A DNA stretch of 64,000 nt, taken from assembly GCF_900636765.1 (NCBI RefSeq), contig NZ_LR134313.1, positions 310,001 through 374,000 on the forward strand. The letters run 5' to 3'. The DNA is from Neisseria canis (GTDB lineage Bacteria; Pseudomonadota; Gammaproteobacteria; Burkholderiales; Neisseriaceae). Under the pieces are notes generated by a model. That model ran no database searches, was not told the origin of the DNA, and was given only the letters and a program-made list of their open reading frames with translations. Position numbers and translations under genes: made by a program. Positions 1-64,000 of the stretch are shown here, piece by piece; the first letter of the stretch is position 1, and each line of letters begins with the position of its first letter.

Positions 1-549
1 ACCTGCAAAATCCTGTCGCGCAAACGCATCAACCGCCTGCCGCTCGACAAACCCTATTATCAAAACATCATCCAACAATGGCAAAAACGCGTGGTCGATG
101 CAGACACCCAAAGCGAAACCGTTACCACCGTTGCACCCAAAATCAGCCTGAACGAAGCCCCGAAATGGGCCGTGATGCTGGAAACCGAATGGCCCGAAGC
201 GCATTGGTTCAAACACGTTCTCGGTCAAGAGTGGCTGGACAAAGGTACCGCCGACAGCCGCGACGCCGTAGCCGCGCTGAAAAACGAATTGCAGCAACAG
301 CCCGCCCAACTGCTAATCGGCGTGCGCGCCCACAACGTGCCCGACCGCGGCGTTTTGCGCCAAATCGTGGGCTTGGCCGAAGCAGCACAAGGCGGCGCCG
401 TGATCCAACTGCTCGCCGCCTCTGATGTTTCAGACAGGCTTGATGATTATTTAAGCCAATGGCACAACGCGCTTAACGAACGCAATCTGCCGTGGTTGAA
501 TCCGCCGAGAGTCAGCCAGCAGAGCAGGCAAAAACCAATGCCTGTCTGA
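1..549 (+). CDS. DUF2868-type membrane protein, C-terminal part (5' end outside window)
   Basis: The reading frame is open from the first base, so the start lies upstream; 182 codons and the stop are visible. I place it in the DUF2868 family mainly by context: in Proteobacteria this family sits directly before the DUF3482 GTPase that follows here. The visible part is soluble, with alternating helical and hydrophobic stretches and no membrane segment; family members carry their membrane helices N-terminally. The last residues (KPMPV-stop) and the TGA stop are encoded by a TG-wadDUS at 539-550, so an uptake sequence forms the gene end. An ATG at 91 is only an internal Met. Function is unknown; the pairing suggests one membrane-associated GTPase unit. 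Confidence 0.6.
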   Translation, partial: TCKILSRKRINRLPLDKPYYQNIIQQWQKRVVDADTQSETVTTVAPKISLNEAPKWAVMLETEWPEAHWFKHVLGQEWLDKGTADSRDAVAALKNELQQQPAQLLIGVRAHNVPDRGVLRQIVGLAEAAQGGAVIQLLAASDVSDRLDDYLSQWHNALNERNLPWLNPPRVSQQSRQKPMPV

Positions 550-678
550 ACATCATTTGAACTCGAATTTCAGTCTCAGCGAACCTCAACATAATAGTGA
601 AAACCGATGATTCGATTTCAGACAGGCATTTAAACAAACACACGACACATCCGCCTTAACTTATATACAAATAATGTC

Positions 679-2013
679 ATGATAAAAAACATCCCCCTAT
701 CCCTAGCCGTAGTCGGCCACACCAACACCGGAAAAACCTCCCTGCTGCGCACTCTGCTGCGCGACAGCCAGTTCGGCGAAGTCAAAAACGCGCCTGCCAC
801 CACGCGCCATGTGGAAGAGGCGGCGATTAACGACGGCAACCGCACGCTGGTTCACTTATATGACACGCCCGGTTTGGAAGATGCGGGCGGCGTGTTGGAT
901 TGGCTGGAAACCCACACCTCTTCGCGTGAAGACGGCATCGAGCGGCTGCACAAGTTTCTTGAAAGCCCCGAAGCGGCGGGCGATTTCAATCAGGAAGCCA
1001 AAGTGCTGCGCCAGCTCTTGCAGAGCGACATGGCCTTATATGTGGTGGATGCGCGCGAGCCGGTGTTGAACAAATATAAAGACGAGCTTACCGTTTTATC
1101 ATGGTGCGCCAAGCCCGTGATGCCGGTGTTCAACTTTATCGAAGGGCAGGATTTAAGCGAATGGACCACCATGCTGGCGCGGCGCGGATTGCATGTTTAC
1201 AGCGGGTTTGACACCGTGGCTTTTGATTTTGAGGGCGAAGTGCGGCTGTGGGACAACCTTGCCACCATGCTGCCCGAGCGCGGCATACTTGACCGCTTAA
1301 TAGAAATGCGCAGGCGCGAATGGGCGCAGCTCAACATTGATTCCAAACGCGATATCGCCCACTTTCTACTTGATGTGGCGGCTTTCAAACAAGAAATCGA
1401 CGAAAACGACCCGCCCGAGCCTACGCTGCACAAAATGCAGGCTTCGGTGCGCCAATTGGAGCGCGCGCTTCAGCAACAGCTTTTTCAAAACTACCGTTTC
1501 TACCACAATGAAATCGACACCGGAGAATGGGCTTTAAAAGAATTCAGACAAGACCCGTTCGATGCGGAGCAACTTAAAGCCTACGGCATCCGCACCGGCA
1601 CGGGCGCCGCCACCGGTGCGCTAATCGGCTTGGGCGTGGATATGGTCACACTGGGCGGCTCGCTCGGCTTAGGCACGGCCATCGGCGGCATTTTGGGCGG
1701 CGTATTGCCGAATATGCAGGATATTTCCGATAAATTAAGCGGTAAACAAACCCTGTTTATCGACCCGGAAAGCATAACCCTGCTGGCAGCCCGTGCGCTG
1801 GATTTATTGGCTGCACTGCAAAAACGCGGCCATGCCGCACAGCACGATATTCAGATGATCAGCGGCAAAACGCCGTGGCAACCTTCCCGCTTGCCGAGCG
1901 AACTCTCGAAAGCCAGAAGCCATCCGAAATGGTCTTCGCTCAACACTGGCGAGCCGGAGAGCAGCCGCAGGGAAAGGCTGGAAGCCGTGCCTGCTTTAAT
2001 CAGGCACTTGTAA
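679..2013 (+). CDS. DUF3482-containing GTPase, Era/YfjP-like G domain
   Basis: 444 residues. An N-terminal P-loop GTPase domain shows GHTNTGKTS (residues 13-21), a TTRHVE switch I (41-46) and DTPG switch II (62-65); VDAREPV follows near residue 124. The C-terminal half is the DUF3482 region. It includes a Gly-rich, membrane-prone hairpin (around residues 311-345, TGAATGALIGLGVD onward) like the membrane-inserting Gly zippers of other bacterial GTPases. It lies 129 bp after the DUF2868 gene on the same strand, and the two are probably co-expressed. The role is unproven. An ATG with a weak upstream Shine-Dalgarno is the only start that keeps the whole P-loop. Confidence 0.85.
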   Translation: MIKNIPLSLAVVGHTNTGKTSLLRTLLRDSQFGEVKNAPATTRHVEEAAINDGNRTLVHLYDTPGLEDAGGVLDWLETHTSSREDGIERLHKFLESPEAAGDFNQEAKVLRQLLQSDMALYVVDAREPVLNKYKDELTVLSWCAKPVMPVFNFIEGQDLSEWTTMLARRGLHVYSGFDTVAFDFEGEVRLWDNLATMLPERGILDRLIEMRRREWAQLNIDSKRDIAHFLLDVAAFKQEIDENDPPEPTLHKMQASVRQLERALQQQLFQNYRFYHNEIDTGEWALKEFRQDPFDAEQLKAYGIRTGTGAATGALIGLGVDMVTLGGSLGLGTAIGGILGGVLPNMQDISDKLSGKQTLFIDPESITLLAARALDLLAALQKRGHAAQHDIQMISGKTPWQPSRLPSELSKARSHPKWSSLNTGEPESSRRERLEAVPALIRHL

Positions 2014-2182
2014 GGCTAACGCCGTAATATCTGCTGCCGGGACAGAGAGCAAAATATTGCCATCCCGAACCCGGCAAACCGCAATCACTTTGGCAACAAA
2101 CAATAAACAATGCCTGTCTGAAAACACATGTTGCAATAGAGAAACATAATCGGATTTATTGCTTATTTGAAACAAAACAACA

Positions 2183-2212
2183 TTGACCAAACAACAACAT
2201 TGGCGCAAAATA
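2183..2212 (+). promoter_or_regulatory. Candidate sigma70 promoter of first sibling sRNA
   Basis: TTGACC (2183-2188) is followed at 18 bp by AAAATA (2207-2212), a weak -10. It sits about 7 nt before the inferred RNA start near 2219. It is weaker than the promoter of the second copy. Confidence 0.45.
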
Positions 2213-2218
2213 ACACTC

Positions 2219-2310
2219 GTCAGGTTGCCCGATTCGGCAGCTTGGCAGTTTCTCCTCTATTTCTCCTTTGTAGACTTGGCGCACATCTTTTCAGATGTGT
2301 GCATTTTTTT
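2219..2310 (+). ncRNA. Sibling sRNA copy 1 (NmsR/NgncR_162-163-like)
   Basis: An RNA of about 92 nt is inferred from the promoter-like sequence upstream and the intrinsic terminator at 2279-2310. Its core at 2247-2280 is identical over 34 nt to 2474-2507 in the second copy, while the 5' arms differ. The core contains TTTCTCC and TTTCTCCTTTG, pyrimidine-rich anti-Shine-Dalgarno motifs expected in a loop or single strand. Meningococcus and gonococcus carry just such tandem sibling RNAs of about 90 nt next to an lrp gene, where they repress citrate-cycle, methylcitrate and amino-acid uptake genes. Here lrp is likewise the next gene. Expression and Hfq binding are inferred. Confidence 0.75.
2279..2310 (+). 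terminator. Intrinsic terminator of sibling sRNA 1
   Basis: The stem GCGCACATC (2279-2287) pairs with GATGTGTGC (2294-2302), with a 6-nt loop, and is followed by A and seven T (2304-2310). Confidence 0.85.
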
Positions 2311-2409
2311 ATGCGGCGCTTATCCTGACAGTTTAAAATAAAATCGCTTGCCCAGTGATGCTTTTTTGCAAAAAAATTTAAAATCAACCGAAAATTTATC
2401 AGATTTTTA

Positions 2410-2439
2410 TTGACGGGCTCAAGGCTCCCACCGCATAAT
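2410..2439 (+). promoter_or_regulatory. Sigma70 promoter of second sibling sRNA
   Basis: TTGACG (2410-2415), an 18-bp spacer and CATAAT (2434-2439) form a near-consensus promoter. It points into the second sRNA, with transcription expected to start near 2446. Confidence 0.7.
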
Positions 2440-2445
2440 GCAGCC

Positions 2446-2537
2446 CGTTAGGTGGTTGCAATGACTGCTTAATAGTTTCTCCTCTATTTCTCCTTTGTAG
2501 ACTTGGCACACATTCTTAAGAATGTGTGCATTTTTTT
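2446..2537 (+). ncRNA. Sibling sRNA copy 2 (NmsR/NgncR_162-163-like)
   Basis: This is the second of two tandem RNAs, about 227 bp downstream of the first. It has its own strong promoter, a different 5' arm (2446-2473), the same 34-nt anti-Shine-Dalgarno core (2474-2507), and a longer perfect 12-bp terminator stem. Identical targeting core with separate promoters is the hallmark of the Neisseria sibling sRNAs and allows different induction of one target set. Exact ends are inferred from promoter and terminator positions. Confidence 0.78.
2506..2537 (+). terminator. Intrinsic terminator of sibling sRNA 2
   Basis: GCACACATTCTT (2506-2517) pairs perfectly with AAGAATGTGTGC (2518-2529) and is followed by A and seven T (2531-2537). 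Confidence 0.9.
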
Positions 2538-2563
2538 ATCCCGAATCGTGCCGATGAAACAGA

Positions 2564-2594
2564 TGCCTGTCTGAAAGAAAGCTTCAGACAGGCA
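2564..2594. terminator. Inverted DUS pair (TG-wadDUS)
   Basis: TGCCTGTCTGAA at 2564-2575 and its complement at 2583-2594 form a tight hairpin between the convergent sRNA and lrp genes, followed by ATTTTTT. It doubles as a terminator and two uptake sequences. Confidence 0.8.
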
Positions 2595-2613
2595 TATTTT
2601 TTCAGCCTTTGAT

Positions 2614-3078
2614 TCAGTCAACTTGTAACAAGGTATCTTCTTTCACCTCTTCCATTGCCATATAGCTGCGGCTTTCTCTCGCTGCTGGCAGCTGGAGCAG
2701 GATGTTGCCCAGCAAATCGCGATAGGCCGACATATCGGGCAGGCGCACTTTAAGCAGATAATCGTATTCGCCCGAAATCAGATGGCATTCCATAATTTGT
2801 GGGATTTTCAGCACTTCGCGGCGGAAGTCTTCAAAAATATTGCCCGACTTGGATTGCAGCTTCAATTCCACAAACACCAGCAGATTCTGCCCCAATGCCT
2901 GCGGATTCAGACGGGCATGGTAGCCTTCGATCACACCTTCACGCTCCAGCCGTCGGACGCGCTCGGTAACCGGCGTGGTGGACAGCCCTACTTTCTCCGC
3001 CAACTCGGTCATGGGGATGCGGGCGTTTGATTGCAGAATGCGCAGGATTTTGCGGTCGGTTTTGTCTAAATCTTTCAT
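2614..3078 (-). CDS. lrp: Leucine-responsive regulator Lrp
   Basis: 154 residues, the usual Lrp length. An N-terminal winged HTH reads KTDRKILRILQSNARI (6-21) then LAEKVGLSTTPVTERVRRLE; the C-terminal RAM (ACT-like) ligand domain follows (about 65-150, with ISGEYDYLL). Closer to global Lrp than to AsnC. It is divergent from dadA over 263 bp, a classic target because Lrp commonly controls alanine and D-amino acid catabolism. It lies beside the tandem sibling sRNAs, as in pathogenic Neisseria. The start at 3078 gives MKDLDKTDRKIL and matches the family. Confidence 0.93.
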   Translation of the reverse strand: MKDLDKTDRKILRILQSNARIPMTELAEKVGLSTTPVTERVRRLEREGVIEGYHARLNPQALGQNLLVFVELKLQSKSGNIFEDFRREVLKIPQIMECHLISGEYDYLLKVRLPDMSAYRDLLGNILLQLPAARESRSYMAMEEVKEDTLLQVD

Positions 3079-3341
3079 CTGCTTTTCTCTTTCAAAAGGC
3101 GGAAATTCTCGTAAAACAGCTTTTTAAAGCGCTTATTATAGTGAAAAAAACTATCGGTTTTTGCATACACTACAATCTTTCACTAAATAAACACATACCG
3201 GTGGCATCCTTTAACTAACCGAACAATCTACCGCAAAACAATGCGCAACCACAGGCCTCACAACAATAATAAACAGTTCCGCATCAACTTGTTTTGTACC
3301 GGTCGCTTAAGGGTTCCACTATTGTCAAACGAGGAGCAGGA

Positions 3342-4613
3342 ATGAAAGTTATCGTGTTGGGCGCAGGCGTGGCCGGCGTGAGTACGGCTTGGTTTTTGTG
3401 TAAGGCGGGGCACGAAGTTACGGTTATCGACCGTGCGGAAGCGGCGGCGATGGAAACCAGTTTTGCCAATGCCGGCCAGCTTTCCTACGGCTACACCACG
3501 CCCTGGGCCGCACCCGGCATTCCCCAAAAAGCAGCCAAGTGGCTGATGAAACCCCATTCCCCTCTGATTTTCCGCCCCGACGGCAGCATGTTTCAGCTTA
3601 AGTGGTTGAAACAGATGCTGGAAAACTGCGACTCCGGGCATTATAAGTTGAATAAAGAACGTATGGTCCGCGTGTCGGAATACAGCCGAGAAATGTTTGC
3701 CCGCGTGATTGCGGAAACCGGTTTGGCTTTTGAAGGCAGAAACAAGGGCACGCTTCAGATATTCCGCCAAGATAAAGAAGTGAAAGCCGCCGAAAAAGAC
3801 ATGGTGGTGTTGGCTGAATACGGCGTGCCTTATAAGCAATTGAGCGCACTCGAATGTTTGGAATACGAGCCTGCATTGGCCGGAGCGGTGGGCAGGCTGG
3901 CAGGGGCGCTGCATCTGCCCAACGACAGCACCGGCGATTGCCATTTGTTTACCACGCGCCTGGCCGAATTGTGCCGCGAAAACGGCGTAACATTCCGTTT
4001 CAACCGCACGATTGAGCGTTTTGATTACAGCGGCAAGCAGATCCGGGCGGTTTATGCCGCCGGCGAGCGCTTCGGGGCCGATCATTTTGTGTGCGCACTC
4101 GGCAGCTTCAGCCGCCCTGCCCTGCTTCAGCTGGGCTTGGACTTGCCTGTTTATCCGGTAAAAGGTTATTCGCTCACCCTGCCGGTTATCAACCCGCAAG
4201 AAGCACCGGTTTCGACCGTGTTGGATGAAACGTATAAAGTGGCCATTACCCGCTTTGACGAGCGCATCCGCATCGGCGGCATGGCCGAATTGTCGGGCTA
4301 TCAGATACGGCTTAGCGAGGCGCGGCGCAAAACTTTGGAAACTGTGGTTAACGACCTGTTCCCCCAAGGCGGCGACATAACGCGCGGCAGGTTTTGGAGC
4401 GGCCTGCGCCCGATGACGCCGGACAGCACGCCGATTATCGGCCGCAGCGGCTTCGACAATCTCACCTTAAACACCGGACACGGCACATTGGGCTGGACGA
4501 TGTCGCTCGGTTCCGGCAAAGTTGCGGCGGATATCGCAAGCGGCGTAAAACCTGAAATCCGCACCGATGATTTGGGTTTGAACCGCTACGGCAAATATAG
4601 CCAATCAATTTAA
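3342..4613 (+). CDS. dadA: D-amino acid dehydrogenase small subunit
   Basis: FAD-dependent, membrane-associated dehydrogenase that oxidatively deaminates D-amino acids, chiefly D-alanine, and feeds electrons to quinone. 423 residues. It begins [19 protein letters not shown], a Rossmann GxGxxG for FAD, and has [19 protein letters not shown] and the C-terminal [14 protein letters not shown] flavin signature typical of DadA. I start at ATG 3342, preceded by GAGGAGCAGGA; an in-frame ATG at 3294 adds 16 non-family residues. It is divergent from lrp, the probable regulator. The final codons (Tyr-Ser-Gln-Ser-Ile-stop) lie inside the left end of a miniature repeat at 4596-4718, so the native C-terminus was replaced or trimmed. 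Confidence 0.95.
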
Positions 4614-4718
4614 GCAATAAGTACACACGTCATACTCGGGCCTGACCCAAGTATCTTGTGTTTCAGTAAGCCTAAGTATGACGGTGCTGTTATGATGTAT
4701 GTAAGTAGATTGACTATA
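4596..4718. repeat. Miniature palindromic repeat, copy A (CREE-like ends)
   Basis: 123 bp from TATAGCCAATCAATTTAA to TTGACTATA. Its inside carries two palindromic blocks, CGTCATACTCGGGCCTGACC and the degenerate CTAAGTATGACGG. The ends resemble Correia repeat ends (TATAGTGGATTAA), but the core does not. Related copies are at 26928-27067 and 31689-31780. The left end overlaps and terminates dadA. Confidence 0.7.
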
Positions 4719-4750
4719 AAGCGGCAGCCTGTTTGACCCGCAGTTTGAAA

Positions 4751-4792
4751 TGCCTGTCTGAAAAGTTGCTTGGAAAACTTTTCAGACAGGCA
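4751..4792. terminator. Inverted DUS pair
   Basis: Exact DUS at 4751-4762 and complement at 4781-4792. With flanking bases they form a hairpin loop of about 18 nt, between dadA and the HerA-like gene. Confidence 0.6.
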
Positions 4793-4850
4793 TTTGACAT
4801 TAAGCTAAAATAAGCCTACTTAATCTTTTGTTTTCAAGGATATTGCAAAA

Positions 4851-6377
4851 ATGACCACTCCCCTGACCATTGCCTTTTCCGTAACCGGCCAGCACCCTCT
4901 CGACATCATCGGCAAAATGTCCAACCGCCACGGCTTGATTGCCGGCGCAACCGGCACGGGCAAAACCGTTACCTTGCGCAAAATGGCGGAAACCTTCAGC
5001 AATCAAGGCGTGCCGGTATTTTTGGCAGACGTGAAAGGCGATTTGTCGGGCTTGTGCCGCGCTGGCGACGGCAGCGGCAAAGTGGGCGAGCGCATGGCCG
5101 AATACGGTTTGGATTCATCTTATTTAAGCGCGTTTCCCGTACGTTTTTGGGACGTATACGGCGAAAGCGGCATTCCCGTCCGCGTAACCATCTCCCAAAT
5201 GGGCCCCATGCTGCTCGCCCGTCTGATGAACCTGAACGACACACAAGAAGGCCTGCTCAATCTCGTGTTTAAAGTCGCCGACGACAACGGCTGGCATTTA
5301 ATCGACTTAAAAGACTTACGCGGCATTCTGCAACACGTTTCAGACAACGCCAAAGAATACCGCACGCAATACGGCAATGTGTCGGCCGCCAGCGTAGGCG
5401 CCATCCAACGCCAACTGCTGGTGCTTGAAAACGAAGGCGCCGAACATTTTTTCGGCGAGCCGGAGCTGAACCTGCAAGACTGGATACAGACCGAGGGCGG
5501 CAAAGGCGTTATCAATATTCTCAATTCGGAAAAACTGATGCGCAGCCCGCGCATGTATAGCGCGTTTTTACTGTGGTTTCTGGCAGAATTGTTCCAAACG
5601 TTGCCCGAAGTGGGCGATTTGGACAAACCCAAATTTGTAATGTTTTTCGACGAAGCGCATCTGATGTTTGACAATGCCGCGCCTGCTTTGGTGGAGCAAG
5701 TCGAGCAAGTGGTGCGCCTGATCCGCTCCAAAGGCGTGGGCGTGTATTTCGTTACCCAAAACCCGCTCGACCTGCCCGACAGCATTCTCGGCCAGCTCGG
5801 CAACCGCGTGCAGCATGCTTTGCGCGCCTTTACCCCGCGCGACCAAAAAGCCGTGCGCGCCGCTGCCGACACATTCCGCAGCAACCCGAATTTAAAAGTG
5901 GCCGAAGTAATAACCGAATTGGGCGTGGGCGAAGCATTGGTGTCTTTTTTAGATGAGAAAGGCATGCCGAGCATTGTGGAACGTGCCAATGTGATGCCGC
6001 CGCAATCCCAGCTCAACCCGATCAGCGCAGACGAACGCAACAGAATGTATCAAACCGATACGCTTTATCCGGCCTATAAAGATGCCATCGACAATTATTC
6101 CGCCTATGAAGCATTGCAGGAACTGAACACGCAAAAAGCAGCTGAAGCGCAGGCTCAGGCAACCGCCAAAGAACAGGAAGCTGCTGCCAAAAACCAACCG
6201 GCGGAAAAAGACGGCGTAGTCGGCGGCTTCCTCGGCGGCCTCTTCGGCAGCCGCAAAAAAGCCAATCAAGGCATGGCTTACGATTTGGCCGATTCGGTGG
6301 GCGACCAGCTCAACAAACAAGTAACCCGCGCCATTTCCCGCAGCATCATGGGCGTGATCAAAAATATGATGAAATAA
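4851..6377 (+). CDS. HerA-like helicase/ATPase, YjgR (DUF853) family
   Basis: 508 residues. Walker A GATGTGKT is at 32-39, Walker B MFFDEAH around 264-270, and an arginine-rich sensor region follows (VQHALRAFTPRDQKAVRAAA). The C-terminal tail is Ala/Gln/Lys rich, then Gly rich (GGFLGGLFGSRKK), as in YjgR. The family belongs to the FtsK-HerA superfamily of DNA- or protein-pumping ATPases; its cellular role is unproven. It stands alone on its strand, closed by an inverted DUS pair. The start at 4851 is preceded by AAGGATATTGCAAAA. Confident family call, unknown function. Confidence 0.9.
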   Translation: MTTPLTIAFSVTGQHPLDIIGKMSNRHGLIAGATGTGKTVTLRKMAETFSNQGVPVFLADVKGDLSGLCRAGDGSGKVGERMAEYGLDSSYLSAFPVRFWDVYGESGIPVRVTISQMGPMLLARLMNLNDTQEGLLNLVFKVADDNGWHLIDLKDLRGILQHVSDNAKEYRTQYGNVSAASVGAIQRQLLVLENEGAEHFFGEPELNLQDWIQTEGGKGVINILNSEKLMRSPRMYSAFLLWFLAELFQTLPEVGDLDKPKFVMFFDEAHLMFDNAAPALVEQVEQVVRLIRSKGVGVYFVTQNPLDLPDSILGQLGNRVQHALRAFTPRDQKAVRAAADTFRSNPNLKVAEVITELGVGEALVSFLDEKGMPSIVERANVMPPQSQLNPISADERNRMYQTDTLYPAYKDAIDNYSAYEALQELNTQKAAEAQAQATAKEQEAAAKNQPAEKDGVVGGFLGGLFGSRKKANQGMAYDLADSVGDQLNKQVTRAISRSIMGVIKNMMK

Positions 6378-6394
6378 GCGCCTCTTAAACCCAA

Positions 6395-6424
6395 TGCCTG
6401 TCTGAAAAAGTGTTCAGACAGGCA
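6395..6424. terminator. Inverted DUS pair after HerA-like gene
   Basis: DUS 6395-6406 and complement 6413-6424 make a 12-bp stem with a 6-nt loop, followed by ATTCTTTT. A good intrinsic terminator for the upstream plus-strand gene. Confidence 0.8.
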
Positions 6425-6519
6425 TTCTTTTCACAGCCGAACCATAAAACCAATGCACCCGAAATCACATTCCGGCGCATTAAACATACCGCAAATCAAC
6501 TTTTGCAGTTGACTTGATG

Positions 6520-7989
6520 CTATTTGGAGCGGAAGTCTTCCAAGAAAGCCGGAATACCGGGGAACATCCCCACAGCACCCATAGCCACACACAAAATCAC
6601 AAAACCGGCCAGCGGCACCACCACCCTGCCGGAAAAGCCCAGTTCAGTGCTGCGCTCTTTACAGCCGATCAAGCCCAAATTATCCAGCAGCATCGTCAAA
6701 GACCAACCGAACACAGGGTTAACCAAAGCAGAAGCAAACACCACAACCGCAGCAGATTGCGTGGTTTTCCCTTTGCGGGTCATTTCCATGCCCGCTTCCA
6801 AGAGCGGCACATACACGCCCACCACCAAAGCCACGCTTAACACAGGCTGCCAAATCGCCAAGTCCATCGGATAGCCCCAAATGCCGGCAACGATACAAAA
6901 CAAAGCAGTCAGCACGGCACCTGCGGGAATCGGGCGTTTGGCGATCGACGCCGGTACGATATAAGTGCCCCACGAAGAAGAAAAGTTCGCGCCGCCCAAG
7001 ATAGAGCCGACGGTTTGTCTGGCAGAACAGCTGATCATGGTGTCGTCGATGTTCATATGCACTTTTTCCGTGCGCTCGGGATAACTGATTTTTTGGAAAA
7101 CTTGATGACCGAGAAAGTCGGGCGACCACATCGCCACCGCCAACACGGCAAAAGGGAACACCACCAAGAAGCTTTCCATAGTCGGCAAACCGAGCATCCA
7201 GCCGCTGTTTTCGTCCCACCAGTAAGCAGGACTCATCGGCGGCAGGCCGGGGGCGGTTTTAAACTCAAACGGCGCCCCCAACACATAAGCGGTAACACCC
7301 GCCAGCAAACAGCCTAAAGGCACGGCCAGCCAGCGTTTCTGCCAGTGCTCAAGCAAGGCGTATAACAATATCGTACCCAATATCACAATAAATGCGATAT
7401 GCGGCATATTGAAACCTTCCGCCCAAGTAAACAGTTTTTTCACCTGCCCCGTGGTGCCGATAAAGCCGAGATAGAGCAGCAGCCCTCCGCACACACCGTT
7501 ACTGGTCAGCTTCGCCATCAGGCTGCCGCCTTTGGATATGCCGAGCAAAAACCCGAACAGGCCGATCAGTAAACCGAATGCCAAAGGATGGCCGCCGGCT
7601 GCCACCACCAAAGGAATCAGCGGAATCAACGGGCCGTGGGTTCCCGGCAGGTTGGCCGACGGCAGGAAGAAACCCGACAATAAAAGGATAAAAACAGATG
7701 CGATGAGCAGCTCATAACGCACATTTTCCAACACGAAACCTTCCGGCAAGCCCAACGGCCCGGCAAAAGCCGCCGCCACCGCCCCCACCATCACCACTTT
7801 ACCGATGGTGCCGGCCATGGCGGGAATCATGTCTTCAAATTCAAAACGGTAATCACGAAACGGCAGGTTGGCACGCCAACGCTTGGGTTGCATGATTTGC
7901 AGCTCGTGTTCCAAATATTCGTTTCGGGTTGGAAAGTCCGAACTCGGCTTATGCAGCTCCGCATAAGGCTTTTCTGGCGAGTGACTCAC
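6520..7989 (-). CDS. DUF3360 multi-pass membrane protein
   Basis: 489 residues with about ten or more hydrophobic helices (for example IGKVVMVGAVAAAFAGPLG and LLIASVFILLLSGFFLP). The soluble N-terminus includes LEHELQIMQPKRWRANLPF, characteristic of the DUF3360 family seen mainly in gamma- and betaproteobacteria, probably transporters distantly like SulP/xanthine-type carriers (inference). I choose the GTG at 7989, not the ATG six bases upstream, because AAGGAG abuts that ATG directly and is ideally placed (6 nt) for the GTG. It lies beside the Entner-Doudoroff genes and hexR, so a link to sugar-acid or anion transport is possible but unproven. Confidence 0.85.
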   Translation of the reverse strand: MSHSPEKPYAELHKPSSDFPTRNEYLEHELQIMQPKRWRANLPFRDYRFEFEDMIPAMAGTIGKVVMVGAVAAAFAGPLGLPEGFVLENVRYELLIASVFILLLSGFFLPSANLPGTHGPLIPLIPLVVAAGGHPLAFGLLIGLFGFLLGISKGGSLMAKLTSNGVCGGLLLYLGFIGTTGQVKKLFTWAEGFNMPHIAFIVILGTILLYALLEHWQKRWLAVPLGCLLAGVTAYVLGAPFEFKTAPGLPPMSPAYWWDENSGWMLGLPTMESFLVVFPFAVLAVAMWSPDFLGHQVFQKISYPERTEKVHMNIDDTMISCSARQTVGSILGGANFSSSWGTYIVPASIAKRPIPAGAVLTALFCIVAGIWGYPMDLAIWQPVLSVALVVGVYVPLLEAGMEMTRKGKTTQSAAVVVFASALVNPVFGWSLTMLLDNLGLIGCKERSTELGFSGRVVVPLAGFVILCVAMGAVGMFPGIPAFLEDFRSK

Positions 7990-8092
7990 AATCATCTCCT
8001 TGTTGTTTTATCAAATTAACTTTTTTATCAAATTTATTAGTGGGCGGATATTAGCATAAGGTTTCAAAATTCGGTCAAACAAATTAATCTGC

Positions 8093-8176
8093 ATAGAAAA
8101 GCAACACGCCGCAGACAGTACGGGTAGTACGGCAAGGCGCAGCAACGCCGTAGTAAAAGTTAAGCTGATTGACTAT
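8093..8176. repeat. Partial Correia repeat (CREE)
   Basis: Contains the diagnostic core CAGACAGTACGGGTAGTACG, then GGCAAGGCGCAGCAACGCCG, ending GATTGACTAT. The left end is eroded. Compare the intact copies at 37686-37792 and 44538-44694. Confidence 0.75.
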
Positions 8177-8210
8177 GGCCAACAACATAAAACGGGGTCC
8201 GACTGCCCAA

Positions 8211-8261
8211 TAAAAAACGGAAATTACCGGAGCCGCTGAAGCCGGCCCGAAGTAATTTCCG
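8211..8261 (-). terminator. Intrinsic terminator of hexR
   Basis: On the minus strand CGGAAATTAC pairs with GTAATTTCCG (8218-8227 with 8252-8261), has an inner CCGG...CCGG hairpin, and is followed by TTTTTTA. It sits 50 bp after the hexR stop. Confidence 0.85.
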
Positions 8262-8307
8262 AAGTGTTGAGTAATCTGTTTACACTTGGGTAAAATGCGT
8301 TAACCCG

Positions 8308-9168
8308 TTATTTTTTATTGTCTTGCGGCCCATATTCCACGCGCTTGCCGTAAATACTGCGTTTGCCTTTTTGCAGCTGCAGGCTGGCGGTTTCACCCAA
8401 GCGCAATGCCAAACCGATTGCCAAAATATCCACCACCACAAGTTGCAGCAGGCGGGACACCATAGGTGTGTATTGCTCGCTGTTTTCCGAAGAAGCCACG
8501 TTCAACACGCAATCGGCCAAATGTGCCAAAGCAGAATCCGCCCGAGTAATGGCAATTACGGCGGCGCCGTTTTCTTTGGCGATACTCACGGCATCCAACA
8601 CTTCAATCGACGAGCCCGAATTGGAAATGACCACCAACACATCTTGATCGCTCAACACCGACGCGGCCATCAATTGGATATGCGGGTCGGAATAAGCCAC
8701 GGTCGACATGCCGAAACGGAAAAACTTATGCTGCGCATCCTGGGCGACGATGCCCGAATTCCCGACACCGTAAAATTCGATGCGGCGTGCATGGGTAAGC
8801 ATGGCAATGGCATTTTCCAACTCGGTTTCGCTTAAGTAGCGGCGCGCGCCGAGAATGGAAGCGGCGGTATTGCCGAGCACTTTTTCCGTTACATCGCCCA
8901 TATCGTCGTCGCTGTTGAGCTCGGCGTGTACATAAGGCATGCCTTCATGGCCGATGCTGGCCGACAAAGCCAGCTTGAATTCAGGCAGGCCTTTATAGCC
9001 GAGGCTGCGGCAGAAACGGATAACCGTAGGCTGGCTCACGGATGCGCGTTCGGCGATTTCCGCCACCGCCGCATGGACAAACCATTTCGGTTCCGCCAGC
9101 GCACACTCGGCCACTTTCCGCTCGGCACCAGATAATTCGCTTAAGAATTCACTGATTTTACTCAACAT
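8308..9168 (-). CDS. hexR: HexR, RpiR-family regulator of hexose catabolism
   Basis: 286 residues. An N-terminal RpiR HTH (about 30-65: VAEIAERASVSQPTVIRF) is followed by a SIS sugar-phosphate-binding domain (about 125-255, with EFYGVGNSGIVAQDAQHKF and VVISNSGSSIEVLDAV). HexR binds 2-keto-3-deoxy-6-phosphogluconate and represses zwf, pgl, glk, edd and eda, all of which are adjacent here. Same strand as glk-pgl-zwf, downstream of glk by 194 bp that include a DUS pair. The call rests on family plus context and is strong. Confidence 0.92.
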   Translation of the reverse strand: MLSKISEFLSELSGAERKVAECALAEPKWFVHAAVAEIAERASVSQPTVIRFCRSLGYKGLPEFKLALSASIGHEGMPYVHAELNSDDDMGDVTEKVLGNTAASILGARRYLSETELENAIAMLTHARRIEFYGVGNSGIVAQDAQHKFFRFGMSTVAYSDPHIQLMAASVLSDQDVLVVISNSGSSIEVLDAVSIAKENGAAVIAITRADSALAHLADCVLNVASSENSEQYTPMVSRLLQLVVVDILAIGLALRLGETASLQLQKGKRSIYGKRVEYGPQDNKK

Positions 9169-9222
9169 TTTATCGTTCCTTATGTGGATTTTTTCTTGAT
9201 TCAGGAAGCGCGTAAACTCTGT

Positions 9223-9285
9223 TTCAGACAGGCATGGTTAATATTATGCTCCGGCTGTCGGCCCAGACCGTGATGCCTGTCTGAA
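9223..9285. repeat. Inverted DUS pair between glk and hexR
   Basis: Complement at 9223-9234 and DUS at 9274-9285, 39 bp apart. Possible terminator of glk, though the loop is long. Confidence 0.5.
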
Positions 9286-9362
9286 AAAATGCCGCATGCC
9301 GTGTTAGTTGGCGTGATCTTGTTCAGCTTTCCGCAAATCCTGTTTGCAGAAACCGCATACGT

Positions 9363-10385
9363 TCAACAGATGCCTTTGGCTGACAATTCATTTTCCAAAG
9401 CCACTGCTGCGCCGGAAATGCCCGGATAATCGGCCAGCACGATATACACCGGAATAGCCGCCAAGTAAGCGTCGAAGCGGCCTTTGCTCTCAAAGCGGTT
9501 GCGGAACGGCGAGTTTTTAAAGTAGTCGATAAAGCGCGGAATGATGCCGCCGCACAAATAAACACCGCCGCGCGCGCCCAAAGTGAGCGCGAGATTCGAC
9601 GAAACGGTACCCAGCATGGCGCAGAAAATATCCAATGTTAAGCGGCATAAGGGGGAAGTGCCGCTCAAAGCCCGTTCGCTGATTCCTGAAGGTGTCAGCT
9701 TTTGCGGCTTCAGCCCTTCGCGCGCCGATAACGATTCATAAATCAGCATCAGTCCTGCGCCGCTCAAAAAACGCTCTGCAGAAACGTGGCCGAATTTTTT
9801 CTTTGCATACTGCCAAATCAGCATTTCCGCGTCGTCAAAAGGAGCAAAGCTCACATGCCCCCCTTCGCCTGCCAACGCGGTGTAAGTATTATTGCCGTTG
9901 GGAATCAAACCGCTCACGCCCAAACCCGTGCCCGGGCCGAGCACGGCTTTCGGGGCGTTTGGAATCGGGGAGGAACCGCCTATCTGCACCAGTTTTTCAG
10001 AATCCATTTTGGTAATCGCCAAAGCCTGTGCGGTAAAATCATTCAAAAACAATAAGGTTTCCAAGTGCAGGGCTTGACGCGTGGTTTCAATGGAAAACGC
10101 CCAATGGTGGTTGGTCATCTGCACCCAGTCGCCGACGATAGGATTGGCTATGGCTATGGCGGCATGTTTGACGGTCGGATTATCGACGCGGCTCAGATAT
10201 TCTTTAATCGCATCCACAACCGTGTCGTAATCGTTGCACGGTAACACTTCCACTTTTTCGATTTTCTGCGGCGCGGTTTCAAGTGCGAAGCGGGCGTTGG
10301 TGCCGCCGATATCGGCCACTAAACGCGGCCATAAAACGGTTTCGGTTTGCGGGGGCGTTTGGGCTTTAGTGTGTGTAGTGGACAT
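9363..10385 (-). CDS. glk: Glucokinase
   Basis: Phosphorylates glucose with ATP, the entry step to the Entner-Doudoroff pathway. 340 residues from ATG 10385. [14 protein letters not shown] is the phosphate-1 motif, [14 protein letters not shown] the adenosine region, and GEGGHVSF follows; ROK-independent Glk type. The chosen start has AAAGG about 10 nt upstream; a start 30 bases earlier adds [10 protein letters not shown]. The 5' end overlaps the 3' end of pgl by 20 bp, showing translational coupling in a zwf-pgl-glk operon. Confidence 0.95.
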
Positions 10386-11067
10386 GGCAGACAACCTTTT
10401 CTGAATTGAGGACAAAACTTACCGGCAATGCTTTATCGGCGGCTTTTACAGCTTCATCAAACACAGCTTTCTTTTCCGCGCCGGCTATCGCCAGAAACAC
10501 GGCCGCTGCGTTTTCAATCGCAGGCAAAGTCATGGAAATGCGCTCATGCGGCGCCGTTACCGGCGTGGTGTGCAGCAGCGGAACGCTGTTGGCTGCATCC
10601 AGCCCTTTATCCAGTTGCGGCGCTTGCGGAAACAGCGATGCGGTATGCCCGTCGCCGCCCATGCCCAGCACCAGCACGTCCGGCTGCTCAAAGTGCCGCA
10701 AAGCAAATGCGACCGCTTTTTCACTGTCGGCCAAAGCAGCCTCATCGGCACCATCCTCAATCACCGGAATCCAGGCAGCTTGTTCGGCTTGGTTTCGCAG
10801 CAGATATCGGCGCACCAAGCCTGTGTTGCTGTCAGCATGGTCGGTGGGCACGATGCGCTCGTCCACCAAGGTAATGCCGACCTTATCCCAATCCAAATTA
10901 ATCTGCGACAAAGCTTCGAAAAAAGCGATCGGCGATTTGCCGCCCGACACGGCCAAAACAGCCCTGCCTTTCTGCGAAACCACATCCTTTAATGCAGCGG
11001 CCACCGCCTCTGCCAAAGCCCGTGCAGCTTCGGCAGCATCGGTGTGCTTATAGAGTTGATAAGTCAT
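10366..11067 (-). CDS. pgl: 6-phosphogluconolactonase
   Basis: Hydrolyses 6-phosphogluconolactone from Zwf to 6-phosphogluconate. 233 residues, glucosamine-6-phosphate isomerase fold. It shows [14 protein letters not shown] (40-54), [16 protein letters not shown] and the [13 protein letters not shown] motif. It lies between zwf and glk on the minus strand and overlaps glk. Confidence 0.95.
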
Positions 11068-11119
11068 TTTTGTATTCTCTCGTTTTCATTGCTTTCCTCT
11101 TTACGAGGTATTTTGTGTT

Positions 11120-11160
11120 TTCAGACAGGCATTGCCCCAAGATGGAAATGCCTGTCTGAA
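11120..11160. repeat. Inverted DUS pair between zwf and pgl
   Basis: Complement 11120-11131, DUS 11149-11160. It interrupts an operon-like array, so read-through or attenuation is possible. Confidence 0.55.
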
Positions 11161-11187
11161 AAATAGTGTTGCTTTAAAAGCTGAATA

Positions 11188-12624
11188 TTATTGGTCTTCC
11201 AACCAAGCGTTATTGTCTTTTGCCAATAAATCACGCGCCGCCTGCGGCCCCCAGCTGCCTGCGGGATATTGGTGAGGCGGCACCTTGCTTTGCGCCCAAT
11301 GTTCCATAATCGGCATAACCCATTCCCATGCGGCTTCCAGCTCGTCACGGCGGTTAAAGCGGCTCAAACGGCCGTCAATCACTTCACGCAGCAGCAGCTC
11401 ATACGCTTCCGCCCGGCGGCCTTCGACCGCATGCGCCAAATCAATCACCATTTCCACCGGCATGGCGTTCATGCTGCTGCCCGGCTCTTTGATAAACACA
11501 CAAGTGCTCACCGTTTCACGCGGCTGCATGTTCACAATCAAACGGTTGGGGGTATTGGGGAACAAATCATCCAGATCTTCGCGGAAATTCAACACGATTT
11601 CTGCCGTTTTGGCTGCCAGGCGTTTGCCCGTGCGCAGATAAAACGGCACGCCGTGCCAGCGTTCGTTGTCAATTTCGGCTTTGATGGCCACATAAGTTTC
11701 CGTGTGGCTGCCGGCCGGTACGTTATGCTCTTCAAGATAGCCGGCATGTCCTTCGGCTGTCGTGTATTGCGCCCGTATCACATGGGTATCCATATCCTCA
11801 GGGGATAAAGGTTTGAGCGCTTTTAATACTTTCATCTTCGCATCGCGCATATCATCGCCGGCCAAAGACTTGGGCCGCTCCATCGCCACAAAGCAAAGCA
11901 TTTGCAGCATATGGTTTTGCACCATATCGCGCAACGCGCCGGTTGCATCGTAAAACTCGGCACGCTCTTCCACGCCCAGCTGCTCGGCAATGGTAATCTG
12001 CACGCTTTTAATAAAGTCTTTATTCCAAACCGGCTCGAAAAACACATTGGCAAAACGCAGCGGAATCAGATTTTGCAGGCTTTCCTTGCCCAAATAATGG
12101 TCGATACGGTAAATCTGGGATTCTTCGAAATGCTCGGCAACATCGGCATTGATTTTCTGCGACGACGCCAAATCCGTGCCCAACGGTTTTTCCAAAACGA
12201 TGCGTACATTCTTGCCATTCAAGCCTACTGCGGCAAGATTTGCACAGGTTTGTGCGAAAAAGGTCGGCGCGGTGGAAAGATAAACAATCACGTTTTCGGT
12301 GTTTTTGCGTGCCTGCACCAGTTCGGCCAGCTTGTTGAAATCTTCCGGATGCGTTACATCTACTGCAAGATATTGAATACGCTTGAGAAACGAATCCCAC
12401 ATTTCTTGGGAGAAATTGCTTTTGATATGGATTTTGGCATCATGCTCCACTTGCTGTAAAAACCCGGCCGTATCCAATTTGCTTCTGCTCACACCCAGAA
12501 TACGCCCTTCAGGATGCAGTAAACCCGCCGCATGTGCCTGATACAGATTGGGTAAAAGTTTGCGCATCGCCAAATCGCCGGTTGCACCAAACAGCACCAA
12601 ATCAAAATTTGTTTGTTTATTCAT
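11188..12624 (-). CDS. zwf: Glucose-6-phosphate 1-dehydrogenase
   Basis: Oxidises glucose-6-phosphate to 6-phosphogluconolactone with NADP(+). 478 residues. The N-terminal coenzyme fingerprint is LFGATGDLAMRKL (11-23); EKPLGTDL and the catalytic/substrate RIDHYLGKE (173-181) follow. First gene of the minus-strand zwf-pgl-glk series, divergent from edd-eda across a 420-bp control region where HexR is expected to act. Confidence 0.97.
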   Translation of the reverse strand: MNKQTNFDLVLFGATGDLAMRKLLPNLYQAHAAGLLHPEGRILGVSRSKLDTAGFLQQVEHDAKIHIKSNFSQEMWDSFLKRIQYLAVDVTHPEDFNKLAELVQARKNTENVIVYLSTAPTFFAQTCANLAAVGLNGKNVRIVLEKPLGTDLASSQKINADVAEHFEESQIYRIDHYLGKESLQNLIPLRFANVFFEPVWNKDFIKSVQITIAEQLGVEERAEFYDATGALRDMVQNHMLQMLCFVAMERPKSLAGDDMRDAKMKVLKALKPLSPEDMDTHVIRAQYTTAEGHAGYLEEHNVPAGSHTETYVAIKAEIDNERWHGVPFYLRTGKRLAAKTAEIVLNFREDLDDLFPNTPNRLIVNMQPRETVSTCVFIKEPGSSMNAMPVEMVIDLAHAVEGRRAEAYELLLREVIDGRLSRFNRRDELEAAWEWVMPIMEHWAQSKVPPHQYPAGSWGPQAARDLLAKDNNAWLEDQ

Positions 12625-12680
12625 TACAATTTTGTTCCTTACAACATCACGAGAATACGGCTGATCAAACCTGCCGTATT

Positions 12681-12708
12681 CTTTTCGATGCTATTTTGTA
12701 TCGAAAAG
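12681..12708. promoter_or_regulatory. Inverted repeat upstream of zwf
   Basis: CTTTTCGAT (12681-12689) and ATCGAAAAG (12700-12708) with a 10-nt spacer, about 57 bp before the zwf ATG. Operator or leader hairpin; the protein is not identifiable. Confidence 0.4.
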
Positions 12709-12798
12709 CCGTTTCAAAACATCTCTCCCGGAAATTACTCACCTTTGATTTATAAGAATAATTTACTGAGTGATATTTTTAAAATACCATCTCATACT

Positions 12799-12817
12799 GC
12801 GTAGCAATACTACACGC
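12799..12817. promoter_or_regulatory. Candidate HexR operator
   Basis: CGTAG-CAATA-CTACA is a near-palindrome that reads TGTAGTATTGCTACG on the other strand. It is similar in layout to the TGTA(N)xTACA HexR sites known in other Proteobacteria. Suggested only by position and symmetry. Confidence 0.3.
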
Positions 12818-13044
12818 GGTTACATTTTTTGTCTATCGTTTCCTGCATGTAAAAATTTGACCTAAGTAAATACTTTCTCAACCTAAAATGCTATCATGTT
12901 GGAAAATTACAATAAAACACTGAGCTCGAAACACTTTGATTCTGTAACTCGGCTACAACCCATATATTTCAATATCATAGCCAAACAACACAGCAAACAT
13001 AACCCGCCCGCCATCTCAAATACCACACACCCGCAAGGTGCCAT

Positions 13045-14874
13045 ATGAACACTGTAAACCCTGCCTTAAAAGCGATTACCGAGCGCATTATCGAGCGCAG
13101 CCGTCCTAGCCGGGAAGCCTATCTGAAACGCATCCGCGCCCTCAAACAGCAAGGCCGCGTCGAGCGCGACCAACTGGGCTGCTCCAATCTGGCGCACGGC
13201 TACGCTGCGATGCCCAAAACCATCAAAATCGAAATGTTGCGCCCCAACGTGCCCAATTTGGGCATGATTACCGCCTATAACGATATGGTATCGGCGCATC
13301 AGCCTTTCGCAGAGTTTCCGGCTTGGGTGAAAGACGAAGCCTTCAAACACGGCGCCACCGCCCAAGTGGCCGGCGGCACCCCCGCCATGTGCGACGGCAT
13401 CACGCAGGGTTACGAAGGCATGGAGCTTTCTTTATTTTCCCGCGACGTGATTGCCATGAGCACAGCTATAGGCCTGTCGCACCAAATGTTTGACGGCGCG
13501 CTTTACTTCGGCGTGTGCGACAAAATCGTGCCCGGCTTGATGATAGGCGCACTGAGCTGCGGCCACCTGCCCGGCATTTTCGTGCCTGCCGGGCCGATGA
13601 CCAGCGGCATAGCCAATAAAGAAAAAGCCCGCACCCGCCAGCAGTTTGCCGAGGGCAAAGTCGGACGGGACGCTTTGTTGGCGAGCGAAATGGGCTCTTA
13701 CCACAGCCCCGGCACCTGCACATTTTACGGCACCGCCAATTCAAACCAAATGATGATGGAAATGATGGGCGTGCACCTGCCTGCCGCTGCCTTTTTCAAC
13801 CCCTACACCCCCATGCGCGAAGCCTTAACACGCTATGCGGCGGCGCATATGGCTCAAAGCATTAAAAACCAAACCATCAAGCCGCTTGGTGAAATGCTGT
13901 CTGAAAAATCGTTTGTAAACGCTTTGATCGGCCTGATGGCAACCGGCGGCTCGACCAACCACACCATGCATTTGGTTGCCATGGCGCGTGCGGCCGGCAT
14001 TATTTTGAACTGGGACGATTTCGACGAAATCTCTTCCATTATCCCGCTGCTCATCCGCGTTTACCCCAACGGCCAAGCCGACATCAACCATTTCGCTGCC
14101 GCCGGCGGCCTGCCCTTTGTGATTCGCGAACTGCGCGATGCCGGCCTGCTGCATGATGATGTCGACACGGTAATGGGCCGCGGCATGGAAGCCTACACCA
14201 AAGAGCCTTTCCTAATCGACGGCCGGCTCGAATGGCGCAGCGCCGTTGCCGAAAGCCGCGACGAAGAAATTCTGCGCCCATGTGCCCGCCCGTTCTCCCC
14301 CGACGGCGGCCTGCGCTTGATGAAAGGCAACATCGGCCGCGGCGTCATCAAAGTTTCTGCAGTAAGGGAACATTGCCGCATCATCGAAGCGCCCGCCATC
14401 GTGTTCGACGACCAACGCGAAGTATTGGCCGCCTTCGAGCGCGGCGAACTGGAGCGCGATTTTGTGTGTGTGGTGCGCTTTCAAGGCCCACGCGCCAACG
14501 GTATGCCCGAGCTGCACAAACTCACGCCGCCCTTAGGCATTCTGCAAGACCGCGGCTTTAAAGTGGCGCTCGTTACCGACGGCCGTATGTCCGGCGCATC
14601 GGGTAAAGTACCCGCCGCCATCCACATGTCGCCCGAGGCTCTGCTCGGAGGCGGCATCGGCAAAATCCGCACCGGCGACCTTATCCGTTTCAACTCAATC
14701 ACAGGCGAGCTTTCCGCGCTGGTTGACGAAGCCGAATGGAACGCCCGCGAAACGCCCGAGCCGGATTTGAGCCGCAACGCCCGCGGCATAGGCCGCGAAT
14801 TATTTGCCGGCTTCCGCAGCATTGCCGGCAGCGCGGAAAAAGGCGCCATGAGCTTCGGCGGAGAATTTGCCTGA
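13045..14874 (+). CDS. edd: Phosphogluconate dehydratase
   Basis: Entner-Doudoroff enzyme that dehydrates 6-phosphogluconate to 2-keto-3-deoxy-6-phosphogluconate. 609 residues, IlvD/Edd family. GTPAMCDGITQGYEGMELS, LSCGHLPGIFVPAGPM and SYHSPGTCTFYGTANSNQ hold the conserved cysteines that bind the Fe-S cluster, and DGRMSGASGKVPAAIH is near the C-terminus. First gene of edd-eda. Confidence 0.97.
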   Translation: MNTVNPALKAITERIIERSRPSREAYLKRIRALKQQGRVERDQLGCSNLAHGYAAMPKTIKIEMLRPNVPNLGMITAYNDMVSAHQPFAEFPAWVKDEAFKHGATAQVAGGTPAMCDGITQGYEGMELSLFSRDVIAMSTAIGLSHQMFDGALYFGVCDKIVPGLMIGALSCGHLPGIFVPAGPMTSGIANKEKARTRQQFAEGKVGRDALLASEMGSYHSPGTCTFYGTANSNQMMMEMMGVHLPAAAFFNPYTPMREALTRYAAAHMAQSIKNQTIKPLGEMLSEKSFVNALIGLMATGGSTNHTMHLVAMARAAGIILNWDDFDEISSIIPLLIRVYPNGQADINHFAAAGGLPFVIRELRDAGLLHDDVDTVMGRGMEAYTKEPFLIDGRLEWRSAVAESRDEEILRPCARPFSPDGGLRLMKGNIGRGVIKVSAVREHCRIIEAPAIVFDDQREVLAAFERGELERDFVCVVRFQGPRANGMPELHKLTPPLGILQDRGFKVALVTDGRMSGASGKVPAAIHMSPEALLGGGIGKIRTGDLIRFNSITGELSALVDEAEWNARETPEPDLSRNARGIGRELFAGFRSIAGSAEKGAMSFGGEFA

Positions 14875-14882
14875 CTGTTTTT

Positions 14883-14921
14883 TTCAGACAGGCATCTTCA
14901 CCCGAACAATGCCTGTCTGAA
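14883..14921. repeat. Inverted DUS pair between edd and eda
   Basis: Complement 14883-14894 and DUS 14910-14921, 15 nt apart, inside the 70-bp edd-eda gap. The hairpin may lower eda expression relative to edd. Confidence 0.6.
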
Positions 14922-14944
14922 ACCCGTTTCGGAGAAAAACCATT

Positions 14945-15571
14945 ATGAAAAACGCACGCGAAATCCTCAGCGCCGGCGCAGTCGTGCCGGTGATGGCCAT
15001 TGAAGACTTATCCGCCGCCGTCGATTTAGCGCACGCTTTGGTCGAAGGCGGCATCCCCACGCTTGAAATCACCCTGCGCACCGAACACGGCATCAAAGCC
15101 ATCGAGCTGATCAAAAAAGAAGTGCCCGACGCCATCGTGGGCGCCGGCACGGTAATCAACGGAGAGCAGCTTAAAGCCGTAGAAAACGCGGGTGCCGAAT
15201 TCGCCATCAGCCCCGGCTTCAACACCAGCTTTGCCAAAGCCGCCGAGCGCAGCGGCATCGCCGTGATTCCGGGCGTCGCCACGCCGGGCGAACTGATGCT
15301 GGCCTTGGAACACGGCATCGACACTTTAAAACTTTTCCCCGCCGAAGTTGTGGGCGGGCGCGCCATGCTCAAAGCCTTGCACGGCCCGTTTCCGCAAGCT
15401 AAATTCTGCCCCACCGGCGGCATCACCCCCGAAACCGCGCCCGAATATCTGAAACTGCCCAATGTATTGTGCGTGGGCGGCTCGTGGCTTACCCCCACAA
15501 AAGCCGTCGCCGCAAAAGACTGGGCTGCCATAACCCGCTTGGCCGAAGCCGCCGCGGCACTGCGTCCATAA
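14945..15571 (+). CDS. eda: KDPG aldolase (2-keto-3-deoxy-6-phosphogluconate aldolase)
   Basis: Cleaves KDPG to pyruvate and glyceraldehyde-3-phosphate. 208-residue class I aldolase. LEITLRT (40-46) carries the catalytic Glu; the Schiff-base Lys is K129 in KLFPAE, and CPTGGI binds phosphate. GGAGAAAAACCATT precedes the ATG. Completes the pathway encoded by zwf, pgl and edd in this cluster. Confidence 0.96.
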   Translation: MKNAREILSAGAVVPVMAIEDLSAAVDLAHALVEGGIPTLEITLRTEHGIKAIELIKKEVPDAIVGAGTVINGEQLKAVENAGAEFAISPGFNTSFAKAAERSGIAVIPGVATPGELMLALEHGIDTLKLFPAEVVGGRAMLKALHGPFPQAKFCPTGGITPETAPEYLKLPNVLCVGGSWLTPTKAVAAKDWAAITRLAEAAAALRP

Positions 15572-15758
15572 AAAACAGACTGAAAAAATCAAGATCAAAA
15601 AATTTATGGGCCATATGCTCAACTGCCGCCCCACCCGAACCCAAACCGGATATAACAGCCATGTTCCGGACAATAGCTTAACCCATTCACGGCCGGCTTG
15701 AATTATCAAGCACCCGCACACATAATCCACGCATTACCGTTCACCGCACACCCATATC

Positions 15759-16580
15759 ATGCCCGAGCTACCGGAAGTCGAAACCACCCTACGCGGCGTA
15801 TCACCGCACATTACCGGCAAAACCGTTGCCTCCGTCGACATCCGCCAGCCCAAACTGCGCTGGCCGGTGCCCGAACATCTGGCCGACACCCTTCACGGCC
15901 AGCCCGTTACCCATTGCACACGCCGCGCCAAATACCTGCTCGTCCATTTTCAGACAGGCATTCTGATCATCCACTTAGGCATGTCGGGCAGCCTGCGCAT
16001 TTTCACACCCAACGCCGCCCCGCCGCCCGGCAAACACGACCATGCCGACATCGCTTTTGCCGACGGCACCATCCTGCGCTACCACGATCCGCGCCGCTTC
16101 GGCGCCATCCTCTGGTTTGCCGGCATTGCCGAACACCACCCGCTGCTGTCAAAATGCGGCCCCGAACCGCTTAGCGAAGCATTTAATCCCGAATATCTTT
16201 ATCAAAGTTTGAAAAAACGCAAATGCGCCGTAAAACTTGCCATCATGGATAACGCATTGGTGGTGGGCGTGGGCAATATTTACGCCAACGAAAGCCTGTT
16301 CCGCGCCGCCGTTTCCCCCAAACGGCAGGCCTGCACAGTCAGTAAAAAAGAAGCGGCCGCACTCTGCGGCCACATCAAAAGCGTCTTGCAGCGCGCCATA
16401 GACACCGGCGGCAGCACCTTGCGCGATTTTGTCGACAGCGAAGGCAACAGCGGCTATTTCCAACAAGAATACGCCGTTTACGGCCGCCACAACCAAGCCT
16501 GCCCGCGCTGCGGCCAACCCATCCGTAAAGAAACCGTAGGCCAGCGCGGCACGTTTTATTGCCCTGGCTGCCAAAAATAA
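15759..16580 (+). CDS. mutM: Formamidopyrimidine-DNA glycosylase
   Basis: Removes 8-oxoguanine and formamidopyrimidines and cleaves abasic sites. 273 residues beginning [10 protein letters not shown], where Pro2 is the catalytic nucleophile after Met removal. [16 protein letters not shown] and CPGCQK form the C-terminal zinc finger. An exact DUS lies inside the coding region (15949-15960), read as FQTGI. No good Shine-Dalgarno, but the N-terminus is fixed by the Pro2 requirement. Confidence 0.97.
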
Positions 16581-16581
16581 T

Positions 16582-16625
16582 TTCAGACAGGCATCCGATA
16601 AATTTTCAGCAGATGCCTGTCTGAA
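16582..16625. terminator. Inverted DUS pair after mutM
   Basis: Complement 16582-16593, DUS 16614-16625. It begins immediately after the mutM stop and is probably its terminator. Confidence 0.55.
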
Positions 16626-16757
16626 AACAACTTATTGATTTAAAATGAACGCGTCGCATCATCTGCCAAACGTTTAAAATTAAGCAAACCCGCTCTACAA
16701 AACGCCCCGAGCTTCCTATAATCCACCCTTGATTATTACGAACACACCACACCAAAA

Positions 16758-17561
16758 ATGTCTTACAAAAAAACACCTTTTCTAAAACGGTTCGGCCGCC
16801 TCTGGCGCCTGAGCAAACTCATCATCACCCAAAGCCGCCGGCTTACCCGACCCGAATCCGCCGTTGCCGACACCCGCAACCGCATCATCAGCAACATCAG
16901 CAGCGAAATCCTCCACATCCTGAACGTGAAGCTGGAAGTGCGCACGCCGAAACCGCCAACCGGCCACAGCATGCTGGTGGTTGCCAACCACGTTTCATGG
17001 CTGGATATTTTTGCCATCAGTGCCCTGTGCCCCAGCGGCTTTATCGCCATGAAAGAAATGCAGTCTTGGCCGATTTTGGGCAAAATCGCCGCCAACGCGG
17101 GCACCGTGTTTATCGACCGCAAAAACCGCAAAGACATCAGCCCCATCAACCATGCCATCAGCACCGCCTTGGCCGAAGGGCACAACGTCTGCTTCTTCCC
17201 CGAATCCGCCACCTCATCCGGCATCGGCCTGCTGCCGTTTAAAGCCGCGCTGTTTGAATCCGCCATTCAGGCCGATGCCGCCATCCAGCCGATTGCCCTG
17301 CGCTATTACGACAACACAGGCAGCCGCACAACCGTGCCCTCTTTCGCCAACGTCAACCTGATTCAATCCGTATGGCGCATCCTGTCTATGGACGAAATGA
17401 CGGTAACGATGGATTTCGCACCGCCCATCATGCCATCCGAGCATCCCGAAAAAGACCGCTTCGCCCTGAAAGACATGGCTGAAACACTCATCCGCGAGAA
17501 AGTTTATGAAGACTCTCCCGGACCGCCGCCGGAAATCGCTGCGCTCAGTAAAGTTCCGTAA
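16758..17561 (+). CDS. plsC: 1-acyl-sn-glycerol-3-phosphate acyltransferase (PlsC family)
   Basis: Makes phosphatidic acid from lysophosphatidic acid, or acts on a related lysolipid. 267 residues. The HX4D catalytic motif is HVSWLD (78-83), and FPESATSSG (147-155) is the second acceptor motif (EGT-like variant FPES). Basic N-terminus followed by a moderately hydrophobic stretch; probably inner-membrane associated. Neisseria has several such paralogues (nlaA, nlaB type); which one this is cannot be told from the sequence alone. Confidence 0.85.
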   Translation: MSYKKTPFLKRFGRLWRLSKLIITQSRRLTRPESAVADTRNRIISNISSEILHILNVKLEVRTPKPPTGHSMLVVANHVSWLDIFAISALCPSGFIAMKEMQSWPILGKIAANAGTVFIDRKNRKDISPINHAISTALAEGHNVCFFPESATSSGIGLLPFKAALFESAIQADAAIQPIALRYYDNTGSRTTVPSFANVNLIQSVWRILSMDEMTVTMDFAPPIMPSEHPEKDRFALKDMAETLIREKVYEDSPGPPPEIAALSKVP

Positions 17562-17625
17562 ACCACATTGAACCGCAGCCCGACAGCCTAATATATTTTA
17601 ATGATTCGGTTTATCCCAACCGGAT

Positions 17626-17690
17626 ATAGTTTTTTATAATAAAGACTATTTGGACTATAAATCAGCCGCCGCTTGCCGGCCGCTTATAAT
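17626..17690 (+). promoter_or_regulatory. prx control region, candidate OxyR half-sites and -10
   Basis: ATAG (17626-17629), CTAT (17646-17649) and CTAT (17655-17658) are spaced like degenerate OxyR half-sites, and TATAAT occurs at 17685-17690. In gonococcus and meningococcus prx and the next gene are OxyR-controlled. The match to the full four-half-site consensus is poor, so this is tentative. Confidence 0.35.
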
Positions 17691-17765
17691 AGTGCCCACA
17701 GCTTAAAGCTACACAATATTTTTCTAATCCCATATCAATATATCTATATCTAAAGGAGTATCATA

Positions 17766-18500
17766 ATGGCATTGCAAGACCGTACCGGCCAACAAGTACC
17801 GAACGTTGTTTTCCACACCCGCGTAGGCGATTCTTGGAAAGATGTTTCTACCGATGACTTGTTCAAAGGCAAAAAAGTCGTTGTATTCTCCCTACCCGGC
17901 GCATTTACCCCCACTTGTTCTTCCACCCACCTGCCGCGCTACAACGAGCTGGCCAAAGCGTTCAAAGAAAACGGCGTTGACAGCATCTTGTGCGTATCCG
18001 TAAACGACACTTTCGTTATGAACGCATGGGCTGCCGACGAAGAATCCGACAACATCATCATGGTTCCCGATGGCAACGGCGAGTTCACCGAAGGCATGGG
18101 CATGCTGGTTGACAAAGACAACTTAGGCTTCGGCAAACGCTCTTGGCGCTATTCAATGCTGGTAAACGACGGCAAAATCGAAAAAATGTTTATCGAGCCT
18201 GAAAAAGAAGGCGACCCCTTCGAAGTTTCAGATGCCGATACCATGCTGAAATATATTGCACCCGATTGGAAAGCCCAAGAATCCATCGCCATTATTACCA
18301 AACCCGGCTGCCAATTCTGCGCCAACGCCAAAAAAGTTCTGGAAGACAAAGGCTTGGCTTACGAAGAAATCGTTTTGGGCAAAGATGCCAGCATCGTTTC
18401 CGTACGCGCCATTACCGGCAAAGCCACTGCACCGCAAGTATTCATCGGCGGCAAATACATCGGCGGCAGCGAAGATTTGGAAGCTTACCTGGCTAAATAA
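17766..18500 (+). CDS. prx: Hybrid peroxiredoxin-glutaredoxin
   Basis: 244 residues: a Prx5-type peroxiredoxin domain (about 1-165) with peroxidatic Cys51 in [15 protein letters not shown], fused to a glutaredoxin domain with CQFC (182-185). Reduces hydrogen and alkyl peroxides using glutathione, the Grx part recycling the Prx cysteine. A strong AAAGGAG precedes the ATG by 8 nt. The following disulfide reductase probably regenerates glutathione. Prx-Grx fusions are typical of Neisseria, Haemophilus and relatives. Confidence 0.96.
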
Positions 18501-18768
18501 TCCGGTTTGCCAACCGAAATCGAAGTAAAACAAGGGCTGCTCATGCAGCCCTTAATTTAGAATCCTTCCTAAGCTATGCTGATTTGGCTGAGGTAATGTT
18601 TATTCAAGCAGCAAAAGCTGAGTTGATCGGCGATAAACACTACCTGAACCCAATCCACCCAAATATACACACATTGTTTTTTATCATTTAACAAGCCGGT
18701 TTTCAGACAGGCATTTTTCACAACAACCATCACCATGCTTGTCTGAAAGCCCTCCTGAAAGGAAAACC

Positions 18769-20214
18769 ATGAAACAGATTCAAGCCGATGTTGTGGTAAT
18801 CGGCGGCGGTACTGCCGGTATGGGCGCATTCCGCAATGCCCGTTTGCATACCGACAATGTTTACCTGATCGAAGGCCATACCTTCGGCACAACCTGCGCC
18901 CGCGTGGGCTGCATGCCATCCAAACTGCTGATTGCCGCTGCCGAAGCGCGTCACCATGCCCTGCATACCGATCCTTTCGGCATCCATTTGGATAAAAACA
19001 GCGTTACCGTTGATGGCGAAGAGGTTATGCACCGCGTGAAATCCGAGCGCGACCGCTTTGTCGGCTTCGTTGTTGAAGATGTTGAAGCATGGCCTGCCGA
19101 CAAACGCATCATGGGACATGCCAAATTTATTGACGAACACACCGTTCAAGTTGACCAACACACCCAAATCAAAGCCGACCGCATCGTGATTGCCACCGGC
19201 TCGCGTCCTTGGCTGCTTCCCGCATGGCAAACATTGGGCGACCGCCTGATTGTGAATGACGACGTATTTTCTTGGGATACCTTGCCTGAAAGCGTAGCCG
19301 TATTCGGCCCCGGCGTAATCGGTTTGGAACTCGGGCAGGCTCTGCACCGCTTAGGCGTGAAAGTCCATATCTTCGGCCCCAACGGCTCTTTGGGCGGCAT
19401 TTCCGACCCTGTGGTTTTGAAAGAAGCCATAGAGGTGTTCGGCGAGGAGTTAACCATGTCGCTGACAGCCCAAACCGAAGTCAGTCTCAATAAAGAAGGC
19501 AATGTGGAAGTAAAATGGCGCGAAGGCGATAAGAGCGGCACTTTTACCGCACAATACCTGCTGGCCGCCGCCGGCCGCAGCCCGAACGTAGACAATATCG
19601 GTTTGGAAAACCTCGATATCGTGCTTGACGATCGCGGCGTGCCCAAAGCCCACCCGCTCACCATGCAAACCAGCATCCCGCACATCTTTATCGCAGGCGA
19701 TGCGTCCAACCAACTGCCTCTGCTGCACGAGGCGAGCGACCAGGGCAAAATCGCCGGCGACAACGCAGGCCGCTATCCCAATATTGAAAACGGCTTACGC
19801 CGCAGCATGATCGGCGTGGTCTTTACCAGCCCGCAAATCGCAAGTGTAGGCTTAAGATTTGCCCAAGTGCAGGAGCGCTATAAAAATATGGAATGCGTGG
19901 CCATCGGGGAAGTATCGTTCCGCAACCAGGGCCGCAGCCGCGTGATGCTGGTTAACAAAGGCCATATGCGCGTTTATGCCGAACAAGGTTCCGGCCGCTT
20001 TATCGGCGCTGAAATCTTCGGCCCGTCGGCAGAACATTTGGCGCACCTTTTGGCTTGGGCGCACCAAGCGAAAATGACCGTTCCGCAAATGTTGGATATG
20101 CCTTTCTACCATCCCGTTATCGAGGAAGGCCTGCGCACGGCGCTGCGCGACGTGATGTCCAAACTGAGAACCAGCGAGCAGCACAGCGAATGCAAAGAAT
20201 GCCCCGGCGATTAA
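18769..20214 (+). CDS. FAD-dependent pyridine nucleotide-disulfide oxidoreductase (Gor/Lpd3-like)
   Basis: 481 residues from ATG 18769, preceded by GAAAGGAAAACC; an upstream in-frame ATG at 18739 adds ten residues. FAD motif IGGGTAGMGA (11-20), redox-active CARVGC (43-48), NAD(P)-binding FGPGVIGLELGQAL, FAD contact FIAGDA, and the C-terminal FYHPVIEEGL in place of the usual HPT-xE interface motif. The C-terminal ECKECPGD adds two extra cysteines. Annotated variously as dihydrolipoamide dehydrogenase or glutathione reductase (gor) in Neisseria. Adjacency to prx supports a role in peroxide defence. Confidence 0.88.
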   Translation: MKQIQADVVVIGGGTAGMGAFRNARLHTDNVYLIEGHTFGTTCARVGCMPSKLLIAAAEARHHALHTDPFGIHLDKNSVTVDGEEVMHRVKSERDRFVGFVVEDVEAWPADKRIMGHAKFIDEHTVQVDQHTQIKADRIVIATGSRPWLLPAWQTLGDRLIVNDDVFSWDTLPESVAVFGPGVIGLELGQALHRLGVKVHIFGPNGSLGGISDPVVLKEAIEVFGEELTMSLTAQTEVSLNKEGNVEVKWREGDKSGTFTAQYLLAAAGRSPNVDNIGLENLDIVLDDRGVPKAHPLTMQTSIPHIFIAGDASNQLPLLHEASDQGKIAGDNAGRYPNIENGLRRSMIGVVFTSPQIASVGLRFAQVQERYKNMECVAIGEVSFRNQGRSRVMLVNKGHMRVYAEQGSGRFIGAEIFGPSAEHLAHLLAWAHQAKMTVPQMLDMPFYHPVIEEGLRTALRDVMSKLRTSEQHSECKECPGD

Positions 20215-20246
20215 TTTGGTTTTTATAAGTCCAAGGGTAAACACAA

Positions 20247-20276
20247 TGCCTGTCTGAAAAAGATTTCAGACAGGCA
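20247..20276. terminator. Inverted DUS pair between convergent genes
   Basis: DUS 20247-20258, complement 20265-20276; 12-bp stem, 6-nt loop. It serves both the disulfide reductase and the converging hydrolase. Confidence 0.75.
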
Positions 20277-20300
20277 TTGTCTATTCCGGCTTGTTTCGGC

Positions 20301-20936
20301 TTATCTCAAAAACGGATTGTGCGTTTTTTCATGCCCGATAGTCGTCGTGCGGCCGTGCCCCGGCACCACCAGAGTATCGCCCGGCAGCGTAAACAGCTTG
20401 GTTCGGATATTGTGCAGCAAATCCTCATGGTTGCCGCGCGGGAAATCCGTTCGGCCTATGCTTTCGTAAAACAACACATCGCCCGCAATCAAAAGCTTGT
20501 CGTCAGGCGCATGAAACACCACATGGCCGGGCGTATGCCCCGGAATATGCAGCACCTCAAAACGGTGTTTGCCCACCGTTAAGCTGTCGTTTTCCTTGAG
20601 CCAACGATCAGGCGTAAACGAAGGCGACACAGGGAAGCCGTAATTCGCAGTCACTTCAGGCAGACTTTCCAACAAAAACAAATCATCCTCATGCGGCCCG
20701 ATAACCGGCAAAGACTTGCGCTCCAGCATATCCACCACACCGCCCACATGGTCGAGATGGCCGTGCGTCAGCCACACGGCCTGCACATTCAGCCCCAGCT
20801 TTTCGGCCTCCTCCAGCAAAAACAGCGCATCGCCGCCCACATCAGTAAACACCGCATCGCGGGTTTCCTCATCCCACAAAAGCGTGCAGTTTTGGCGGAA
20901 AGGCGTAACAGGCATAATTTGGCATTTTAAAGTCAT
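20301..20936 (-). CDS. MBL-fold hydrolase, glyoxalase II-like
   Basis: 211 residues. THGHLDHVGG (57-66) supplies H58, H60, D62 and H63 of the dinuclear zinc site; IPGHTPGHVVF and VPGHGRTT add the remaining ligands. Belongs to the short YcbL/GloB-like group that hydrolyses S-lactoylglutathione or other thioesters. It lacks the extra C-terminal domain of full glyoxalase II. Neighbouring thiol-redox genes fit a glutathione-linked role, but the substrate is not determined. Confidence 0.88.
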   Translation of the reverse strand: MTLKCQIMPVTPFRQNCTLLWDEETRDAVFTDVGGDALFLLEEAEKLGLNVQAVWLTHGHLDHVGGVVDMLERKSLPVIGPHEDDLFLLESLPEVTANYGFPVSPSFTPDRWLKENDSLTVGKHRFEVLHIPGHTPGHVVFHAPDDKLLIAGDVLFYESIGRTDFPRGNHEDLLHNIRTKLFTLPGDTLVVPGHGRTTTIGHEKTHNPFLR

Positions 20937-21020
20937 AACTTCTTTCAGACAGGCATAGTGTGTTTAATTGAAGCAGCGATTATGCCATAATCAAACCACA
21001 ACCAAAACACGGGGAAAATC

Positions 21021-21824
21021 ATGAAAACCATACTTTACGCGCTGCTCTTAGGCACCGCGGCAAACGCGGGTGCGCAAGATTTATTGTTGGCCAAAACCTT
21101 CGAAGGACAAAATCTCAGCGGTTGGGCCATGAGCGAAAAGCTCGACGGCGTTCGCGCTTATTGGAACGGCAAACAGCTTATCAGCCGCCAGGGCTACGCA
21201 TTCACGCCGCCCCCGAACTTTACGCACAATTTCCCGCCCTACCCGCTTGACGGCGAATTATTCAGCGCACGCGGCCGGTTCGAGCAGATTTCCGCTGCCG
21301 TGCGCGCACGGTCGGGCAACTGGCAAAGCATTAAATTCCATGTGTTCGACGTGCCGCGCGCCGAGGGAAATTTGTACCGGCGTCTGCATGTGATGGAAGA
21401 GCGGCTGAAAGTTTATCCGGCCAATATCGAAGTGATCACACAGATTCCGGTTCGCGATAATCAGCATGCGCTTGATTTTATGAACCAAATCATCGCGGCA
21501 GGCGGCGAAGGCGCGATTGTTCGCGATCCCGCTCTGCCTTACACCGGCGGGCGAAGCAACGGTTTTTTAAAGCTCAAACCCGAACAAGACGCCGAATGCA
21601 CCGTAACCGCACATCATGAAGGCAAAGGCAAATACGCAGGCAAGCTCGGCGCCATCAGCTGCCGCAACGAATCGGGCGAATTCAGAATCGGCAGCGGCTT
21701 TAAAGAGAGTGAACGCAGCAACCCGCCGCCCATCGGCACGCTGGTTACCTACAAACACCGGGGTTACACACAAAAAGGCCTGCCCCGCTTCGCCACATTT
21801 CTACGCGTGCGCAGCGACCGATAG
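21021..21824 (+). CDS. ligE: Secreted ATP-dependent DNA ligase LigE
   Basis: 267 residues with an N-terminal signal peptide (MKTILYALLLGTAANAGAQ, cleavage near residue 18-19). Then the minimal nucleotidyltransferase and OB domains of ATP-dependent ligases. Motif I is EKLDGVRA with the adenylated Lys at K40, motif III FHVFDV, motif IV GEGAIVRD, motif V GFLKLKP. Joins nicks in DNA outside the cytoplasm; in naturally competent Neisseria and relatives LigE is linked to extracellular DNA and biofilm. GGGGAAAATC precedes the ATG. It stands alone. Confidence 0.93.
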   Translation: MKTILYALLLGTAANAGAQDLLLAKTFEGQNLSGWAMSEKLDGVRAYWNGKQLISRQGYAFTPPPNFTHNFPPYPLDGELFSARGRFEQISAAVRARSGNWQSIKFHVFDVPRAEGNLYRRLHVMEERLKVYPANIEVITQIPVRDNQHALDFMNQIIAAGGEGAIVRDPALPYTGGRSNGFLKLKPEQDAECTVTAHHEGKGKYAGKLGAISCRNESGEFRIGSGFKESERSNPPPIGTLVTYKHRGYTQKGLPRFATFLRVRSDR

Positions 21825-21876
21825 GAAATAATATGTTTTTTAAACAATAATTTAGCCATATCCATCCGTACCTGTT

Positions 21877-22071
21877 ATGCAAAAAGAAAAGCAGGCCGCG
21901 CTCAAAGCAGCGGCAAAATTGAAAACAAGTAAAGAGGCCAAGCTCAAAGAATGGCGCGACGTGTCGGCGCAGCAGAGTTTCGCCAACGAATTCACCGTGT
22001 CTGCCCGCTTGGGCGAGCCGGCTTTCACCCAAGAGCAAGCCGATATGGTGGCCGCTTTGTTCGGCAAGTAG
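21877..22071 (+). CDS. Small hypothetical protein (64 aa), basic, helical
   Basis: Starts MQKEKQAALKAAAKLKTSKE and ends FTQEQADMVAALFGK. Lys/Ala-rich amphipathic helix with no membrane segment. An in-frame stop at 21853 fixes the ATG as the only usual start, but there is no clear Shine-Dalgarno. It lies 52 bp after ligE on the same strand and a DUS begins 5 bp after its stop. Codon use resembles neighbours (GCC, CTC, AAG). Probably real; function unknown. Confidence 0.5.
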   Translation: MQKEKQAALKAAAKLKTSKEAKLKEWRDVSAQQSFANEFTVSARLGEPAFTQEQADMVAALFGK

Positions 22072-22156
22072 ACCATGCCTGTCTGAAAACTCGGCTACGG
22101 TTTCGTTATGCCCGCAACAAGCCCGAGCATGGCGGAATCCAAACCGGATTATGAAA

Positions 22157-22186
22157 TGCCTGTCTGAAAAGTGTTTCAGACAGGCA
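22157..22186. terminator. Inverted DUS pair after rmuC
   Basis: DUS 22157-22168 and complement 22175-22186 with a 6-nt loop, between the convergent small gene and rmuC. A further single DUS is at 22076-22087. Confidence 0.75.
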
Positions 22187-22204
22187 TTTTCCAAACCCGC
22201 ACAC

Positions 22205-23680
22205 TCACGCTTCCCCGCCGCTTCCAACCGCTCCGATTCGAGGCGCTTCCTGCTCCGCCGCTGCCTGCTCGGTGAGGCTTTTCTCCAATTGTTTGCCTGC
22301 TTTAATGCCCAGCTTGCGCAGCTTTTCCGCGCGGTTCACCAAATTGCCGCGGCCTTCGTAAAGCTGTTTGTAGGCCGCCTGATATTGGTTTTGCGCCTGT
22401 TCGATGTTTTTGCCCACGCTCTCCAGCGTTTGCACGAAGCCGACAAACTTATCGTAAAGTTTGCCGCCCTCTTCCGCTATGGTCAGCGCGTTTTGGTTTT
22501 GCTGTTCATTGCGCCACAAATGCGCCACCGTGCACAAAGTGGCCAACAGCGTGCTCGGGCCGGTGAGCATGATGCGCTTGTCGAAACATTCTTGAAACAG
22601 GTTGTTGTCATGTTGCAGGGCAAGCAGATACGCAGGCTCGACCGGGATAAACATAAACACAAAATCCAATGTGCTCACACCTTCGATTTCGCTGTATTGC
22701 TTGAGTGACAAGCCTTTGATGTGGCTGCGCACGCTGGCGGCATGGGCGGCCAATTCGCGCTCGGCATCTTCTTTCGTTTGCGCCTGAGTGTAGCGCACAT
22801 AGGCGGTGAGCGACACTTTGGCGTCGATAATCATCTGCTTGCCGTCGGGCAGGTTCACCAACACATCAGGCTGCAAGCGGCGGACGCTGCCGTCTTCTTC
22901 CTGGCGGGTGGAAGATGCCTGCACGATATACTCGCGACCCTTTACCAAACCCGAATTTTCCAACACGCTTTCCAATATCATTTCGCCCCAATTGCCCTGA
23001 GCCTTGTTTTGCGTGCCCACCAGCGCTTCGGTGAGCGCTTTGGCGTCGATATGCAGCTGGTTATTCAGGGTTTGCAGCCTTTTTAATTCGTTTTCCAGCG
23101 TCAGCCGCTCTTTGGTTTCTTTTTCATAAGTGTTCTGAACCAATTGGCTGAAACCGCTGATGCGCTCGTTGAGCGGGTTGAGCAGTTGGTTGAGGTTTTC
23201 GCGGTTTTGCTCGGTGAAGCGTTTGGTTTTTTCTTCCAAAATATCGTTGGCAAGCGTTTGGAACTGATGGCTCAGATTGGCGCGCGCATCTTGCAGCAGG
23301 GTGATTTTTTCTTCGTGAATGCGCCGCTCCTGCTCCATTTGCGCGTTCAGCCGCTCGTTGCTCACGCGCAAGTCTTCATAATCTTTTTTCAGACAGGCGT
23401 AATCGCTTTGCCGCGCCTGCAAATCCTCAATGTGTTGGTTGGCGGCGGCAAGATTGCTTTGCGCCGATTGGTGGGCTTGGCGCAACCCGGCAAGCTCGGC
23501 TTCCGCTTCTTCTTTTTCCTGCGCGGCAAAACGGTATTGCTCGGAACGTTCGGCAAGCTGGGTGTGCAGCGCCTGCCGCTCGGTTTGGTAGCGGTGGCGC
23601 AGCACCGCCCAAGTCAGCAGAAACACAAACATGCAGGCAGCGGCGGCGGCAATCAGCAGATAAATGAGTTGGTCGGTCAT
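22205..23680 (-). CDS. rmuC: RmuC-family DNA recombination protein
   Basis: 491 residues from the ATG at 23680. An N-terminal membrane helix (LIYLLIAAAAACMFVFLLTW, about 4-24) is followed by a long coiled coil (about 30-170) rich in Glu/Gln/Arg, then the conserved RmuC nuclease-like domain (GNWGEMILESVLENSG, QPDVLVNLPDGKQMIIDAKVSL, VFMFIPVEPAY). RmuC limits inversions at short inverted repeats, which is apt in a genome full of paired DUS. The frame stays open 34 codons further upstream without family similarity. A degenerate DUS lies in the coding region near 23387. Confidence 0.92.
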   Translation of the reverse strand: MTDQLIYLLIAAAAACMFVFLLTWAVLRHRYQTERQALHTQLAERSEQYRFAAQEKEEAEAELAGLRQAHQSAQSNLAAANQHIEDLQARQSDYACLKKDYEDLRVSNERLNAQMEQERRIHEEKITLLQDARANLSHQFQTLANDILEEKTKRFTEQNRENLNQLLNPLNERISGFSQLVQNTYEKETKERLTLENELKRLQTLNNQLHIDAKALTEALVGTQNKAQGNWGEMILESVLENSGLVKGREYIVQASSTRQEEDGSVRRLQPDVLVNLPDGKQMIIDAKVSLTAYVRYTQAQTKEDAERELAAHAASVRSHIKGLSLKQYSEIEGVSTLDFVFMFIPVEPAYLLALQHDNNLFQECFDKRIMLTGPSTLLATLCTVAHLWRNEQQNQNALTIAEEGGKLYDKFVGFVQTLESVGKNIEQAQNQYQAAYKQLYEGRGNLVNRAEKLRKLGIKAGKQLEKSLTEQAAAEQEAPRIGAVGSGGEA

Positions 23681-23859
23681 ATTGATGCGTGAAAAGCGGA
23701 AACAAAGCCGCATGTTAGCAGATTTCGCCTCCATTCTGCCGCCGGCCAAGATAATTTTCAGACAGGCATACAAATACGGCATTCTGTTGCTTGGCTAATT
23801 CTGCCTAAAAATTGTACAATTACGTTCCTGATAATAAGCAAAACCACACACCATCTACT

Positions 23860-24852
23860 ATGCTTATCGGCCCCTACCAAACCGAATTTCCGCTCGCTCT
23901 GGCGCCGATGGCAGGCATCACCGACAAACCTTTCCGCAACCTTGCCCGCGCATTCGGCGCAGGTTGGGCGGTAAGCGAGATGCTGACCAGCGACCCCTCG
24001 CTCAGAAACACCAAAAAAACCCTGCGCCGCAGCGACTATCAAGGCGAAAACGGCGTGATTGCCGTGCAGATTGCCGGCAGCGACCCGGCCCAAATGGCGG
24101 AAGCCGCACGTTACAATGTCGAGCAGGGCGCGCAGGTTATCGACATCAACATGGGCTGCCCTGCCAAAAAAGTGTGCAACGTATTGGCCGGCAGCGCCTT
24201 GCTGCAAAACGAGCCTTTGGTCGAAGCCATTCTGAATGCCGTGGTGCGCGCGGTGGATGTGCCCGTTACCCTGAAAACCCGTTTGGGCTGGAACGACGAC
24301 AATAAAAACATCCGCACCGTCGCCCGCATGGCCGAAGATGCCGGCATTGCCGCATTGGCCATCCACGGCAGAACGCGCACCCAAATGTATAAAGGCGAAG
24401 CCGAATACGGGCTGATTGCCGAAGTAAAACAGCATACCGGCATCCCGTTGTGGGTCAACGGCGACATTACCAGCCCGCAGAAAGCCGCCACCGTGTTGGC
24501 GCAAACCGGCGCCGACGGCGTGATGGTAGGACGCGGCGCGCAAGGCCAGCCTTGGCTGTTTGCCGACATCCGCCATTACCTGCAAACCGGCGGTCTGCCC
24601 GCCCCGCTGCCGTTTGGTCAGGCCGCAGCCACCATGCTGGCGCATTTGCAGGCCATGCACGATTTTTACGGAGAAACCGCAGGCGTGCGCATCGCCCGCA
24701 AACACATCGGCTGGTACACAGCCCGCCTGCCGCAGGGCGAAGCCTTCCGCAAAGAAGCCAACCGCCTGGAAAGCGCGGCCGCCCAATACGACGCCGCAGC
24801 CCGCTTCCTCGAAAGCTGCCCGCTGGAACACTGGCCCGCCGATTACCGATAG
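23860..24852 (+). CDS. dusB: tRNA-dihydrouridine synthase B
   Basis: Flavoenzyme reducing uridine to dihydrouridine in the tRNA D-loop. 330 residues from ATG 23860; the frame extends 16 codons further up without a family match. APMAGITDKPFR (15-26), catalytic Cys100 in NMGCPAKKV, LAIHGRTRTQ and GVMVGRGAQGQPW for FMN phosphate. Paired with fis as in most gamma- and betaproteobacteria. Confidence 0.95.
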   Translation: MLIGPYQTEFPLALAPMAGITDKPFRNLARAFGAGWAVSEMLTSDPSLRNTKKTLRRSDYQGENGVIAVQIAGSDPAQMAEAARYNVEQGAQVIDINMGCPAKKVCNVLAGSALLQNEPLVEAILNAVVRAVDVPVTLKTRLGWNDDNKNIRTVARMAEDAGIAALAIHGRTRTQMYKGEAEYGLIAEVKQHTGIPLWVNGDITSPQKAATVLAQTGADGVMVGRGAQGQPWLFADIRHYLQTGGLPAPLPFGQAAATMLAHLQAMHDFYGETAGVRIARKHIGWYTARLPQGEAFRKEANRLESAAAQYDAAARFLESCPLEHWPADYR

Positions 24853-24861
24853 AAATTACTG

Positions 24862-24920
24862 TGCCTGTCTGAAAACACGCCACGCAGCTTCTGCGCAGCC
24901 CTACGCTTTTCAGACAGGCA
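24862..24920. repeat. Inverted DUS pair between dusB and fis
   Basis: DUS 24862-24873 and complement 24909-24920, 35 nt apart, within the operon gap. Confidence 0.5.
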
Positions 24921-24959
24921 TTCCGTCAGACAATATGAATTACTATAAAGGAAAACACC

Positions 24960-25205
24960 ATGCCCGGCAGAGTGCCCGACATCGCCCATACCATCGAACA
25001 AAACCTCAACCAATACTTCCGCACGCTCGACGGCGAGCCTGCGCAAGGCGTTTATGATATGGTTATCCTCCAAGTAGAGCAGCCCCTGCTGCGCTGCGTG
25101 ATGGCACAATGCGGCGGCAACCAATCCAAAGCCGCCGCCGTGCTGGGGCTGAACCGCAATACACTACGCAAAAAACTCATGCTGCACGGATTATTAGAAC
25201 CATAA
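24960..25205 (+). CDS. fis: Fis-family nucleoid protein
   Basis: 81 residues, slightly shorter than E. coli Fis (98). The C-terminal HTH GNQSKAAAVLGLNRNTLRKK (54-73) is strongly conserved; the N-terminal beta-hairpin arm is short. AAAGGAAAACACC precedes the ATG. Binds and bends DNA at promoters and recombination sites. Second gene of dusB-fis. Confidence 0.93.
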   Translation: MPGRVPDIAHTIEQNLNQYFRTLDGEPAQGVYDMVILQVEQPLLRCVMAQCGGNQSKAAAVLGLNRNTLRKKLMLHGLLEP

Positions 25206-25210
25206 CAAAG

Positions 25211-25249
25211 GCCTGTCTGAAAACCTTTATGTTTTCAGGCAGGCTTTTT
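25211..25249 (+). terminator. Intrinsic terminator of fis (diverged DUS pair)
   Basis: GCCTGTCTGAAAAC (25211-25224) pairs with GTTTTCAGGCAGGC (25231-25244), then TTTTTC. Both DUS arms have drifted from consensus while the stem is kept, suggesting selection for termination, not uptake. Confidence 0.8.
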
Positions 25250-25286
25250 CATACCAACCCACCGACCTAACCCATAAGGAACCAAA

Positions 25287-26864
25287 ATGGCAACCGTAAA
25301 ACGTGCCCTCATCAGCCTGTCCGACAAAACAGGCGCCGTAGAATTTGCCCGCGCATTAAGCTCGATGGGCGTTGAAATCCTTTCCACCGGCGGCACCGCC
25401 AAGCTGCTGGCCGACGCAGGCCTGCCCGTGATAGAAGTGGCCGACTACACCGGCTTCCCCGAAATGCTCGACGGCCGCGTGAAAACCCTGCACCCGAAAA
25501 TCCACGGCGGCATTCTCGGCCGCCGCGACTTGGACGAACACGTTGCCAAAATGAAAGAGCACGGCATCGATACCATCGACTTGGTGTGCGTCAACCTCTA
25601 CCCATTCGCCGCCACCATCGCCAAACCCGGCTGCACATTGGAAGACGCGATTGAAAACATCGACATCGGCGGCCCCACCATGGTGCGCTCCGCCGCCAAA
25701 AACTGGAAACACGTCGCCATCATCACCGACAACAGCGACTTCGCCCCAGTAATCGAAGAGCTGCAAAACAACGGCGGCCGGCTGAGCGACAAAACCCGCT
25801 TCAACCTCTCGCGCAAAGCCTTCAGCCACACCGCCCAATACGACGGCATGATTTCCAATTACCTCACCAGCGTGTGCGACGAAAAACTCAGCGGCGAGCC
25901 GCAAATCAACGAGTTTCCCGCCCAAATCAACCAAAGCTGGATCAAAGTGCAAGAAATGCGCTACGGTGAAAACCCGCACCAGCAAGCCGCGTTCTACCGC
26001 GATTTCTACCCCGCTGCCGGCAGCCTTTCCGCCTACACCCAGCTGCAAGGCAAAGAATTGTCCTACAACAACATTGCCGACGCCGATGCCGCATGGGAAG
26101 CCGTGAAAGCCTTCGACCAACCCGCCTGCGTGATTGTGAAACACGCCAACCCGTGCGGCGTGGCCGTGGCAAACGACACGCTCACCGCCTACAAACTGGC
26201 CTTCGCCACCGACACCACCAGCGCATTCGGCGGCATCATCGCGTTTAACCGCGAAGTGGACGCCGACACGGTAGAAGCCGTAACCGGCCAGTTCCTCGAA
26301 GTGTTGATGGCACCCAAGTTTACCGACAAAGCCAAAGAAATCATCGCCGCCAAGAAAAACGTGCGCGTACTCGAAGTGCCGCTGATGGCCGGCGCCAACC
26401 GCTTCGAACTCAAACGCGTGGGCGGCGGCCTGTTGGTACAAACCCCCGACATCCACCGCATCAAACGCGACGATTTAAAAGTGGTTTCCAAACGCCAGCC
26501 GACAGAACAAGAGTGGCAGGACTTAATGTTTGTGTGGAACGTGGCCAAATTCGTAAAATCCAACGCCATCGTATTCGGTAAAGAAGGCCAAACCTACGGT
26601 ATCGGCGCCGGCCAGATGAGCCGCGTCGATTCCACCCGCATCGCCGCGCGTAAAGCGCAAGACGGCGGTTTTAACCTCAACGGCGCCTGCGCCGCCTCCG
26701 ATGCTTTCTTCCCTTTCCGCGACGGCATCGACGTGATTGCGGAACAAGGCATCAAAGCCATCATCCACCCCGGCGGCTCCGTGCGCGACGAAGAGGTGTT
26801 TGCCGCTGCCGACGAGCACGGCATCGCCATGGTCCTCACAGGCGTGCGCCACTTCCGCCACTAA
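25287..26864 (+). CDS. purH: Bifunctional AICAR formyltransferase/IMP cyclohydrolase
   Basis: Last two steps of IMP synthesis. 525 residues. An N-terminal MGS-like cyclohydrolase domain ([40 protein letters not shown]) and a C-terminal transformylase ([12 protein letters not shown] with catalytic Lys-His, [21 protein letters not shown]). AAGGAACCAAA precedes the ATG. Monocistronic, closed by an inverted DUS pair. Confidence 0.98.
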
Positions 26865-26879
26865 TGCCCGCATAAACAA

Positions 26880-26908
26880 TGCCTGTCTGAAAACTTTTCA
26901 GACAGGCA
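26880..26908. terminator. Inverted DUS pair after purH
   Basis: DUS 26880-26891, complement 26897-26908; short loop, followed by TTTTG. Good plus-strand terminator. Confidence 0.75.
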
Positions 26909-26927
26909 TTTTGTATTGTTGGCAAAG

Positions 26928-27067
26928 TATGGCAATAAACTTAACAATCAACATATCCGTCATACTCGGGCTTGACCCGAGTATCTTCTCAACTTATCGG
27001 AACTCAATATACTCGGGGCAAGCCCGAGTATGACGAGTGTAGTATTTTTAAGTGGATTTACACTATT
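26928..27067. repeat. Miniature palindromic repeat, copy B (CREE-like ends)
   Basis: 140 bp from TATGGCAATAAACTTAA to GTGGATTTACACTATT. Carries two facing palindromes, GTCATACTCGGGCTTGACCC and ACTCGGGGCAAGCCCGAGTA. The right end supplies the TAG stop of tag (27063-27065). Confidence 0.7.
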
Positions 27068-27608
27068 CCGCCCACTTCGGCTGCCGCTTCAACACCTCCC
27101 CATATACCGGACAACTTACCGCATGCGCGCCGGGCAAATACCCCGTGCTCATCAGAAACTCTTTCACAATCTCGCTACCGACAAACTTAAAATGCTTTTT
27201 AAACAGCTTCACCCATTCAGACAGGCCTCTCGGGTGATGCGCGTCCAGCCAGTTCTTAAACGAACCGTATTCCTGCTGCAAAGCCAAAATCCGCCCGGCA
27301 TTATAAATGGCCGCATTGATTTTCAAACGGTTGCGGACAATGCCCGCATCATTCAGCAAACGCCCGCGGTCGGCTTCGGTGTAAGCCGCAACGGCGGCAA
27401 TGTCAAACCCCGAATAAGCCGAGCGAAACGCCGCCTGCTTACTCAATATCAACGTCCAACTCAACCCGGCCTGATTGATTTCCAATACCAGCCGCCCAAA
27501 CAATTCATTGTCGTCATCAATCGGAAAGCCGTACGCACAATCGTGATAATGCTTGTTCGGATTATCCGTATCCGGCGGCAGCGAGTTGGCAAAGTCGCAA
27601 TAAGTCAT
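27063..27608 (-). CDS. tag: DNA-3-methyladenine glycosylase I
   Basis: Excises 3-methyladenine from alkylated DNA. 181 residues from the ATG at 27608, giving MTYCDFANSLPP; the frame extends 28 codons upstream without a family match. FGRLVLEINQAGLSW and the TGYLPGAH/CPVY C-terminal region match Tag; the zinc ligands would be the early Cys (YCDF), YHD and the late H-x-C pair. The start overlaps a degenerate DUS and lacks a clear Shine-Dalgarno. The stop codon lies in the end of a miniature repeat. Confidence 0.9.
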   Translation of the reverse strand: MTYCDFANSLPPDTDNPNKHYHDCAYGFPIDDDNELFGRLVLEINQAGLSWTLILSKQAAFRSAYSGFDIAAVAAYTEADRGRLLNDAGIVRNRLKINAAIYNAGRILALQQEYGSFKNWLDAHHPRGLSEWVKLFKKHFKFVGSEIVKEFLMSTGYLPGAHAVSCPVYGEVLKRQPKWAE

Positions 27609-27682
27609 TTCAGACAGGCCTTTTATATAGACAATGTTATCGACACACAGTAACGACGTGATTAAACCATCATCATAACGAT

Positions 27683-27709
27683 AGGAGGGCATCGTTTATT
27701 ACGCCCTCC
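27683..27709. terminator. Hairpin between lipoprotein gene and tag
   Basis: AGGAGGGC (27683-27690) pairs with GCCCTCC (27703-27709), 12-nt loop. No T tract on the minus strand, so it is a weak terminator candidate for the lipoprotein gene. Confidence 0.4.
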
Positions 27710-27727
27710 CGATTCTTGAAACAAAGA

Positions 27728-28123
27728 TTAATACGTCGCTTTCTGCCCCAATCCCCTCGACTTGCAATAATCACCGTGATCCGACCATTTGGCGCGCTCG
27801 CCTGAAAGGGGGCGGCCGCCGGTCGCATAATTATCACAGGCAGGATCAAAATGTTTGGTGGCAGAATGGTCAGGATAAGGTTTGACAGTCAAATTATCCG
27901 TATCGAGATAACTGCATGCGCTTAATAAACACACGCAAAGAGCAGCCGAAAGCCTCTTTGCCGCCGTCGTTTTGGCGGCGGCACACATTGCAGATGCAGA
28001 ATACAAAAAGGTCTCCAAGCGATTCGCACGGGTAAAGTCCCGATTCGGATTGCCGCCCTTATCCTCAACCGGAGAAAGGTTTCCCGAAATGCGTTCTGAT
28101 TCTTGCACCTTATTTTGCCGCAT
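27728..28123 (-). CDS. Putative lipoprotein with unusual N-terminal extension
   Basis: From ATG 28123 (AGGAG 7 nt upstream) the product has 131 residues. A lipobox, CVCLLSACS, preceded by basic residues and a hydrophobic run (RLSAALCVCLLSAC), lies about 70 residues in, not at the N-terminus. An internal ATG at 27988 (MCAAAKTTAAKRLSAALCV) would give a normal lipoprotein of 86 residues but has no visible ribosome site. The mature part has several Cys and Asp residues (DPACDNYATGG, DHGDYCKSRG) and resembles small secreted Cys-paired proteins. Function unknown; start uncertain. Confidence 0.55.
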   Translation of the reverse strand: MRQNKVQESERISGNLSPVEDKGGNPNRDFTRANRLETFLYSASAMCAAAKTTAAKRLSAALCVCLLSACSYLDTDNLTVKPYPDHSATKHFDPACDNYATGGRPLSGERAKWSDHGDYCKSRGLGQKATY

Positions 28124-28242
28124 CATCAAGCTCCTGCGCTAAATTTGTCAAATCCGATTAACTGGAAAGTAGTTGCATGCATTTTCTTCATGCGTCGTCG
28201 TGACCTTAAAAAATCTCTACTTGTCTTTGATGTTTTTTTTAT

Positions 28243-28324
28243 GATAATTAAGAACAGTTAACTTATACAAAACTCAAATTAGGAGAAGACCATGAACCAA
28301 AAAGTAAAAAATCTGCTAAAAATA
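28243..28324 (+). repeat. Duplicated leader and first codons, copy 1
   Basis: About 80 bp covering untranslated leader, Shine-Dalgarno and the first 11 codons, matching 28763-28844 at an exact 520-bp offset with about nine mismatches in 71 aligned bases. Confidence 0.85.
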
Positions 28325-28732
28325 AGCAAATTAACACCTGTTGTTGCGGTGGAAAATGTACAGAAAACTGCCGAATTTTATACCAAACATTTAGGTTTCC
28401 AGTTGGCTTTTGCCGTTCCCAATCACGATGCGGTGGAGCAACTCTTTGAAAATGGCAAAGAATATCGTTATGCAATGCTGAAATCAGGGGAATTAGAGAT
28501 AGCATTTCAGCGACTAGATACTTTTCAAAACGATATTCATTTTGCTAAAAATCAGCCTATTGGGGCTTCGGTCTCTTTTTATATGGATGTTGATAATATC
28601 GAAGATTTATACAATCGGTTAAAGTCTGAAAATTTGGAAATTACCGAACTGAAAACTACTTGGTATGGAGTTCTCGAATTTTATCTAAAAGACCTAAACG
28701 GATACACCTTGGGATTTGCCCAACCAGCTTAA
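28292..28732 (+). CDS. VOC-family (glyoxalase/bleomycin resistance-like) protein
   Basis: 146 residues. VOC beta-alpha-beta fold: LTPVVAVENVQKTAEFYTKH then LGFQLAFAVP, and the C-terminal LKDLNGYTLGFAQ. The first eleven residues, MNQKVKNLLKI, are not VOC sequence; they match the start of the next gene (MNPKVNNLLND) along with the leader and ribosome site, so this gene appears to be a chimera with a borrowed start. AT-rich codon use (TTA, AAA, GAA) differs from neighbours, a sign of transfer. Bleomycin-type or thiol-adduct resistance cannot be assigned. Confidence 0.85.
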   Translation: MNQKVKNLLKISKLTPVVAVENVQKTAEFYTKHLGFQLAFAVPNHDAVEQLFENGKEYRYAMLKSGELEIAFQRLDTFQNDIHFAKNQPIGASVSFYMDVDNIEDLYNRLKSENLEITELKTTWYGVLEFYLKDLNGYTLGFAQPA

Positions 28733-28762
28733 AATCAATCCAATGAATTTCGTGTTATTAGT

Positions 28763-28844
28763 TGAATTTAAGAACAATTAATTTATACAAAACTCAAATC
28801 AGGAGAAAACCATGAACCCAAAAGTAAACAATCTACTGAATGAC
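28763..28844 (+). repeat. Duplicated leader and first codons, copy 2
   Basis: Partner of 28243-28324; here the codons belong naturally to the DUF1801 protein. Includes AGGAGAAAACC before the ATG. Confidence 0.85.
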
Positions 28845-29162
28845 TGGAAAATTGCTAATCCCGCCTTGTATGAAATTGTCAATAGTGTGCGCACGAGAAT
28901 ATTGCAACTGGCAGGTACAGTAGACGAAGAAGTGAAATATGGCGGTATTCTGTTTGCCGCACCTGAACCGTTTTGCGGCATTTTTGTTTATAAGCAACAT
29001 GTATCTGTGGAATTGAGTCATGGCGCCGAGATAGTAGACCCACACGGTTTATTAGAAGGAAAAGGCAAAGGCCGTCGTCATTTGAAATTACATACGCTTG
29101 AAGACGTAGAAAATAAGTATTTGACGGATTACTTACGATTGGCGCAAAAAGCAGCAGAATAA
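28812..29162 (+). CDS. DUF1801-domain protein
   Basis: 116 residues. Matches the YdhG/DUF1801 pattern: a helical start (DWKIANPALYEIVNSVR), DEEVKYGGILFAAP, FCGIFVYKQHVSVELSHGA, then GKGKGRRHLKLHT and a helix. A frataxin-like alpha/beta fold is known for the family; function unknown. Relatively AT-rich, on the same strand and only 79 bp after the VOC gene, with a duplicated leader. The pair probably arrived together. Confidence 0.85.
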   Translation: MNPKVNNLLNDWKIANPALYEIVNSVRTRILQLAGTVDEEVKYGGILFAAPEPFCGIFVYKQHVSVELSHGAEIVDPHGLLEGKGKGRRHLKLHTLEDVENKYLTDYLRLAQKAAE

Positions 29163-29236
29163 GTGGAATACCGCCTTTTTGTTCGCAGGATTTACGTTTT
29201 TATACCGATTTATGATGGCCCTGCTGCAAAACAAGT

Positions 29237-29926
29237 TCACCCCAACGCAAAATCCACCGCCGCCAGCGCATGGATTTCTGCGCTGTCAAACACGGGAATC
29301 GGACAATCCTGCCGCTTGAGCAAAAGTCCGATTTCGGTGCAGCCGAATATCACGCCTTGCGCGCCCTGCTCTTTCAGACAGGCAATGATGTCGAGGTAAG
29401 CGCGCTTGGCAGCCGGCTCAAAGCGGTTTAGGCACAGCTCCTCGAAAATGATGCGGTGGATGGCGTGCTGCTGCGTATCTGCGGGCACCAATGTTTCAAT
29501 ACCGTGTTGTTTCATGCGCTCGGTATAAAAACCGTCGCTCATGGTGAAACGTGTGCCGAGCAGGCCGACGGTGTTCAACCCTTGCGCTTTAACGGCTTCG
29601 GCGGTGGCATCCACCACATGCAGCAAAGGGATACCGACTGCGCTTTGTATGGCGTCGGCAATTTTGTGCATGGTATTGGTGGCCAACACCAACACATCCG
29701 CCCCCATACTTTCGAGTTTACGCGCGCTTGCCGCCAAAATTCGACCGGCGCCCGCCCAATCGCCTGCTTTTTGCAGGCGCACAACGGTTTCAAAATCAAT
29801 GCTGTGCATCACGATGTCGGCGCTGTGGTTGCCGCCCAAGCGCGCGTTGGTTTCTCGGTTGATGATTTGGTAATACGACACGGTGCTTTCAGGGCTCATG
29901 CCGCCGATGATGCCTATGGTTTTCAT
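29237..29926 (-). CDS. Aspartate/glutamate racemase family protein
   Basis: 229 residues. MKTIGIIGGMSPESTVSYY start; the first catalytic position is Thr83 (ATNTMHK) instead of Cys, while the second Cys is present (Cys196 in FGCTEIG). That combination is known from the E. coli L-Asp/Glu-specific racemase group with a Thr/Cys pair, so stereospecific racemisation of L-Asp or L-Glu is predicted. An exact DUS is inside the gene (29373-29384), coding for part of ACLKEQ. Lies near other amino-acid genes but not in an obvious operon. Confidence 0.87.
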   Translation of the reverse strand: MKTIGIIGGMSPESTVSYYQIINRETNARLGGNHSADIVMHSIDFETVVRLQKAGDWAGAGRILAASARKLESMGADVLVLATNTMHKIADAIQSAVGIPLLHVVDATAEAVKAQGLNTVGLLGTRFTMSDGFYTERMKQHGIETLVPADTQQHAIHRIIFEELCLNRFEPAAKRAYLDIIACLKEQGAQGVIFGCTEIGLLLKRQDCPIPVFDSAEIHALAAVDFALG

Positions 29927-29946
29927 GATATGCCGCCGGATGGTTT

Positions 29947-29991
29947 TTCAGACAGGCATTCGTCTCAAATGAAGCTTGATGCCTGTCTGAA
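29947..29991. repeat. Inverted DUS pair
   Basis: Complement 29947-29958 and DUS 29980-29991, 21 nt apart, between gcvH and the racemase gene. Confidence 0.5.
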
Positions 29992-30038
29992 AAATATGAA
30001 TAAGTGTAGGGCGGGTATCCCTGCCCGCCGTCTCTTGC

Positions 30039-30062
30039 AAAAAAGCGGGCAAAAATGCCCGC
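30039..30062 (-). terminator. Intrinsic terminator of gcvH
   Basis: On the minus strand GCGGGC (30062-30057), a 6-nt loop, GCCCGC (30050-30045), then six T. It sits 17 bp after the gcvH stop and lies inside a larger G/C palindrome (30006-30065). Confidence 0.85.
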
Positions 30063-30078
30063 CCTATTCTGGTTGCTA

Positions 30079-30462
30079 TTAAGCGATTTCCGCAGCATAT
30101 TGCTCGGCAGTCAGCAAGCCGTCCAAATCAGCCGCGTCGGCCGGTTTGATTTTGAAGAACCAGCCTGCGCCGTAAGGCTCGCTGTTGGCCGTTTCGGGCG
30201 CATCCACCAAATCCCGGTTGATTTCCACCACTTCGCCGGCAATCGGTGCATACACATCGGAAGCGGCTTTCACCGATTCCACCACGCCGGCCTGCTCTTC
30301 GGCAGCCAGATTCGCACCCACTTCGGGCAGCTCCACAAACACAATGTCGCCCAGCAGCTCTTGCGCATGCTCGGTGATGCCCACGGTTACGGCGCCGTCT
30401 GCTTCCAGACGCAGCCATTCGTGGCTGGATACATATTTCAAATCAGCAGGAATATTGCTCAT
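30079..30462 (-). CDS. gcvH: Glycine cleavage system H protein
   Basis: Lipoyl carrier that shuttles the aminomethyl group between GcvP, GcvT and the dihydrolipoamide dehydrogenase. 127 residues. The lipoylated Lys is K65 in [21 protein letters not shown] and [12 protein letters not shown] are typical. The partner gcvT is 1.6 kb away on the same strand with its own riboswitch; gcvP is not in this window. Confidence 0.96.
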
Positions 30463-30521
30463 GGTTTGTTCTCCGTTGGTTGAGACGGGCGGAACGGCCG
30501 CCGCGATGGTTAAACAGTTTT

Positions 30522-30556
30522 TTCAGACAGGCATTGTATCAAGATGCCTGTCTGAA
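30522..30556. repeat. Inverted DUS pair
   Basis: Complement 30522-30533 and DUS 30545-30556, 11-nt loop, immediately downstream of the DJ-1/PfpI gene (minus) and probably its terminator. Confidence 0.6.
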
Positions 30557-30563
30557 ATAAAAA

Positions 30564-31142
30564 TCAAATCTTAATTTCCGCACCCAAAAGCTTCACAAAC
30601 TGTGCCAGCCATGCCGGATGCGCAGGCCATGCGGGCGCGGTAACCAAATGGCCGCTGGTTACGGCATCGGTAACCGCAATATCGGCATAATCGCCGCCTG
30701 CCGCACGCACGTCGGGCGCACACGCCGGATAAGCCGAGCAGCGCCGCCCTTTCAGAATATCCGCCGCCGCCAAAAGCTGCGCACCGTGGCACACTGCGGC
30801 AATCGGTTTTTCAGCCGCATCAAACTCGCGCACAATCTCAATCACGCGCGGATTAAGCCGCAGATATTCCGGCGCCCTGCCGCCGGGAATGACCAAACCG
30901 GCATAATCGGCGGCGTTTACTTTATCGAAATCATAATTCAGCGCAAAATTATGGCCGCGCTTTTCGCTATACGTTTGCCCGCCTTCAAAATCATGCACCG
31001 CCGTCGCCACCGTGTCGCCCGCTTTTTTATCGGGGCACACGGCATGAACTTCGTAGCCCAAACCCAGCAAAAACTGAAACGGCACCATGGTTTCATAATC
31101 TTCGGCATAATCGCCTGCCAACAGCAGGATTTTCTTGCTCAT
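30564..31142 (-). CDS. DJ-1/PfpI family protein
   Basis: 192 residues, class I glutamine amidotransferase-like fold. The nucleophile elbow is [12 protein letters not shown] with Cys118, and an acidic residue (E14 in DYAEDYE) supports it. [21 protein letters not shown] is characteristic of the PfpI-like intracellular group. Family members act as glyoxalase III/deglycase-like or chaperone proteins; the exact activity cannot be assigned. AAGGAG lies 7 nt upstream. Confidence 0.9.
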
Positions 31143-31169
31143 TGTATTCTCCTTGTTATGGTTTGTGTT

Positions 31170-31204
31170 TTCAGACAGGCATGTTAACGAAATGCCTGTC
31201 TGAA
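31170..31204. repeat. Inverted DUS pair
   Basis: Complement 31170-31181, DUS 31193-31204, 11-nt loop, between the VOC gene and the DJ-1/PfpI gene. Confidence 0.6.
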
Positions 31205-31262
31205 AACTTTTTAAATATGGGTTGAAGTTACGGTTTACTTCTTAAGTATGTACGACATCACT

Positions 31263-31652
31263 CTACATACGGTGAAAAGCACAAAGCTTATGCCCATCCA
31301 AATCACGCACGTACGCCAAGTACACCTCTCCCGTTGCATTTTTCCTTATACCGGGCGGATCCTCGATAGGAGTGGCACCCAGCTCAATGGCGGTAGAATA
31401 AAATTGCTGCACTTGCTCCGGTGAATCACATTTAAAACCGATAGTACTTCCGTTGGCTACTGTGGCAGGCTCTCCATTGATAGGTTCGGAAATACCCAAC
31501 ATACAGCCGTTATGGATATAGAAAATACGCTCCTGTCCTGTTCCGTTGGTATGACGCAAACCATTACCTGCACCGATGACAGCAAGCAGGCCATCATAAA
31601 AAGCTTGGGCACGGTCGATATTGTTGGTACCGATAACAATATGGCTAAACAT
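31263..31652 (-). CDS. VOC-family protein (glyoxalase/dioxygenase superfamily)
   Basis: 129 residues. FSHIVIGTNNIDRAQAFYDG opening, then CMLGISEPING and the C-terminal GEVYLAYVRDLDGHKLCAFH, giving His and Glu ligands for a divalent metal. Glutathione transferase/FosA-like group; substrate unknown. AAAGGA precedes the ATG. Not closely similar to the VOC gene at 28292. Confidence 0.87.
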   Translation of the reverse strand: MFSHIVIGTNNIDRAQAFYDGLLAVIGAGNGLRHTNGTGQERIFYIHNGCMLGISEPINGEPATVANGSTIGFKCDSPEQVQQFYSTAIELGATPIEDPPGIRKNATGEVYLAYVRDLDGHKLCAFHRM

Positions 31653-31688
31653 ATTCCATCCTTTCTTTTTCTAAAACATAAACTGGTT

Positions 31689-31780
31689 TATAGTCAATCC
31701 AATTAACAGTAACAGCACCCTCATTACTCAAGCTTAATCCGAGTATGACGAGCGTACGATTTTTAAGCTGATTCACTATA
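31689..31780. repeat. Miniature palindromic repeat, copy C (CREE-like ends)
   Basis: 92 bp from TATAGTCAATCCAATTAA to TGATTCACTATA, the neatest copy, with inverted ends TATAGTSAATC. The inner block CTCAAGCTTAATCCGAGTAT and GACGAGCGTAC relate it to copies A and B. Confidence 0.75.
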
Positions 31781-32072
31781 ACCCGCAATCCGAACACACT
31801 TCAAACCCTTCGGTATTTTTAGGTTTGCACCTTATCTACCAAATTTTGCGGGCTGTGATTTATTCGGTTTGCCTGTTTATCATACTGTTTATGATAAAGA
31901 AATCCAAGCTGCTTCATTAAATATTAACTAACGTTTGTAGCGTTCCCCGTCTCTTTTTGCCTTTACCGAAAACCAGATTTCATCTAAGGCAAGCTCCAAC
32001 CAAACAGCAAGTTAGATTGCACCTAGGGTCAACCCAACTTTACTATACTATCTGTATTTTTCAGACAGGCAT
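31781..32072. other. Non-coding stretch downstream of gcvT
   Basis: AT-rich, with no credible gene on either strand. A short hairpin, TTTATCATACTGTTTATGATAAA, split around 31875-31897, and a single DUS (32060-32071) just after the gcvT stop are the only structures seen. Confidence 0.6.
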
Positions 32073-33173
32073 TCAATCAAACTGCTTCTGCCCATTCCGT
32101 ACAAACGGCAGTTTCAACACGCGCACATCCACTTCTTTGCCGCGAATCACCACTTTGGCCGCGTCGCCTTCAAAGGCTTTGGGCACGCGGGCGATGGCGA
32201 TGGATTGTTTCAGGCTGGGGGAAAACACGCCGCTGGTGGTGATGCCTTTGCCTTGTTCGGTAACGACTTCCATGCCTTCGCGCAATACGCCGCCTTTGGC
32301 CAGCAACAGGCCGACTTGTTTCACGTCCACGCCTTTTTCTTTGAGGGCGACGAGGGCGGTTTTGCCGATGAAGTCGCGGTTTTCGTCTTTCAAATCCACC
32401 GTCCAGCCCATGCCGGCTTGCAGGGGGCTGGTTTCGTCGTTCATGTCGTGGCCGTAGAGGTTCATGCCGGCTTCCATGCGCAGGGTGTCGCGTGCGCCGA
32501 GGCCGCAGGGTTGTACGCCGGCTTCGCACAGGGCGGTGAAGAAGGTGGTGGCTTCGGTGCCGGGCAGAATCACTTCTACGCCGTCTTCGCCGGTGTAACC
32601 TGTGCGGGCAACAAACCAATCGTTGCCTAAGTCTGCGCCTTGGAAGGGCTTGAGCGCGTTGACGGTTTCGGCCCATTCGGGTTTGACGGCGAGCAGTTTT
32701 TCAACGGCTTGGGGGCCTTGCACGGCGAGCATGGCGAGGTCGTAGCGGGGGGTGATTTCGATGCCGAACGCTTCGCCCACTTTGGCAAATTGTGCCAAGT
32801 CTTTTTCGCGGGTGGCGGCGTTGGATACGATGCGGTATTGGGTTTCGGCTTCGTTGGTGCGGTAAACGATCAGGTCGTCCATCACGCCGCCGTTGTCGTT
32901 GAGCATGGCGGAATAGAGGGCTTTGCCGACGAACGAGAGTTTGGCTACGTCGTTGGCGAGCAGCTTTTGCAACCATTGCTTGGCTTGGCTGCCTTTGATG
33001 TCGGAAACGAGCATGTGGGATACGTCGAACATGCCTGCGTCGGTGCGCACGGCTTCGTGTTCTTGGATTTGCGAGCCGTAGTTGACGGGCAGCTCCCAGC
33101 CGGCAAAATCGACGAGTTTGCCGCCTGCATCTTTATGGGCTTGGTTGAACGGGGTGGTTTTGAGGGTAGTCAT
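32073..33173 (-). CDS. gcvT: Aminomethyltransferase (glycine cleavage T protein)
   Basis: Transfers the methylene group from lipoyl-H to tetrahydrofolate and releases ammonia. 366 residues. [23 protein letters not shown], then [17 protein letters not shown] and the folate-binding [16 protein letters not shown]. Translation starts at 33173, 65 bp after a glycine riboswitch. Single gene with regulation independent of gcvH. Confidence 0.97.
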
Positions 33174-33237
33174 GTTTCAGGTCTCCGAATAGGGGGAAAT
33201 GGCCGCAACGCATCTGTGCGGTTGCTTTTCACGCGTC

Positions 33238-33427
33238 CCTATCTGTCCTTTAACCTGAGATTTTCGGCCGGTTTGAAGCATTCAAACGCCTTTTCCCCTT
33301 CGGTGGGCACTGCTGCGCCGCTCTCCAGATGTTTGTGATAAATGCAGTCCTTTTGCCTGAGCGATTTAAGGGTGTCTGCGCCTTCGGCGGTTACGGTGTA
33401 ATCGGGTGTAACGCTCTCCTGCACGGG
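33238..33427 (-). promoter_or_regulatory. Tandem glycine riboswitch
   Basis: On the minus strand two aptamers lie in series. Aptamer 1 (about 33425-33344) has GGAGAGCG, CCGCCGAAGGCGC and CTCAGGCAAAAGGACTG. Aptamer 2 (about 33333-33239) has TGGAGAGCG, CACCGAAGGGG and TCTCAGGTTAAAGGACAG. These are the conserved glycine-aptamer signatures with the usual short linker. Glycine binding should turn on gcvT. The platform is likely the hairpin CCGCAC-AGAT-GCGTTGCGG near 33205-33230, ahead of the gcvT start. Confidence 0.95.
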
Positions 33428-33658
33428 GATGATTATGGCTAAAATCCCCCCGAGCGGCAAGATTTTCCTCAAGAAAAACCCTTCGGCGGCGGCATATGGC
33501 TGATGCAGGCGGTTTGCGTATTCATCCGTTCAACTAAAAAAACATATAATTTTAAAAAAAAATAATTTTTTAAACTATTGTGCGTTAAATAAAATTATCA
33601 TATATTTGGATTCCAGCACTCTGCATTGTCTACATTAAAAGAAAAAAAGGATGAAACC

Positions 33659-34144
33659 ATGCCACAAACCATAACCTTGGATAAAACCGATCTGAAAATC
33701 CTGCAGGTTTTGCAGGAAAACGGCCGCTTAACCAACGTAGAGCTTTCGGAACGCGTTGCCCTCTCCCCTTCCCCCTGCCTGCGCCGCTTAAAGCAGCTTG
33801 AAGACGCGGGCATTATCCGCCAATATGCCGCGCTGCTCTCCCCCGTGGCGGTCCAACTCGGTTTGCAGGCTTTTATCAGGGTTTCCATCAACAAAGCCAG
33901 CGAAGCGCGCGACGATTTCGCCGCTTCGGTGCAAAGCTGGCCCGAGGTATTAAGCTGTTTTGCGCTCACCGGTGAAACCGATTATCTGCTGCACACGTTT
34001 TTCACGGATATGAACGCATTCTCCCATTTCGTGCTCGACACCCTGCTCTCCCACCCCGGCGTACAAGACGCGCAATCCAGCTTTGTGTTGAAAGAAATCA
34101 AAAAAACCACGGCCCTGCCGCTCGGGCATTTGCAAAAGGATTAA
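33659..34144 (+). CDS. Lrp/AsnC-family transcriptional regulator
   Basis: 161 residues from ATG 33659, preceded by AAAAAAAGGATGAAACC; an upstream in-frame ATG at 33626 adds 11 residues that are mostly Lys/Glu. N-terminal winged HTH (LDKTDLKILQVLQENGRLTN, VALSPSPCLRRLKQLEDAG) and a C-terminal RAM domain (TGETDYLLHTFFTDMNAF). A paralogue of the Lrp at 2614, more like the AsnC-type regulators of single pathways. Divergent from gcvT, which suggests it senses or controls glycine or a related amino acid. Confidence 0.9.
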   Translation: MPQTITLDKTDLKILQVLQENGRLTNVELSERVALSPSPCLRRLKQLEDAGIIRQYAALLSPVAVQLGLQAFIRVSINKASEARDDFAASVQSWPEVLSCFALTGETDYLLHTFFTDMNAFSHFVLDTLLSHPGVQDAQSSFVLKEIKKTTALPLGHLQKD

Positions 34145-34164
34145 TGCCTGTGTGAAAAATAAAA

Positions 34165-34192
34165 TGCCTGTCTGAAATTGTTCAGACAGGCA
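34165..34192. terminator. Inverted DUS pair between convergent genes
   Basis: DUS 34165-34176, complement 34181-34192, 4-nt loop, then TTTTATTTTTC. Strong terminator for the regulator gene and, reversed, for pntB. A degenerate DUS (TGCCTGTGTGAA) lies just before it at 34145. Confidence 0.8.
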
Positions 34193-34200
34193 TTTTATTT

Positions 34201-34212
34201 TTCAGACGGCCT
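34201..34212 (-). other. Foreign-dialect uptake sequence (AG-DUS)
   Basis: TTCAGACGGCCT on the plus strand, exact complement of AGGCCGTCTGAA, the dialect of N. meningitidis/N. gonorrhoeae relatives rather than TG-wadDUS. It abuts the pntB stop and lies 8 bp from a native pair. Confidence 0.8.
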
Positions 34213-35600
34213 TATTTCTTCAATTCCGCCAGAATCTCATCCACAGTCGCTTTCGCATCGCCAAAGCACATCACGCTGTTTTCATTGAAGAACAGCGGGT
34301 TTTGTACACCGGCATAGCCCGTGTTCATCGAGCGTTTGAACACCACCACTTCTTTGGCTTTCCACACTTCCAATACCGGCATACCGGCAATCGGGCTGTT
34401 CGGGTCGGTTTGGGCAGCGGGGTTCACGGTGTCGTTCGCGCCGATCACCAGCACCACATCGGTTTCGGGGAAATCATCGTTGATTTCATCCATCTCCAAC
34501 ACGATGTCGTAAGGCACTTTGGCTTCGGCCAGCAATACGTTCATGTGTCCGGGCAGACGGCCTGCAACGGGGTGGATACCGAAGCGCACTTCCACGCCTT
34601 GTTTGCGCAGTAAGTCGGTAATTTCGGCAACCGGGTATTGCGCTTGGGCAACGGCCATACCGTATCCGGGCGTGATGATCACTGAGTTTGCACCTTTGAG
34701 CATTTCGGCCACTTCGGCGGGTTTCACTTCGCGGTATTCGCCGATTTCTTCTCCGCCTGCTGCTGTGGAAGAACCGTCGGTGCCGAAGCCGCCTGCAATC
34801 ACAGAAATGAACGAGCGGTTCATGGCTTTACACATGATGTAAGACAAAATCGCACCGCTTGAGCCGACCAACGCGCCGGTAACAATCAGCAAGTCGTTGG
34901 CAAGCATAAAGCCCGCTGCGGCAGCCGCCCAGCCCGAATACGAGTTGAGCATGGAAACCACCACCGGCATATCAGCACCGCCGATAGAGGCCACCAAGTG
35001 CCAGCCGAACGCGAGTGCAATAGCGGTCATCAGAATCAGGGCGAACCAGCTGCCGTCGTCAGCCGATACGAACACCAGCAGCAAGATAAACGACACCAAC
35101 AAAGCAACCAGATTCAGCTTATGCTTGTGCGGCAGTTGCAAAGGTGCGCTGCTGAGTTTGCCGTTCAGTTTGCCGAACGCCACAATCGAACCGGTAAAGG
35201 TTACGGCACCGATGAAAATGCCGAGAAACACTTCCACCAAATGAATGGTGTGCATATCGGAAGATACCTTGTCCGCTTCGATAAAGCTGTTGAAGCCCAC
35301 CAACACGGCAGCCAAACCCACAAAGCTGTGCAGCAAGGCAATCAGCTCGGGCATTTCGGTCATTTCCACTTTTTGGGCTTTGTAAATACCGATGGCCGCA
35401 CCGATAGTCATAGCGATAATAATCCAACCCAAGCCTGCGGTTTGTTCGCTGAACACGGTGGCAAATAAAGCAATCACCATACCGGCAATGCCGTAATAGC
35501 AGCCGTTTTTGGCGGTTTCCTGTTTCGACAGGCCGGCCAATGAAAAAATAAATAAGATTGCGGCGACGATATATGCCGCAGTTACAAGTCCTGAAGACAT
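34212..35600 (-). CDS. pntB: NAD(P) transhydrogenase beta subunit
   Basis: Membrane subunit that couples proton movement to hydride transfer from NADH to NADP(+). 462 residues from ATG 35600, with GGAG 8 nt upstream; the frame stays open 53 codons further but that part is the preceding gene read in another frame. Many transmembrane helices (domain II) in the first 260 residues, then the NADP-binding domain III ([50 protein letters not shown]). The stop of the preceding ABM gene overlaps its ATG by one base (TAATG), so translation is coupled. Confidence 0.96.
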
Positions 35601-35968
35601 TATAAATTCTCCAAATTTTTGGGGTCCTGATACAGTTCGGATTGTCTGAAAATTGTGCCGTAAGCACGTTCCACCTTGCACACGCGGACAACAAAATCGG
35701 CATACCATATTGCTTTGCCGGTTTCTCGAGCGGCTCTGTGTTCTGTATGCCTTTTCCACTCGGCAATAGACGCTTCACTCTCCCAATATGAAACCGTGAT
35801 ACCAAAACCTTCCGAACGCACGCTTTCTGCGCCAAGAAAACCTGCCTGTTGCCGCGCCAATTCAAGCATTCGCACGGCAGTTTGGTCGTAGCCTCTATCG
35901 CCGTCGGTGCGCTGTGATGTGAAAACAACAGCGTAATAAGGTGGATTAGGTGTTTGCGCAAACATCAT
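35600..35968 (-). CDS. Antibiotic biosynthesis monooxygenase (ABM)-domain protein
   Basis: 122 residues, ferredoxin-like dimeric alpha-beta barrel. [12 protein letters not shown], then [36 protein letters not shown], matches the ABM family of small cofactor-free monooxygenases and haem-degrading enzymes. Tightly placed between pntA (40 bp) and pntB (1-bp overlap), thus in one operon. AAGGA lies 8 nt upstream of the first of two ATGs. The substrate is unknown; the position suggests an accessory role linked to NADPH supply or a quinone/flavin by-product. Confidence 0.85.
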
Positions 35969-36007
35969 TCCTGAATTCCTTGAATATTTTTCAGACAGGC
36001 TTTAAAC

Positions 36008-37543
36008 CTATCCTTTTCTAAACATATTCAACATACGGCGGGTAACGTAGAAACCGCCGAAAATATTGATGCTGGCAATCAGCACGGCAATAAAGGCGAG
36101 GAACGACACCACGCCGTTGCCCTGCCCGATTTGCAGCAATGCGCCCACTACGATAATGCCGGAAATGGCATTGGTTACCGACATCAGCGGCGTGTGCAGC
36201 GAATGGCTCACGTTCCACACCACGTAATAGCCGATCACGCAAGCCAGCACGAACACGATAAAGTGGTTTAAGAATTCGGCCGGAGCAACGGCACCCATCC
36301 ACAATACCAATACCGCACCAATCGCCGCCGGAGCCAGTTTTTTCCATGTCGGAACGGGTTTCGGCTCAGGTTTCGCCACAGGTGCGGCTTGCGCTTGCTG
36401 TTGCGGCGCAGCAGACACTTGAATCGCGGGCGGCGGGAAAGTGATTTCGCCGTCTCGGGTAACGGTCATGTTGCGGATAATCACATCTTCAAAATCAAGC
36501 GCAATTTCACCGTCTTTATTCGGGCTTAACAGCTTGCTCAGGTTCACGAGGTTGGTGGCGTAAAGCTGTGAAGACTGGCCGGCCAAACGGTTGGCCATAT
36601 CGGTGTAGCCGATGATTTTCACGCCGTTATCGGTAACGAACAGCTCGCCCGGTTTGGTCAATTCGCAGTTGCCGCCGGTAGCCGCCGCCAAATCGACAAT
36701 CACCGAACCCGGCTTCATGCTTTCCACCATTTCTTTGGTAATCAACTTCGGCGCAGGTTTGCCCGGAATGGCCGCCGTCGTGATGATGATGTCCACTTGT
36801 TGGGCTTGCTCGGCAAACAGTTTCATTTCCGCCGCGATAAACTCTTCGCTCATCACTTTGGCGTAACCGTCACCGCTGCCGCCCGCTTCTTGCGGGAAAT
36901 CGAGCTTCAGGAATTGGCCGCCCATTGATTCGATTTGTTCGGCCACTTCCAAACGGGTGTCGAACGCTTTAACCACAGCACCCAACGAGTTTGCCGTACC
37001 AATCGCCGCCAAACCGGCCACGCCCGCACCAATTACCAGCACTTGCGCCGGCGGCACTTTGCCCGCGGCGGTAATCTGGCCGGTAAAGAAACGGCCGAAC
37101 GCATTTGCCGCTTCAATTACGGCACGGTAGCCGCTGATGTTCGCCATAGACGACAGGGCATCCAATGCCTGCGCGCGTGAAATACGCGGCACCATATCCA
37201 TCGCCAGCACGTTCACTTTTTTATCAGTAAGTTTCTGTACCAACTCGGGATTTTGTGCAGGCCATAAGAAGCTTACCAGCGTTTGGCCTGCGTTCAGACG
37301 CTCGATTTCGGTTTCAGACGGTGCGTTGACTTTATAGATCAACGGGCAAGACCATACTTCGGCGGTGTCCGCCACCGTTGCTCCCGCAGCTTCATACGCT
37401 GCATTATCCAAGCTGGCTGCCAAACCCGCACCGGTTTCCACCACCACTTCAAAACCCAGCTTTTGTAGCTGAGTTACAGTTGAAGGGGTGGCTGCAACGC
37501 GTGTTTCCAGTGCCAACGTCTCCTTCGGAATGCCGATTCTCAT
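36008..37543 (-). CDS. pntA: NAD(P) transhydrogenase alpha subunit
   Basis: 511 residues like the E. coli alpha subunit (510). Domain I with alanine-dehydrogenase-like folds: [20 protein letters not shown], the NAD-binding [18 protein letters not shown] and the mobile-loop [18 protein letters not shown]. After a Pro/Ala/Gln linker (about 395-425) come transmembrane helices of domain II ([32 protein letters not shown]). First gene of pntA-ABM-pntB. Confidence 0.96.
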
Positions 37544-37685
37544 AATTAAATCCTTTAATAGATTAAAAAATTAACAAACTTAAACCAATAACCTAATTTG
37601 TAAATTAATTACAAAATTTATTTAATTGCTCAAATATTTTGTTACACCTTCGGTTATAGCGAATTTAGCGGCGGCTGACAATACC

Positions 37686-37792
37686 TATAATCAATCAACA
37701 CATTTTTATTGCAAGGTAACAGGCCGAAGACAGTACAAGTAGTACGGCAAGGCGCAGCAACGCCGTAGTAAAATTTAAGTTGATTAACTATA
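37686..37792. repeat. Correia repeat (CREE), short form
   Basis: 107 bp from TATAATCAATCAACACA to TTGATTAACTATA with core GAAGACAGTACAAGTAGTAC and GGCAAGGCGCAGCAACGCCG. Matches the approximately 106-bp internally deleted CREE class. Lies about 145 bp upstream of pntA and could carry a promoter, as CREE ends often do. Confidence 0.9.
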
Positions 37793-37894
37793 CAAGTCAG
37801 ATTCAAACCAAGCCTAAGTATGACAATGATTTTGTTTTTACGTTGGCCAATGCCATATCAAAAGTTAAATTTATTTGCTGTATCAATGAAACAA

Positions 37895-37926
37895 TGCCTG
37901 TCTGAAAACTCACTTTCAGACAGGCA
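37895..37926. terminator. Inverted DUS pair
   Basis: DUS 37895-37906, complement 37915-37926, 8-nt loop; 20 bp past the stop of the TerC/CBS gene (minus). Confidence 0.75.
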
Positions 37927-37945
37927 TTGTTATTCAGCCCTGCAT

Positions 37946-39502
37946 TTATTCTTCCGGCAGCTTGGTAATCTTCACCCGCTCAATCCGCTGGCCTTCTTTT
38001 TCAATCACTTCAAAGCGCCAGCCGTGGAAGGTGATAAAGTCGCCCACATCAGGAATGGTGTGCAGCTCTTCCATAATCAGGCCGGCCACCGTGTGGTATT
38101 CGGTATCTTCATCTTGCGGCGGCAGGTTGAGCTGCGGCACAAGCTCCACATATTCAAGCGAGCCGTCAACGGTAAAGCTTTCGTCTGCATTCTCTTGCAG
38201 GGCAGGCTCTTCTTCGCGTTCAAATTCTTCGGGGAACTCGCCTGCAATGGTTTCAAGCAGGTCTTTCATGGTTACCATACCGAGCACGGCGCCGAACTCA
38301 TCCACCACTAAAGCATAATCGGCGCTGCTTTTCCGGAAAAGCTCGATGGCATCCAGCGCCGTGGTACTGTCGGGCAGAATCAGCGGCTGACGTATGGCGG
38401 CCTGAATATTGATTTCGCCGCTCTCCAAAATCTGGCTGAGCAAATCTTTTCTGTTGATATAGCCCAAAGGCTCGTCCACACCGGCTTTACCCACAACCAG
38501 CAAACGCGAATAAGGTGTTTCCTGAAGCTTCACGCGCTGCTCTTCTTTGCTTTGCGAAATATCCAGGCGCTCGATGTCGCGGCGTGGAATCATCACGCCC
38601 ATAATCGGACGCTCGGCCAGCGTGAGCACGCTGCGTATCATGGATTTTTCATTTTCTTCAAAATGCGTGTCGTCTTCCGATTCACTGCCCGCTTTGGCCA
38701 GCACACTTTCACGTATGCCCATCATACCCAACACATTTTCCGCTGTGCGCTGCCGCCATGAACGGCCGCTGTAGGCATTTTTATCGGTGTTGCGGCGGGC
38801 AATTTGGTTGAAAATTTCAATCAAAATCGAGAAGCCGATGGCCGCATACAAATAACCTTTCGGAATCTCAACATGGAATGCTTCGGCAATCAGCGAGAAA
38901 CCGATCATCAACAGGAAGCCCAAACACAGCATTACCACGGTAGGATGCTTGTCAACAAACTCAGTCAGCGGTTTGCTGGCCCAAATCATCATGCTCATTG
39001 CCGCCACCACGGCGGCCATGGCCACTTCGATGTGCTGCACCATTGCCACTGCCGTGATGACTGCATCCAGTGAAAATACGGCATCCAATATCAAAATCTG
39101 CGCCACCACACCCCAAAAAGGCGCATGGGTTTTCTGGTGGTCGGCCACGGCATAATGGTTTATGCCCTCCAAGCGCTCATGCAGCTCCGTTGTTGCTTTA
39201 TAAAGCAGAAACAAACCGCCGAAAAACATGATCAGGTCTTTGCCCGACACGGCATGTCCGCCGATTTCAAACAGAGGCGCGGTCAGCCGCATCATCTGCA
39301 CCATAAAACTCAGCATTACCAAGCGCATCATCACGGCCAGCACCAAGCCGGTTACGCGTGCGCGGTCGCGGTATGCAGGTTTGACTTTATTGGCGAGAAT
39401 CGCCACAAATACCAAATTGTCGATGCCGAGCACCACTTCCAACACAATCAGCGTTGCAAAGCCCAGCCAAGTTACCGGATCTGCCAACCAACTGAAATCC
39501 AT
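37946..39502 (-). CDS. TerC-family membrane protein with CBS and transporter-associated domains
   Basis: 518 residues. The N-terminal TerC domain (about 1-240) has seven or so helices and conserved acids in LEVVLGIDNLVFVAILAN and LILDAVFSLDAVITA. A CBS pair follows (about 300-420; MIPRRDIERLDI, ADYALVVDEFGAVLGMVT), then the CorC/HlyC domain (about 430-515). YegH/YoaE-like architecture; TerC proteins are linked to Mn export, so ion efflux gated by nucleotide binding is the inference. Confidence 0.9.
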   Translation of the reverse strand: MDFSWLADPVTWLGFATLIVLEVVLGIDNLVFVAILANKVKPAYRDRARVTGLVLAVMMRLVMLSFMVQMMRLTAPLFEIGGHAVSGKDLIMFFGGLFLLYKATTELHERLEGINHYAVADHQKTHAPFWGVVAQILILDAVFSLDAVITAVAMVQHIEVAMAAVVAAMSMMIWASKPLTEFVDKHPTVVMLCLGFLLMIGFSLIAEAFHVEIPKGYLYAAIGFSILIEIFNQIARRNTDKNAYSGRSWRQRTAENVLGMMGIRESVLAKAGSESEDDTHFEENEKSMIRSVLTLAERPIMGVMIPRRDIERLDISQSKEEQRVKLQETPYSRLLVVGKAGVDEPLGYINRKDLLSQILESGEINIQAAIRQPLILPDSTTALDAIELFRKSSADYALVVDEFGAVLGMVTMKDLLETIAGEFPEEFEREEEPALQENADESFTVDGSLEYVELVPQLNLPPQDEDTEYHTVAGLIMEELHTIPDVGDFITFHGWRFEVIEKEGQRIERVKITKLPEE

Positions 39503-39535
39503 GATATTTGATATCCTTATTTTTAAAACGACGAA

Positions 39536-39564
39536 AGGCAGCCTGAAAAATCAGGCTGCCTGAA
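39536..39564. terminator. Hairpin built from other DUS dialects
   Basis: AGGCAGCCTGAA (39536-39547, identical to AG-kingDUS) and AGGCTGCCTGAA (39553-39564, identical to AG-simDUS) are both on the plus strand. AGGCAGCCTGA pairs with TCAGGCTGCCT to give an 11-bp stem. Just upstream of the TerC/CBS gene start, so it may cap the ccs operon on the minus strand. Confidence 0.7.
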
Positions 39565-39690
39565 TCGGGCATATACGAAGGCGCGTGTTATGCTGCTCTG
39601 CTCTCCGTCTTTCATGATGTAAAGTATGCCTTTGGGTTGATTGAATGGCATGAGTTTAACAGTTTGAACAAGATAAGGCAAAGAAGAAAA

Positions 39691-39746
39691 TGCCTGTCTG
39701 AAAAGGTAGCGCAAGTTGCCGCACAACCCAAACTTTCAGACAGGCA
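39691..39746. repeat. Inverted DUS pair after the resC-like gene
   Basis: DUS 39691-39702, complement 39735-39746, 32 nt apart, 20 bp past the stop of the ResC-like gene. Confidence 0.5.
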
Positions 39747-39765
39747 TCAGCCTTTGATTTTGCTA

Positions 39766-40950
39766 TTAAAGCGTACCGTAAGAATGCAGGCCGCTTAAAA
39801 ACATATTCACGCCCACAAAAGCGAAAGCCGTGATAAACAGGCCGATAACCGCCCACCAAGCCAACACTTTGCCGCGCCAGCCGGCAACCAAACGCAAGTG
39901 CAGCCACACCGCATAGTTCAGCCACACAATAAACGCCCAAGTTTCTTTCGGATCCCAGCTCCAATAGCGGCCCCACGCATCAGCCGCCCACAAAGCGCCA
40001 AGAATCGTGGCAATGGTAAAAAACAGGAAACCCACCGCAATCGCCTTATACATGGCTTCCTCAATGGTTTGCGCATCCGGCAGCCATCTCACACCGTTTC
40101 TACGCAGCACCACAAGTTCCGCCACACCCAGCATCGCCGCCATACAGAACGCGCCGTAGCCGATAAAGTTCGCCGGCACATGGATTTTCATCCACCAGGA
40201 CTGCAAAGCAGGGATCAAAGGCTGAATCTGGTGCGCCTCGCGCGCAATGCTGTACCACAAAATAAAGCACACCACACCCGCCATAAAAGTAAACACAAAC
40301 GCGCCCGCGCGTTGCAGGGAAAACTTGGCTTCATAATAAAGATACATCAGCGCCGTAATAACCATAAACAGAATAAACACTTCGTAAAGGTTGGACACTG
40401 GTATATGCCCTGCATCCGGCCGCAAAAGATAGCTTTCATGCCAGCGCACCAAAAGGCCGGTAAACCCCGCCAACGCAGAAACCCAGCCCAGCACAGAGCC
40501 CATACCGAGCAAAGTATTGGTGCTACGCTGCTGTTTGGCAGCCACCAAAGCACCGGCTATATAGCAGAACCATGCCAAAAACACGGTGGCACATTGCCAC
40601 ATGATTGCCGACTGGCTGCTTAAAAAGTAGCGCAGCAAAAACTTATCGTGGTTGTCGAAATTACCGGCATACAGCATTACCGCGCCATAAGCCAAACCGA
40701 TGGCAACCGGCACAAACCAGCGCATAGGCTTAAAAAACCAGCCCAACAAAACAGTTGCCACGGCGCTGCCCCACAAGATGCTCACTTCATAAACATCCAT
40801 TTGGTGCGGCACTTTAAACTGCGCCGTCACAGCAACCAATAGGATAAAAGCGGCAAACAGCCAATCGGCAACATTCAGGCTTCGCCAAAAAGAGCGCTCT
40901 CGCAGCAAATGATGCTGCGGTAGTTTGACGGTTTTGGTAGCGTTATTCAT
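39766..40950 (-). CDS. ccsB: Cytochrome c biogenesis protein, ResC/CcsB-type (system II)
   Basis: 394 residues, multi-pass inner-membrane haem handling protein. Carries the WWD haem-binding motif (WGRYWSWDPKETW, about 325-337) flanked by His residues in loops. With ResB it exports haem and attaches it to apocytochromes c. Its start overlaps the end of resB by 8 bp. Nomenclature differs (CcsA or CcsB); this is the ResC-like partner. Confidence 0.94.
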   Translation of the reverse strand: MNNATKTVKLPQHHLLRERSFWRSLNVADWLFAAFILLVAVTAQFKVPHQMDVYEVSILWGSAVATVLLGWFFKPMRWFVPVAIGLAYGAVMLYAGNFDNHDKFLLRYFLSSQSAIMWQCATVFLAWFCYIAGALVAAKQQRSTNTLLGMGSVLGWVSALAGFTGLLVRWHESYLLRPDAGHIPVSNLYEVFILFMVITALMYLYYEAKFSLQRAGAFVFTFMAGVVCFILWYSIAREAHQIQPLIPALQSWWMKIHVPANFIGYGAFCMAAMLGVAELVVLRRNGVRWLPDAQTIEEAMYKAIAVGFLFFTIATILGALWAADAWGRYWSWDPKETWAFIVWLNYAVWLHLRLVAGWRGKVLAWWAVIGLFITAFAFVGVNMFLSGLHSYGTL

Positions 40951-42952
40951 GGTTTAAGTCCTCGGCCAATTCTTGTAAATGTCGAGTGTGTTCGGGAAAT
41001 TCTTTTTCTAAATCGCGTTCATTCCGGCTGGACGACATCGCAAAGCGTACCTTGCCTTTGTCAAACAGCACCCAAGCGCGTTTTTCTCTTACATAAAACA
41101 TAAAAATCGTGCCCAGCACCAGCAATACCGAACCCAGATAAACCAGCGAAGCGCCGGGTGAGCGGGTCATCTGCAAGCCGGAAGAGCGCACTTCTTTGAA
41201 ACCGTTCAGTTGCAGCAACACAGGGGCGGGATATTCTTTCAAACCTGAATAGGCTTCCAAAACATGCGCTACAAAAAGATCACGCGCATTATCGGGCGCC
41301 CAAACCGCCAGCTTTCCGTCTGCCACGGCCTGCTCCAGCGTGGCGTTTACCGCGCCATACACGATTTTGTAATAATACTCCCGCATTTTATCCTGCTGCC
41401 CTGCAGGAAATGCTTGGGTAATAAATTCTTCAATGCCGGGGAAGCCTTTACGCGCAAACAGCTCCAAAGTGTTGTTGACTGCCTGACCGAACTGCCGGCG
41501 CACATCTTGCGGCGCAGCTTCCGCGGCGCGCACCACAATCTTGCCGCGCTCATCTTGGTTGTTGATTAACTCGCGCAGCATCATGAACGTGTCGATTTTG
41601 CCCTGATTGTCTGCCGGAATGCGCAACCAACGGTATTGCTGATCTAAAGCTTGGCGCGTACCTGAGATAAAGAAATACGATCCGCCTTGGTTGATCGGCA
41701 GCATATAGTTTTTATACTCAACGGCTTGTCCGGCGCTGTCGCGTAGGCGGTAAATGATGGAAGGGCCGATATTGGTAAAGCGTTTTTCCTGCTTCACTGC
41801 ACGCACATCGTTTAATTTGCTGCGGAAATCTTTTTCCCCTTCAACAGGCGCGCTCATGTCTTCCACATTCATAGCAGAGAATTGGTCAAATTCAACCTGA
41901 TATTTTTGCGCCGCCAAATTCAGCGGAAATGCCGCCATCGATTTGGCATTCAGATCGGCAAACTGTCTTCCGGGATTACTCAGATCCCACGCTTTGAATT
42001 TCAAATCCGATCCGCCGTCGGCAAAGCTGGCCTGATAAATCGTGATGCCCTCGACCGTAAGCGGGTGGTTTACACGGATGGTATGTTCCGATTTGGCACC
42101 GGTTTTACGGTCGGTTACGATTAAATCACTGGCAAAATCTTTCGGCATGCCGGTGTTGTAAAAATCAATATGGAATTTTTTCAGGGTAACACTGAAAGGC
42201 AGATCCTGAACCAACATGCCTTTATCGGCGTTGAGAAACACCACATCCGCCGTTTGCCCCTCGATAACGTTCACATTGCCTCGGAAAGAAATATTGTTCT
42301 CCCCCATCACGCTTTCAGGTTTGAAATCTTTGGCGAACATGGAAGTTTCATCGGCCACGATACGGCCTGTGAGCATACCCATTTTCAAAAGCAGGTTACT
42401 GTCAATCAAGCCGCCCACGCAAATCACAATCAACGCAACGTGTGCGCAGATATAACCCCACTTATTGGCAGAACCTTTTTTAGCCGCCACGATTACCGAA
42501 CCGTCTTCACGCTCGGCGGTTTTGCTGACAAAGCCCTGCACTTCCAAATAACGCGCTGCCACATCCGGTGAAAGATTATGGTTCAACTCCACGCTGTGGC
42601 GCATGGCTGCCAACGACTGGGCTTTGGCTTGAAGGCGGAAAGATTTCATTTCCCGCATAAACGGCGGGATATTGCGCCACAAACACAAGCTCGTGCTGAT
42701 TACCAAAAAAAGCATAATCAACACAAACCAGCTTGAGGCATACACATCATACAAGCCTAAAAAGCGGAAAATCTCCGACCAAAACGGGCCGAATTTCACC
42801 ACATAATCCGTGGCTTGCTGGTTTTGCTGCAGCACCGTACCGATAATCGAGGCAATGCCCAACACACTCAACAACGCCACGGCAAAGCGCATGGAGCTGA
42901 GAAAAGCAAACCATGGTCGGCGGATAAGTGGTGTTTTTTTGGGCATATTCAT
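40943..42952 (-). CDS. resB: Cytochrome c biogenesis protein ResB
   Basis: 669 residues from the second ATG cluster (42952). Start uncertain, as three in-frame ATGs (42973, 42952, 42946) all lack a good ribosome site. Three N-terminal membrane helices (FAVALLSVLGIASIIGTVL, SWFVLIMLFLVIST, YICAHVALIVICVGGL), a long periplasmic domain (about 210-600) and a C-terminal helix (LVYLGSVLLVLGTIFMFYV). Structural half of the ResBC haem lyase, upstream of and overlapping the ResC gene. Confidence 0.93.
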   Translation of the reverse strand: MNMPKKTPLIRRPWFAFLSSMRFAVALLSVLGIASIIGTVLQQNQQATDYVVKFGPFWSEIFRFLGLYDVYASSWFVLIMLFLVISTSLCLWRNIPPFMREMKSFRLQAKAQSLAAMRHSVELNHNLSPDVAARYLEVQGFVSKTAEREDGSVIVAAKKGSANKWGYICAHVALIVICVGGLIDSNLLLKMGMLTGRIVADETSMFAKDFKPESVMGENNISFRGNVNVIEGQTADVVFLNADKGMLVQDLPFSVTLKKFHIDFYNTGMPKDFASDLIVTDRKTGAKSEHTIRVNHPLTVEGITIYQASFADGGSDLKFKAWDLSNPGRQFADLNAKSMAAFPLNLAAQKYQVEFDQFSAMNVEDMSAPVEGEKDFRSKLNDVRAVKQEKRFTNIGPSIIYRLRDSAGQAVEYKNYMLPINQGGSYFFISGTRQALDQQYRWLRIPADNQGKIDTFMMLRELINNQDERGKIVVRAAEAAPQDVRRQFGQAVNNTLELFARKGFPGIEEFITQAFPAGQQDKMREYYYKIVYGAVNATLEQAVADGKLAVWAPDNARDLFVAHVLEAYSGLKEYPAPVLLQLNGFKEVRSSGLQMTRSPGASLVYLGSVLLVLGTIFMFYVREKRAWVLFDKGKVRFAMSSSRNERDLEKEFPEHTRHLQELAEDLNHE

Positions 42953-42986
42953 ATTATTGGTAGCGGGAAACAATCTGAAAATAGGT

Positions 42987-43029
42987 TTCAGACAGGCATT
43001 TGATTTCTTGCAACTTATGCCTGTCTGAA
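42987..43029. repeat. Inverted DUS pair upstream of resB
   Basis: Complement 42987-42998 and DUS 43018-43029, 19 nt apart, in the resB-cytochrome c4 gap. Confidence 0.5.
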
Positions 43030-43084
43030 ATATTTTGCAACATCAAAATATTGTGGATTAAGCAATCGGATTTTACTACAAAAC

Positions 43085-43119
43085 AGGCTGCCCGCACGGA
43101 AAAACCGTACAGGCAGCCT
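43085..43119 (-). terminator. Intrinsic terminator of cytochrome c4
   Basis: AGGCTGCC-ACGG arm (43085-43099) pairs with CCGT-GGCAGCCT (43105-43119) with single mismatches; on the minus strand it is followed by GTTTTGT. The arms are close to the AG-sim/AG-king DUS but not exact. Confidence 0.75.
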
Positions 43120-43136
43120 GCCTATCTTATTAAAAA

Positions 43137-43766
43137 TTAATGTAAACCTTGAATGAAGTTACCCACGGCATTCATTTCTTCTGCCGATAAACGTTTGGCA
43201 ACATCTTCCATCATAGCGTTTTTACGAACACCGCTTTGATAGGCTTTCAACTGCTCCACCACATATTCTTTGTGTTGGCCGCCGATACGCGGGAAAGCCA
43301 AAGTATCGGTGCCGCCCGCCGGCATACCTGCGCCGTTCGGACCGTGACAGGACATACATGCCGGAATGCCTTTTTCAGCCAAACCGCCGCGGAACAGCTT
43401 CGCGCCCAGCTCAGGATTTTCTTTCGGATGCACTTCACCGGCTTTCGAATATTGCGTAGCAAAGAAAGCGGCCACATCACGGATTTGCTCGTCGGTCAGC
43501 GTAGAAATGCCGGGAGATACTCGCATTTCTTCGGCTTTACCCCAAGTGCGTTTGCCGTCGCGGATATCGCGCGCGTGTTTTTCAATATAATTCGGCATTT
43601 GTGCCGCCAGGCGCGGATAAGCTGCAATGCCGCTGTTACCGTCGGTCGCGTGGCACGAAGAACATAAAGTTGCTGCGATTTCTTTACCTTTGGCAACGTC
43701 GGCTTTAGGTGCGGCAGAAACCCCACATGCCAATACCGACAATGCCAACAAAGTAATTCGTTTCAT
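43137..43766 (-). CDS. Cytochrome c4, dihaem
   Basis: 209 residues. Signal peptide MKRITLLALSVLACGVSA (1-18), two haem sites CSSCH (35-39) and CMSCH (137-141), each domain with a distal Met (around RVSPGIS and KNAMMED). Membrane-attached or periplasmic electron carrier from the bc1 complex to the terminal oxidase. Downstream of it on the same strand are the ResBC maturation genes it depends on. Confidence 0.95.
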   Translation of the reverse strand: MKRITLLALSVLACGVSAAPKADVAKGKEIAATLCSSCHATDGNSGIAAYPRLAAQMPNYIEKHARDIRDGKRTWGKAEEMRVSPGISTLTDEQIRDVAAFFATQYSKAGEVHPKENPELGAKLFRGGLAEKGIPACMSCHGPNGAGMPAGGTDTLAFPRIGGQHKEYVVEQLKAYQSGVRKNAMMEDVAKRLSAEEMNAVGNFIQGLH

Positions 43767-43904
43767 GGAAATGCTCCTGATTACAGCATTGCAAACCGCA
43801 ATACCCTTTTATTCTATACTCAACGGGCTTATTTCTGCCCGAATCAAACCGATTAATCTTAAATATGATATTCTATACCAAATTTACAGTATTTTTCCAT
43901 AGCC

Positions 43905-44555
43905 ATGAATTTATTTCAAAATGCAAAATTCTTCACAACCGTAAACCACTTGAAAGATCTGCCCGACACACCGGCCGAAATCGCTTTTGTGGGCCGCAGC
44001 AACGCCGGCAAATCAAGCGCCATCAATACACTATGCAACCATGTACGGCTGGCTTATGTTTCCAAAACACCGGGGCGCACGCAGCATATCAATTTTTTCG
44101 AGCTATCCGACGGCAATTTTATGGTCGATCTGCCCGGTTACGGCTATGCCGAAGTGCCCGAAGCGGTTCGCAGGCATTGGGTGCAGCTTTTAGGCAACTA
44201 TCTGCAAACCCGCAAAGAGCTTATCGGGCTGGTGCTGATTATGGATTGCCGCCATCCGCTCAAACCGCTGGATATGCAGATGCTTGATTTTTTTGAAGCA
44301 ACCGGCAGGCCGGTGCATATTTTATTGTCTAAAGCCGATAAATTATCTAAGAACGACCAGATTAAAACCTTGTCTTCTGTCAAAAAAGCGTTAAAACCGT
44401 TTATGGAACGTCAAGAAGTGAGCGTGCAGCTTTTTTCCAGCTTGAAAAAACAGGGTATTGAGGAAGTGAATGAAACGGTGGCCGGGTGGTTTGCGAGGTT
44501 GCCGCAGCCTCAGCATGAAGAAACGCCAACGGAAGAATATAGTCAATCAACTTAA
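43905..44555 (+). CDS. engB: Ribosome biogenesis GTPase EngB (YsxC/YihA)
   Basis: 216 residues. G1 GRSNAGKSS (30-38), G2 [12 protein letters not shown]3 DLPGYG (75-80), G4 LSKADKL. Essential for 50S assembly in many bacteria. Divergent from cytochrome c4. The last codons (Tyr-Ser-Gln-Ser-Thr) and TAA come from the left end of a Correia repeat inserted at 44538-44694, so the native C-terminal tail was replaced. Confidence 0.96.
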
Positions 44556-44694
44556 CTTTTACTACGGCGTTGCTGCGCCTTAGCTCAAAGAGAACGATTT
44601 TGTAAGCTGCTGAAGCAGCAACACAATCAGTCCCGTACTATCTGTACTGTCTTCGGCTTACTGCCTTGTATTAAAAATGTGTTGATTGATTATA
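44538..44694. repeat. Correia repeat (CREE), full length
   Basis: 157 bp from TATAGTCAATCAACTTAAC to TTGATTGATTATA, containing the long-form insert TAGCTCAAAGAGAACGATTT and GCTGCTGAAGCAGC, the known IHF-binding region, plus GTACTATCTGTACTGTCTTC. Its left end is the 3' end of engB. Confidence 0.93.
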
Positions 44695-44700
44695 AAACCA

Positions 44701-44728
44701 TGCCTGTCTGAATATTTTCAGACAGGCA
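44701..44728. terminator. Inverted DUS pair
   Basis: DUS 44701-44712, complement 44717-44728, 4-nt loop, then TTTTTAA. Convergent terminator for engB and the AEC transporter gene, directly beside the CREE. Confidence 0.8.
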
Positions 44729-44744
44729 TTTTTAATGAACGCGC

Positions 44745-45701
44745 TTACATCAATCCGGCCGAACGCAGCCATACCATTCCCGCCACGGCGGAAAAAATAG
44801 CGCCTGCCGTGGTAATGCCGGTGATATTGGCTGCCGCCACATCGTTGCCGCCCATCGATTTCGCCATCACATAGCTGGCCGACGCAACCGGCGTGGCAGT
44901 CATCAGAAACAGCACACCCATCGGTATTCCGCTGAAACCGAAAGCTAACCCGACCGCCACTGCCACAACAGGCGCCACAATCAGCCGCCCTATGCTGGCC
45001 TGCATCGAAATATCCGAAGAATGGATAACGGAGCGGATATCGAATGTCGCGCCTGCGCAAATCAAAGCCAGCGGCAGGGCAATATCCGCCAGATAGCCGC
45101 CCATACGCATCACGGTTTTCGGAATAGCGATGTTAAACTGCTGCAACAGCATAGCGGCCACAATGGCCAGAATCAGCGGGTTGGTCATGATTTTTTTGAC
45201 CGTATCTTTTATCCGCCACCCGATTGAACCTTCAGCCGAACGGCTCAAAGTGACCACGGCCAAAATGTTATACAGAATGGTAATCACGCCGGTGTACACT
45301 GCACCGGCAGCCAATCCCGGGGCGCCATAAGCATTGGACACAAACGACAGCCCGATAATGCCGAGGTTGCTGCGGAACACGCCTTGCACAAACACGCCTT
45401 TGTCGCGGAGTTGCGGCACCCTTTTCCAAGCATAAAGCTCGGCGGCCAGAAACAAAACGAGCGTCGAAACCGCGCCTGCCGCCACCAGCATCAGCTGCTC
45501 CTGATAATGCACTTCGCTTTTCATCAGGCTGACAAACAAAACACAGGGCAGGCCGTAGCGGAACACCAGCTTGGATGCCTGTGCGCAAAAATGCGCATCT
45601 ATCTGCCCGCTGCGGCGCAGATACCAGCCGAACACCAGCAGCAGAAAGTTCGGCAGCGTCACACCGAGTGCGAATAAAAATGCGTCGAAAATACCGGTCA
45701 T
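44745..45701 (-). CDS. AEC-family (auxin efflux carrier-like) transporter
   Basis: 318 residues, about ten transmembrane helices in two inverted five-helix repeats. The first repeat contains FLLLVFGWYLRRSG, the second FSGIPMGVLFLMTATPVASASYVMA with a helix-breaking Pro crossover. Family members export malate, malonate or amino acid-like anions; substrate unknown. It is closed by an inverted DUS pair on both sides. Confidence 0.88.
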   Translation of the reverse strand: MTGIFDAFLFALGVTLPNFLLLVFGWYLRRSGQIDAHFCAQASKLVFRYGLPCVLFVSLMKSEVHYQEQLMLVAAGAVSTLVLFLAAELYAWKRVPQLRDKGVFVQGVFRSNLGIIGLSFVSNAYGAPGLAAGAVYTGVITILYNILAVVTLSRSAEGSIGWRIKDTVKKIMTNPLILAIVAAMLLQQFNIAIPKTVMRMGGYLADIALPLALICAGATFDIRSVIHSSDISMQASIGRLIVAPVVAVAVGLAFGFSGIPMGVLFLMTATPVASASYVMAKSMGGNDVAAANITGITTAGAIFSAVAGMVWLRSAGLM

Positions 45702-45730
45702 GATAGTGGGGTTGGGTTGGCGGTTAAGGT

Positions 45731-45773
45731 TTCAGACAGGCATTCCGGTTATCCGGCCAAATGCCTGTCTGAA
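45731..45773. repeat. Inverted DUS pair after selO
   Basis: Complement 45731-45742, DUS 45762-45773, 19 nt apart, 4 bp past the selO stop. Confidence 0.55.
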
Positions 45774-45777
45774 AGTC

Positions 45778-47247
45778 TCAGCTTGAGCAGCTCACGCAAA
45801 TGCCTGCCGCCCATTCGGGCGCGGGTTGGGCAAAATCGACGAACTCGGCCCGTTCTTCAAACGGGCTGTCTAAGCAGCGGCGCAAGCGTTCGATTTCGCC
45901 GAAGTGCCCTTGCTTGGCCTGTTCAATCGCTTGCTCCGCCAGATAATTGCGCAGCACATAAAGCGGGTTTACGGCATTCATACGCGCGGCGCGCGCTTGC
46001 GGATCGCTGTTTTCCGCCCGCAAACGGGTGCGGTAGCCGCCCAGCCACGAAATGAACGCTTCCATATTTTGCCCGCCGAACAAGGCGGCAAGTTTGGGCG
46101 GAACGGGTTCGCCGTGTGTATTGCCCGTTTCGCTCAAGTGCCTGAAGAATAATGTGAAATCAACTCGGCGGCCTTGCAGCACGTTAAACATATCGGTGAT
46201 TAATTCTTCGTCTTCTTTGCGCTCGGTTTGCAAACCCAGCTTGGCACGCATGTTTTTCAGATAGGCATTGCGGTAAAGATTGGGGAAAGCATCCAACACG
46301 GCCACCAAGCCGGCTTCTTCGCATAAAGGCAGAAAGCAGGATGCCAGCCGCGACAGGTTCCAATGCACCACATAAGGCTGCTCGTTATAGGCATAGCGCC
46401 CGCCCGAATCGGAATGGTTGCACACATGGCGGCGGTCGTAGGCATCAAGAAAACCGAACGGGCCGTAATCAATGGTCAGCCCCAGCGCCGACATATTGTC
46501 GGTGTTCAACACGCCGTGGCAAAAGCCCACAGCCTGCCACGCAGCCACCAAGCCGGCAGTACGCTCGGAAATGGTTTGCAACAAGGCGAGATAGGGCTGA
46601 TCGGCTTGTACGCATTCGGGAAAATGGTGCCGGATTAAAAAATCGGCTAAAGGTTGCAGATATTCGTGCATGCCCTTGTGGTAGAAATATTCGAAGTGGC
46701 CGAAGCGGATAAAGCTCGGCGCGATGCGGGTAACCACGGCGGCGGTTTCCGGCGTTTCGCGGAACACGGTATCATTGCTGCCGGCAATGCACAGCGCGCG
46801 CGTGGTGGGAATGTCCAAGCCGTACATGGCTTCGGAGCATAGGTACTCGCGGATTGAAGAACGCAACACGGCGCGGCCGTCGGCAAAGCGGGAAAACGGC
46901 GTTTTTCCTGCGCCTTTGAGCTGCCATTCCCATGCCTTGCCTTGCGCGTCTTCGCTTTGACCCAACAATACGGCGCGGCCGTCGCCCAATTGGCGCACAT
47001 ACACGCCGAATTGGTGGCCGCTGTATACGCTTGCCAAAGGTTGCGGCACATATTTTTTCGCGCTGCCGGCCAGCATGGCGAGCGTTTCGGGTGAGTCGAA
47101 AAAATCATCCGGCAAATTTAATGCCGCGGCCAAATCGTGGTTTTGCGCCACCCAATAAGGATCGCCCAAAGGCTCGGTTTTAACGCGGGCGTAGAAAATA
47201 TCGGGCAGCTCGGCAAACGCTGTTTCGTGTAATCGGAATGTGTGCAT
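45778..47247 (-). CDS. selO: Protein adenylyltransferase SelO (YdiU/UPF0061)
   Basis: 489 residues from ATG 47247 ([15 protein letters not shown]); the frame is open 58 codons further up without a family match. Pseudokinase fold with inverted ATP binding that AMPylates proteins in redox stress. [40 protein letters not shown] and [22 protein letters not shown] are family motifs. The extreme C-terminus CVSCSS corresponds to the Cys-x-Sec end of selenoprotein O, here with Cys in place of selenocysteine. Confidence 0.94.
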   Translation of the reverse strand: [489 protein letters not shown]

Positions 47248-47294
47248 GATGGAATGTCTTTGTAGATGTGTCGGTATTGTATAGCGAAACACAA

Positions 47295-47356
47295 TGCCTG
47301 TCTGAAAACGGGCCACGCGGATTTCTGCGAAGCCAAAATATCTTTTCAGACAGGCA
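47295..47356. repeat. Inverted DUS pair between tldD and selO
   Basis: DUS 47295-47306, complement 47345-47356, 38 nt apart, 28 bp after the tldD stop. Confidence 0.5.
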
Positions 47357-47383
47357 TTGTGCCGTTGCGGGCGCTCGGTTGGT

Positions 47384-48826
47384 TTAAGTCTCGCTGCCGC
47401 CCACGGTAAGCCCTTCGTCAATGCGCAAAGTCGGCTGCCCCACGCCCACGGGCACGCTTTGGCCGTCTTTGCCGCACACGCCTATGCCTTTGTCTAAAGC
47501 CATATCGTTACCAATCATGCTCACATGCTTCAACACTTCGGGGCCGTTGCCGATGATGGTAGCGCCTTTCACCGGATATTGCAGCTTGCCTTGCTCCACC
47601 CACCACGCTTCCGAAGCGCTGAACACAAACTTACCGCTGGTAATATCGACCTGGCCGCCGCCGAAGTTTACCGCGTAAATGCCTTTGTCGATCGAAGCAA
47701 TGATTTCTTCAGGGTCGTGCCCGCCGCTTTCCATAAACGTATTGGTCATACGCGGCATGGGCGCGGCTGCATAGCTTTCGCGCCTGCCGTTGCCGGTAAC
47801 CGGCACGCCCATCAGACGGGCATTGGTTTCGTCTTGCAGATAGCCGACCAAAATGCCGTCTTCAATCAGAACATTGCGTTTGGTTTCATTGCCTTCGTCA
47901 TCAATATTGAGCGAACCGCGCCGATCGGCAATGTCGCCCTGATCAATCACGGTAACACCTTTTGCTGCAACACGCTCGCCTATTCGGCCTGAAAAAGCGC
48001 TGGTTTCTTTGCGGTTGAAGTCGCCCTCCAAACCATGCCCCACCGCTTCATGCAGCAGCACGCCCGGCCAACCGCTGCCCAACACCACATTCATGGCTCC
48101 GGCGGGCGCAGGGCGCGCCTCCAAATTAATCAGCGCCTGCTTAACCGCCGTATCGACATAGCTTTTCAGCACTTCATCGCTGAAATAAGTCAGATCAAAG
48201 CGCCCGCCTCCGCCGGAGCTGCCCATTTCGCGCCGATCGCCCTGCTTGGCAATCACGGTTACGCTCAAGCGCACCAGCGGGCGGATATCGGCTGCATGTT
48301 TGCCGTCCAAACGGGCGATGTAAATCAAATCGTGCTCACAAGTCAGCCCCGCCATTACCTGCACAATGCGCGGGTCGGCCGCCTTAGCCAATGCCTCCAC
48401 TTTATTCAACAGCTCAACTTTGGCTGCAGAATCCAAACTGTGCATTGGATTAACCGTTTGATGCACCGCTTTCCCGCTTACCGGCAAAGGCACATGCACA
48501 CGCCCTTCCCCGCCGATCGAACCAATTGCGCGCACCGCCTCAGCCGAACGCGCAATGCTCTCCATGCTCAGATTATCCGCGTAAGCAAATGCCGTTTTTT
48601 CACCCGAAACTGCGCGCACACCGACGCCCTGATCAATCTGAAAGCTGCCGGATTTCACCATTCCCTCTTCCAGATGCCAGCTTTCAAAAGCCATGCGTTG
48701 GCAATAAATATCGGCGTAATCCACTTTGTTGGCACCGATAATGCCGAGGCTTTTTGCCAAGGCTTCAGGAGAAAGCTGATTGGCACCAAGCAGGTCCCGC
48801 ACAACGGTTTGATAAGTATTCTGCAT
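47384..48826 (-). CDS. tldD: Metalloprotease TldD
   Basis: 480 residues. The HExxxH zinc motif is HEAVGH (259-264) followed by GLEGDFNRK. Works with TldE (PmbA) to process peptides such as microcin B17 precursor and to degrade the CcdA antitoxin; tldE is not in the window. Followed by selO on the same strand. Confidence 0.95.
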   Translation of the reverse strand: MQNTYQTVVRDLLGANQLSPEALAKSLGIIGANKVDYADIYCQRMAFESWHLEEGMVKSGSFQIDQGVGVRAVSGEKTAFAYADNLSMESIARSAEAVRAIGSIGGEGRVHVPLPVSGKAVHQTVNPMHSLDSAAKVELLNKVEALAKAADPRIVQVMAGLTCEHDLIYIARLDGKHAADIRPLVRLSVTVIAKQGDRREMGSSGGGGRFDLTYFSDEVLKSYVDTAVKQALINLEARPAPAGAMNVVLGSGWPGVLLHEAVGHGLEGDFNRKETSAFSGRIGERVAAKGVTVIDQGDIADRRGSLNIDDEGNETKRNVLIEDGILVGYLQDETNARLMGVPVTGNGRRESYAAAPMPRMTNTFMESGGHDPEEIIASIDKGIYAVNFGGGQVDITSGKFVFSASEAWWVEQGKLQYPVKGATIIGNGPEVLKHVSMIGNDMALDKGIGVCGKDGQSVPVGVGQPTLRIDEGLTVGGSET

Positions 48827-48880
48827 ATTTGTTAAGCGTATTTAAGAATTTGAATTAGCTGGTGATTATACTGGATTTAA

Positions 48881-48913
48881 ATGTGCTTTAACATGCTGCT
48901 TAAATTCGCTAAA
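48881..48913 (+). repeat. Direct repeat flanking the Fur sRNA, left copy
   Basis: ATGTGCTTTAACATGCTGCT (then TAAATTCGCTAAA) resembles 49385-49416 at roughly 80 per cent; see the right copy. Confidence 0.5.
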
Positions 48914-49020
48914 TATACTGCATACAGAAATTTTATCGTTTGCACCGCTATTTTCTTATAATTTTTTTAATTACTTATCAATCAGTTACAAAAACAAAGC
49001 AAATTTACTTGATAAATATA

Positions 49021-49048
49021 TTGATAATTATTATCGTTTATGTATAAT
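49021..49048 (+). promoter_or_regulatory. Fur box overlapping sRNA promoter
   Basis: TGATAATTATTATCG (49022-49036) matches the 7-1-7 Fur consensus TGATAATNATTATCA at 14 of 15 positions. It overlaps the -35 TTGATA (49021-49026), with TATAAT (49043-49048) 16 bp on. Iron-bound Fur should block this promoter. Confidence 0.9.
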
Positions 49049-49054
49049 AAAACC

Positions 49055-49227
49055 CACTCAGTTATCCATAGCTGAGAGCCATTAAACATCAAAACATCTA
49101 TTCCCTTTTTTATTTAACCATATTGCTTTTTGGAGAATGCCTATCAGCTGAAACAATTCCCTTACCTCGAATACTCAAAACCGAAACCACACCACCCGTT
49201 GCCTGAAACAACGGGTGGTGTGGTTTT
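49055..49227 (+). ncRNA. nrrF: Fur-repressed sRNA, probable NrrF
   Basis: No open frame exists between tldD and the next gene, yet a Fur-controlled promoter and a perfect 16-bp terminator bracket about 173 nt. The 5' part can fold CTCAG...CTGAG (around 49057-49076); the middle is single-stranded and pyrimidine rich (TTCCCTTTTTTA). Size, Fur control and intergenic location match NrrF, the neisserial RyhB analogue that represses sdh and other iron-containing enzyme genes. Sequence identity to NrrF cannot be confirmed here, and exact ends are inferred. Confidence 0.78.
49185..49227 (+). terminator. Intrinsic terminator of the Fur-regulated sRNA
   Basis: AACCACACCACCCGTT (49185-49200) pairs perfectly with 49210-49225, 9-nt loop, ending in TTTT. 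There is no other gene it could serve. Confidence 0.92.
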
Positions 49228-49246
49228 ATAAAATTAAGAATCATGA

Positions 49247-49278
49247 TGCCTGTCTGAAAAGCAACTTTCAGACAGGCA
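49247..49278. terminator. Inverted DUS pair
   Basis: DUS 49247-49258, complement 49267-49278, 8-nt loop; a second transcription barrier after the sRNA. Confidence 0.65.
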
Positions 49279-49384
49279 TCTAAAAAGTGTTTCATAAATC
49301 CCAAGCATCACCACAAAAATGGACATTCCGCGAAGCGCCGCTTATCTTTTTGATTGTTTTTTCGATATAATTCCTCGATTTCGG

Positions 49385-49416
49385 ATGCGCTTTAACATTT
49401 GGCTTAAATGCTTAAA
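49385..49416 (+). repeat. Direct repeat flanking the Fur sRNA, right copy
   Basis: ATGCGCTTTAACATTTGGCT (then TAAATGCTTAAA) in the same orientation as 48881-48913; about 45 bp before the metallo-hydrolase start. Confidence 0.5.
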
Positions 49417-49461
49417 ACATCCTTGTTATTCATTCTAAACACTTAAACAACCGGTTGGAAA

Positions 49462-50427
49462 ATGCTCTCCTTTTTATTAAAACCCTATTTATTCTTGAAA
49501 ATGCTGCTCGGTCTGATCATTGTACCGGCCGGCGCACAAGCGGCACAATGCAGCCACAACAATTTGGATGTGGTCGTACTCGGTTCGGGCGGGCCCGAAT
49601 TAACCGATAAGCGCGCATCTACCGGTTATCTGGTGCGCGAAAACGGCAAAGCGCGGTTTATCGTTGATTTCGGCGCCGGCGCTTCCCTCAATTTTGAACG
49701 TGCGGGCGGTAAAATCAACGATTTGGAAGCCCTGCTGTTTACACACTTCCATGTCGATCATTCCAACGACCTGCCCGCATTGGTTAAAGCTTCTTTCTTC
49801 TCCGACCGCGAACGCGACCTGCCCATTTACGGCCCTACCGGCAACCACACCATTCCCACCACGCCCGAATTTATCGAGCGTCATTTCGGCGAACACGGCG
49901 TTTACCCCTATCTTTCGGATTTCCTGACCGGAGATGCCGCTTTTTCTATCAAACCGATTGCAGTAAATGCCGATAAAGCAAAGCCCCAATTGTTTGAAAC
50001 CAAAATCGCCGGCTTTACCCTGAAAGCCATTTCGGTAGAACACGGCCTGCTGCCTTCTTTGGGCTGGCGCATTGAAAAAGACGGCTGTTCCGTTACCGTG
50101 TCTGGCGACACCAGCAATGCAGGCAAAACGCTGGATATTTTGGCTAAAAACACCGATATATTTATCGCCCACAATGCCGTGCCTGAAAGCAGCAAAGATT
50201 CGATTGCTTTAAAACTACATATGCCGCCTTCTGAAATCGGCAGAATTGCCCGGAAAACCCAAAGCCGCAGCTTGGTGCTTTCCCACTTTATGCAGCGCAC
50301 GGTAAATGCCAAACCGGCCTCCACGTCTGCCATCCGCCAAAGTTATAAAGGGCCGCTTTCTTTTGCCGAAGACTGCGACATTTACTCTTTAAAAAGCGGC
50401 ATGAAAACCGGCAGCTGCAAACAATAA
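49462..50427 (+). CDS. Exported MBL-fold metallo-hydrolase
   Basis: 321 residues. A hydrophobic N-terminus with a likely signal peptide cleaved after AQA (LLGLIIVPAGAQA, about residue 27). HFHVDH (95-100) supplies zinc ligands, VSGDTSN and LSHFM provide the others. Resembles RNase Z/arylsulfatase-like periplasmic hydrolases; Neisseria RNase Z proper is cytoplasmic, so this is a different exported paralogue. Substrate unknown. Four cysteines, including one just after the signal cleavage, fit a periplasmic location. Confidence 0.85.
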   Translation: MLSFLLKPYLFLKMLLGLIIVPAGAQAAQCSHNNLDVVVLGSGGPELTDKRASTGYLVRENGKARFIVDFGAGASLNFERAGGKINDLEALLFTHFHVDHSNDLPALVKASFFSDRERDLPIYGPTGNHTIPTTPEFIERHFGEHGVYPYLSDFLTGDAAFSIKPIAVNADKAKPQLFETKIAGFTLKAISVEHGLLPSLGWRIEKDGCSVTVSGDTSNAGKTLDILAKNTDIFIAHNAVPESSKDSIALKLHMPPSEIGRIARKTQSRSLVLSHFMQRTVNAKPASTSAIRQSYKGPLSFAEDCDIYSLKSGMKTGSCKQ

Positions 50428-50460
50428 AGCTTTACGCTTATCGTTGAACCGCAAATAAGA

Positions 50461-50515
50461 ATGCCCGTCTGAAAACCGGCAACGCAACTGCGAAGCAAAG
50501 GTTTTCAGACAGGCA
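50461..50515. repeat. Diverged inverted DUS pair
   Basis: Left arm ATGCCCGTCTGAAA (50461) has one base altered; the right arm 50504-50515 is exact. Between convergent genes; probable terminator. Confidence 0.5.
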
Positions 50516-50532
50516 TTTAATCCGACAGCGCG

Positions 50533-51567
50533 TTACTGAATACTGTACCCTTTCAAATACTGAATACGTTCGCGGGTCATGCGCGTGCTGCACTGCAATT
50601 GCAGGTACTCCGCTTGTTGGGAATCGCCTGCACGGGCGGCCGCTTGGCGGCAGCTGTTATTTTTTTGGCTGATCCAATCACGCTGCTCGTTCAACAGCTC
50701 TTTACGCACGGTCTGATCCAGATTGTTCCAAATACGGTTGATTTCCCTATCCGCCGAATCATGGCTGTTGCGCGCCTGATCCACTTCGAATTCAGACAAA
50801 CCCGGTGAGCGCTCTGCGTCTGCCGGCGTAATGGTTTCCGCCTGCTGCTCCGAGAGTGGCGAAAAATCAAAAACAGATGATGCACTGTTATTTTCCAAAA
50901 TACTCTGCGGATCATTTTCAGACAGGGGTTGCGACTCTTCACTATTTGCCGCTTCGTTGCTCAATTGCTTCAACGCTTCTTCCCTTGCAACCGGCTTGCC
51001 GTCTATCAGCACATGATTTTTTACACCGTAAGGCAAAAGCAGCGCAGACACGGCATCGGCGGTATTGTTCAAGTCATCTATCAAACTGATACTCACCCCG
51101 CCGTCACCGGGCATGGCCTTATAGCGCAGGGTTTGGGTGAATACACCGTTACCGTTATAAGCAGTTTTGCCGCTGCCTACATAGCGCTGAAGAATACTGT
51201 TGGGATCTTCCTTGCCGTAAATCAAAGGCAGGTTGCTGTGGGCGGTTTGCAAAACGGCATAAGGCACGGTTATGCTGAGCTGCGCGGAACAGACCGGATG
51301 GGTTTCCGTGGTAGCCGCAGCATTTTCCAACGTAATGTTCAATTCACTGCCGGCAGCAATCACTTTGTCGGCATCCACATATTGACGGTTGTCATGCTGG
51401 GAATAATGGCGCGCTTTTTGTTTGATCGTATCCTGAATCAAAGTGCGCACATTTTGTAAAACCGCAGGGTCGTTACACGCTAGCGGCGTATTCTGCTTCT
51501 GCTTATCATCACCACATGCGGCAAGCGACGCGGCAATCACTGTAAAGGTCAGCAGTTTTTTATACAT
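50533..51567 (-). CDS. Lipoprotein with C-terminal LprI/DUF1311 domain
   Basis: 344 residues. Lipobox SLAAC with Cys18. The N-terminal domain (about 25-180) has two cysteines likely bonded (C31, C95). Low-complexity Ser/Asn/Glu linker (about 205-255). The C-terminal LprI domain contains ADREINRIWNNLDQ, LLNEQRDWISQKNNSC and LQCSTRMTRERIQYL. DUF1311/LprI proteins include a lysozyme inhibitor, so cell-wall protection against host lysozyme is possible but unproven. No operon partner. Confidence 0.85.
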   Translation of the reverse strand: MYKKLLTFTVIAASLAACGDDKQKQNTPLACNDPAVLQNVRTLIQDTIKQKARHYSQHDNRQYVDADKVIAAGSELNITLENAAATTETHPVCSAQLSITVPYAVLQTAHSNLPLIYGKEDPNSILQRYVGSGKTAYNGNGVFTQTLRYKAMPGDGGVSISLIDDLNNTADAVSALLLPYGVKNHVLIDGKPVAREEALKQLSNEAANSEESQPLSENDPQSILENNSASSVFDFSPLSEQQAETITPADAERSPGLSEFEVDQARNSHDSADREINRIWNNLDQTVRKELLNEQRDWISQKNNSCRQAAARAGDSQQAEYLQLQCSTRMTRERIQYLKGYSIQ

Positions 51568-51609
51568 GATCTAGTTTCCGATTATCAAAAAATAAGCGCT
51601 ATCATAGCA

Positions 51610-51647
51610 AAAAGCACTTGAAACAGGTAAGCGTTTCAAGTGCTTTT
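51610..51647. terminator. Bidirectional intrinsic terminator after gltS
   Basis: AAAGCACTTGAAA (51611-51623) pairs with TTTCAAGTGCTTT (51634-51646), A tract on one side and T tract on the other, 16 bp past the gltS stop. Confidence 0.9.
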
Positions 51648-51662
51648 CAGTTTACTTGCCGA

Positions 51663-52904
51663 TTATTTGAGGAAGTTAACAAAAGTCTGCAAGATAACAA
51701 CGTTAATCAAATCAACAAAGAAGGCACCCACCATCGGCACAATCAAGAATGCTTTATGAGAAGGGCCGAAACGCTCGGTAATCGATTGCATGTTGGCAAC
51801 CGCAGTAGGCGTTGCACCCAAACCGAAGCCGCAATGGCCGGCGGCCAAAACCGCTGAATCGTAATTGCGGCCCATAACATTGTAGGTAACAAAAGAAGCA
51901 AACAAAATCATCACTATGGTTTGCACCACCAAAATCGCCGTTACCGGGCCGGCCAATCCGGTCAGCTCCCACAGCTTCAAATTCAACAAAGCCATTGCCA
52001 AAAAGAGCGACAAAGAGGCGTTACCGAACACGTCGATAGCCCGGTCAAACATATTGAATTTGAAAACAATGGTCAAAATATTGCGCAGAATCACACCGCC
52101 GCCCAAAGCCCAAACGAATTTCGGCAAATCGAATAAATGCTCCTTATCGATACCGTCCATCACTTCGGCAAAAGCCAAACATGCAGCAAACATAGCCAAT
52201 GTTTCAATAGCCGAGCTCGCTGTAATCAAACGCGATTGATCGGGATGCTCGAACACATCATCCGCATTTTGGTCAGAGCCCGAAGCGATTTGCGCATGAG
52301 CAACGGCCTTCAACTCAGCATCGCCTTGAGGCTTTCTCCCCATTTTATTCAACAATCGGCGGGCAACCGGACCGCCTATCAAGCCGCCGAATACCAAACC
52401 GAAAGTCGCGCTGGCAATGCCCAAGCCGGTAGCACCCACCACACCATGTTCTTTTTCAAACAAAGGCCCCCATGCACCCGCCGTGCCGTGACCGCCTGTT
52501 AATGTAATGGAACCGGTAATCAGGCCGAGCAGCGGGTCCAAACCGAATGCACTCGCCATACCGACACCTACCACGTTTTGTACGATAATGTAGCAGCCGA
52601 CTACAAAAGTAAATAAAACCAATGGAAATCCACCTGCTTTTAAGCGCGAGAAATCTGCACTCAAGCCGATGGAAATAAAGAAAATCAACATAAAAGCATC
52701 TTGCAACGGCTTCTCAAATTTGAAGCTGACGCCATAGAATGCGTGCAGAACATAAAGAACAGCAGCGGCAACCAACCCTCCGGCTACCGGCTCCGGAATA
52801 TTGAAATCTCGTAAGAATTTGATTTTATTAACCATCAGTTTACCAAACAGCAGCACGATGGTCGCGGCAATCAGCGTGTAATAGCTGTTGAATACCCATT
52901 CCAT
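51663..52904 (-). CDS. gltS: Sodium/glutamate symporter
   Basis: 413 residues, about ten helices. GSITLTGGHGTAGAWG and GHCGFGLGATPTAVANMQ are the two family signature loops. Imports glutamate with Na(+). Located next to glnA on the same strand, linking glutamate uptake with glutamine synthesis. AAAGAGAAAAC lies upstream of the ATG. Confidence 0.95.
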   Translation of the reverse strand: MEWVFNSYYTLIAATIVLLFGKLMVNKIKFLRDFNIPEPVAGGLVAAAVLYVLHAFYGVSFKFEKPLQDAFMLIFFISIGLSADFSRLKAGGFPLVLFTFVVGCYIIVQNVVGVGMASAFGLDPLLGLITGSITLTGGHGTAGAWGPLFEKEHGVVGATGLGIASATFGLVFGGLIGGPVARRLLNKMGRKPQGDAELKAVAHAQIASGSDQNADDVFEHPDQSRLITASSAIETLAMFAACLAFAEVMDGIDKEHLFDLPKFVWALGGGVILRNILTIVFKFNMFDRAIDVFGNASLSLFLAMALLNLKLWELTGLAGPVTAILVVQTIVMILFASFVTYNVMGRNYDSAVLAAGHCGFGLGATPTAVANMQSITERFGPSHKAFLIVPMVGAFFVDLINVVILQTFVNFLK

Positions 52905-53143
52905 AAGTTTTCTCTTTCCTTAGTTGATGTTTTCTTAAAGCATTTTTCAGTGCAAACACATGAAAGGCGGAATATTAGGGGAAGAGTTAAAATTTGTCAA
53001 AGAACTTTGGTATTTTTATTTCAGCAAACAGATTTTTTGAGCGTTTTTTATTAAAATATAAACAACATCAACAGCTTTGTAGCAGGAATATTTCAGACAG
53101 GCATTGTAAATTTTTTCTAACCCGATGTTGGAATGCCTGTCTG
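52905..53143. other. Non-coding gap between gltS and glnA terminator
   Basis: AT-rich and without a gene. It holds the gltS promoter and most of a spaced inverted DUS pair (53092-53103 and 53134-53145). Confidence 0.6.
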
Positions 53144-53174
53144 AAAAAAGCCTGGATAGTCAAACTATCCAGGC
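53144..53174 (-). terminator. Intrinsic terminator of glnA
   Basis: On the minus strand GCCTGGATAGT pairs with ACTATCCAGGC (53164-53174 with 53150-53160), 3-nt loop, followed by six T. It begins about 84 bp after the glnA stop. Confidence 0.88.
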
Positions 53175-53257
53175 CCATAATTTATTCAATCTATCTTTGA
53201 ATTCAATACTATTGAACTTCCCGAAAATACTTGTTGCGTAGTTACGGTACTCAATTT

Positions 53258-54676
53258 TTACAGCGAATAATACATTTCAAATTCCAGCGGATGCGGTGCC
53301 ATGCGGATGCGTTTCACGTCTTCCGATTTAAACGCGATGTAGCTGTCGATCCAATCTTTGCTGAACACGCCGCCGCGCAACAAAAATTCGTGGTCGGCTT
53401 TCAATGCCTCCAAAGCCTCTTCGAGCGAAGCGCACACAGTCGGCACCAATGCGTCTTCTTCAGGCGGCAGGTCGTAGAGGTTTTTATCGGCCGGGTCGCC
53501 CGGGTGGATTTTGTTTTGAATGCCGTCCAAACCTGCCATCAGCAAGGCGGCGAAGCACAAGTAGGGGTTGGCGGTCGGGTCGGGGAAGCGCGCTTCGATG
53601 CGGCGGGCTTTGCTGCTGTTCACCGACGGAATGCGGATGGAAGCCGAGCGGTTTTTGGCGGAATAAGCCAGCTTAGTCGGCGCTTCGAAGTGCGGCACCA
53701 AACGCTTGTAGGAATTGGTGGAGGGGTTGGTAATCGCATTCAACGCTTTGGCATGCTTGATGATACCGCCGATATAATAAAGCGCGGTTTCAGACAGGCC
53801 TGCGTAGCCATCTCCGGCAAACAGGTTTTGGCCGTCTTTCCAAATGGATTGGTGAACGTGCATGCCGCTGCCGTTGTCGCCCATAATCGGCTTGGGCATG
53901 AAGGTGGCGGTTTTGCCGAAATTGTGTGCCACGTTCCAAATCACGTATTTCATGTCTTGCGTCCAGTCGGCGCGTTTCAGCAGGGTGCTGAATTTGGTGC
54001 CGATTTCCATTTGCGTACCGGTGCCGACTTCGGCGTGATGCACTTCGACGGGAATGCCGATTTCTTCTAAAACCGTTACCATTGCCGAACGCAAGTCTTG
54101 GCCGGAATCCACCGGTGCCACAGGCGCATAACCGCCTTTTACGGTCGGGCGGTGGCCGGTGTTTTGGCCGTCTAAATGCAGGCCGCTGCTCCATGCGCCG
54201 CTTTCGGAAGTGATTTCGAAACGCGCTTTGTGCATGTGGGTTTCAAATTCGATGCCGTCGAACACGAAAAATTCAGGTTCGGGGCCGAAGAATGCGGTGT
54301 CGCCGATACCGGAAGATTTCAGGTAGGCTTCGGCGCGGCGGGCGATGGAGCGCGGGTCGCGGTCGTAGCCCTGGCCGTTGGCGGGGTCGATGACGTCGCA
54401 GGTCAAAACGAGGGTGGCATCGTCGTAGAAAGGGTCGATGTAGGCGGTGGAAGCGTCGGGGCGCAGCTGCATGTCGGAAGCCTGTATGCCTTTCCAGCCG
54501 CCGATAGACGAGCCGTCGAAAGCTTGGCCGTTTTCAAACCATTCTTCGGGGTCGTCCAAAACAACGCGCGAGGGAATCGTGAAGTGGTGCTGTTTGCCTT
54601 TGGTATCGGTAAAGCGCAAATCAACGAAACGTATTTCGTTTTCTTCGATTAACCGCACAACATCTTTGATAGACAT
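53258..54676 (-). CDS. glnA: Glutamine synthetase, type I
   Basis: Joins ammonia to glutamate using ATP. 472 residues from the ATG 54676, with GGAG 9 nt upstream; an ATG five codons earlier adds MENNN and its own ribosome site is inside that extension. [12 protein letters not shown] (53-64), [10 protein letters not shown] (131-140), [13 protein letters not shown] and [10 protein letters not shown] are GS motifs. The adenylylation Tyr is Y401 in NLYDLPPEE, so GlnE-type control is expected. A degenerate DUS lies in the coding region near 53788. Confidence 0.97.
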
Positions 54677-55009
54677 GTTGTTGTTCTCCATAAACTCAAA
54701 TCATTCAATAATATTTTTCTGCCGTGCCTTATACAGCCGCAGCATCCATAAGTATTCCTACTAACCTGAGGATTGTTTCAGAGCGCATTTGTGCCGTCAA
54801 TATAAATCATATCTGCCAAACCGGCTGCTTTTTTTAATTTTTTAAAAACAAAAAGATAGCTTCACCCGAAATGTGGCGGACCGGAGCACACCGCAGGAGC
54901 GGATTCAATATGCCTGTCTGAAAGAACAGGTTAAACCCTTTCAGACAGGCTTCATCTTATACAATCTTTGCCCCATAATAATGAAAATCGACTTGAACGC
55001 AAAAATATC
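54677..55009. promoter_or_regulatory. Divergent glnA/aroE intergenic region (333 bp)
   Basis: No gene seen. Contains the glnA promoter on the minus strand (a TTGACG at about 54799 is a candidate -35) and a DUS at 54911-54922 with a diverged inverted partner near 54939-54950 before aroE. No sigma54 site is evident. Confidence 0.5.
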
Positions 55010-55825
55010 ATGACAATCGCACTTTATGCCGTGTTCGGCAACCCCGTCGCACACAGCAAATCGCCCGAAATCCACGGGCGTTTTGCCGCTCAGGAAGGCG
55101 CCGACATCGAATACCGGCGCATTTTAGCCGAGCCGGATGCGTTTGCCGAAGCCGCCGCAGCGTTTTTCGCACAAGGCGGCTGCGGCGCCAATGTTACCGT
55201 GCCGTTTAAAACCGATGCCTATCATTGGGTCAACGAACTTTCCGAACGTGCGGCGGCTGCCGGCGCCGTCAACACCCTGATCCCGCTGCCCGACGGCCGC
55301 ATCCGCGGCGACAATACCGACGGCATCGGTTTGGTTAAAGACATTATCGAAAACCACGTCATACCGCTGGCGGGCAAAAAAATCTTACTTCTAGGCGCAG
55401 GCGGTGCGGTACGCGGCGTTATCCGCCCGTTGCTGGAGCAGTCGCCCCAAAGCCTGACCATTGCCAACCGTACGTTCAGCAAAGCGCAGGCTTTGGCAGA
55501 TGAATTCGGCATCGAAGCAGCGGAATTGGGCCGGCTTCCGCCCAACTATTACGATATTATCATTAACGGCACATCCGGCAGCTTGAGCAGTCAAGTGCCC
55601 GACGTTCGACCCAACGTATTCGGCAAATGCATTTTGGCCTACGATATGGTGTATGGCAGCGAACCCACCGCTTTTCTTACCTTTGCTCAAAATGCCGGCG
55701 CGCAGCACATTGCCGACGGCCTCGGCATGCTGGTGGCGCAGGCCGCATTTTCTTATGAACTCTGGCGAGGCTTCGCCCCCGAAATCCGCCCCGTTATCGA
55801 ATGGATGAAACATGGGCGTGATTAA
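55010..55825 (+). CDS. aroE: Shikimate dehydrogenase
   Basis: Reduces 3-dehydroshikimate to shikimate with NADPH. 271 residues from ATG 55010; an ATG 14 codons upstream adds non-family residues. [10 protein letters not shown] (16-25) and NVTVPFK with catalytic K67; nucleotide-binding GAGGAVRG, then NRTFSKA with the NADP-specific Arg. The 3' end overlaps mtgA by 14 bp. Confidence 0.96.
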
Positions 55826-56498
55826 ATGGCTGATTGCCTTGCCTTTTATGGCTTTTATTCTCTTCAACGCCTATGTGTACGGCAATATTTTAACTTACCG
55901 CGCCGTAGCACCCGGCCAAACCGCTTTCATGAAAATGCGGATGAACGAATACCGCAGAAGCGGCAAAGAAGTGGCTTTAGATTACCGCTGGGTGCCTTAT
56001 CACCAAATTTCCACCAATCTGAAAAAAGCACTGATTGCCTCGGAAGACGCAAACTTCGCAGCGCACGAAGGCTTCGACTGGAGCGGCATCCGCCACGCCA
56101 TGAAGCGCAACCAGCAAAGCGGTAGAATCAGGGGCGGCGGCTCGACCATCAGCCAGCAGCTTTCGAAAAACCTGTTTCTCAATGATTGGCAAAGCTATAT
56201 CCGCAAAGGCGAAGAAGCGGCCATCACAGCGATGATGGAAGCCACAACGGATAAAGACCGCATTTTTGAAATTTATTTAAACGTAATCGAATGGGGCCAC
56301 GGCATCTTCGGTGCAGAGGCCGCATCGCAGCATTATTTCAGAAAAAATGCGGCCAATCTCAGCAAACAGCAAGCCGCCCTACTGACCGCCCGCGTTCCCG
56401 CGCCCTTGTTTTATGCCGACAACCCCAAAAGCAAACGCCTGCGCGGCAAAGCAAATATTGTGTTGCGGAGGATGGGCTCGGCAGAGTTGCCGGAGTGA
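55812..56498 (+). CDS. mtgA: Monofunctional peptidoglycan glycosyltransferase
   Basis: 228 residues. N-terminal membrane anchor ([20 protein letters not shown]) then the GT51 domain: [15 protein letters not shown] with catalytic Glu, [22 protein letters not shown]...[15 protein letters not shown]. Polymerises lipid II outside the inner membrane. Start inside aroE, so translation is coupled. Confidence 0.96.
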
Positions 56499-56530
56499 TA
56501 CAGCGAATACCGCTCATAAAGCCGCCGCCA

Positions 56531-56558
56531 TATAGTATAGTATAGCCAATCCACTTAC
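56531..56558. repeat. Orphan repeat end (CREE/miniature-element type)
   Basis: TATAGTATAGTATAGCCAATCCACTTA has the same end sequence as the miniature elements, with a stuttered TATAG, but no partner end is visible. Confidence 0.4.
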
Positions 56559-56566
56559 AAACAAAA

Positions 56567-56595
56567 TGCCTGTCTGAAAAGCTTTCAGACAGGCA
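56567..56595. terminator. Inverted DUS pair after mtgA
   Basis: DUS 56567-56578, complement 56584-56595, short loop, followed by ATTCCTTATTTA. Convergent barrier for mtgA and the hypothetical gene. Confidence 0.75.
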
Positions 56596-56633
56596 TTCCT
56601 TATTTAAGGCTTTAAATCCCGTCATACCTACGG

Positions 56634-57785
56634 TTATGCCGAACCCGCCGGCAGTAACTTATGCAGATAAGGCTCCGCACCGTGACTGGTTTGGGCATAT
56701 AGGTTTTCGTCGGACAACAGGGCTTCTATCATCTGCTCGTCGCTCGCATACCGGCCGCGCAACAGCTGCATTTGCTCCGAGGTAAACAGAGGGCACAGCT
56801 TGTATCGGTATGCAAAGGCATCCTGGTCGAAAATAAATTGCCGGGCAACCGCCACAAAAAGATTATGGATTTCACGGATGCGCTCCAGCCCGGATAATCC
56901 GCGTAACGGCGCAAAAGCTTCAGGCAGTTTGCTGCTGTCGGCAAGCATGATTTCATGCATATCTTCACGCGCATCGCGCAGCCATGCGAATGCCTCCCGG
57001 CTGATATTAAAATGTGTTTTCAGCAAAGGCACGCGGTTGCCTGCCAGTTTGGGATAGCTGCCCTGAGCAACCCATGTGTCGTATATCGTGCGGATATCGG
57101 CCAATTGCGCGGCAATGTCAACGGGCTTGAATGCGTCCAAATCAAACTGCGGCAGGCTCAACGGGAATGCAACATCCATTTTTTGCTGCTGGTCTTTGTC
57201 TGCTTTAATGAATTGAACCACGTTTTCACCTTCGTCTTCCGGGCAAAAAACATATAAACGTGTGGCACACTCTTCACGCTCAAGCAACGCGTTCACCCAA
57301 TAAGCCAGCTCTTCTGCAATGGCTTTGTAAGCGTGCTTGCTGTTGGCAGAAAAAATATTGACTGTATAAACTTGATTGCCTGTCTGAATCATTATGGGAG
57401 TGGTTGCAACTTCGCCGCCCCACTCCGGTAACGGGTTTAATTGAATGCTTTCTTTGCTGCCTGCCTTATCTTCCAGCCAACCGACCTGCCAATCAGGAGC
57501 GGCAAAAGCCAGCATTTCTGCGAAAACGCTGCCGCAATTGTTACCTTCGTACACATCTTCGGTTAACCAAAAATATTGGTAATTAGGCGAACAGGTTAGC
57601 TGATCGAGTATGGCTTCCGCTTGTTGCGCATCATCCCCAGCAAGCAGACTCTTCTCCTCCTGCTTGCCCAGCAAGCCGGTTTCAACAAGCATCCGGCTCA
57701 CTTGCTCATAGCTTATTCCATTATTTTTTAGGTATGTTTCGTAGTCTGACCAACTGTTAAAGTTGTAAGTTACAGCATTTTCCAT
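56634..57785 (-). CDS. Hypothetical protein, 383 aa
   Basis: I do not recognise the family. Soluble, mildly acidic, no signal peptide or membrane helix. It is Trp/Tyr/Phe rich in places (YQYFWLTEDVYEG, PDWQVGWLEDKAG, EPYLHKLLPA), with a helical C-terminal half (REAFAWLRDAREDMHEIML, ERIREIHNLFVAVARQFIFD). No nucleotide-binding or metal motif is visible. An exact DUS lies within it at 57377-57388. Composition is like the neighbours. Stands alone between DUS pairs. Confidence 0.75.
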   Translation of the reverse strand: MENAVTYNFNSWSDYETYLKNNGISYEQVSRMLVETGLLGKQEEKSLLAGDDAQQAEAILDQLTCSPNYQYFWLTEDVYEGNNCGSVFAEMLAFAAPDWQVGWLEDKAGSKESIQLNPLPEWGGEVATTPIMIQTGNQVYTVNIFSANSKHAYKAIAEELAYWVNALLEREECATRLYVFCPEDEGENVVQFIKADKDQQQKMDVAFPLSLPQFDLDAFKPVDIAAQLADIRTIYDTWVAQGSYPKLAGNRVPLLKTHFNISREAFAWLRDAREDMHEIMLADSSKLPEAFAPLRGLSGLERIREIHNLFVAVARQFIFDQDAFAYRYKLCPLFTSEQMQLLRGRYASDEQMIEALLSDENLYAQTSHGAEPYLHKLLPAGSA

Positions 57786-57898
57786 ATGAATTATCCCGTT
57801 ATTTTATTTATATATGAAGGTTAAAACCCAAACATTCACAACCGTCAGAAAAGTAATACGGCTTTAAAATGCTTGGCTTGTGAAACTTAAATTTTTAA

Positions 57899-57948
57899 TG
57901 CCTGTCTGAAAACAAGCCAAACATGCAAGCAAGCTTTTCAGACAGGCA
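57899..57948. repeat. Inverted DUS pair
   Basis: DUS 57899-57910, complement 57937-57948; 26 nt apart but extended by AAAGCTTG-like pairing (GAAAACAAGC / GCTTTTC). Confidence 0.6.
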
Positions 57949-57994
57949 TTAAATGAAATGTTCTTTACTGAAGCTAAAGCAGCGGCATCCATCA

Positions 57995-58321
57995 TCAGGC
58001 AACGGGGTCTTCCACCTGTCTGAACAAAAAAGGCGCCGACCATGTTAACAAGCCGCCGGCTGCGGAAGCTGCCAAAACATATATAAACGGCATAGCGGGC
58101 ATGGACAAAGACAAAGCAGTACCAAACAAAGCCAAGCCGATAATCGCGCGAATTTGTGCGGAAGAAATCAATAAGGAAGACAGAAATGCAGCCAAAATAC
58201 AGTTTGCAGCCAGCATATGGTTTAAATATTGGGTGCCGACAAACAGCAACAAAACCGGTGCAAGCATAATGCTGGTGGTTGTCAGAAATAAAGCGATGTT
58301 ACGGAGATTATGCTTGGACAT
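57995..58321 (-). CDS. Small membrane protein (108 aa)
   Basis: From the ATG at 58321 (AGGGAAAACCAAA upstream): MSKHNLRNIALFLTTTSIML, then four hydrophobic segments (LFLTTTSIMLAPVLLLFVG, HMLAANCILAAFLSSLLIS, IIGLALFGTALSLSM, FIYVLAASAAGGLLTW). In-frame ATGs lie further upstream at 58387 and 58363, but those residues are polar and lack a ribosome site. No family recognised; four-helix topology. Unknown role. Confidence 0.65.
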   Translation of the reverse strand: MSKHNLRNIALFLTTTSIMLAPVLLLFVGTQYLNHMLAANCILAAFLSSLLISSAQIRAIIGLALFGTALSLSMPAMPFIYVLAASAAGGLLTWSAPFLFRQVEDPVA

Positions 58322-58655
58322 TTGGTTTTCCCTATCTATATCTATTTGAAAAATTTGATGCATTGTATTTCCTAAACTCTTTATCAAGCGGCAGCAAAAC
58401 TTATTTTTACGAATTCATACACAAACTGCATGTGTGAAAAGATTAAAAAACAGCCGATTAAGCGTAAAACCGTCGCTAAAAAATCAAATAATTCATTGTT
58501 TTTTTTAAATTAAAAATTTAAACATCTTTCTCTAAAAAAGCCTCAACCATCAGTTAAACCCATTGTCGTATCCATGCAACTGAACGGTTGTATTTTTTGA
58601 CTAGCGTACATGTTTTTTTAATTTACCGCAACAAATGTTTCATATCAGGATGCAT
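58322..58655. other. AT-rich non-coding stretch
   Basis: Long A/T runs and no gene. It presumably holds the promoter of the small membrane protein. I see no further structure. Confidence 0.6.
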
Positions 58656-58701
58656 AAAACCGCACCTTTCAAGCTTGAAAACTTGTGCAGGAAAGGTGCG
58701 G
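58656..58701 (-). terminator. Intrinsic terminator of the RTX gene
   Basis: On the minus strand CCGCACCTTTC pairs with GAAAGGTGCGG (58691-58701 with 58660-58670), followed by TTTT. A second small palindrome, ATATTCGGCAACCGAATAT (58710-58728), lies between it and the stop. Confidence 0.8.
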
Positions 58702-58738
58702 CCGGTTTCATATTCGGCAACCGAATATGCCTCTGCTA

Positions 58739-60433
58739 CTAAATGATGGAAAAGCTTTCATGGGTGAGCTGGTCAAGGCCGATGCCGCTTAACGTTGCAA
58801 ACTGAACGGCATCTGCGCCTCCCGCGCCGTCCGCATCGTAATACAGCGCACCGTCATTTTGATCAAACAAGAGTTTTTGCTCCGCATTTGTTGCCACGCT
58901 GCCGAAGGCAAATTCAGATGCATCAACCTGCTGGCCGAGCGCACGGAATACCTGACCGCTCAACTGGATGTTATCCAAGCCTTGAGTGAAATCGGTAATA
59001 ATGTCGACCGTACCGTCCAGCATATCGGCAAACTGGAACGTATCCCTGCCTGCTCCGCCGGACAACACATCCTCTCCGAGGCCGCCGTTAAGCGTATCGT
59101 CTCCGGCTTCTCCCAAGATGACGTCGTTGCCGAGACTGCCTAGCAAACGGTCATTGCCGTTGCCGCCGTAAAGCCGGTCGTTCCCCTCCGAGCCGTCCAA
59201 ATCGTCGATACCGTCATTGCCGAACAGCCTGTCGTTGCCCTCACCGCCAACCAAATAATCATCACCCGTGCCTGCAAGAATATAATCATTGCCTGCTTCA
59301 CCGGTCATGATATCGTCGCCATCTGCACCGACAATCCTGTCATCACCATTTCCACCGTACAGATAATCGACACCTGCTCCACCATTAATGGAATCATTAC
59401 CTTCTCCTCCGACGATGAAATCTTCACCATCGCCGCCGTGTAAACGGTCGTCGCCCTCATCGCCGAAGAGTTCATCATCGCCGTTACCGCCGCTGATGAT
59501 GTCTGCACCGCTGCCGCCGTAGAGTTTGTCGTTATCATCGCCGCCGGATACATAATCGTCGCCGTCGCCGCCGAATACCACATCCTCGCCGGCATCGCCG
59601 TAAACATAATCATCCCCGGCTTGGCCTTCAAGCAAGTCGTTGCCTTCTCCGCCATACAGTCGGTCGTTATCATCTCCGCCATATGCCATATCGTCGCCCG
59701 CACCACCCTGCAAAATATCTTCTCCGCCGTGGCCGTAGAGCGTATCGTTGCCGTTACCACCTTCCATACGGTCATTGCCGTCGCCGCCGTGTAAACGGTC
59801 GTCGCCCTCATCGCCGAAGAGCTCATCGTCGCCGTTGCCGCCGCTGATGATGTCTGCACCGCTGCCGCCGTAGAGTTTGTCGTTATCATCGCCGCCGGAT
59901 ACATAATCGTCGCCGTCGCCGCCGAATACCACATCCTCGCCGGCATCGCCGTAAACATAATCATCCCCGGCTTGGCCTTCAAGCAAGTCGCTGCCTTCTC
60001 CGCCATACAGACGGTCGTTACCTTCTCCGCCCTCAAGCCGGTCATTGCCTTCTTGACCTAACAAGCTGTCGTTGCCTTCGTCTCCATAAATTCTGTCATT
60101 ACCGGCTTGGCCGTGCAGAATGTCATCACCGGCGCCTCCATGAATCCTGTCGTTTCCATTACCGCCTTCGGCTTTATCGTTGTCGGCACCGCCGTCGATA
60201 AAATCTGCACCGTCACCGCCGTAAAGCTCGTCCTCTCCGTTACCGCCCCACATACTGTTGTCGTGGGCGCTGCCGTAAATCTTGTCGTTTCCGTCTTCCC
60301 CATGCAGATGGTCTATATCGCTGTATCCGTGGATGACATCGTCTCCTCCTCTTCCGAATATATTGTGCGTGCCTGCAAGAACATCATTGCCAGCCGTTCC
60401 GTAAGTGTAGGCATTATTTGTTGTGTTACTCAT
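58739..60433 (-). CDS. RTX calcium-binding protein, type I secretion substrate
   Basis: 564 residues, almost all GGxGxDxux nonapeptides (residues about 25-460), which wrap Ca(2+) in a parallel beta-roll after export. The C-terminus ([37 protein letters not shown]) is the peptidase M10/serralysin-type secretion region. No catalytic, lipase or pore domain is present, and the N-terminus [17 protein letters not shown] goes straight into repeats. AGGAG lies 9 nt before the ATG. No HlyB/HlyD/TolC genes in the window, so export depends on a system elsewhere. Possibly an adhesin or S-layer/biofilm-like protein (inference). Confidence 0.9.
59431..59669. repeat. RTX segmental duplication, copy 1
   Basis: About 239 bp nearly identical to 59782-60020, offset exactly 351 bp, i.e. 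13 nonapeptide units of 27 bp. A recent in-frame expansion. Confidence 0.9.
59782..60020. repeat. RTX segmental duplication, copy 2
   Basis: Partner of 59431-59669. Both encode the same 70-residue block beginning [20 protein letters not shown]. Differences are few and mostly synonymous. Confidence 0.9.
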
Positions 60434-60802
60434 GATACTTGCTCCTGTGTGAATATATAAAATAGAAAATCATCATGAAAGTAGAAAATAATAATGATTA
60501 TATTTTCTATTTATTATTTTATCATTTGAAACAAGTATAAGAAATTGAATATATAAAATGAAAATATATTTTTTATAGATATTTAAAAAGTAAAATATTT
60601 TAAATTTATGACATTTAAATTTAAAATCAATTTTCAAAAACATCAAATACCGCTATCAAAAACGCCAATGCCTGTCTGAAAGCCGTTTTCAGACAGGCAT
60701 TGGCCTTGAGCCGCTTTATTTGAAAGCCCGTTAAGCAATCTTCAGCCGATAGAAAAGCAGACGATGCCGCCCGCTTGTGAAATCACTCTTAAAGATGCTT
60801 GA
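60434..60802. other. AT-rich gap upstream of the RTX gene
   Basis: Very AT-rich (60480-60650), with no gene; probably the RTX promoter. At its dapB end lies the inverted DUS pair 60669-60699. Confidence 0.6.
60669..60699. terminator. Inverted DUS pair
   Basis: DUS 60669-60680, complement 60688-60699, 7-nt loop, about 100 bp past the dapB stop (minus). Confidence 0.65.
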
Positions 60803-61633
<831 letters not shown>

Positions 61634-62074
61634 TTAGTTATCGGGCGTCCAAAGCGGTTCGGGGGCGGGCCGGGTTTGCTGCTGCGCTGCGGGCTGCTGA
61701 ACCGCTTGTTCGCCGTAACGCTCTTTGAGCTGCCCCACGGCATATTCAATGGCGTCGCCCTCGGCTTTAACCAATTGGTCGTTTTGGAAAGTCAGCTTGA
61801 GATTGCGCTGCTCCTGCACGATGCCGTTGCGGCTGATTTCATAGGTGTAATCCCATTGGTCGCCACGGAAAGCCGGACGGAGCAGCGGCGTGCCCAACAA
61901 AGCCTGTACTTGCTGGCGGCTCATGCCCGGTTGGAGTGAAACTACTGCGCGGGGGTCAAGCTCGTTGCCTTGGATGACTTTGAGTTTGTAAGACGGAATA
62001 TTGGAGATGCGCTCGGCGCTGCAACCGGCCAAACCGGCTGCCAGCATCAGGGCAAGTATGAGGGGTTTGTTCAC
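61634..62074 (-). CDS. bamE: Outer-membrane assembly lipoprotein BamE (SmpA/OmlA)
   Basis: 146 residues. Lipobox LAGC with Cys18. The fold region VIQGNELDPRAVVSLQPGMS then RQQVQALLGTPLLRPAFRGD matches BamE, a small part of the BAM complex that inserts outer-membrane proteins. C-terminal Gln/Ala/Pro tail is longer than in E. coli (113 aa). Divergent from fur, as in many betaproteobacteria. Confidence 0.95.
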   Translation of the reverse strand: MNKPLILALMLAAGLAGCSAERISNIPSYKLKVIQGNELDPRAVVSLQPGMSRQQVQALLGTPLLRPAFRGDQWDYTYEISRNGIVQEQRNLKLTFQNDQLVKAEGDAIEYAVGQLKERYGEQAVQQPAAQQQTRPAPEPLWTPDN

Positions 62075-62229
62075 GCTTTTACCTTTCCGATTGATATCGA
62101 GTATGTGACGGGCTTTGTTGCGTAAAGGCTTATCATTAAAAACCTTTAGCTATCCGATAGTGGGCAAAATGCTTAAAAATGCGTATTATAACGGCATTTA
62201 CACAACTTCGGTACGGATGGAAAGATACT

Positions 62230-62658
62230 ATGGAAAGCAATATTGCACAATTAAAAGACAGCGGTCTGAAGGTTACCGGCCCGCGCCTGAAGATTTTGGA
62301 TTTGTTTGAAACGCACGCCGAAGAGCATTTGAGCGCAGAAGATGTGTACCGCATCCTGCTCGACGAGGGCATTGAAATCGGCGTGGCCACCATCTACCGA
62401 GTGCTGACCCAATTCGAGCAGGCCGGCATCCTTTTGCGCCACCACTTTGAAACGGGCAAAGCGGTGTATGAATTAAATGTGGGCGGCCACCATGACCATA
62501 TCGTATGTGTAAAATGCGGTAAAGTTACAGAATTCCACAACGAAGAAATCGAAAAACTGCAAGACAAAATCGCTGATGAAAACGGCTTCCGCATCGTTGA
62601 CCATGCTTTATATATGTATGGCGTGTGCGGCGATTGCCAGAAAAAAGAAAAGCGTTGA
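62230..62658 (+). CDS. fur: Ferric uptake regulator
   Basis: 142 residues from ATG 62230 (GGAAAG 7 nt upstream); an ATG 17 codons earlier is in a poor context. [13 protein letters not shown] (15-27) and [18 protein letters not shown]-binding helices, HHDHIVC metal site, and Zn-binding CVKC (93-96) and CGDC (133-136). Iron-dependent repressor, expected to act on the Fur box at 49022 in this window. Confidence 0.97.
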
Positions 62659-62679
62659 TTTCCTCTTCCGGCTGAACTT

Positions 62680-62715
62680 TTCAGACAGGCATAGTTAACA
62701 GCATGCCTGTCTGAA
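62680..62715. terminator. Inverted DUS pair after fur
   Basis: Complement 62680-62691, DUS 62704-62715, 12-nt loop; 21 bp past the fur stop. Confidence 0.65.
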
Positions 62716-62776
62716 TGCATTTGTGCCCCAAGCCGGCGATGCCCTGCCCTCATACTGCCCGTTTATACTGACTTCA

Positions 62777-63526
62777 ATGGACATACCGTTTCTTCCCCCC
62801 GGCAACTACCGTTTTCCCGACCCCCGCCCCGCATTGGCGGAAAACGAAGGTTTGGTGTGCGTGAGCACGGATTTGGCCGTGCCGCGGCTCTTGGCCGCTT
62901 ATCCGTTGGGCATTTTTCCCTGGTTTGAAGAAAACGGTGTGTTTTTCTGGTTTTCCACCGCACCGCGCACGGTGCTGCTGCCCGACAAAATCCACATCGG
63001 CCGCTCGCTGGCCAAAACCCTGCGCAACAAGCCCTATGTGGTTACGGTAAACCGCAATTTTCCTGCCGTGATTGCCGCCTGCGCCCAAATTGCGCGCCCG
63101 GGGCAGGAAAGCTCTTGGATAGGCCCGGCTTTCAGACAGGCATATGGCGAGCTGCACGAAGCCGGCCACGCCCACTCGTTTGAATGTTGGTATCCCGACG
63201 GCGAAGGAAATTTAAACCTCGCCGGCGGGTTTTACGGCGTGCAAATCGGCCGCGCATTTTTCGGAGAGTCCATGTTTGCCGCGCAGCCCGATGCTTCAAA
63301 AATCGCTTTTGCCTGCGCTGTGCCCTATTTGGCGGAATGCGGTATCGAGTTAATCGACTGCCAGCAGGACACACATCATCTGGCGCGGTTCGGTTCGCAG
63401 CAAATGGCCTTCAATGATTTTCAGGCCACGGCTCTGCGGCTGAGCCCGAGCGGTTTGCAGCAACCGATTACCCGGAGCATATTGCGGGAATCCTGCAACG
63501 GTTTAACTGTACGGCATATCGGATAA
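62777..63526 (+). CDS. aat: Leucyl/phenylalanyl-tRNA--protein transferase
   Basis: Adds Leu or Phe to N-terminal Arg/Lys of proteins, marking them for ClpAP. 249 residues from ATG 62777 (MDIPFLPPGNYRFPDP); an ATG 18 codons upstream is non-family. GLVCVSTDLAVPRLLAAYPL, GIFPWFEE, and SSWIGPAFRQAY with FGESMF follow. An internal exact DUS at 63131-63142 is read as FRQAY. Confidence 0.95.
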   Translation: MDIPFLPPGNYRFPDPRPALAENEGLVCVSTDLAVPRLLAAYPLGIFPWFEENGVFFWFSTAPRTVLLPDKIHIGRSLAKTLRNKPYVVTVNRNFPAVIAACAQIARPGQESSWIGPAFRQAYGELHEAGHAHSFECWYPDGEGNLNLAGGFYGVQIGRAFFGESMFAAQPDASKIAFACAVPYLAECGIELIDCQQDTHHLARFGSQQMAFNDFQATALRLSPSGLQQPITRSILRESCNGLTVRHIG

Positions 63527-63697
63527 ACTTGTTTTTCATCATGGTTTCAATTTCATCATAATCAGGTTTAGCCGGAATATTTCCTATAAAATTGCCGTAA
63601 TTTAAACGGCACGGTGCAAACCCGAACTGAATAAAGATGCTTTTTTGAAGTTGATTTATTATAAAACTCGCCCCACTCAACTCATAAAGCATGAACA

Positions 63698-63726
63698 TGC
63701 CTGTCTGAAAAAGTTTCAGACAGGCA
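63698..63726. terminator. Inverted DUS pair between aat and dapD
   Basis: DUS 63698-63709, complement 63715-63726, 5-nt loop. Between two plus-strand genes; terminator of aat. Confidence 0.7.
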
Positions 63727-63785
63727 TTCACTTGCGCTTTGCGGTACAATCCAACTTTAATTCTCAACTAACCTTGGAAAAAACC

Positions 63786-64000
63786 ATGTCATTACAAAAC
63801 ATCATCGAAACCGCTTTTGAAAACCGCGCCGACATCACGCCCGCCAGCGTTACGCCCGAAGTGAAAGAAGCCGTAGAAGAAACCCTGCGCCAGCTTGATT
63901 CCGGCGCTTTGCGCGTGGCCGAGCGTTTGGGTGTCGGCCAATGGAAAGTCAACGAATGGGCGAAAAAAGCCGTGTTGCTTTCTTTCCGCATTGCCGACAA
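63786..64000 (+). CDS. dapD: 2,3,4,5-tetrahydropyridine-2,6-dicarboxylate N-succinyltransferase, 5' part
   Basis: 71 codons are visible before the window ends with no stop. [40 protein letters not shown] and [20 protein letters not shown] match the N-terminal helical domain of DapD, which succinylates the product of DapB. The hexapeptide-repeat domain lies beyond the window. Weak AAGG (CCTTGGAAAAAACC) upstream of the ATG. Confidence 0.93.

Follow-up and report, generated by a model that had tools for sequence, protein, structure and literature searches.

The DNA analyzed here, a stretch of 64,000 nt from Neisseria canis (referred to below as the window), contains a short transcription unit between tldD and a gene for an MBL-fold protein, and this locus raises two questions: which RNA does it encode, and which messages could this RNA control? 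A preliminary description had suggested an iron-repressed small RNA, probably NrrF, transcribed from a strong promoter overlapped by a Fur box. The results presented below led us to the view that the locus is an nrrF orthologue, whose product would be a Fur-repressed, trans-acting antisense RNA with seeds for the petABC and sdhC leaders; we assign this explanation, taken as a whole, a probability of about 0.93.

The putative control elements of the locus and its landmark genes are the following:

49021..49048, + strand: promoter of the sigma-70 type (TTGATA at 49021-49026, spacer of 16 nt, TATAAT at 49043-49048; 11/12 matches), an arrangement also present upstream of the relatives' copies
49022..49036, no strand assigned: Fur box TGATAATTATTATCG, overlapping the promoter
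47384..48826, - strand: tldD, the divergent neighbour, a synteny marker outside the RNA (NF008006, E 1.6e-188)
62179..62658, + strand: fur, the presumed repressor gene (PF01475, E 2.8e-46)

The promoter, the Fur box, the fur gene and both neighbouring genes were all located where the preliminary description had placed them (the export signal of the MBL-fold protein was judged by eye only). The Fur motif, in its familiar form, is a 7-1-7 palindrome, and the 15-mer at 49022-49036 agrees with it at 14 of 15 positions. Within this box, GATAATTATTATC (49023-49035) is the sole mismatch-free match in the window to the Fur-box pattern GATAATNATTATC; a first-order Markov model predicts 0.002 perfect matches per strand, and the one further place in the window has two mismatches, which is about the chance expectation.

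Of an initial set of 18 loci from relatives, 12 have tldD upstream of nrrF, in divergent orientation and inside the 1.5-kb flank, and in the other six it was not inside that flank. By tldD identity, Neisseria wadsworthii (97%) and Neisseria sp. 83E34 (95%) stand nearest among the named relatives. On the other side of the RNA, the MBL-fold gene lies on the same strand and starts 235 nt downstream.

The sequence TGCCTGTCTGAA, which we take to be the N. wadsworthii dialect of the DNA uptake sequence, occurs at 70 places in the window (none expected in 100 shuffles), many of them in close inverted pairs. One such pair (49247-49258 on the + strand and 49267-49278 on the - strand) is located directly 3' of the nrrF terminator.

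The Rfam model of NrrF (RF01416) aligned over its full length (1-160 of 160) with positions 49054-49226, with a score of 37.4 bits (E 9.4e-6 in 611 bases), and this was its single match in the 2.57-Mb genome (E 9.2e-6). The gathering score of the family, which is the Rfam listing cut-off, is 60 bits. NrrF was not listed in the default Rfam search of the window and was found only with a relaxed threshold; default annotation thus skips this copy because its score falls below the cut-off. Among 83 genomes of the family, 44 gave a match with RF01416, 21 of these above the cut-off, and the scores within the genus ranged from 35 to 204 bits, compared with a match in 1 of 14 control genomes, which was under the cut-off. 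Such end-to-end alignment, uniqueness in the genome and intermediate scores within the genus, together with the recurrent proximity of tldD, bear out the suggested assignment to NrrF: judging from its sequence, the locus is a diverged nrrF orthologue, ordinary in kind and overlooked by annotation. A glycine riboswitch aptamer (RF00504, 54.1 bits) is also present in the window, at 33335-33431 on the - strand.

The RNA has the following parts:

49054..49227, + strand: NrrF small RNA, approx. 174 nt (RF01416 at full length; start by homology)
49057..49076, + strand: 5' hairpin of 8 bp with a loop of 4, directly before the first seed (from the fold)
49079..49087, + strand: petA seed CCAUUAAAC, nt 26-34 of the RNA, within nt 21-34 validated against petA (PMC5586341)
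49132..49135, + strand: GGAG, part of the middle block, unchanged in all 19 aligned copies
49172..49185, + strand: 3' block UACUCAAAACCGAA, the proposed sdhC seed, identical in 19 of 19 aligned copies
49183..49227, + strand: intrinsic terminator hairpin of 19 bp with a loop of 7 nt (from the fold); the relatives pair here with different sequence

The start at 49054 was placed by alignment with the RNA of N. meningitidis, in which NrrF is an intergenic sRNA of NMB2073-NMB2074 (PMC5586341). The NrrF positions mutated in that work (C12C13G14, C21C22G23, C26C27 and C34) fit a numbering that begins at RF01416 model position 1 on locus L001; since the meningococcal start coincides with this model position, the RNA of the window should start at 49054.

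The whole RNA folds with a z-score of -5.9, and none of 200 dinucleotide shuffles folded as well. The terminator hairpin, which had been predicted to follow the promoter, ends at approx. 49227; its outermost stem pair is G-U and its U-run is short (UUUU). In the predicted ensemble, positions 49172-49182 of the 3' block are mostly unpaired, and its last three positions lie inside the terminator stem. A hairpin at the 5' place, with other stem pairs, is folded by most relatives (32 distinct single folds, inspected by eye), and several of them (e.g. G002, G005, G010 and G022) fold this place otherwise. RNAalifold did not recover the 5' hairpin from the MAFFT alignment A1, yielding only eight pairs, all of the terminator; we think that MAFFT misaligns this hairpin. 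Because it was read from single folds only, its covariation was not counted.

The U- and C-rich stretch between the petA seed and the GGAG is variable. The middle block (consensus GGAGTGCGCATATACGA) is common to most relatives and is altered in the clade of the window. At the positions corresponding to 49132-49148, most relatives carry GGAG followed by TGCGCATATACGA or near forms, and this conservation extends beyond the genus.

The distribution of NrrF was followed with a covariance model (R1) of the 3' half only, built from 12 sequences including that of the window, whose own score is therefore high by construction; the promoter and the 5' half are not part of this model. Matches were obtained in 61 of the 83 genomes of the family: 44 of 46 in the genus and 17 of 37 elsewhere, in four other genera. 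The two misses within the genus were G015 and the 68%-complete G018, and G013 matched weakly (E 0.002). Of the 44 genus copies found with R1, 23 miss the Rfam cut-off. The petA seed and the 3' block were present together in 39 of 46 genus genomes, compared with none of 46 for the reversed control pattern.

The 17 genomes of other genera carry the Fur box, the 3' block and the terminator, and in all 17 the Fur-box core lies 121-153 nt upstream of the block; the petA seed C[AG]TTAAAC was found in none of these 17 copies. One of them, that of G094 (contig C5, L264), was found by a pattern and not by R1; this pattern also matched two other places (in G012 and G014), and its control matched once (in G004). 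Two R1 matches without the 3' block, on contig C24 of G094 and at 2243340-2243432 of the window's own genome, were taken as chance. A scan of named genomes returned 15 stretches, 14 from Neisseria or Bergeriella and one from a Treponema MAG; the last, without a Fur box, was also taken as chance.

Chance was excluded as a source of the locus itself, because the 3' half recurs in 44 of 46 genus genomes and the Fur-box core stands upstream of nrrF in 38 of the 40 genus copies checked (it is missing in G022, and the copy of G052 is cut at a contig end). Beyond the pathogens, NrrF now reaches almost the whole genus (44 of 46 genomes) and four further genera.

In the MAG G022 (L018/L094), the RNA is present from CCATTAAAC on, and unrelated sequence replaces the Fur box and the promoter; this nrrF is a decayed, a rewired or a misassembled copy. 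Genome G015 (Neisseria, 99% complete, 4% contaminated) is without NrrF and also without a site for the 3' block in its sdhC leader, where the longest run is 5 nt; its petA leader keeps TTTAATGG.

With regard to the first target, nt 21-34 of meningococcal NrrF pair with the petA leader, as an E. coli reporter system with matched mutations demonstrated (PMC5586341). The corresponding target is intact in the genome of the window: GAGCCAUUAAAC (49076-49087) forms a perfect 12-nt pairing with its own petA leader, in which GTTTAATGGCTC, at -45 to -34, matches GAGCCATTAAAC of 49076-49087. The seed, in the form [CT]C[AG]TTAAAC, is kept in 40 of 41 genus copies extracted, and all 45 petA leaders read from Neisseria contain TTTAATGG. 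In terms of whole-RNA duplex energy, petA was favoured in four of five genomes (p<=0.02).

No petA family match was found in the nine genomes of genus g26 that were examined, nor in G065, and in G064 both NrrF and petA are present and the motif is missing from the petA leader. The petA leaders of g20 and g21, where NrrF was not detected, and of G062, whose NrrF is without the seed, contain TTAATGG or a near form. These leaders weaken the case for co-evolution of the petA leader with NrrF; since g20 and g21 carry a like element where NrrF was not detected, the leader element is kept for another reason too. The individual leaders L191 and L193 (g20) and L194 (g21) carry TTTCAATGGCTCGGTATTCC and TTTAATGGCCGGTATTTCCC. 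The window's own genome contains GTTTAATGGC at eight places, one of them nrrF (20 for the reversed pattern), and among the seven others only petA was recognized by eye as a leader match.

For the second target, the preliminary description had proposed a search of 49100-49180 against the sdhCDAB leader. Complementarity was indeed found, at nt 119-132 of the RNA (49172-49185), partly outside that interval, but the whole-RNA duplex energy did not support it. In the aligned sdhC leaders, which have otherwise diverged, CGGTTTTGAG or close forms are retained, and this is the reverse complement of the 3' block. Each genome's own block forms a perfect run of at least 8 nt with its own sdhC leader, 30-68 nt before the AUG, in 51 of 55 NrrF-positive genomes (42 of 46 in the first pass), the four with shorter runs being G013, G023, G047 and G060. 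In two control regions the runs of the block measured 5-7 nt (petA leaders, 45 stretches of 75 nt) and 4-7 nt (sdhC coding starts, 41 stretches of 125 nt). When NrrF was scanned along its length against the own sdhC leaders of 37 genomes, runs averaged 8.8 nt at the block and 4.9-7.0 nt elsewhere. In 44 of 46 genomes, the 22-nt block had a better duplex energy with the real leader than with shuffled ones (p<=0.05); in the window it amounts to -17.6 kcal/mol, against a shuffled mean of -9.9 (p 0.01). The site concerned, GTGGCTTTGAGTGTGTTGAGTATT, at -54 to -31, comprises two overlapping imperfect registers.

These counts are based on the sdhC leaders of 68 of the 83 genomes. Leaders were dropped for G010 and G022 (start not found), G014 (unread) and G095, G096 and G098 (without an SdhC family match), and nine further genomes were left out (G066, G068, G071, G075, G076, G078, G079, G089 and G093); the sdhC counts of the control comparison and of the scan along NrrF also leave out G013 and G048. 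For the first-pass and 22-nt energy counts, the NrrF-positive set was the 46 genomes fixed before the R1 search, and the co-occurrence counts given below use the consensus block. In G014, sdhA was found in two overlapping pieces in different frames (G014:C1:1750267-1752011), which represents a frameshift or an assembly error.

The strongest competing explanation accepts the nrrF orthologue and holds that the 3' block is conserved for other reasons (binding of Hfq or an RNase near the terminator, or RNA stability), that sdhCDAB is controlled through sdhD-sdhA, and that the likeness in the sdhC leader belongs to another regulator. Conservation near the terminator is usual for Hfq-binding sRNAs. 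The whole-RNA duplex energy is also on this side: the sdhC leader was favoured in none of five genomes at p<0.05 (p 0.85 in the window), whereas sdhD-sdhA reached p<0.05 in two of the five, including the window (p 0.02); we gave this test, whose outcome was mixed, less weight because it allows long loops and ignores structure, but its result stands. Furthermore, in the pathogen group (G003, G004, G007, G019, G043 and G052) the block has four As facing five Us of the leader, so that the sdhC pairing there has a bulge; in six g26 genomes, five As of the block face four or fewer Us. Finally, nt 19-86 of NrrF have been suggested to pair with sdhD-sdhA (PMC5586341).

Three observations speak against this explanation. 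First, when the two control regions are taken for comparison, only the sdhC leader stands out as complementary. Second, the sdhC site tracks the presence of NrrF: sites that match the consensus block over 8 nt or more occur in 50 of 55 NrrF-positive and in 2 of 13 NrrF-negative genomes (Fisher p 2e-7, a value inflated by kinship), with 36/41 against 1/2 inside the genus (p 0.26) and 14/14 against 1/11 outside it. Contrasts within a genus point the same way, G062 and G082 having both NrrF and the site, and G063 and G081 neither; the sdhC site of G062 was seen before its NrrF was found. Third, block and leader change together in several genomes: in 9 of 55 genomes the own block pairs over a longer run than the consensus block does (13 vs 9 nt in G048, 10 vs 7 in G006, 14 vs 8 in G090; also in G086 and G094), and in two over a shorter one, one of them the window, where the own block gives 9 nt and the consensus block would give 10.

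The association has exceptions. NrrF is present in G095 and G096, in which an SdhC family match was not found; G018 and G070 have sdhC sites of 8-9 nt, and NrrF was not detected in them; and G067 and G069, without NrrF, have 9-nt runs with the longer 22-nt consensus. In the window's own genome, TTCGGTTTTGAG with up to one mismatch occurs at 48 places including nrrF (16 for the reversed control); when 29 of the 47 other places were inspected by eye for a leader position, none lay before a recognized gene. Weighing both sides, we regard control through sdhD-sdhA, with a 3' block conserved for another reason, as possible but rather unlikely.

Far less probable is a second alternative, in which the RNA is not separate but forms a Fur-controlled leader of the MBL-fold gene. 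The two share a strand and only 235 nt part them, yet the 19-bp terminator and a hairpin of two uptake-like repeats stand in between, and among 33 other loci (some being two records of one place, many with only a 1.5-kb flank) the RNA persists, whereas proximity of the MBL gene to nrrF was seen only in the closest relatives (L093 and L096); this reading was rejected. Least credible of all is a conserved small protein: the preliminary description had seen no open frame, and although a mechanical 33-aa TTG ORF does exist at 49130-49231 and the 3' block reads YSKPK in most copies, the spacing between GGAG and the block falls in all three phases among 40 genomes (20/13/7), the frame through the block has stops in many genomes and a common start is absent, so that this reading too was rejected.

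Returning to NrrF as an antisense RNA with two seeds, we propose the following sequence of events. When iron is short, Fur would leave its box over the promoter, and NrrF would be made. The RNA would then offer two mostly single-stranded seeds: (i) CCAUUAAAC, right after the 5' hairpin, predicted to pair with the petABC leader at the 5' end of the cytochrome bc1 message, and (ii) ACUCAAAACC, right before the terminator, predicted to pair with the sdhC leader approx. 30-60 nt before the start codon. These duplexes would lower the translation or the stability of the messages for both iron-rich respiratory complexes. Control by Fur and iron, repression of sdhCDAB and direct pairing with petA have been described for NrrF of N. 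meningitidis (PMC5586341), and the RNA of the window strain probably behaves like that of its relatives.

The anatomy and orthology of this RNA, its complementarities and their conservation having been established, the order in which the seeds arose may be considered. The most conserved element of NrrF, ACUCAAAACC, has the look of an sdhC seed and a wider spread than the petA seed; we infer that the 3' block serves as the seed for sdhC and is the older of the two. We lean slightly towards a scenario in which NrrF is Neisseriaceae-wide, in at least five genera, its ancestral job was to act on the sdhC leader via ACUCAAAACC, and the petA seed was added in Neisseria onto a pre-existing element of the petA leader. 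This scenario was marked down because of the bulge in the pathogens, the two NrrF-positive genomes without an SdhC match and the better sdhD-sdhA energy of the window.

According to PMC5586341, the sdh pairing of NrrF has been neither validated nor delineated, and the NrrF literature searched describes no duplex between the 3' block and the sdhC leader, as far as the accessible parts of these papers go (the original sdh papers lay outside the search). A short candidate sdhC seed can now be named for this sRNA. The two-seed pattern across genera would, moreover, amount to a natural experiment, if a small one, in target acquisition by an sRNA.

Three groups of known systems invite comparison. 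The sRNAs NmsRA and NmsRB (RF02877) are neisserial as well, they also act on TCA-cycle messages, and NmsRA represses an sdhC-leader reporter too; unlike NrrF, they belong to another family and pair via anti-Shine-Dalgarno sequences (PMC5362039). No Fur box was seen over them, as far as inspected. Two tandem copies of the NmsRb family (RF02877) lie in the window at 2217-2308 and 2445-2535 on the + strand (91.5 and 100.6 bits).

The iron-sparing sRNAs of the RyhB and PrrF type are Fur-linked and iron-repressed, and lower sdh and other iron enzymes. The RNA of the window would resemble them in all of these respects, but no RyhB match was obtained in the window at the gathering threshold, and neither RyhB nor PrrF was among the 20 Rfam matches up to E 10 in 48850-49460. 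By these searches it is not classed as RyhB, although it is predicted to work like RyhB. BrrF is a further iron-sparing sRNA working alike (PMC7377471).

The closest counterpart is NrrF of the pathogens. The window copy differs from it in its low score (37.4 bits, below 60) and altered middle block, and is approx. 20 nt longer than gonococcal NrrF (154 nt; PMC5399841). It shares with meningococcal NrrF, in the same order, the Fur box over the promoter, the start nucleotide, the place of the 5' hairpin, CCAUUAAAC, GGAG, the 3' block and the terminator. It also has tldD on the same side, adjoining in most relatives and approx. 5 kb away in the gonococcal record. The meningococcal duplex with petA has a mismatch at nt 25, which is absent from the pairing of nt 24-34 of the window RNA.
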